From positions 1 to 22,049 of the IMG/VR virus record IMGVR_UViG_3300021365_000135: a stretch of DNA of 22,049 bases, one strand, 5' to 3'. This document shows positions 1 through 22,049 of the stretch, piece by piece. Each line of letters begins with the position of its first letter. The stretch's first letter is position 1. This DNA comes from a virus. Under the pieces are notes generated by a model, which worked only from the letters and a program-made list of their open reading frames with translations, made no database searches and was not told the DNA's origin. Made by a program: the position numbers and the translations under genes.

Positions 1-71
1 CCACTATTAATATCATTAATAAGCGTTACACTATGGGATGCTGATGTTAATACTTGTTCTACTGTTTGCAT
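1..71 (-). CDS. Start of next downstream gene (partial), unknown function
   Basis: An ATG at 71 follows the fibre stop codon closely, and an AGGAGA ribosome site overlaps that stop with about six bases of spacing. The frame is open to the window edge, giving MQTVEQVLTSASHSVTLIN, then DINS. I do not recognise it. Its position right behind a fibre gene suggests a small fibre-associated or following structural gene. Only 23 residues are visible, so no function is offered. Confidence 0.6.
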   Translation of the reverse strand, partial: MQTVEQVLTSASHSVTLINDINS

Positions 72-81
72 TTCTAATCTC

Positions 82-3000
82 CTAGCTTTCTAAAGCTTCT
101 ATTCTTGCCTCTAAAGCATCATTTTTTGTTGAAAGTTCTTTTACTGCATTTATTAAATACCAAGTTAAATTATCAGGATTTACACCTTTAACACCTGTAG
201 TTTCTGTTTTTACAACGTCTGGTAATATTTCTTCTATTTCCTGTGCTATCACACCAATTTGTGTTCCTTCTTTTGTTACTACTGCAGCAGCAGGGTTGTC
301 AAAATCTACAATTTCCTCTTCTGTTCTATATTCAAAGTTTCTAACCTGTATTTGATTTATTTTTTCTAGTCCAATATCGTTATTTACAATATTCTTTTTT
401 ATTCTTCTATCAGAAGTAGTTGACCAACTAGAAGAATTGTTACCTTGATAAACTCCACCACCATTAGGGTCAATCCATCCTGTACTACCACCTTTACCTG
501 ATGCAGTCCTTGTTGTTATGCAAATTGTATTCCAATCACTTGTTGATGCTGAGTTTGCACCATACCCAATATGTATATTTCTCGTTCCATTATCAAAACG
601 ACCTGCATGATAGCCAACTGCAACATTGTAATATCTGCCATTTGCAGTTTGTCCTGCACTATCACCAATGTATGTATTACCTACACCTGTAACTTCACTT
701 GCGCCTGCATTTATTCCTACACAAACATGACTTTCACCAGTGGTACAAACGCCAAGAGAATTTCTTCCTACTCCTACATTATAATTTCCTGTTGTATTTG
801 CACCCAAAGCATTTTGACCAACTGCTGTAAGATATGCACCTGTAGTATTAGCATCTAAAGCACTATGTCCAACTGCTGTGTTGTAAGATGCTGTCGTATT
901 CGCAGTTAAAGCAAGAGAACCTACTGCAACATTGTAACTTCCTGTAGTGTTTGCTGCCATAGCATCAGAACCTACTGCGGTGTTAACAGTGCCATCAGTG
1001 TTTGATGTTAAAGCACTTATGCCGACTGCAGTATTATTATTTGCTGTTGTAAGTGCTCCTAAAGTAGAAACACCTAAGGCTGTGTTACCACCGCCAGTTG
1101 TAAGAGCATCTAAAGACTGTTCGCCAAATGCAACATTAAAATCTCCTGTTGTTAAAGCTGCAAAAGAAGTTGTTGAAACTGCAGTGTTGTAATCAGCAGC
1201 ATTAATAGTTCCTGTGCTGTTAGAGCCAATCATTATGGAGGATGTGCCAAAAGTTTTAAATGTTGGTCCACTTGCTATAGTAGCAAAACTTAAAGTTCCA
1301 CTACCGTTTGTTGTTAGTGCTTGTCCGCTAGAACCATCGGATACATTTAATTGATCTATTCCAATTTGGTTATCATCTATATGTTGTGTTAATACTGCAT
1401 TATTTGCTATATGTATTGTTGCTACAGAACCAGTTGCGATTTCACTCGCTGCAACTTGGTTAGCTGCTATCTGTGTGCTTGTTACTGAGTTTCCTGCAAG
1501 TTCTACTGCGGAAACTGAATTTACTGCAAGTTTTGCATTTGTTACTTGATCGTCTCCGATATGTATTGTATCAATCGAACCAGTAACTAACTCACTTGAA
1601 TCTACTGAGTTTGCAGCGATCTCTGCTGAGCCGACTGCATTTGCTGCAATTGCAGTTGAAGATACTGAGTTTGCTCCTACTTCTGTAAGAGTAGTAACTT
1701 GACTAATATTTACTTCAATATTATCTGTTCCAGTTGGTGGAGCCTCTGAGAAAGTAAGTGTTGTTCCACTTAAGCTGTATGTTCCTTTTGGTTGATATAC
1801 ACCACCAACATATACTTGTGTATTTTCTTCTTGAATGGGATCCATTGAAAGTGTAAATGCTGTTGTAGAACCATCTCCATCTAAAGTGTCTACAATCATA
1901 GTTTTACCCATGACTACGCCACCAATTGTATATGCTATAACTTTTGTTCCGTTTACTGGTGCAGTATCAAATGTAAGAGTTGTGCTACTTACATTGAATG
2001 AGTCTGCGTTCTGGTATACACCATCTATAAATACAATTAAGTCTGTGTCTGATCCTGGTGCTTTTGAAAGTGTAAATGCTGTTGTAGAGCCATCTCCATT
2101 ATAAGAGTTATGATTAAATGCTCCACCTGTTGTTACATTTGATAAATTATTTATTTCAACACTTGTTCCGTTCGGTGGTGCAGTACTAAATGTTACTGTT
2201 GAGCCAGATGTTGAGTATGTTCCTTTTTCTTGGTAGACACCATCTACAAAGACCCAAGTAAGGCTCTCTGCATTAATTGTTGATCCTGTGTTAAAAGCTG
2301 TTGTTGAGCCATCTCCTGAAGCTTCATAAACAGCAACAGTTTGATTAAGACCAATACCACCTGATCCACCACCACCAGAGATTGTTTGATTTGATACATT
2401 TGTTATTCTTCCTTGCGCATCTACTGTAATTTGTGGTGAAACAGTTGTAGAACCATATGTTCCCGCTGATACTGCTGTATCTGCAAGTTTGTCTGCAGTG
2501 ACTGCGTCGTCTGCTAATTTAGCTGTTGTGATTGCTCCATCTGCAATGACTGCTGTACCATTTGAAGCTGCTGTTATACGACCGTCTGCATCAACTGTTA
2601 AATCTGTATTTGTATAAGAACCTGCTGTTACTGTAGTAGCTGCAAGTTCACTTGCTCCGACTGCTCCAGTTGCAATTTCTGTTGCTGTAACTGAATTTGC
2701 GGAAAGTCCTGTTGTTCCTGTAATTGTAATGGTGTCAGTACTTGCATTTGTTGTAAGTGTAATTCCTGTTCCTGCAGCAAAGGTTAAAGTATCTGTGGTG
2801 CTATCTGCAACAACATTACTCTGTCCAGATATTGCAATAGTAGAGAATACATTTTGTGACCCTCCTCCACCGCTTACTGTACTAAAGGAAAGAGATCCAG
2901 CACCATCTGTTGTTAAAACTTGACCGTTTGTTCCATCTGTAACATTTAATTGGTCTATTCCTACTTGGTTGTCATCAATGTGTTTTGTAAGAATAGAGTT

Positions 3001-4071
3001 TTGTGCAATCATTGTACTTTCGATTGCATTTGTTGCGATTGTTAATGCTCCGCTTGAAGCTAAAGTTGCGTCTCCACTAATAGAGACATTATCAAAACTA
3101 TTTGTTCCATCATGTACAAGAATTTGTCCACTAGAAGGAGAAGTTATATCTGTGTCAGAAGCGCCCGATAAACTTGATGCTACTGTAGAGAAGCTTAAAG
3201 TTCCTGCTCCATCTGTTGTAAGTGCTTGTCCACTTGTGCCGTCTGTCACATTAAGTTGATCAATACCAATTTGATCATCATCTACATGACGAGTAAGAAT
3301 ACTATTAGATGCTATTTTTGTGGCATCAACAGCATTATCTGCTATGTTTCCTGTTGCTATTGTATTATCAGCTATTTTTGCACTTGTTACTTGAGAATCA
3401 CCAATATGAATAGTATCAATACTTCCTGTTACAAGTTCACTAGAATCTACAGAGTTTGCTGCGATTTTTGCACTTGTTACTGCATTTGCTGCTAACTGGT
3501 CAGTTCCTACTTTACCATCTGCTATTGCATCTGAAGTAATATAAGAACCTGAACCCATGTAACCATGAGCAGAACATTGATAGTATAAAACCTGAGGAGT
3601 TGCTGTGGTTACAGCAATTTGTGTGTAAGCTCCTGCAGACCCAGGAGTACCATTTGTTGTTACACTTGTTGTGTATGCTGTTGTCTTATCTTCTTCTAAA
3701 TAAAATCTAAGAGGATGACCACTATTACTTGAATCTGCTTGATCAAATTTATATGTATTTCCTGGAATAAGGAGTAAGAAAGGACTTTCAAGACCGTCAA
3801 TACTATAACCACTTGCACTACCTGTTCCATATTGAGGATGAGCAGCAGTTTTTGTAATTACCTTTACATCATATGTTTGAGTACGAAATGTATGAACGCC
3901 TTGAGGCGCATACATACTAATAGCATCACCGCTATCTGTACCATCAACGTGTTTTCTTAAAAATAACTTACCGTCTTTTGTATTAATTGCAATTTCGCCT
4001 AAAGCTAAATCGGAAGTAGTTGGTAAGTTATTTGCGGTATTTGACCGTTTTAACTTAATTGTTTGTGCCAT
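82..4071 (-). CDS. Long tail fibre with cupredoxin-like insert, YadA-like repeats and S74 self-cleaving C-terminus
   Basis: This 1329-residue protein starts MAQTIKLKRS with GEIAINTKDGKLF, the same docking type as the 791-residue fibre. Residues about 60-178 form a cupredoxin-like domain with H119, C166, H169 and M172. AKIA-type repeats follow (about 185-260, 800-890), then three copies of a 40-residue module (261, 363, 896) and three GDGSTTAF domains (583-790). A YadA-head-like NTAVG..AL array covers 957-1155. The last 110 residues are a peptidase S74 intramolecular chaperone: S1220-D-R-R-I-K1225 gives the Ser-Lys pair, followed by GVIAQEIEEILPDVV and WYLINAVKEL. Known S74 domains drive trimerisation and then cut themselves off before the Ser, so the mature fibre should end near residue 1219. 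The ribosome site is weak (AGGAC). Confidence 0.92.
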   Translation of the reverse strand: MAQTIKLKRSNTANNLPTTSDLALGEIAINTKDGKLFLRKHVDGTDSGDAISMYAPQGVHTFRTQTYDVKVITKTAAHPQYGTGSASGYSIDGLESPFLLLIPGNTYKFDQADSSNSGHPLRFYLEEDKTTAYTTSVTTNGTPGSAGAYTQIAVTTATPQVLYYQCSAHGYMGSGSYITSDAIADGKVGTDQLAANAVTSAKIAANSVDSSELVTGSIDTIHIGDSQVTSAKIADNTIATGNIADNAVDATKIASNSILTRHVDDDQIGIDQLNVTDGTSGQALTTDGAGTLSFSTVASSLSGASDTDITSPSSGQILVHDGTNSFDNVSISGDATLASSGALTIATNAIESTMIAQNSILTKHIDDNQVGIDQLNVTDGTNGQVLTTDGAGSLSFSTVSGGGGSQNVFSTIAISGQSNVVADSTTDTLTFAAGTGITLTTNASTDTITITGTTGLSANSVTATEIATGAVGASELAATTVTAGSYTNTDLTVDADGRITAASNGTAVIADGAITTAKLADDAVTADKLADTAVSAGTYGSTTVSPQITVDAQGRITNVSNQTISGGGGSGGIGLNQTVAVYEASGDGSTTAFNTGSTINAESLTWVFVDGVYQEKGTYSTSGSTVTFSTAPPNGTSVEINNLSNVTTGGAFNHNSYNGDGSTTAFTLSKAPGSDTDLIVFIDGVYQNADSFNVSSTTLTFDTAPVNGTKVIAYTIGGVVMGKTMIVDTLDGDGSTTAFTLSMDPIQEENTQVYVGGVYQPKGTYSLSGTTLTFSEAPPTGTDNIEVNISQVTTLTEVGANSVSSTAIAANAVGSAEIAANSVDSSELVTGSIDTIHIGDDQVTNAKLAVNSVSAVELAGNSVTSTQIAANQVAASEIATGSVATIHIANNAVLTQHIDDNQIGIDQLNVSDGSSGQALTTNGSGTLSFATIASGPTFKTFGTSSIMIGSNSTGTINAADYNTAVSTTSFAALTTGDFNVAFGEQSLDALTTGGGNTALGVSTLGALTTANNNTAVGISALTSNTDGTVNTAVGSDAMAANTTGSYNVAVGSLALTANTTASYNTAVGHSALDANTTGAYLTAVGQNALGANTTGNYNVGVGRNSLGVCTTGESHVCVGINAGASEVTGVGNTYIGDSAGQTANGRYYNVAVGYHAGRFDNGTRNIHIGYGANSASTSDWNTICITTRTASGKGGSTGWIDPNGGGVYQGNNSSSWSTTSDRRIKKNIVNNDIGLEKINQIQVRNFEYRTEEEIVDFDNPAAAVVTKEGTQIGVIAQEIEEILPDVVKTETTGVKGVNPDNLTWYLINAVKELSTKNDALEARIEALES
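607..1203 (-). repeat. YadA-head-like NTAVG repeats
   Basis: About eight copies of a 14- to 24-residue unit of the form NTAVGxxALxANTTGxY cover residues about 957-1155 of the long fibre. This pattern is known from trimeric autotransporter heads, where each copy makes one turn of a left-handed beta roll. It lies just upstream of the C-terminal chaperone. Confidence 0.75.
1702..2325 (-). repeat. Three GDGSTTAF fibre domains
   Basis: Residues 583-790 of the long fibre contain three copies of a domain starting GDGSTTAF, with VYQxxxxYxxSGxTxTF and APPxGTxxxxN endings, at residues 586, 659 and 732. They are beta-sandwich-like units common in marine phage fibres. Confidence 0.75.
3538..3894 (-). 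other. Cupredoxin-like domain inside the fibre gene
   Basis: Residues about 60-178 of the long fibre carry IPGNTYKFDQADSSNSGHP and YYQCSAHGYMGSG. The H119, C166, H169 and M172 set matches the type I copper ligand set of cupredoxins (His, then Cys-x2-His-x2-Met). Whether copper is bound is inference. Confidence 0.7.
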
Positions 4072-4095
4072 ATTTATGGTTGTCCTGTTTTCTTA

Positions 4096-4107
4096 CTCTA
4101 TATAGAG
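4096..4107. other. 12-bp perfect palindrome in fibre-fibre gap
   Basis: CTCTATATAGAG is its own reverse complement and lies in the 41-base gap between the two large fibre genes. It could be an RNA hairpin or a chance palindrome. No polyT tract follows in the transcribed direction, so it is not called a terminator. Confidence 0.35.
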
Positions 4108-4112
4108 ATTCT

Positions 4113-6488
4113 TTAGAATGTTCCTCCGTCTATTGTATTTGTAAACTCTAGATCGTTTCCTGAAGAATTAATTTGTAATAATTGATTTGCACCACCTGAT
4201 GAAACTGCTAATCGTTTGTAACCGCCATTTGAGGCTTTACCAATTAATAAGTCACCAAGTGCTGTTGCTGTAACATCACCTTTTAATTTGATTTCATCTG
4301 CTGTAACAGAAAGTGTTACATCATCTGGAACTACATTAATTGTATTACCAGATTTTGTTAAACCATTTCCTGCTGTTATTTGACCAGCACCTGAGAATTG
4401 TGTAAATGTTAAGTTTGTAGTATTTAATGTAATTACATTATTTGTTGTAAGTACGTAACCTTGATCAGCATTTGCTGTACCTTCTTCCACCCACACAAAC
4501 ATACCTGAAGTAACATCTACACTGGCGTTTGCATCATCTGAACGAGCAGGTGTTCCACCTGAAGCAACTGCTACGTATATTCCATTTTCAGAGGCAGTTG
4601 TTTGGTTTTTAAGAAGAACCCTATCCCCTGCTACAAGGGTAACACCATCAATTGTGTCACCGGCTTCTAGTCCAGAAGAACCTGCTGTTAAAGAAACGTT
4701 AGCTGTTGACGCTACATGTACTGATGCTTTAATATCAAGTGCTTGTTTTACTGCATCAACATATCCTTTTGTTACAAGAGTAAGTGCGTTTTGCCCACTT
4801 CTATCATCATAACCAGAAGGAACTTTAACAGTACCTGTACCATTTGGAGATAAAGTTATATCGCCATCTGAATCTGTGCTGGAAATTGTATTTCCATTAA
4901 TATTAATATTGTCGACATCTAAGTCTCCAGTAATATCTGTAGCGGCTGTAACCGCAAATGTTGTGCCATCAAATGTAAAGTTAGCATCATCTTCAAGTTC
5001 ACCTGAAGTACCTGCAATTACAATTCTATTGTTTGTTAGATCAGAAACTTTTGCAGTTGACATTGTAGTCGAACCAACATTAAGTGATCCACTAATATCT
5101 GCATTACCATTGATATCAATAGTTGTTGCAGTAATATCAACTTCTGTGTCTGCTGCTATTGCTAATGTACCGTCTGAAGGAGAAGAAACGTTTATTGCAG
5201 AGTCTCTAAACTCGAGTTTTATTGCATCATTTAAACGAAGTGCTGTATCTGCAACGTGTGTAAGTGTTACATCATTGTCTGCACCAAATCCTAAGACTGC
5301 TGAATCACTGTCAAGTTTAAGATCATTGCTAATGTTTACAGAATTAGAAGCATTAATATCTACGATTGGAGAAGTAATTTCAACTTCGCTATCACCGTCA
5401 ATATCAAGTTGTCCGTCTGTGCTAGAATTAATTGATAGTCCAGTATCTCTGAACTGTAGTGCCATTCCTGAATTAAATTGTAATGCGCTATCTGCAACGT
5501 GTGTAAGTGTTACATCTCCGTCTGCTCCAAAAGCAAGTACTTGTCCATCTGTATTAAATTCAACTGTCGGAGTTGTTATTTCTAGTTCGACGTCAGCAGC
5601 AATATCTAATTGTCCATTTACTGAAGAACCAATAGTAAGTGCTGAATCTCTAAATTGTATTTCACTTGCTGAGTTTAAAAGTAATCCTGTATCAGCAACA
5701 TGTGTAAGTGTTACATCTCCATCTGCTCCAAAAGATACTACTTGACTATCAGTATCAAATTGTACTGTAGGTGCTGTAATTTCTAGTAGAGTGTCTACGT
5801 CAATGTCGAGCTGTCCGTCTGCAGAAGATCCAATGCTTATTGCTGAATCTCTAAATTGGAAAACGCTAGTGCTATTAAGAAGTAAACCAGTATCGGCAAC
5901 ATGAGTTAAGTTTACATCATTATCTGCTCCAAAGTTTAAGACCGCTGCATCTGAAATTAAAGATACATCATCTGCGAAAGTAGCATCCTGTCCGATTACT
6001 ACTGCTTCGCTTGAATTTGTTGTTACAAGTTTTATATAAGAGTTAGTAGATTCTTTTAGTTCAAAAGATGCTGCACTATTATCAAGTAATGTTACTGCAT
6101 TTGCTTGACCACTTAAATCTAAAGTTCCGCCATGAGTAATGACTAAATTACCGGTAGGTGCTATTGTAAGATTCCCACTTGAAGTAGAAATAGTATCAGT
6201 TGAACCAGTAACTACAATGTTACCACTTAATAGTTCATTTATCTTTTTATTGGAGTCAACAATTAGTGCTGAACTTGCTGTATTCGTACCATGTACATGG
6301 TCGAGCATATCAGTAAAGTATTTACCACCAATTATTAAATTTGCGCCATCAGCAGGATTACCTACAAATAGTCTAGAGCCTGAGCCACCTTGTGCGCCCG
6401 CTCCGCCTGTATAAGCTAACTCACCAGCAGTAAGGCTACTTGGAGCCGAAGTACCTGTGGATCTTTTTATCTTAATTGTTGTTGCCAT
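4113..6488 (-). CDS. Tail fibre protein with four LTHVADT repeats
   Basis: This 791-residue protein has the marine-phage fibre N-terminus: MATTIKIKRS, then LTAGELAY, RLFVG and KYFTDMLDHVHG. The central part holds four units starting at residues 186, 253, 320 and 401, each with FGADxDVxLTHVADT, QFRDS, GQLDI and EITxPTV. Spacing is 67, 67 and 81 residues, which suggests a trimeric beta-helical shaft. A second domain around residues 555-705 includes ALTLVTKGYVDAVKQALD and GDRVLLKNQTTASENGIYVA, common in phage fibre tips. The end is NTIDGGTF, related to the tags of the two preceding proteins. No intramolecular chaperone domain is present, so folding may need a helper. This is a long side fibre or shaft. 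Receptor specificity is unknown. Confidence 0.88.
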   Translation of the reverse strand: MATTIKIKRSTGTSAPSSLTAGELAYTGGAGAQGGSGSRLFVGNPADGANLIIGGKYFTDMLDHVHGTNTASSALIVDSNKKINELLSGNIVVTGSTDTISTSSGNLTIAPTGNLVITHGGTLDLSGQANAVTLLDNSAASFELKESTNSYIKLVTTNSSEAVVIGQDATFADDVSLISDAAVLNFGADNDVNLTHVADTGLLLNSTSVFQFRDSAISIGSSADGQLDIDVDTLLEITAPTVQFDTDSQVVSFGADGDVTLTHVADTGLLLNSASEIQFRDSALTIGSSVNGQLDIAADVELEITTPTVEFNTDGQVLAFGADGDVTLTHVADSALQFNSGMALQFRDTGLSINSSTDGQLDIDGDSEVEITSPIVDINASNSVNISNDLKLDSDSAVLGFGADNDVTLTHVADTALRLNDAIKLEFRDSAINVSSPSDGTLAIAADTEVDITATTIDINGNADISGSLNVGSTTMSTAKVSDLTNNRIVIAGTSGELEDDANFTFDGTTFAVTAATDITGDLDVDNININGNTISSTDSDGDITLSPNGTGTVKVPSGYDDRSGQNALTLVTKGYVDAVKQALDIKASVHVASTANVSLTAGSSGLEAGDTIDGVTLVAGDRVLLKNQTTASENGIYVAVASGGTPARSDDANASVDVTSGMFVWVEEGTANADQGYVLTTNNVITLNTTNLTFTQFSGAGQITAGNGLTKSGNTINVVPDDVTLSVTADEIKLKGDVTATALGDLLIGKASNGGYKRLAVSSGGANQLLQINSSGNDLEFTNTIDGGTF
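5139..5933 (-). repeat. Four tandem fibre repeats encoding FGADxDVxLTHVADT units
   Basis: The repeat spans residues about 186-450 of the 791-residue fibre, with the unit starting at F186, F253, F320 and F401. The units share motif order but vary at the nucleotide level, so they are not recent duplications. Each unit places one His (196, 263, 330, 411) in the same LTHVADT context. Confidence 0.8.
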
Positions 6489-6508
6489 TTTATTTTCCTA
6501 ATGGAGTC

Positions 6509-6853
6509 CTAAAAACTCCCCGCATCTACTGTTTCCATGTCGCCTGTTGCTTGTGCTAGGGGTACGAACTGAAAAACGTTTGATGATGTTTCTCTGTAAA
6601 CTTTGAGCTGATTATCATTCAGATCATAAAAGAAGTCGCCTTCTGATAAATTTGTAGTACCTGCATTCGGTACATCATTTCCTCTAAAAAATTGGTCTGC
6701 TAATTGTTCTAACGCATCTTGTACATTCGTAGCAGTTATAACATTGTGAGGTGTAAATGTTAAGTTAGCAGCATTGGTTGATGCATCAGTGGGTGAGATT
6801 GCGCTAATACTAACGCTTGTTACATCTTCGACTACTGTAATTGTTGTTGCCAT
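6509..6853 (-). CDS. Fibre-region protein, paralogue 2 with DAGSF ending
   Basis: This 114-residue protein aligns with the preceding one over HNVITATNVQDALEQLADQF, FRG, then GDFFYDLNDNQLKVYRE and the end GDMETVDAGSF. The N-terminal 30 residues differ and are Thr/Ser-rich (TITVVEDVTSVSISAISP). It is probably a tandem duplicate that diverged, because the shared half includes the same order of motifs and the same terminal tag. It precedes the 791-residue fibre by 20 bases with an AGGA ribosome site for that gene. No known enzyme is visible, and a structural role at the fibre base is inferred. Confidence 0.6.
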   Translation of the reverse strand: MATTITVVEDVTSVSISAISPTDASTNAANLTFTPHNVITATNVQDALEQLADQFFRGNDVPNAGTTNLSEGDFFYDLNDNQLKVYRETSSNVFQFVPLAQATGDMETVDAGSF

Positions 6854-7261
6854 TTAAAATGTACTCCCATCTAATGTATCCATGTCTCCCTCTGCTTGAA
6901 GAAGAATTTGCCATGCTCCATCTCTATAAACTTTTAATTGATTTGTATTTGTATTATAAAATAAATCTCCATCGTCAAGATATGTTTCACTACTTGTTGT
7001 AGGATCTGTTGTTCCTCTTGAAAATTGAGATTCTAATTGTTCTATTGCGTCTTGTACATTTGCTACTGATATTGTATTATGTGTAGTTGAAACTACATCA
7101 CTTGCTACAAATGCACGAAAAAATTGTTCTACCTGTATTGATTGTGAAGTAGTTGTAATGTTTGCTATTACATCATTGAGTGCGCTTTCCGTAATAGAAA
7201 TTGTAGGATGAGCTGCAATTACATTTGTTCTTGCAAGTCTATTTTGCCCTATACGGCTCAT
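6854..7261 (-). CDS. Fibre-region protein, paralogue 1 with DGSTF ending
   Basis: The 135 residues split into an N-terminal helical, Ile/Thr-rich part and a C-terminal half containing NVQDAIEQLESQFSRG, then DLFYNTNTNQLKVYRDG, ending GDMDTLDGSTF. The C-terminal half aligns with the next gene. The phrase LFYNTNTNQLKVYRDGAW is of the type found in tail fibre modules (a short beta unit in which NxNQLKVY recurs). It has no catalytic motif. It overlaps the upstream gene by ATGA and abuts the next (TAA then ATG), which has a GGGAG ribosome site inside this gene. It is probably a short fibre or fibre-linker subunit. The exact role is unknown. Confidence 0.6.
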   Translation of the reverse strand: MSRIGQNRLARTNVIAAHPTISITESALNDVIANITTTSQSIQVEQFFRAFVASDVVSTTHNTISVANVQDAIEQLESQFSRGTTDPTTSSETYLDDGDLFYNTNTNQLKVYRDGAWQILLQAEGDMDTLDGSTF

Positions 7262-7590
7262 CTTGTTACTTCACCAGCTACAGTTGCTGTTCCTTGTATA
7301 AGTCTTTGTGAGGTAGTGCTTGTAAATAACTCTAAGTCATAGTAATACTGTCCCACATCTATATCGTCTGTTAATGTATTTGCAAGTGCCATAGTCAGTA
7401 TTCCACTACTAGCATTTGATATTGTACAAGTGAACGTAGCGGTAAGAGTACTAGAATCGATTGTGGGGCGCATCTGTGCACGTGCACTAAAGCCTGTAAG
7501 ATTTTTTGCGGTACCATCTTCTTGTACAGTAAGCTGTAGCGAGAAATCTGATCCCTGATCGATTTTTATGTTGTAAGTGCCTGCACTCAT
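7258..7590 (-). CDS. Small fibre/baseplate-type protein, BppU N-terminal-like
   Basis: This 110-residue protein starts MSAGTYNIKIDQGSDFSLQL and continues with LTGFSARAQMRP, strands with Thr/Ser (LTATFTCTISNASSGILTMA) and a paired YYYDLELFTSTTSQRLIQG. This pattern, with an N-terminal beta strand plus Gly/Asp, LTGYxARxQ(V/I)R, and a final ITGxATV-like strand, is common in small proteins of marine phage tail regions. It resembles the N-terminal domain of BppU-type baseplate proteins, which anchors receptor-binding proteins to the tail. It is the first gene after the promoter and overlaps the next by ATGA. The likely role is linking fibres to the tail tip. The fold is inferred from pattern only. 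Confidence 0.65.
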   Translation of the reverse strand: MSAGTYNIKIDQGSDFSLQLTVQEDGTAKNLTGFSARAQMRPTIDSSTLTATFTCTISNASSGILTMALANTLTDDIDVGQYYYDLELFTSTTSQRLIQGTATVAGEVTR

Positions 7591-7604
7591 GGTTATTTCT
7601 TATA

Positions 7605-7609
7605 CCTCC
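7605..7609 (-). promoter_or_regulatory. GGAGG ribosome binding site with long spacing
   Basis: GGAGG is the strongest Shine-Dalgarno in the region but lies 14 bases before the ATG at 7590, longer than usual. An in-frame TAA between it and the ATG excludes an earlier start in that frame. It sits almost at the 5' end of the predicted transcript. Confidence 0.55.
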
Positions 7610-7618
7610 AATGAATTA

Positions 7619-7648
7619 ATTATACCAAAAAATCAGACCTGATGTCAA
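7619..7648 (-). promoter_or_regulatory. Consensus sigma70 promoter with extended -10, for the fibre unit
   Basis: Read on the minus strand, TTGACA (7643-7648), an 18-bp spacer and TATAAT (7619-7624) are both perfect hexamers. TGG directly before TATAAT adds the extended -10 TGn element. The site is in the only gene-free gap of about 90 bases in the window. Transcription should start near 7612, giving a leader of about 22 bases before the ATG at 7590. The match is to the bacterial housekeeping holoenzyme, so host polymerase would read the fibre genes without a phage factor. Confidence 0.85.
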
Positions 7649-7674
7649 GTATTATTTTTGCAATGTGAAATCAT

Positions 7675-7690
7675 TAAACCTTATGGTTTA
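7675..7690 (-). other. Small hairpin enclosing a stop codon
   Basis: On the minus strand TAAACC-ATAA-GGTTTA forms a perfect 6-bp stem with the stop codon of the 62-residue gene in the loop. No T-tract follows, so it is not a canonical terminator. It might modestly slow ribosomes or protect a 3' end, or be chance in AT-rich DNA. Confidence 0.3.
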
Positions 7691-7869
7691 GGATATTTAT
7701 CTTTTACTGCTTTTATAGCTAAATACCATTCGCCAGTTTTTGCTGTTTCTCCAAACTTGCCAGCATCTATGTCTCTCCATAATGCATCAAGCTGATCTCC
7801 TAAATAGGGAAAGTATTCCATTCTTTTTGTAACATGTGTTTGTCCGCTATATTCTAAATCTATATTCAT
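7681..7869 (-). CDS. Small tail-fibre-region protein (possible fibre assembly factor)
   Basis: This 62-residue protein contains YLGDQLDALWRDIDAGKF and EWYLAIKAVKDKYPKP. The GDQLDALW core and an ending in KYPKP recur in small proteins encoded beside tail-fibre genes of many phages, including some annotated as XkdW-like or fibre assembly proteins. It is mostly helical, soluble and has no catalytic motif. It overlaps the preceding gene by ATGA with an AAGGAAAA ribosome site. It is the last gene before the promoter-containing gap, so it may close the tip transcription unit. A chaperone for the fibres encoded just downstream is plausible but unproven. Confidence 0.65.
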   Translation of the reverse strand: MNIDLEYSGQTHVTKRMEYFPYLGDQLDALWRDIDAGKFGETAKTGEWYLAIKAVKDKYPKP

Positions 7870-8288
7870 AATATTTTCCTTTTGGCATAAACCATAAATA
7901 CTAGTTCAAAGTACTTATCTTTTGTAAATATGACTTTCCACTCTCCTGCTGTTGTTGCAGTTAAGGTAAGAGTACTACTTGCATCCATTGTTCCAGAAAT
8001 TACTCCACTAATATTAATACTTGTTCCTTCTGGAACATTTGAAAATGTAAATGCTTCGTCTACATTTTTCTCCATAGAGTCTAGGGATATTCCGAATGTT
8101 GATTTTAATACTACTCCATCTTCTGCATCATTTACATAGTAATGATCTGTAGGTGTATTGTCTACATCTACGACTAAAGTTGATAGTCCTGTTCCTTCCT
8201 GTGCTGAAATAGTTGCTGAATCGGCTTGTCCGTTTAACACCATTTCTATCTCTTTGTCAGAATTATAAAAAACTGTATACTGACTCAT
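7866..8288 (-). CDS. Hypothetical structural protein, beta-sandwich-like
   Basis: I do not recognise this 140-residue protein. It is acidic (D-rich: VVDVDNTPTDHYYVNDAEDG), without a signal peptide or membrane helix. Its second half resembles an Ig-like beta sandwich (FTFSNVPEGTSINISGVISG; STLTLTATTAGEWKVIFTKD) ending in a basic AKRKIL. Alternation of Gly/Thr turns with hydrophobic strands fits a small virion domain or a fibre accessory protein. It overlaps the gene before it and the gene after it by ATGA, so it is translated in step with cassette protein C and the small fibre-region protein downstream. A role in adsorption or fibre attachment is a guess from position only. Confidence 0.5.
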   Translation of the reverse strand: MSQYTVFYNSDKEIEMVLNGQADSATISAQEGTGLSTLVVDVDNTPTDHYYVNDAEDGVVLKSTFGISLDSMEKNVDEAFTFSNVPEGTSINISGVISGTMDASSTLTLTATTAGEWKVIFTKDKYFELVFMVYAKRKIL

Positions 8289-8881
8289 AAAAATACTCCT
8301 TTATCTGCTCCATCTGTTATTATATAAGCGTAATAAATATTTACGCCGTTAAATTTATTTTCTACTGTTGAACTAAAAGGGTTAGTGGAAGCTAATCCTT
8401 TTCCTCCATATTCCATACTAGCTAAATATAAATAAGTAGAATCTACTTCTCCTTTAATTCCATACCCAACTGAACTATTTGCATAATTATAGTTTTGAAA
8501 AGCTGCTTGAATCTGAGAAAACGTAGAAGATACGTGTCCCATGTTATATGTTCGTGCTGCTTTTGAACTTGAGAGATCTCCTCCGTAACTCCACCTTACA
8601 AATACAAGAGGAGCATAACTCAATCCATGTGTTATTCTAGTATTGTGAGAGGCTGAAGATGCTGCTGTATATATTGCTTTTGCACTATCAAAAGTAGAAT
8701 CTCCAGTAGTACGAGGGCTTAATATTCCTTGTCCGTATCCAACTACTTTGGGGCTTTCAATAGCATTTGAATCAAAAGCCATGCCCCCTGTTGTGGAAGT
8801 ACTTGTTACATCTACTCCGGGTTTTGAAACAAATAATCCAAAATTACTACCTCGTTTTCCAACAAGTAATCTTTTTGCCAT
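8285..8881 (-). CDS. Tail tip cassette protein C with shared MAKR N-terminus
   Basis: The third paralogue (198 residues) starts MAKRLLVGKRGSNFGLFVSK and continues PGVDVTST, again followed by an unrelated C-terminal part. That part contains HNTRITHGLSYAPLVFVRW, a form of the H-G-L-x-Y-x-P motif I recognise from beta-sandwich ends of several phage fibre and receptor-binding proteins. The C-terminus reads VNIYYAYIITDGADKGVFL. This motif is the best hint that the variable parts of the cassette are adhesin-like. The gene overlaps the preceding gene by one base and the following gene by ATGA. Function is inferred and no enzyme signature is seen. Confidence 0.6.
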   Translation of the reverse strand: MAKRLLVGKRGSNFGLFVSKPGVDVTSTSTTGGMAFDSNAIESPKVVGYGQGILSPRTTGDSTFDSAKAIYTAASSASHNTRITHGLSYAPLVFVRWSYGGDLSSSKAARTYNMGHVSSTFSQIQAAFQNYNYANSSVGYGIKGEVDSTYLYLASMEYGGKGLASTNPFSSTVENKFNGVNIYYAYIITDGADKGVFL

Positions 8882-9306
8882 TAGAATATATCTCCGATTG
8901 CTGCAAACTTATAATTCGAGGACTGATTGGTATTTGTTATTCCTGAATTACTAAAAGTTGCAGGTTTAGTTACTGTTGTACTTGTGGCGCCCCCAGTTGA
9001 AGTGGCAAGAGGCACATAGCCTGTACCTTCTGTTTGAAATATAACTAACTTACTATAATCATTTGCAGGAACTGAAATAGTAGGAGTTGCTGAAGCTCCG
9101 ACTCCCGTTATAGTTGCGGTATCAGCGGTTGTATTTGCACTTGTATTTCCTATGGGTGTAAATTGTAAATATTCATCAATACTTGAACTTGTAGAAAACA
9201 TTAATTTATCTTCATGTAAACTTGTATCACTTACATCATATCCTGCTTTTGATACAAATAATCCAAATTGACTTCCTCTTTTTCCCAATAAAACTCTTTT
9301 TGCCAT
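8881..9306 (-). CDS. Tail tip cassette protein B with shared MAKR N-terminus
   Basis: This 141-residue protein begins MAKRVLLGKRGSQFGLFVSK and continues AGYDVSD, closely matching the start of the next gene and more loosely that of the previous gene. After residue 30 it becomes Thr/Ser/Ala-rich with short beta strands (ATPTISVPANDYSKLVIFQ; GGATSTTVTKPATFS) and ends SNYKFAAIGDIF. It is the shortest of the three paralogues. It is separated by a single base from the preceding gene and overlaps the next by one base (TAATG), so the three are cotranslated. A virion protein at the tail tip is inferred from position. No enzymatic motif is visible. Confidence 0.6.
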   Translation of the reverse strand: MAKRVLLGKRGSQFGLFVSKAGYDVSDTSLHEDKLMFSTSSSIDEYLQFTPIGNTSANTTADTATITGVGASATPTISVPANDYSKLVIFQTEGTGYVPLATSTGGATSTTVTKPATFSNSGITNTNQSSNYKFAAIGDIF

Positions 9307-9307
9307 T

Positions 9308-10117
9308 TTAAAACCCCATATATGTTGAAGTCATATATCCATATCCACAAGGTATACGAAATACTCCTATTTTTATATTTGTTGGAGGATTACCACCCAT
9401 TCGTGATTTATCTAATGTATAAAACCAACTTTGTGAAGAGTCTCCATAAATAAATCTACTATTTAATGATTCTCCATTTGCTTTTCGATACTCGAGTCTT
9501 TTTCCATACCCTCCTGCTGTGTTTGAAGAATAGTTTTGATTAGCAGACGAACTAGGAGCAAAATATCTCATATTAGTTCCATGATCGGCTGCATTTGCTG
9601 TAAAAGTAACAGGAAATGCAGCATGTCGAGTACTATTAATAGGAGCTGGATTTCCTAAATTTGTATCTGCTTTTGAGTTAAATCCTAGCATATCTATTCT
9701 TTCTTGTATTCGTACATTTACAGTTCCTGCAGAAATTACAGAATCATCTGATAAAGTAGTAGTTCCAAATGCATCGGCTACTAAATTTGAAGTATTACTT
9801 CCACTATAATAACTTGTACTTCCTGTGTCATATTCTATACCCGTCCCATCTTGTAAATATAAAAATAAAGGATGATACTCATTTCCTGAAACATTTTCAG
9901 TATCCCCTGTGCCTCCACTTGTTGGTACAAAATTATTAAATCCAGCCGATGCTGTTGCACTACTAAACTTTCGAAAGTATCTGCCAAGTCCTGAATTTGT
10001 TGTGCTATCAAAAAGTAGATCTTTTCCTGATGCAGTTGTTACATCTACTCCTTTTCGTGATATTCGAAGTCCATAAACTCCTGTTGATATTTTTCCTAAT
10101 ATAACTCTTTTTGCCAT
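9308..10117 (-). CDS. Tail tip cassette protein A with shared MAKR N-terminus
   Basis: This 269-residue protein is the first of three tandem genes whose first 25 or so residues align (MAKRVILGKISTGVYGLRIS, then KGVDVTTAS). The remainder differs from the other two. It is Ser/Thr/Asn/Gly/Tyr-rich, beta-type, without a signal peptide or transmembrane helix. A possible receptor-facing end contains FIYGDSSQSWFYTLDKSRMG and CGYGYMTSTYMGF. Similar short N-termini recur in marine phage tail regions, to my knowledge without a firm function. The position directly after J and before the fibre unit suggests a virion component at the tail tip, with a constant docking segment and a variable binding part. 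That role is inference. Start and stop overlap by TAATG with J. Confidence 0.6.
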   Translation of the reverse strand: MAKRVILGKISTGVYGLRISRKGVDVTTASGKDLLFDSTTNSGLGRYFRKFSSATASAGFNNFVPTSGGTGDTENVSGNEYHPLFLYLQDGTGIEYDTGSTSYYSGSNTSNLVADAFGTTTLSDDSVISAGTVNVRIQERIDMLGFNSKADTNLGNPAPINSTRHAAFPVTFTANAADHGTNMRYFAPSSSANQNYSSNTAGGYGKRLEYRKANGESLNSRFIYGDSSQSWFYTLDKSRMGGNPPTNIKIGVFRIPCGYGYMTSTYMGF

Positions 10118-13100
10118 TATGTATTATCCGCTATTATTATGTTTGCATTTGCAGCGCTTAGTTCAATGTAGTTTGTTGAAGATGCGCTCGATATTCCAAG
10201 AAAAATGTTTCCTGAACTTATAAATGTAAGAGAGTTAGTGAAAGCTCCTTTAAGTTGATCTTTTTCATCTTTATTTGCTACACTTCCAAGTCCTACATTG
10301 TCTGCAGTTGTTCCTGCTCGTATGGCAGCAGTTGAATCTGTATTTGCTCCTAATGCACTTGCTGAAACTGTTCCACCGCCTCCTCCGCTTAATACACCAC
10401 TCGAACTTATTGAAATACTACTATTTGTTAAAGTTGCAATACTTGTTAAACCTGTTCCACCTTTTGATGCTGGTAAAGTATTGCTTCCTATTAAAGTGCC
10501 ATCAAGTTCAATGGCTCCTGCCGCTATCTTTGCTGCAGTGATTGTATTTGCTGATAGTCTGTCGGCATCAATAGTTCCTGTTGTTATTTTTCCACCGTCA
10601 ATCGTAGTAGTATTATTATTAATAATATCTGCTGGATCATACCCTGTTATCGCACCACTGCTTCCACTTGTGAATGTTACAAGTCCACTAAATCCAATAC
10701 CTTGTTGAGACGCTTGGAAAGTCAAATTACTTCCCGATGCTGTGTCTCCGCCTGCTGTATTTTCTTTTGCAACAAAGTATGAATACCAATATTTATTTGC
10801 ATTTCCTGCTGCAAAGGTTGGTGGAGTTGTTGCCCACCCACTCGTAAGTCCTGAAAAACTATTTGTACTAAAAGTATAACTCGAGGCAGAAGGAGTGGCA
10901 GGTGCACTTGATGAACTTGCTTGATGATATACAAAATGCGTAAGAGTCTTTGGACCATCTGCTCCATCTGCTCCTACGACTCCTGCTGTAAGTGAGTATA
11001 TTATTTCGAAAGTGTAGACAGTTCCTGAACTTGTTATAACTTTTGCAATAATAGTATCTTTTACAACATCTGGTTTAAAACTTTGTTTAAATATAGAAGT
11101 TCCAGAGTATGCTCTTGGTACAACTGTATCTAACTCTAGTGAAGTATCAGATGTTATTCTATTGATTCTTGCCATAAAGCGAGTAGAACCCGCAGCTCCA
11201 ACAATAAATAAATCTCCTACATTATAATCACTCAAGAAAGAAGTACTTGAACCTGTTACAGTTCCTTCTTCGTTTTCGATAGTTACAGTACCTGAAGCAC
11301 TTGATATGCCTGCATTTGCTGCTCCGACTTCTGCAAAGTATTCAAAATTAAAAGCATTTCCATCAGCATCTTGTGCTGCTGTATCAGTTTTTAGCTCTAC
11401 TGCTTTTAGATGATCCGAAGTTGCATCTGCATCAAATAATAAGTATGCTTCTGCACTTGCTCCCATTCCTGAAAACGCTTGCTGTGTATTTCCTGTACCT
11501 GTGCCAGAGAGTATAAATTCTTCTTCGTTTCTAGAAAAGAAAGTATAAGTAGACGAACTAATTGTTGCGACTCCACTACTTGAATCAATACTAAGTCCTG
11601 CATTGAGTGAGCCACCTGGAAATAGTCTTCCGATTTGTGTTGGACTTGGTAATGCTTGTTGATTACCTACCTCAATAGATTTTTGAACAACTGCAGAATT
11701 CATTCCTGAAGTATTTATTGTTTTTATTCTTACAGTAAATAGCCCATATCTTGATATTGGTATATCAATAAAATTTGTATCTTTTGTAGCGATTATTTTT
11801 TCAAATACAGGTCTAGAATTTACATTGTGTCTAATTTCATAGTGTGATAGATGTTCATAAATAGAGTTAACAGCACTCCCCGAGTTATCTGTTCTTATGC
11901 TAGTAGGATGTTGCCATTGGACTCGTAGTATTTTTGGAGTTCCTGTTACTGCTGTATCATCTTCTACATTAGGGTTAACATCTTGCTTTAAAGATAGAGT
12001 AAGAGATTTTGGTACAGGAACTTCATCTTGGTAAGAAGGTAGAGATTTAATGTTATTTGCCTCAGGTTCAAGTACATATCCTCTGTCTACTAAATCAAAT
12101 TTTCTTGAATCATATTTAATCGCAGTAATTGCAAATTTTACAGACTCTTGTTGATTAACTCCTGTTACAACATATTGTTGTGCTGAGCCTGCAAGTAATT
12201 CTCCTGAACTATTAAACTCTCTAATCGCCCAGGACATATCTTGAGCTGGAGCACTACTAAAAGCGCTAGACACCTGTACAGCAGTTACTGAGCTGCCCGT
12301 ACTTGAAATTGTTTTTGTTTCTACTCGACTATTTGGATTCCATGATAATACAAGAGGGTTACCGCTATCATCTACAGCATTTGCTACTTCTGCATCTGTG
12401 TCTAACGTTACTAATGAACCTCCGACAGTTGCAGATGGAATATAGTCGCCTCTTGCATAAGATACACTATTAATTGTAGCACTGTCTTGGGCTAAAAATG
12501 CTCCTCCTGAAGGAAAAACTACAGATAGCTTGAAAGTATTTCCACTTGATAAGTCTACTGCACTATCAATATTTATAGTAGTAGTAGTATTACTTTCTGA
12601 AGTTCTACCACTAAATCGAAGACGATCTCTGTCTCCATCCTGTACAAATATTACATCTCCTGGTTTTAGAAATCCACCGTTTAATCCTGTTTCAAAACTA
12701 ACTCCTTCTGTTTCAAATATCTCTGAAAGTAAATGCCATTTTCCAAATCTAAATGCTTGTCCTTTTGAAGTACACCCAAAAGCTACTACATCCTTTGATA
12801 CAACTCTAGAGGTTTCAATAATATTATTTGTGTCCTCTACAACCTCTACTGCTCTCTTATACATTGATTCTGGATCATTCCAAGTAACTCTAATTTGATT
12901 ACTTCTATATTCTTGTTTTGATGAGGTATATTGAAATTTTCCTCCAATTACATTTGCTTTTGAAAATGTATATACAGGAGTTTGAAACTTATTTTGTGAA
13001 AACTGAATCTGTCCATCTAGCCAGTACATCATGCCTCTAAATACACTTGTAACATCTTTTAAAACTTTCAAAGCATCTTTTGCTTGAGATAAATATAAGT

Positions 13101-14985
13101 TACACGTAAATCTTGGTTCTGTTCCTCCTTGTCCATCACTAACTAATTCATCACAATATTTTGCAATTCTAAATAACTCATATTTATCAATTTCTGAGGA
13201 ATTTATATATTTTCCAATACCATATCTATCATTAGTTACTAAATCATAGAATACCCAAGCTGGATTATCTGAGTAAACAGGCTCATGATTAACATGAGTT
13301 GGAGAGGTAAATGTTTCTTTATCGCCTCTAAAATTACCGTCCCATTGTTGATATGTTCCACCTGAATCTGCACCTGTTGTTACATTTCTGTCATAGTCTG
13401 CAAGACTTCTGTTTCCTTCTTGTCGTGGGAAATAATTTGTAGGTACTTGAATAAGTCTTCCTTGTACATGATATCCTCGAACAGGTAAACTACCAAAAGA
13501 TTGCGCATCAAATATTACTGCTGCATATGCCGAAAGAGGATAAGATAATTTGTCTTCTAATACTGCTTCAATAGATTGTAGAGTACAAGGGTTATTATGA
13601 TCATAGTCGCCATGCCTTGCATTAGTTGGATTAACTCGTTCGATTTTTACTTGAAAATCTGTAAAAGGTTGAAATTCTTGTAAATCAATAGTAAAAGTTT
13701 CAATAAAAGGAGCTTTAGTCTCTGCTTCAACAAAACCAGTATTTTTACCTCCAGCTCTACCATTAAAATTAGAAGTTTTTTTACCGCTTGCTCTACCTTG
13801 TATCTGAGCATCTGTTGGTCCAAAAATTAAAGTTTCTGTAAACGAACCATCTCCTGCTCTCTTATAACCTAAGAATATTCGAAGCTCTACATGAGCAGAA
13901 GCTTCATCTCCCGAACTTTTTTTGTTTGCAAGCATCAAAGGAAATTTAAAAGTAAGTTTTAATTTATCAATTTCAGATTGATTAGTTATACCCATTGTAG
14001 TGGCTGAAATTGTAATAGGAGATGCTGTTGCATTGCCAGATGCTGTAGTATATCCTCCACTATTAACATTACTCTGTGAGCCTGTTAAAGAAGATAGATC
14101 GGTTTGTTGTATTTCTGTATTTGCTCCATATACTATTGAGCCACTACCAATTCCTGGAAAATTTTGAAGATACGGTTGACTTCTATATCCATTCATAAAT
14201 GCATACTGAAAAGAGCCATGATTGTAGATAGGTGCAGAGTTTATATCTGATCTAGGAGTAGTAGTAAAAGCTGTAACATTTGCAACATCTCTAGCATCTG
14301 TTCCTCTAGAGGCGATATTAGATATTACTGCTGTTGTAGAATTTGTTATTGATGCTATTTTTCCTACTTTATCTATAGCAGCAGTTACATTTGATACAGA
14401 AGCCCCTGCTGGAATATCTACATCTATAGAGGTCGCAGAATTAAACTTTATAATTCTAGCAACAAGAGTGCCTCCGTTTGCTCCAGCTCCAGGAATTCTT
14501 ATTTTTTCGGACATGCCATCAAGTAATCCACTGATATGAACATCATTTGAATTGAAAAAACTTGAACCTGCTGTTACTCTTGTACTACCTGCAGTTGTAC
14601 TGATTCCACTTGCTAATTGTTTTTTTGCTCCTACTATAGTTATAAATCTATCGCCATCTGTAGTTGCTAAACCTGTAAACATACTATTAAAGTTATCTAC
14701 AATAGTTAGTGAGCTTGCTGTAAAAGTTGCATCTTTTGTTTCTGCAATATTATTTTTAACTCCAGTTGATCCGATGGTTGCAGGAGTTTGATTTAAATAA
14801 ATGGAGTCTGTGCCTGCTACAAGCCCTTTTATAGGTCCTTCAGAAATAAGATCATATATTACTGCTGTTTGATACTCATTGGGACTATTTGTAATATTTG
14901 AACTAAAACTACCTTGAGTTAGTCCTCCTGCAGTTGTTCCGCTACCCTGTGTGGCATTTATTATATTTTGTAAAAAACTACTCAT
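10117..14985 (-). CDS. Central tail tip/host specificity protein, lambda J-like
   Basis: At 1622 residues this is longer than lambda J (1132). The N-terminal part has the J signature near residues 36-65 (NEYQTAVIYDLISEGPIKGL). The most conserved core, about residues 575-665, contains NPAWVFYDLVTNDRYGIGKY, ELFRIAKYCDELV and YWLDGQIQF. Residues about 1000-1105 look like a fibronectin III domain (LRVQWQHP; HYEIRH; FTVRIKTINTSGMNS). The extra C-terminal 500 residues are fibre-like: a GADGADG stretch near 1338, then TIDGGKITTGTIDADRLSAN and TITAAKIAAGAI near 1465-1492, and a Gly-rich linker before a beta-rich end. In lambda the J C-terminus contacts the host receptor, so receptor choice probably lies after about residue 1100. 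It is followed by the cassette genes with a TAATG overlap. Confidence 0.92.
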   Translation of the reverse strand: MSSFLQNIINATQGSGTTAGGLTQGSFSSNITNSPNEYQTAVIYDLISEGPIKGLVAGTDSIYLNQTPATIGSTGVKNNIAETKDATFTASSLTIVDNFNSMFTGLATTDGDRFITIVGAKKQLASGISTTAGSTRVTAGSSFFNSNDVHISGLLDGMSEKIRIPGAGANGGTLVARIIKFNSATSIDVDIPAGASVSNVTAAIDKVGKIASITNSTTAVISNIASRGTDARDVANVTAFTTTPRSDINSAPIYNHGSFQYAFMNGYRSQPYLQNFPGIGSGSIVYGANTEIQQTDLSSLTGSQSNVNSGGYTTASGNATASPITISATTMGITNQSEIDKLKLTFKFPLMLANKKSSGDEASAHVELRIFLGYKRAGDGSFTETLIFGPTDAQIQGRASGKKTSNFNGRAGGKNTGFVEAETKAPFIETFTIDLQEFQPFTDFQVKIERVNPTNARHGDYDHNNPCTLQSIEAVLEDKLSYPLSAYAAVIFDAQSFGSLPVRGYHVQGRLIQVPTNYFPRQEGNRSLADYDRNVTTGADSGGTYQQWDGNFRGDKETFTSPTHVNHEPVYSDNPAWVFYDLVTNDRYGIGKYINSSEIDKYELFRIAKYCDELVSDGQGGTEPRFTCNLYLSQAKDALKVLKDVTSVFRGMMYWLDGQIQFSQNKFQTPVYTFSKANVIGGKFQYTSSKQEYRSNQIRVTWNDPESMYKRAVEVVEDTNNIIETSRVVSKDVVAFGCTSKGQAFRFGKWHLLSEIFETEGVSFETGLNGGFLKPGDVIFVQDGDRDRLRFSGRTSESNTTTTINIDSAVDLSSGNTFKLSVVFPSGGAFLAQDSATINSVSYARGDYIPSATVGGSLVTLDTDAEVANAVDDSGNPLVLSWNPNSRVETKTISSTGSSVTAVQVSSAFSSAPAQDMSWAIREFNSSGELLAGSAQQYVVTGVNQQESVKFAITAIKYDSRKFDLVDRGYVLEPEANNIKSLPSYQDEVPVPKSLTLSLKQDVNPNVEDDTAVTGTPKILRVQWQHPTSIRTDNSGSAVNSIYEHLSHYEIRHNVNSRPVFEKIIATKDTNFIDIPISRYGLFTVRIKTINTSGMNSAVVQKSIEVGNQQALPSPTQIGRLFPGGSLNAGLSIDSSSGVATISSSTYTFFSRNEEEFILSGTGTGNTQQAFSGMGASAEAYLLFDADATSDHLKAVELKTDTAAQDADGNAFNFEYFAEVGAANAGISSASGTVTIENEEGTVTGSSTSFLSDYNVGDLFIVGAAGSTRFMARINRITSDTSLELDTVVPRAYSGTSIFKQSFKPDVVKDTIIAKVITSSGTVYTFEIIYSLTAGVVGADGADGPKTLTHFVYHQASSSSAPATPSASSYTFSTNSFSGLTSGWATTPPTFAAGNANKYWYSYFVAKENTAGGDTASGSNLTFQASQQGIGFSGLVTFTSGSSGAITGYDPADIINNNTTTIDGGKITTGTIDADRLSANTITAAKIAAGAIELDGTLIGSNTLPASKGGTGLTSIATLTNSSISISSSGVLSGGGGGTVSASALGANTDSTAAIRAGTTADNVGLGSVANKDEKDQLKGAFTNSLTFISSGNIFLGISSASSTNYIELSAANANIIIADNT

Positions 14986-15773
14986 TTCTTTTGTCCTGAC
15001 GCTCCATTTCCGCCTCCACCTGCTTGATTATGTCCATCGGTATCTTGACCGTAGTCTCCCCATGATCCTGGAGGAGATGAATCATCTGGCTCAACAAGTG
15101 TATATCCTGTTTGTTCAAAATTTACTCTGTTTGGTATAAAACCAAAATTTGTGATTGCTCCACCTACAATTAGTTCTCCATACAATAAAGGTACAGGAAC
15201 TCCTTGTTTTGTGTTGTTTTGTGGTCCATCAAATAAATAACTTTCTCCTGCTTCAGAGGGGCTATCGGGAGTAAAATATCCTGTAACACCTGACATCGCT
15301 AAACCTGCTCCTAATAATTGCGTACCAGCTGCGGCAATTTCTCCATAAGTTGTTAATTGAGTAGTTGATATTTCAACGGTTCCTCCCCCTGTAGCGGACA
15401 TGTTAAGAGTTCCTGAAGTTGTTTCTGTAAAAGGTCCTCCTAGATTCATAATAAAATCATATCCATACATAAAGAGTACAATACCTACAATTACTTTAAT
15501 TACATCACTTGCACCCGCACCAGCAGCTTTTGGAGTAATAACTATAGTATCTTTTGGATGTTCTAGCATTACTGCGAAACCATCCTCAACTAAATCAGCA
15601 CCATTTAAGATATCAAAATCTATACCTTTTTCTGCACATTTTAGTAAATAAGATTTGAAGCCTTCTGTTTGACACTCAATAAGTTTAAAAATATCACGAA
15701 AATTCTTGACATTCATATGCCAGTCAGTGCCAAACTTTTCTCCGAGTTCTCCCATTAACTTAACGTGGGTCAT
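14982..15773 (-). CDS. Tail assembly protein, lambda I-like
   Basis: This 263-residue protein matches the lambda I layout: an N-terminal ubiquitin-like (beta-grasp) domain over about residues 1-85, the phrase ITPKAAGAGASDVIKVIVG, and a hydrophobic segment at about 88-112 (VIVGIVLFMYGYDFIM). A C-terminal domain then carries LFDGPQNNTKQGVPVPLLYG and ELIVGGAITNFG, the family's most recognisable stretch. The last 30 residues are Gly/Asn-rich and look disordered. Lambda I acts with J and K at the first step of tail-tip assembly. The ATG at 15773 lies inside the end of K and has a good AAGGAG site nine bases upstream, which supports this start. It overlaps J by ATGA. Confidence 0.9.
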   Translation of the reverse strand: MTHVKLMGELGEKFGTDWHMNVKNFRDIFKLIECQTEGFKSYLLKCAEKGIDFDILNGADLVEDGFAVMLEHPKDTIVITPKAAGAGASDVIKVIVGIVLFMYGYDFIMNLGGPFTETTSGTLNMSATGGGTVEISTTQLTTYGEIAAAGTQLLGAGLAMSGVTGYFTPDSPSEAGESYLFDGPQNNTKQGVPVPLLYGELIVGGAITNFGFIPNRVNFEQTGYTLVEPDDSSPPGSWGDYGQDTDGHNQAGGGGNGASGQKK

Positions 15774-16080
15774 ATATTTCTACTCCTTTATCTGGGTATG
15801 ATACAATTAAATATGGTATCTGCAATGCTTTTGACATATCTTTGTCATGCTTGCTTGGATGACAATTTTGCATATAGTGACTATGGACTATATATTTTAT
15901 TTTAGAAATTAACTGATACTTGCCTAAAACTTTTCCGTCAATTTCAAATTGATTTTCTTCTGTGGATATATTCTCACAAGGAATATATTTTTCTTCGTTA
16001 TTTTCCTCAACAATAAGTCCACACATTTCACGAGGTGCTTCGGTAGCTGCCTGAGCAAATATTTCATCGAGAAATTTCAT
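15760..16080 (-). CDS. Tail tip JAMM/MPN+ metallopeptidase, lambda K N-terminal-like
   Basis: This 106-residue protein has a complete JAMM zinc-protease motif: Glu18 (PREMCGLIV), then H66-x-H68-x7-S76-x2-D79. Lambda K has two domains, an N-terminal JAMM peptidase and a C-terminal NlpC/P60 cell-wall hydrolase. Here only the first is present and the gene stops where the NlpC/P60 part would begin. The likely role is processing of a tail or host protein during tip assembly or infection. It overlaps L by ATGA and I by 14 bases, so the K-I order is preserved. The upstream ribosome site is poor, and expression probably depends on coupling to L. Confidence 0.88.
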   Translation of the reverse strand: MKFLDEIFAQAATEAPREMCGLIVEENNEEKYIPCENISTEENQFEIDGKVLGKYQLISKIKYIVHSHYMQNCHPSKHDKDMSKALQIPYLIVSYPDKGVEIYDPR

Positions 16081-17306
16081 TTGAAACTTTTTGATCCTGG
16101 AAAAGCTCCAAAGGGTAACGTTACTGTTGAATTAATTTCGGTTTTTCCTAAAGAGGATGCGCTTGTTATATCAATTGGAGTAAACCCAAAACGCTTTCCA
16201 CAAGATGTTAATGTTTTTCCACATTCATCTGCTCGTTTCCAAAAATTATTAAATCCTGGAGTATTTCCTGTGTGTGACACAGTAGTTTTCCAGATATAAG
16301 TTTTCCCTCCGCTAGTATACGTTACAATATCATTAAGTCTGTCGTCTGTAAAAGCGCTATAAGCTGTGCTTGCAGAATATGCTCCTTGATGCACTCTTAC
16401 TCTTTCAAATTTTGTATTTGAATCAGAAGGAGTTCCAAGTGCAGATTTTGCTCCTGCTGTTGCTACTTGCCAATACTCATTTATATTTGCACTTGATAAT
16501 GTTCCATTTGAATTTACTTTTGTTGCTGTTGCAGTTGTCTTAATAAAAGCTTCTACTGCAAAGTTTGTACCACTTGAGGCAGTTGTATAATTTGTAAAAC
16601 TAGTAGATGCTGGAATTATAGATTCATTGTCTATATTAACATATACTGTAAACTCTACTCCAGTCATTGCTTGCCCATTAATATAGTTATGGGGTATATA
16701 TTTACTTTCTCTATGCCAACTACATCCTCCACACTTAGCATGCTCTGCTAAGTCAGGACTTGCACCAGTATATTCCCAAGGACACGCATTAGAAATTATT
16801 TCTCGAGCAGGAATTTTTACCCCCTGTAAATCATAAGGTGCGACAAGTTCAAAACTAATAAAAGCGGCGTCTCTTGATGTTATTTTAGATATTGTCCAAA
16901 CTTGTCTTGTAAATTCGATAGGAGTATTGCCTGAACCTGGATCTGAAGATTCACCTTTTAAATATCTTTTTAAAGTTAACCTTCTTATGACTTTTTTACC
17001 TACAAGAGAATCAAAATCTGTAGTTCCCATTTGAGTAGCAAAAGCAGTACTAATAAGTGTTACATTTAGCGTAGGTCTAGATATTGCTCCTGTTACTTTT
17101 ATATCAAATCCATCTGAAGTAATTGGCAAAGCTACATAAGTTCGTAGTGTTGATGGACTGTCATAATCATACATTTGTAAAGTTGAAAGATCATCATCTA
17201 GTCCACGAGTTAGATAAGCAAACTGCCCATTAGGTTTCTCAAGTTCAAATAAAGTAACAAGTTCAGATCCTGGCTGTTGTTTTTGTAAGTCTGAATTTAT
17301 TGTCAT
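16077..17306 (-). CDS. Minor tail protein, lambda L-like, with predicted Fe-S cysteines and a large insert
   Basis: This 409-residue tail-tip protein occupies the lambda L position. Residues 1-170 resemble the L N-terminal beta domain (GAISRPTLNVTLIS near residue 73; LKRYLKGES near 112). Cysteines occur at 175, 192, 195, 362 and 369, in the contexts NACPWEY, KCGGCSW and ECGKTLTSCGKRFG. Lambda L-family proteins coordinate an iron-sulfur cluster through conserved C-terminal cysteines, and four of these five are good candidates. Lambda L is about 232 residues; the extra length here is roughly 160 residues inserted between C195 and C362. The end of the insert has a Tyr/Trp-rich stretch (YTSGGKTYIWKTTVSHTG) recalling small carbohydrate-binding modules. 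The gene overlaps both neighbours by ATGA. L family: confident. Cluster and sugar-binding insert: inferred. Confidence 0.85.
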   Translation of the reverse strand: MTINSDLQKQQPGSELVTLFELEKPNGQFAYLTRGLDDDLSTLQMYDYDSPSTLRTYVALPITSDGFDIKVTGAISRPTLNVTLISTAFATQMGTTDFDSLVGKKVIRRLTLKRYLKGESSDPGSGNTPIEFTRQVWTISKITSRDAAFISFELVAPYDLQGVKIPAREIISNACPWEYTGASPDLAEHAKCGGCSWHRESKYIPHNYINGQAMTGVEFTVYVNIDNESIIPASTSFTNYTTASSGTNFAVEAFIKTTATATKVNSNGTLSSANINEYWQVATAGAKSALGTPSDSNTKFERVRVHQGAYSASTAYSAFTDDRLNDIVTYTSGGKTYIWKTTVSHTGNTPGFNNFWKRADECGKTLTSCGKRFGFTPIDITSASSLGKTEINSTVTLPFGAFPGSKSFK

Positions 17307-17698
17307 GCTTCATAAACCCTTCTAAATGTTGCTCTCAAGCTGTAAAAATTATCATACGACCAAGACTGTGACCAATCTGAGCATATGCATAATATGGTTT
17401 CTGTACTTGAACTTTCATTACTATCTTCTAAATTAAATTTAAATTTACTTACTGCCCCAAGACTTTCAAAGAAGGCGACTAAATCATCTATTTCTGCTTT
17501 TGGTCGATTTGAAAAAGACACACTCAGTGTTTGATTCAAGTTATTGATTCCATCTGCAATTCTAGATTCATAGCCATCTCCAAAACTTAAAGTATGAGTT
17601 TTAGGTGCTGTTCCACGAGTAAATCCTTTATCAGGTTGTACTGGTGCACTGAATCCTGTAATATTTCCGTTATCTGCTTTATATATTCCAAATGCCAT
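17303..17698 (-). CDS. Minor tail protein, lambda M-like
   Basis: This 131-residue protein carries the FGDGYESR motif near residue 40, matching the FGDGY..R signature of the lambda M family of minor tail proteins. The rest alternates beta strands (LNQTLSVSFSNRP; YSLRATFRRVYE), as expected for a small ring-forming tip protein. In lambda, M is needed to attach the tube to the tip complex and acts with L, K, I and J. Gene order H-M-L is conserved here: the gene lies six bases after the tape measure stop and overlaps the L-like gene by ATGA. Confidence 0.88.
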   Translation of the reverse strand: MAFGIYKADNGNITGFSAPVQPDKGFTRGTAPKTHTLSFGDGYESRIADGINNLNQTLSVSFSNRPKAEIDDLVAFFESLGAVSKFKFNLEDSNESSSTETILCICSDWSQSWSYDNFYSLRATFRRVYEA

Positions 17699-17704
17699 AA
17701 TTTC

Positions 17705-20700
17705 TTAGAAAGGGCTTAACATGCCGCCTGGTCGTTGTTGTTTTTGAATTTCTGTTTGTACTGCTCCAGCAACTGCTTTACCAAATCTGTACATATCATC
17801 CCCGCTACCTTCAGAAGATGTTTCTCCTGTTGTCATATTTACATTTACACTAATATTATTCCCACCTGTAGCGCCTTTCATATCTACAGGAATACTTCTA
17901 CCATCTGGTAAAGGTACTACTGCTTCATTGTGTTTTCCTTCTCCAACTAAATAGGTTGGTTCTGTTGCAACTCCACCACTACTATAACCTTTCATGACTC
18001 CACCTTTTGCCATAGGTATAATTCCACCTTCTGCTAATCCAAATACAGGAAGTGCCATAATTGAAGCCGCTAATTTAGCTGATGCTATTTTTGCCATCTC
18101 TTGTACAATAAGAGTAAATAAACTTTTAAATGCTTCTTTTGCAGTTGATGCCCCCATTGCTATATCATAAAACATTTTTTCAATTCCTTGTGCAAATGTT
18201 TGTTGTATTTTAAAAGCGTCTGTAGTAGATTTTTCGTAAGCTTTTGCTTGCTGAATTATTACATCTCGTTGTTTTTCTAATAATTCTAATTCTTTCTGAG
18301 CATTTAGGAGATCGTCATCTTTTAACTCTCTCATTTTATATCGTTGCTCTACAATTTTATCATTTGCCGCTAATGTTGCTAAATTATTTTGTTTTATTTG
18401 TATTTTTTCTCGTGCGAATCGTGCTCCTGCGTCTTTTCTGCCAGATAGCCCTGCTAAATCAGCTTTAAGTCCTTCTCCATCGATTAGTCTTTGTTGGCGA
18501 TTTTTAAGAATTGAATCAATTGCATTTATTGCAGCTGTTGCTTGTGTACGTACTTCTCCAACAGTTGACCCATCAAGTTTAATACCAAGAATTTTTTCAA
18601 AATAAGTAAGATCACTACTAGTTAAAACATCACCTGCAGCTTTGTTTGCTATTTCATCCATGGCTTTTTCCATCGATGCTGCTTCTTGTCCGAAGAATCC
18701 TGATCTAAATCCCTTATAGGCATCAGATCGTCGAGTTTCTACGGATTCTTGTATATTTTTTAATCCTTTTAGTGCTTGTCCTGTTGAAGTAATTTTTAAA
18801 ACAAAAGCACCTAGTGCATCTTGGTCTAAATTAACAACATCTCCAAATGCAGCGAGTTCTGGTATTATCTCTGTTAACCGTTTAAATGATTCACGTACTC
18901 CTTTTGCATATTGTTCTTGTTTTTCGGGATCTTGAATTGCCTGTACTTTTGCAATTTCTCCTATAATTCCTGAAGTATTTAGAGCATTTGCTCTAATTTC
19001 ATCTGCTTTTAATCCTAACGGATTTTTATTTTTGAATCCGTCTACGATTGTGTTTACTTCCGATAGTATTCTTTGTTGTGCATTGAGAGAGTCATTAAAT
19101 TCCATATTTGCTTGTTTTCCTTCTCTCATATCTTTTACGTACTTCATCATACCTGTTTCACCAACTTTTTCTGCATGAGTTCGTAAATTATCGGCTGTTT
19201 CTTCAAAACCTAAAAAGTCCATTACTTTCGCTACTCCACCTAGTATAGATTTATATATTCTATCTATATTAAGTAGTAAGTCCATTATCATTTGTCCAGC
19301 AAGAACAAGAAGTCCAATAAATCCAGCTTTACTCATAGCTTTATTTACAAAGGTAACAAAACCTGCTGTTATTGCTCCCATACCTGCCATTACTCCAGTC
19401 CATCCTGCTTTTATTCTAGTTCCAAGAGTTCTGAAGGATAATTCAACTCTTTTTACAACCATTTTTGTTTTAGCAAACCAACCTTGACTTTGCATATTCA
19501 TTTGAGTAAAACTAGTTTGTAAACTTCTAACTACAGCAATATCTTTATTTTTAAATATACCTGTAACAATCTTTCCATGTTTTTGATATTGAGCTTCTGC
19601 AGATTTTAATGCTTTATCTAAGTTTGATTTATCCGCTCCTCGCATTTTTCCTGTAGCAGCACGCTGTAATACTGGAGAATCACTTCCTTTTGCAAGTACT
19701 TTTGCAGAAGATTGTACGCCTGTTGCACCTGCAGCTCTTGCTGCTTTTACTCCTTGTTTTGTTTGTTCTACTTTTTGTCGATATTCGTCTAAGTCTTGTT
19801 TTGCTTTGTCATAACTTGCAGTATGTGTATTTGACCAATTCTGAAGTTTTTCTGTTAATTCTGTTTGTGAAGGTATGACTTGCTTAATAATTGAAGCCGC
19901 AAAAAGTCCAATTGCCAAAGCGGCAACTTTTACATTATTACTAAGTACATTTGCAAAGAAATTTGCAATCGGGGCTATTCCTACTTGGAAGTTTTTGATT
20001 AAGTCTGAGAATACAATACCTAATCTATTAAAAGCATTAACAGGTACTTTTTCTCCAATCTCTCCAAAGTTTTCTGCTGCTTGTCGTAAGGTTTCATTTA
20101 GTACCGCTTGAGATCTTTCGTACGTTGTTAGTTCGTCTGCATTTTTACCTACAAGTCGACCATAATCTTCTGTAGCCTTTTTGAGACGTAACGTAATACC
20201 AAGTTCATCTAATAGTTCTGGTTCAGCTTTTGTTGTACCTTGTACGATTCGATTAAAGGTATCTTCAAAGTTTCTACCAAGAGCCTGCGCAGCTCCACGA
20301 GAAGCTTTTGCTACTTCTTCAATTTGAGAAGTATTATAACCTTTTGCAATCATAATAGCTGCTGATTCACCCGCTTTTTGTAAATCAATCTGATGTCCAG
20401 TAGCTATTTGTAATTTTCTTGCTACAGTATCTAATGCGACACCGGTAGAGGCGGCATAAACTGCTTGAGATTTTTGAAGAGTTTCAAAGTTAGCTGCTTC
20501 TTGTAGAGATCTATATACTGCTCCAAGAGCAAATAATGACGCTGCTAGTGTAGCATAGGCAGGCACAAGACCGCCAGAAATGCCTTGCGACATTTTAGAG
20601 AAGTTTTTACTAGTATTTGAGGAAGCTTGAGCAGCTCCTTTAAGACGTCTATCTGCAGTATGTGCAGATTTACCAGTTTTATCTAGTTCTTTTGAGGTTT

Positions 20701-20779
20701 TCTTTGCTTTTTTACCGACAACAGATAGTTGACCATTATCGTCGATTACTAATTTACCTATTACTTTAAAATCTGCCAT
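17705..20779 (-). CDS. Tail tape measure protein (lambda H-like)
   Basis: This 1024-residue protein has the typical tape-measure layout: a basic N-terminus, long helical Ala/Lys/Gln-rich stretches, and several hydrophobic segments (about residues 69-89, 283-300, 460-480 and 485-505) that could enter the host membrane at DNA ejection. The Gly-rich end (about 915-970) carries GGVATEPTYLVGEGKHNEAV followed by VPL, the form of ending common in tape measure proteins. A helical, coiled-coil-like stretch lies near residues 775-850. It sits inside the tube and sets tail length. At the usual rule of about 0.15 nm per residue, 1024 residues imply a tail near 150 nm, similar to lambda. I see no lysozyme or peptidase motif. 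Its start directly follows the T stop, with only a weak ribosome site, so coupling is likely. Confidence 0.93.
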   Translation of the reverse strand: MADFKVIGKLVIDDNGQLSVVGKKAKKTSKELDKTGKSAHTADRRLKGAAQASSNTSKNFSKMSQGISGGLVPAYATLAASLFALGAVYRSLQEAANFETLQKSQAVYAASTGVALDTVARKLQIATGHQIDLQKAGESAAIMIAKGYNTSQIEEVAKASRGAAQALGRNFEDTFNRIVQGTTKAEPELLDELGITLRLKKATEDYGRLVGKNADELTTYERSQAVLNETLRQAAENFGEIGEKVPVNAFNRLGIVFSDLIKNFQVGIAPIANFFANVLSNNVKVAALAIGLFAASIIKQVIPSQTELTEKLQNWSNTHTASYDKAKQDLDEYRQKVEQTKQGVKAARAAGATGVQSSAKVLAKGSDSPVLQRAATGKMRGADKSNLDKALKSAEAQYQKHGKIVTGIFKNKDIAVVRSLQTSFTQMNMQSQGWFAKTKMVVKRVELSFRTLGTRIKAGWTGVMAGMGAITAGFVTFVNKAMSKAGFIGLLVLAGQMIMDLLLNIDRIYKSILGGVAKVMDFLGFEETADNLRTHAEKVGETGMMKYVKDMREGKQANMEFNDSLNAQQRILSEVNTIVDGFKNKNPLGLKADEIRANALNTSGIIGEIAKVQAIQDPEKQEQYAKGVRESFKRLTEIIPELAAFGDVVNLDQDALGAFVLKITSTGQALKGLKNIQESVETRRSDAYKGFRSGFFGQEAASMEKAMDEIANKAAGDVLTSSDLTYFEKILGIKLDGSTVGEVRTQATAAINAIDSILKNRQQRLIDGEGLKADLAGLSGRKDAGARFAREKIQIKQNNLATLAANDKIVEQRYKMRELKDDDLLNAQKELELLEKQRDVIIQQAKAYEKSTTDAFKIQQTFAQGIEKMFYDIAMGASTAKEAFKSLFTLIVQEMAKIASAKLAASIMALPVFGLAEGGIIPMAKGGVMKGYSSGGVATEPTYLVGEGKHNEAVVPLPDGRSIPVDMKGATGGNNISVNVNMTTGETSSEGSGDDMYRFGKAVAGAVQTEIQKQQRPGGMLSPF

Positions 20780-21205
20780 TTATCTTTTTATATTTGCTGA
20801 GTTAATCCCAGTGCCTTTAGCCTTCGATCTACTTTCTGCGGCTTTACGTTTTCTTTCTAAATCTTTATTTATATTTGCTGAATTTCTTGCTTCAATATGT
20901 TTCAAGAAAAATACAGTTGTTTTGGAGTCTTTTACATCCCAAATTTTCAATAAAGTTCCTAAGGCGGATAAATCTTTTCCAAAGTACGATCCACTCATAC
21001 CGTCCCAACGATCTGGTAAAAGGTCATGCAATAAAAAAGCCACCTGAACTTCAAAAGGATAATCTTCCGTAGTTGGTGGCATTTCTTCAGGGTCAGGGTC
21101 TGCTCCTGTCTGTTCACACATATCTAAGTAAACATCAAGAGTGACTTGCCCGTCTTTGTATTGTTTGTCTAAGAGACCAAGTATTTGTCTTACTTGGCTC
21201 TGGTA
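20780..21205 (-). CDS. Tail assembly chaperone, T-like frameshift extension (made as GT fusion)
   Basis: This is the -1 frame continuation of the G gene. A slip at 21205-21211 joins residue 139 of G to 141 residues encoded here, giving a GT fusion of about 280 residues. The first ATG in this frame (21121) has no Shine-Dalgarno. The frame is open back through the heptamer and first blocked by a TGA just upstream of it, so the 28 codons before the ATG are coding only through frameshifting. The T part starts with a helical stretch (YQSQVRQILGLLDKQ) and ends in a strongly basic, Lys/Arg-rich tail. In lambda the T domain of GT contacts the tube protein while the G part binds the tape measure, and that division of labour probably applies here. 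The gene abuts the tape measure start exactly, which suggests translational coupling. Confidence 0.88.
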   Translation of the reverse strand, partial: YQSQVRQILGLLDKQYKDGQVTLDVYLDMCEQTGADPDPEEMPPTTEDYPFEVQVAFLLHDLLPDRWDGMSGSYFGKDLSALGTLLKIWDVKDSKTTVFFLKHIEARNSANINKDLERKRKAAESRSKAKGTGINSANIKR

Positions 21206-21211
21206 AAATTT
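21172..21211 (-). promoter_or_regulatory. Programmed -1 ribosomal frameshift signal (heptamer plus hairpin)
   Basis: The minus-strand heptamer A AAT TTT (21205-21211) is in the zero frame of the G gene and fits X XXY YYZ, so both tRNAs can re-pair after a -1 slip. Three bases downstream begins a stem-loop (21172-21201): 4 bp (AGAG/CTCT), one bulged T, then 7 perfect bp (CCAAGTA/TACTTGG) around the loop AGACAAA. The zero-frame TAA stop is inside this hairpin. After the slip the -1 frame is open to 20780. Position between the chaperone and the tape measure matches the classical G/GT frameshift of tailed phages. Confidence 0.9.
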
Positions 21212-21621
21212 TCTAAATCACCTGTTACTTCTGTAACCCAAGTGTCGAAATCAGCTGCATTTTTCATCAGCGTTTCAGCGTTTTCTTGAGAAAATAAAAG
21301 TTCATCTTCGGGATCTAGACTACTAATGTCCACCAATAGAAGCTCTTCGAGGTAAGAATATTTTAAGCCTTTCCATCCCTTAATTACAGCTTTTACATAC
21401 TCTACTAAAAACTTATCTTCATCTAATTGTTCATCAAATGCTCTAGTTTTACGATTGAACTTTTGAGATAAACAACGATTTCGTAGTTTTAGCAGTTCTT
21501 CCCTTGCCAAGTAGCAAAGGTCGACTGAAAATCCAGCCGTTCCTGGATAATCAACTGAAACTGTTTTGCTTGGAGTTAATAAACTCGCTAGTGATACTGA
21601 TTTGTTTTCTTGTTCTGTCAT
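21190..21621 (-). CDS. Tail assembly chaperone, G-like (zero-frame product)
   Basis: This 143-residue acidic protein sits between the tail tube and tape measure genes, the position of lambda G. Such chaperones coat the tape measure protein and recruit tube subunits during tail polymerisation, and are absent from the finished virion. A helical central part (LAREELLKLRNRCLSQKFNR) is followed by an acidic C-terminal half. The start ATG has an AGGA Shine-Dalgarno a few bases upstream. The last codons contain the slippery heptamer A AAT TTT, and the TAA stop lies inside a hairpin, so a fraction of ribosomes should shift to the -1 frame and make a longer GT-type protein. Sequence similarity to a named family is not obvious by eye. 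The call rests on gene order plus the frameshift architecture, which is diagnostic for this gene pair. Confidence 0.85.
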   Translation of the reverse strand: MTEQENKSVSLASLLTPSKTVSVDYPGTAGFSVDLCYLAREELLKLRNRCLSQKFNRKTRAFDEQLDEDKFLVEYVKAVIKGWKGLKYSYLEELLLVDISSLDPEDELLFSQENAETLMKNAADFDTWVTEVTGDLENFTRAK

Positions 21622-21636
21622 TCTGTTTTCCTGGTT

Positions 21637-21660
21637 AAAAGAGGGAGGGTTTCCCCTCCC
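21637..21660 (-). terminator. Rho-independent terminator after the tail tube gene
   Basis: Read on the minus strand, a perfect 7-bp GC-rich stem (GGGAGGG / CCCTCCC) closed by a GAAA tetraloop is followed by TCTTTT. It lies in the 52-base gap between the tube gene and the chaperone gene. The plus-strand reading has no T-run after the stem, so the terminator faces the direction of transcription. The U-tract is short and interrupted by one C. Partial read-through into the downstream tail genes is therefore likely, which would make tube protein more abundant than assembly factors and tip proteins. Confidence 0.85.
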
Positions 21661-21673
21661 ACTAAATTAATTA

Positions 21674-22048
21674 TTATGTTACGGTTGGTCCTACAAACTC
21701 CATTGTTATTTCGTCTGTTGTATCAACTGAAGTTGGTAAAGCGTGGAAAGTTGTTTCCAAGCTTATAATATCATCAATTGAATGTGTAGGTACTTCCAAG
21801 TGACATGTTGGTAATGTCATTGTAACTCTTGGAGTATTACTTGTTCCACCTATTACAAATACTAGATTGAAGTCATTTGTTGTTGTTGAGGTTGACTCAA
21901 GAATGTCTTCAAATAAATCCGCACTTGAGGCGCCACTTGCAGGAGTATTCAAGTAACAAGTAAAATTACCTGATACAGAACGAGTTCCTGTAACGTGCCC
22001 TAAAGGTTGATTCACAATTCCTAGTGTTTCTGGTGTTAAGAAAGTCAT
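21674..22048 (-). CDS. Major tail tube protein, C-terminal part (probably truncated by window edge)
   Basis: The visible 124 residues are beta-rich, Thr/Ser-rich and acidic, with no membrane segment or signal peptide. The gene lies immediately before the G/GT chaperone pair and the tape measure, where lambda-like phages carry the tail tube protein (lambda V). Repeated subunits of that protein stack into the tube through which DNA passes. The first Met is only one base from the window edge. The segment that follows (LGIVNQPLGHVTG) looks like the middle of a tube protein rather than an N-terminus, so I infer that this Met is internal and the gene continues outside. A strong terminator follows the stop codon, consistent with a separately dosed, highly expressed structural gene. 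The assignment rests mainly on gene order. A small stand-alone tail protein is the alternative. Confidence 0.65.
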   Translation of the reverse strand: MTFLTPETLGIVNQPLGHVTGTRSVSGNFTCYLNTPASGASSADLFEDILESTSTTTNDFNLVFVIGGTSNTPRVTMTLPTCHLEVPTHSIDDIISLETTFHALPTSVDTTDEITMEFVGPTVT

Positions 22049-22049
22049 A

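What the first reader, a model, noticed from the sequence alone, without database searches (positions are those of the whole stretch)
21172..21211. Complete programmed -1 frameshift cassette for a G/GT tail chaperone
Slippery heptamer A AAT TTT in the zero frame, a 3-base spacer, then an 11-bp bulged hairpin that buries the zero-frame stop, with an open -1 frame of 141 codons behind it. This is the textbook architecture, but with A AAT TTT instead of the lambda G GGA AAG heptamer. It predicts a fusion of about 280 residues and means the downstream T frame has no independent start.
Basis: partly seen in the sequence, partly recalled or inferred. Interest (0 to 1): 0.72.

Follow-up and report, generated by a model that had tools for sequence, protein, structure and literature searches.

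The report
Frameshift switch in phage tail chaperones
A marine phage makes a longer version of a tail-building protein by having ribosomes slip back one base at a fixed spot; relatives in the T5 phage family appear to slip forward one base at the same spot, so the direction of slipping seems to have switched during evolution.

Summary
On the minus strand, G (21621-21190) carries A AAT TTT at 21211-21205. An 11-bp, once-bulged hairpin (21201-21172) buries the G stop codon, and T is open in the -1 frame to 20780, giving a 280-residue fusion. Order: major tail protein, G, T, tape measure.

In 117 relatives of G (>60% identity to the query) the codons GAA-AAT-TTT are 116/117, 117/117 and 117/117, against a mean of 78% for other two-fold codons. 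The downstream hairpin is retained (mean z -4.0) with a compensatory C-G to G-C swap, in two topologies. T codons before the first possible start evolve under purifying selection.

The unexpected part: across 192 distinct junctions of this homologous pair, 137 put T in -1 (A_AAU_UUU, G_GGA_AAC, A_AAA_AAC) and 54 in +1, including all 14 T5-family phages first sampled. Of these 54, 52 have UUU_CGN, the influenza PA-X/amalgavirus +1 motif, on or near the same conserved Phe. A Klebsiella phage paper says T5-like phages lack a predicted frameshift signal; one T5-like record does annotate a joined fusion.

The window itself is a well-supported new member of a known kind; the direction switch is the interesting part. 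Nothing was tested at the bench.

The parts
21190..21621 (-). G: tail assembly chaperone, zero frame, 143 aa
   Evidence: PHROG 313 'Tail assembly chaperone' E 1.2e-10; tblastn hits to 902 phage records, 37-40% identical to the best Vibrio phages; AlphaFold2 pLDDT 83
21205..21211 (-). slippery heptamer A AAT TTT (zero frame A|AAT|TTT)
   Evidence: read directly; AAT 117/117 and TTT 117/117 in relatives, GAA 116/117
21172..21201 (-). downstream hairpin, 11 bp with one bulge and a 7-nt loop; conserved core CAAGUA/UACUUG starts 8 nt after the heptamer
   Evidence: mean z -4.0 over 103 distinct relatives; compensatory C-G/G-C at one core pair in 42/12 sequences; two alternative 3' arms
21190..21192 (-). 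zero-frame stop TAA, two bases in the stem and one in the loop
   Evidence: TAA or TAG at the same place in all 103 relatives
20780..21205 (-). T: -1 frame, 141 codons plus stop, read only as a C-terminal extension of G
   Evidence: PHROG 3914 'tail assembly chaperone' E 8.5e-16; first possible start is codon 28 (21121); pN/pS 0.27 upstream of it; AlphaFold2 pLDDT 93 with an ordered first helix
17705..20779 (-). tape measure protein, ATG immediately after the T stop
   Evidence: PHROG 3779 E 2.5e-46
21674..22048 (-). major tail protein, C-terminal part (cut by the window end)
   Evidence: PHROG 3575 E 2.8e-18

Best explanation
This is a programmed -1 ribosomal frameshift that makes two tail assembly chaperones from one gene. 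Most ribosomes read G to its stop and release a 143-residue protein. A minority, with tRNA-Asn on AAU and tRNA-Phe on UUU, meet the hairpin that contains the stop codon, slip back one base (to AAA and UUU) and continue into T, giving a 280-residue G-T fusion ending ...GDLENF-YQSQVRQILG... By analogy with lambda, G coats the tape measure protein and T recruits the tail tube subunit, and both leave before the tail is finished. Shown here: the architecture, its conservation, homology to annotated chaperones and purifying selection on T upstream of any start. Inferred: slippage itself, its rate, and the roles of the two proteins.
For: Architecture. Homology and gene order. AAAATTTT in all 47 distinct junctions of the first survey, T always at -1; 119 of 137 -1 junctions in the wider survey have AAATTTT and 17 of the remaining 18 another canonical XXXYYYZ. 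Synonymous codons frozen at the heptamer only: neighbouring Leu uses six codons and Thr four. Conserved stem with covariation in two topologies, against slid controls. T conserved before its first start, pN/pS 0.27. Predicted last helix of G ends at the shift Phe and an ordered helix starts at T residue 2.
Against: No protein-level evidence exists. The heptamer and hairpin are not universal in the family: GGGAAAC members mostly lack a strong hairpin, so the hairpin may be a modulator, not a requirement. One relative (L260) has GAATTTT, not a perfect XXX. P-site re-pairing of tRNA-Asn on AAA is imperfect (established codon-anticodon rules), so the rate could be very low.
Confidence: 0.93

Rival explanations
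1. T is an independent gene started inside the frame (ATG at 21121 or an unusual start), and the overlap with G is only genome compaction.
For: An ATG exists at codon 28 of T, and public T5-like records annotate T from internal ATGs.
Against: T codons 13-27, before any start, are under purifying selection like the rest (pN/pS 0.27 against 0.31). The predicted fold includes a confident helix at residues 2-15 and the ATG falls inside the second helix. The position of the first start is not conserved (codons 19 to 43). No G-rich ribosome-binding site precedes the ATG (read). It does not explain the frozen heptamer.
Confidence: 0.04
2. RNA polymerase slippage, not the ribosome, produces the -1 mRNA.
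For: The site is an A4T4 tract.
Against: The longest run is 4 bases, well below the long A or T runs known for transcriptional slippage (general knowledge). A stem burying the stop codon covaries downstream. Homologues use GGGAAAC and UUU_CGN, which are ribosomal motifs.
Confidence: 0.02
3. The frame change is a sequencing or assembly error in one contig.
For: None beyond the general possibility.
Against: 119 distinct -1 junctions with AAATTTT come from many independent assemblies, all with the same offset.
Confidence: 0.005
4. For the +1 branch only: the T frame is reached by a -2 shift, as in phage Mu, not by +1 at UUU_CGN.
For: +1 and -2 lead to the same frame. Mu gpGT uses -2 (PMC3498833). 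The joined CDS in T5-like phage Shivani spans 832 bases and its database protein is 277 residues, which by arithmetic fits a 2-base back-step (277 aa), not +1 (276 aa).
Against: No -2 slip motif is shared by the branch, while UUU_CGN is present in 52 of 54 distinct junctions and is a demonstrated +1 shifter in influenza A (PMC3498833, PMC5052127).
Confidence: 0.15

Closest known systems
Phage lambda G/GT tail assembly chaperone frameshift (G GGA AAG, -1)
   Same: Same gene order, -1 direction, overlapping G and T frames, low-ratio fusion (lambda about 30:1, PMC5009743).
   Different: Heptamer A AAT TTT; conserved stop-burying hairpin; no Pfam match for G or T here. Homology to lambda G was not shown.
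T5-family (Demerecviridae) tape measure chaperones, PHROG 313 and 3914
   Same: Homologous G and T: G 28-40% identical; T -1 profile against +1 profile E 1.8e-40. Same gene order, shift site on or near the same Phe.
   Different: T lies in the +1 frame at UUU_CGN and no strong downstream hairpin was found. A Klebsiella phage paper states that T5 and Sugarland lack a predicted frameshift signal (PMC6256483); the Shivani record has a joined fusion CDS.
UUU_CGN +1 frameshifting in influenza A PA-X and plant amalgaviruses (PMC3498833, PMC5052127)
   Same: The same UUU_CGN motif at the junction in the +1 branch of this phage family.
   Different: Eukaryotic RNA viruses; no homology; bacterial ribosomes not tested.
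Phage Mu gpGT (-2) and haloarchaeal HSTV-2 (+1) tail chaperones
   Same: Tail chaperone fusions made by a shift that is not -1 (PMC3498833, PMC5009743).
   Different: Here both directions occur within one alignable gene pair, on or near one conserved residue.
HK97-type tail assembly chaperone
   Same: Two-protein chaperone by -1 shift, 6-7% measured for genes similar to HK97 (PMC3711429).
   Different: Structure match of window G to HK97 chaperone 2ob9 is not significant (E 2.3).

Membership tests
G/GT-type frameshifted tail assembly chaperone | Located between major tail protein and tape measure gene | tested here: met
   PHROG 3575 upstream, PHROG 3779 directly downstream
G/GT-type frameshifted tail assembly chaperone | Sequence match to annotated tail chaperones for both halves | tested here: met
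   PHROG 313 and 3914; no Pfam or NCBIfam family reaches its cut-off
G/GT-type frameshifted tail assembly chaperone | XXXYYYZ heptamer in the zero frame before the G stop, T open in -1 across it | tested here: met
   conserved
G/GT-type frameshifted tail assembly chaperone | T lacks its own start | tested here: met
   No start for 28 codons in the window; 100 of 117 relatives have none upstream of the slip either
G/GT-type frameshifted tail assembly chaperone | Fusion made at a low, fixed ratio and required for tails | not testable with these tools
   Needs mass spectrometry, reporters or genetics
G/GT-type frameshifted tail assembly chaperone | Fold like solved tail chaperones | tested here: inconclusive
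   HK97 chaperone 2ob9 among top PDB matches but E 2.3, TM 0.36. Predicted T5-family chaperones match well: E 6.6e-14 for G, 3.1e-7 for T
lambda-type heptamer G GGA AAG | Identical heptamer | tested here: not met
   A AAT TTT here; G GGA AAC occurs in 12 distant -1 relatives
UUU_CGN +1 frameshift sites (applied to the T5-family branch, not to the window) | UUU_CGN in frame, inside the zero/+1 overlap | tested here: met
   52 of 54 distinct junctions; two have UUU_CAC
UUU_CGN +1 frameshift sites (applied to the T5-family branch, not to the window) | Measured +1 product | not testable with these tools
   None known for these phages in the papers searched

The most novel reading that the evidence does not exclude
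One homologous chaperone gene pair has switched the direction of its programmed frameshift, -1 at A_AAU_UUU (or G_GGA_AAC) in marine phages and +1 at UUU_CGN in the T5 family, while the site stayed on or near the same conserved Phe codon. Two relatives (L344, L358) carry the composite A_AAU_UUU_CGN with T in -1 and look like bridging states. T5-like phages, described as lacking a frameshift signal, would make a +1 fusion.
Probability: 0.65. Interest if true: 0.65.

Novelty: new variant of a known kind. Interest (0 to 1): 0.52.

Why it matters
It gives a natural series in which the protein product is held constant while the recoding signal changes heptamer, structure and probably direction. That makes the question of how frameshift signals evolve and switch testable with two codons and a reporter. 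It also predicts a specific, unrecognised +1 fusion in laboratory T5-like phages, and it suggests that many public T5-family records annotate T with a false internal start.

Tried and rejected
Megablast of the 7-kb tail module against phages: no match. T of the window by tblastn in phages: no match, so T homology to T5-family T was shown by direct alignment and profile comparison. A first profile comparison that included its own target was discarded as biased. PDB sequence searches gave nothing relevant. Considered and rejected: independent start of T, transcriptional slippage, assembly error, and the hairpin as a terminator (no T run follows it; the scan finds a terminator elsewhere). Literature for A AAU UUU in tail chaperones: no paper found; Xu 2004 and 2013 not held, so whether A_AAU_UUU is listed there is unknown.

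Full report
What is there. The window is a 22,049-base virus record carrying a siphophage tail module on the minus strand. The order is major tail protein (C-terminal part, PHROG 3575), G (PHROG 313, tail assembly chaperone), T (PHROG 3914, tail assembly chaperone), tape measure (PHROG 3779), then lambda-like minor tail, tail L, JAB-domain and tail assembly proteins. The end of G reads GAT TTA GAA AAT TTT ACC AGA GCC AAG TAA. The heptamer A AAT TTT lies at 21211-21205. A hairpin of 11 bp with one bulged U and a 7-nt loop spans 21201-21172 and takes in the stop codon. T is open in the -1 frame from 21205 to 20780. The fusion would be 139 + 141 = 280 residues.

Is it more than chance? The heptamer alone is not remarkable in this A+T-rich genome: XXXYYYZ occurs in frame 30 times in about 7,000 codons and AAATTTT five times. 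Conservation decides. In 47 distinct relative junctions from viral contigs AAAATTTT is invariant and T is always in -1. In 117 sequences whose G is more than 60% identical to the query, codon choice is frozen only at the slip site: GAA 116/117, AAT 117/117, TTT 117/117. Other two-fold codons average 78% for the commonest codon, the Leu just before uses six codons and the Thr just after uses four. These sequences are related, so the counts are not independent events, but the contrast with neighbouring codons in the same sequences holds regardless.

The hairpin. Over 103 distinct downstream sequences the folding energy is on average 4.0 standard deviations below shuffled versions. Two topologies share the same 5' arm, CAAGUA or CAAGUAG, which contains the stop codon. 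One pairs with UACUUG after a 7-nt loop (54 sequences, the window's type); the other pairs with CUACUUG further downstream (48 sequences). In the first type one core pair is C-G in 42 and G-C in 12 sequences, and pairing collapses when the arms are slid by one to three bases. The core begins 8 nt after the heptamer, a usual distance; the lower pairs that give the window its 3-nt spacer vary between relatives.

T has no start of its own. In the window the first ATG/GTG/TTG of the T frame is codon 28 (counting from 0 at the first codon after the slip). In 100 of 117 relatives there is no start upstream of the slip either, and the first downstream start wanders mostly between codons 19 and 43. 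Codons 13-27, which only a fusion would translate, have pN/pS 0.27 against 0.31 for codons 28-80 (uncorrected proportions). AlphaFold2 models of the two halves put the last helix of G at residues 123-139, ending at the shift Phe, and a confident first helix of T at residues 2-15. A fusion may form one continuous helix; that is inference, since the halves were modelled apart.

The wider family. G of the window is 37-40% identical to G of T5-family Vibrio phages. In those phages the T homologue lies in the +1 frame. I collected 192 distinct junctions. T is in -1 in 137, in +1 in 54, and one is unresolved. Among the 137: A_AAU_UUU 119, G_GGA_AAC 12, A_AAA_AAC 4, A_AAU_UUC 1, and one (L260) with GAATTTT. 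Among the 54: UUU_CGN in 52 and UUU_CAC in 2, always UUU, whereas the same G genes use UUC for 38% of Phe codons. In 42 of the 54 a +1-frame stop lies 5 bases upstream of that UUU, so the shift cannot be earlier. The Phe is invariant in 49 aligned G proteins from both branches. For A_AAU_UUU and UUU_CGN it is the slipping codon; G_GGA_AAC usually sits just before it; the A_AAA_AAC members have moved the slip to the end of an extended G. T of the -1 branch and T of the +1 branch align at E 1.8e-40 as separate profiles.

Tree and bridges. On a tree of 67 representatives built without the shift-site residues, the +1 and -1 states need two changes at fewest and well-supported branches force one. 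Deep placement is unsure because several rows are long, and the method was the quick one. Two long -1 rows, L344 and L358, read A_AAU_UUU_CGG and A_AAU_UUU_CGC, so they hold both motifs at once. They also lack the hairpin, as do most G_GGA_AAC members. The hairpin therefore looks like an addition of the A_AAU_UUU clade (and, separately, of the A_AAA_AAC members).

What is known. Lambda G/GT, Mu (-2), HSTV-2 (+1) and HK97-type chaperones establish the kind (PMC5009743, PMC3498833, PMC3711429). UUU_CGN is a demonstrated +1 shifter in influenza A and the likely one in plant amalgaviruses (PMC3498833, PMC5052127). [quoted passage not shown] The 277-residue length of its product fits a -2 rather than a +1 join. 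Most other T5-like records sampled split G and T with an internal start for T. Neither A_AAU_UUU in a tail chaperone nor UUU_CGN in phages was found in the papers searched, but key papers are not held.

Verdict. The window feature is a genuine -1 programmed frameshift by every comparative test available, and ordinary in kind. The T5-family +1 sites and the apparent switch of direction on or near one conserved residue are the part worth pursuing.

Noticed in passing
window 21660-21643, minus strand: Terminator-like hairpin GGGAGGGGAAACCCTCCC followed by TCTTTTAA, about 20 nt before G, between the major tail protein and G; 75 of 111 relatives have a comparable one. It could lower G/GT transcription relative to the tail tube protein.
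   Followed up: partly
L344 and L358: Composite shift site A_AAU_UUU_CGN with T in -1 and no downstream hairpin; candidates for a bridge between -1 and +1 recoding.
   Followed up: partly
L224 and L236: +1 relatives with UUU_CAC in place of UUU_CGN.
   Followed up: no
L379 (KP143763.1 93207-94038): Salmonella phage Shivani has a joined chaperone CDS whose product length fits a 2-base back-step; the DNA has ACT TTT CGT, for which +1 seems more likely.
   Followed up: partly
L377 (Aeromonas phage Akh-2): T homologue found, but G is not an intact open frame in the stretch read; annotated genes there are fragmentary, perhaps sequence errors.
   Followed up: no
PHROG 313 (258 positions): This public family seems to mix G-only and G-T fusion proteins: T5-family T matches its positions 170-258.
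   Followed up: no
window 82-6488, minus strand: Two very long tail-fibre-like proteins with repeated motifs; the first ends in a region that looks like an intramolecular chaperone domain (read by eye).
   Followed up: no
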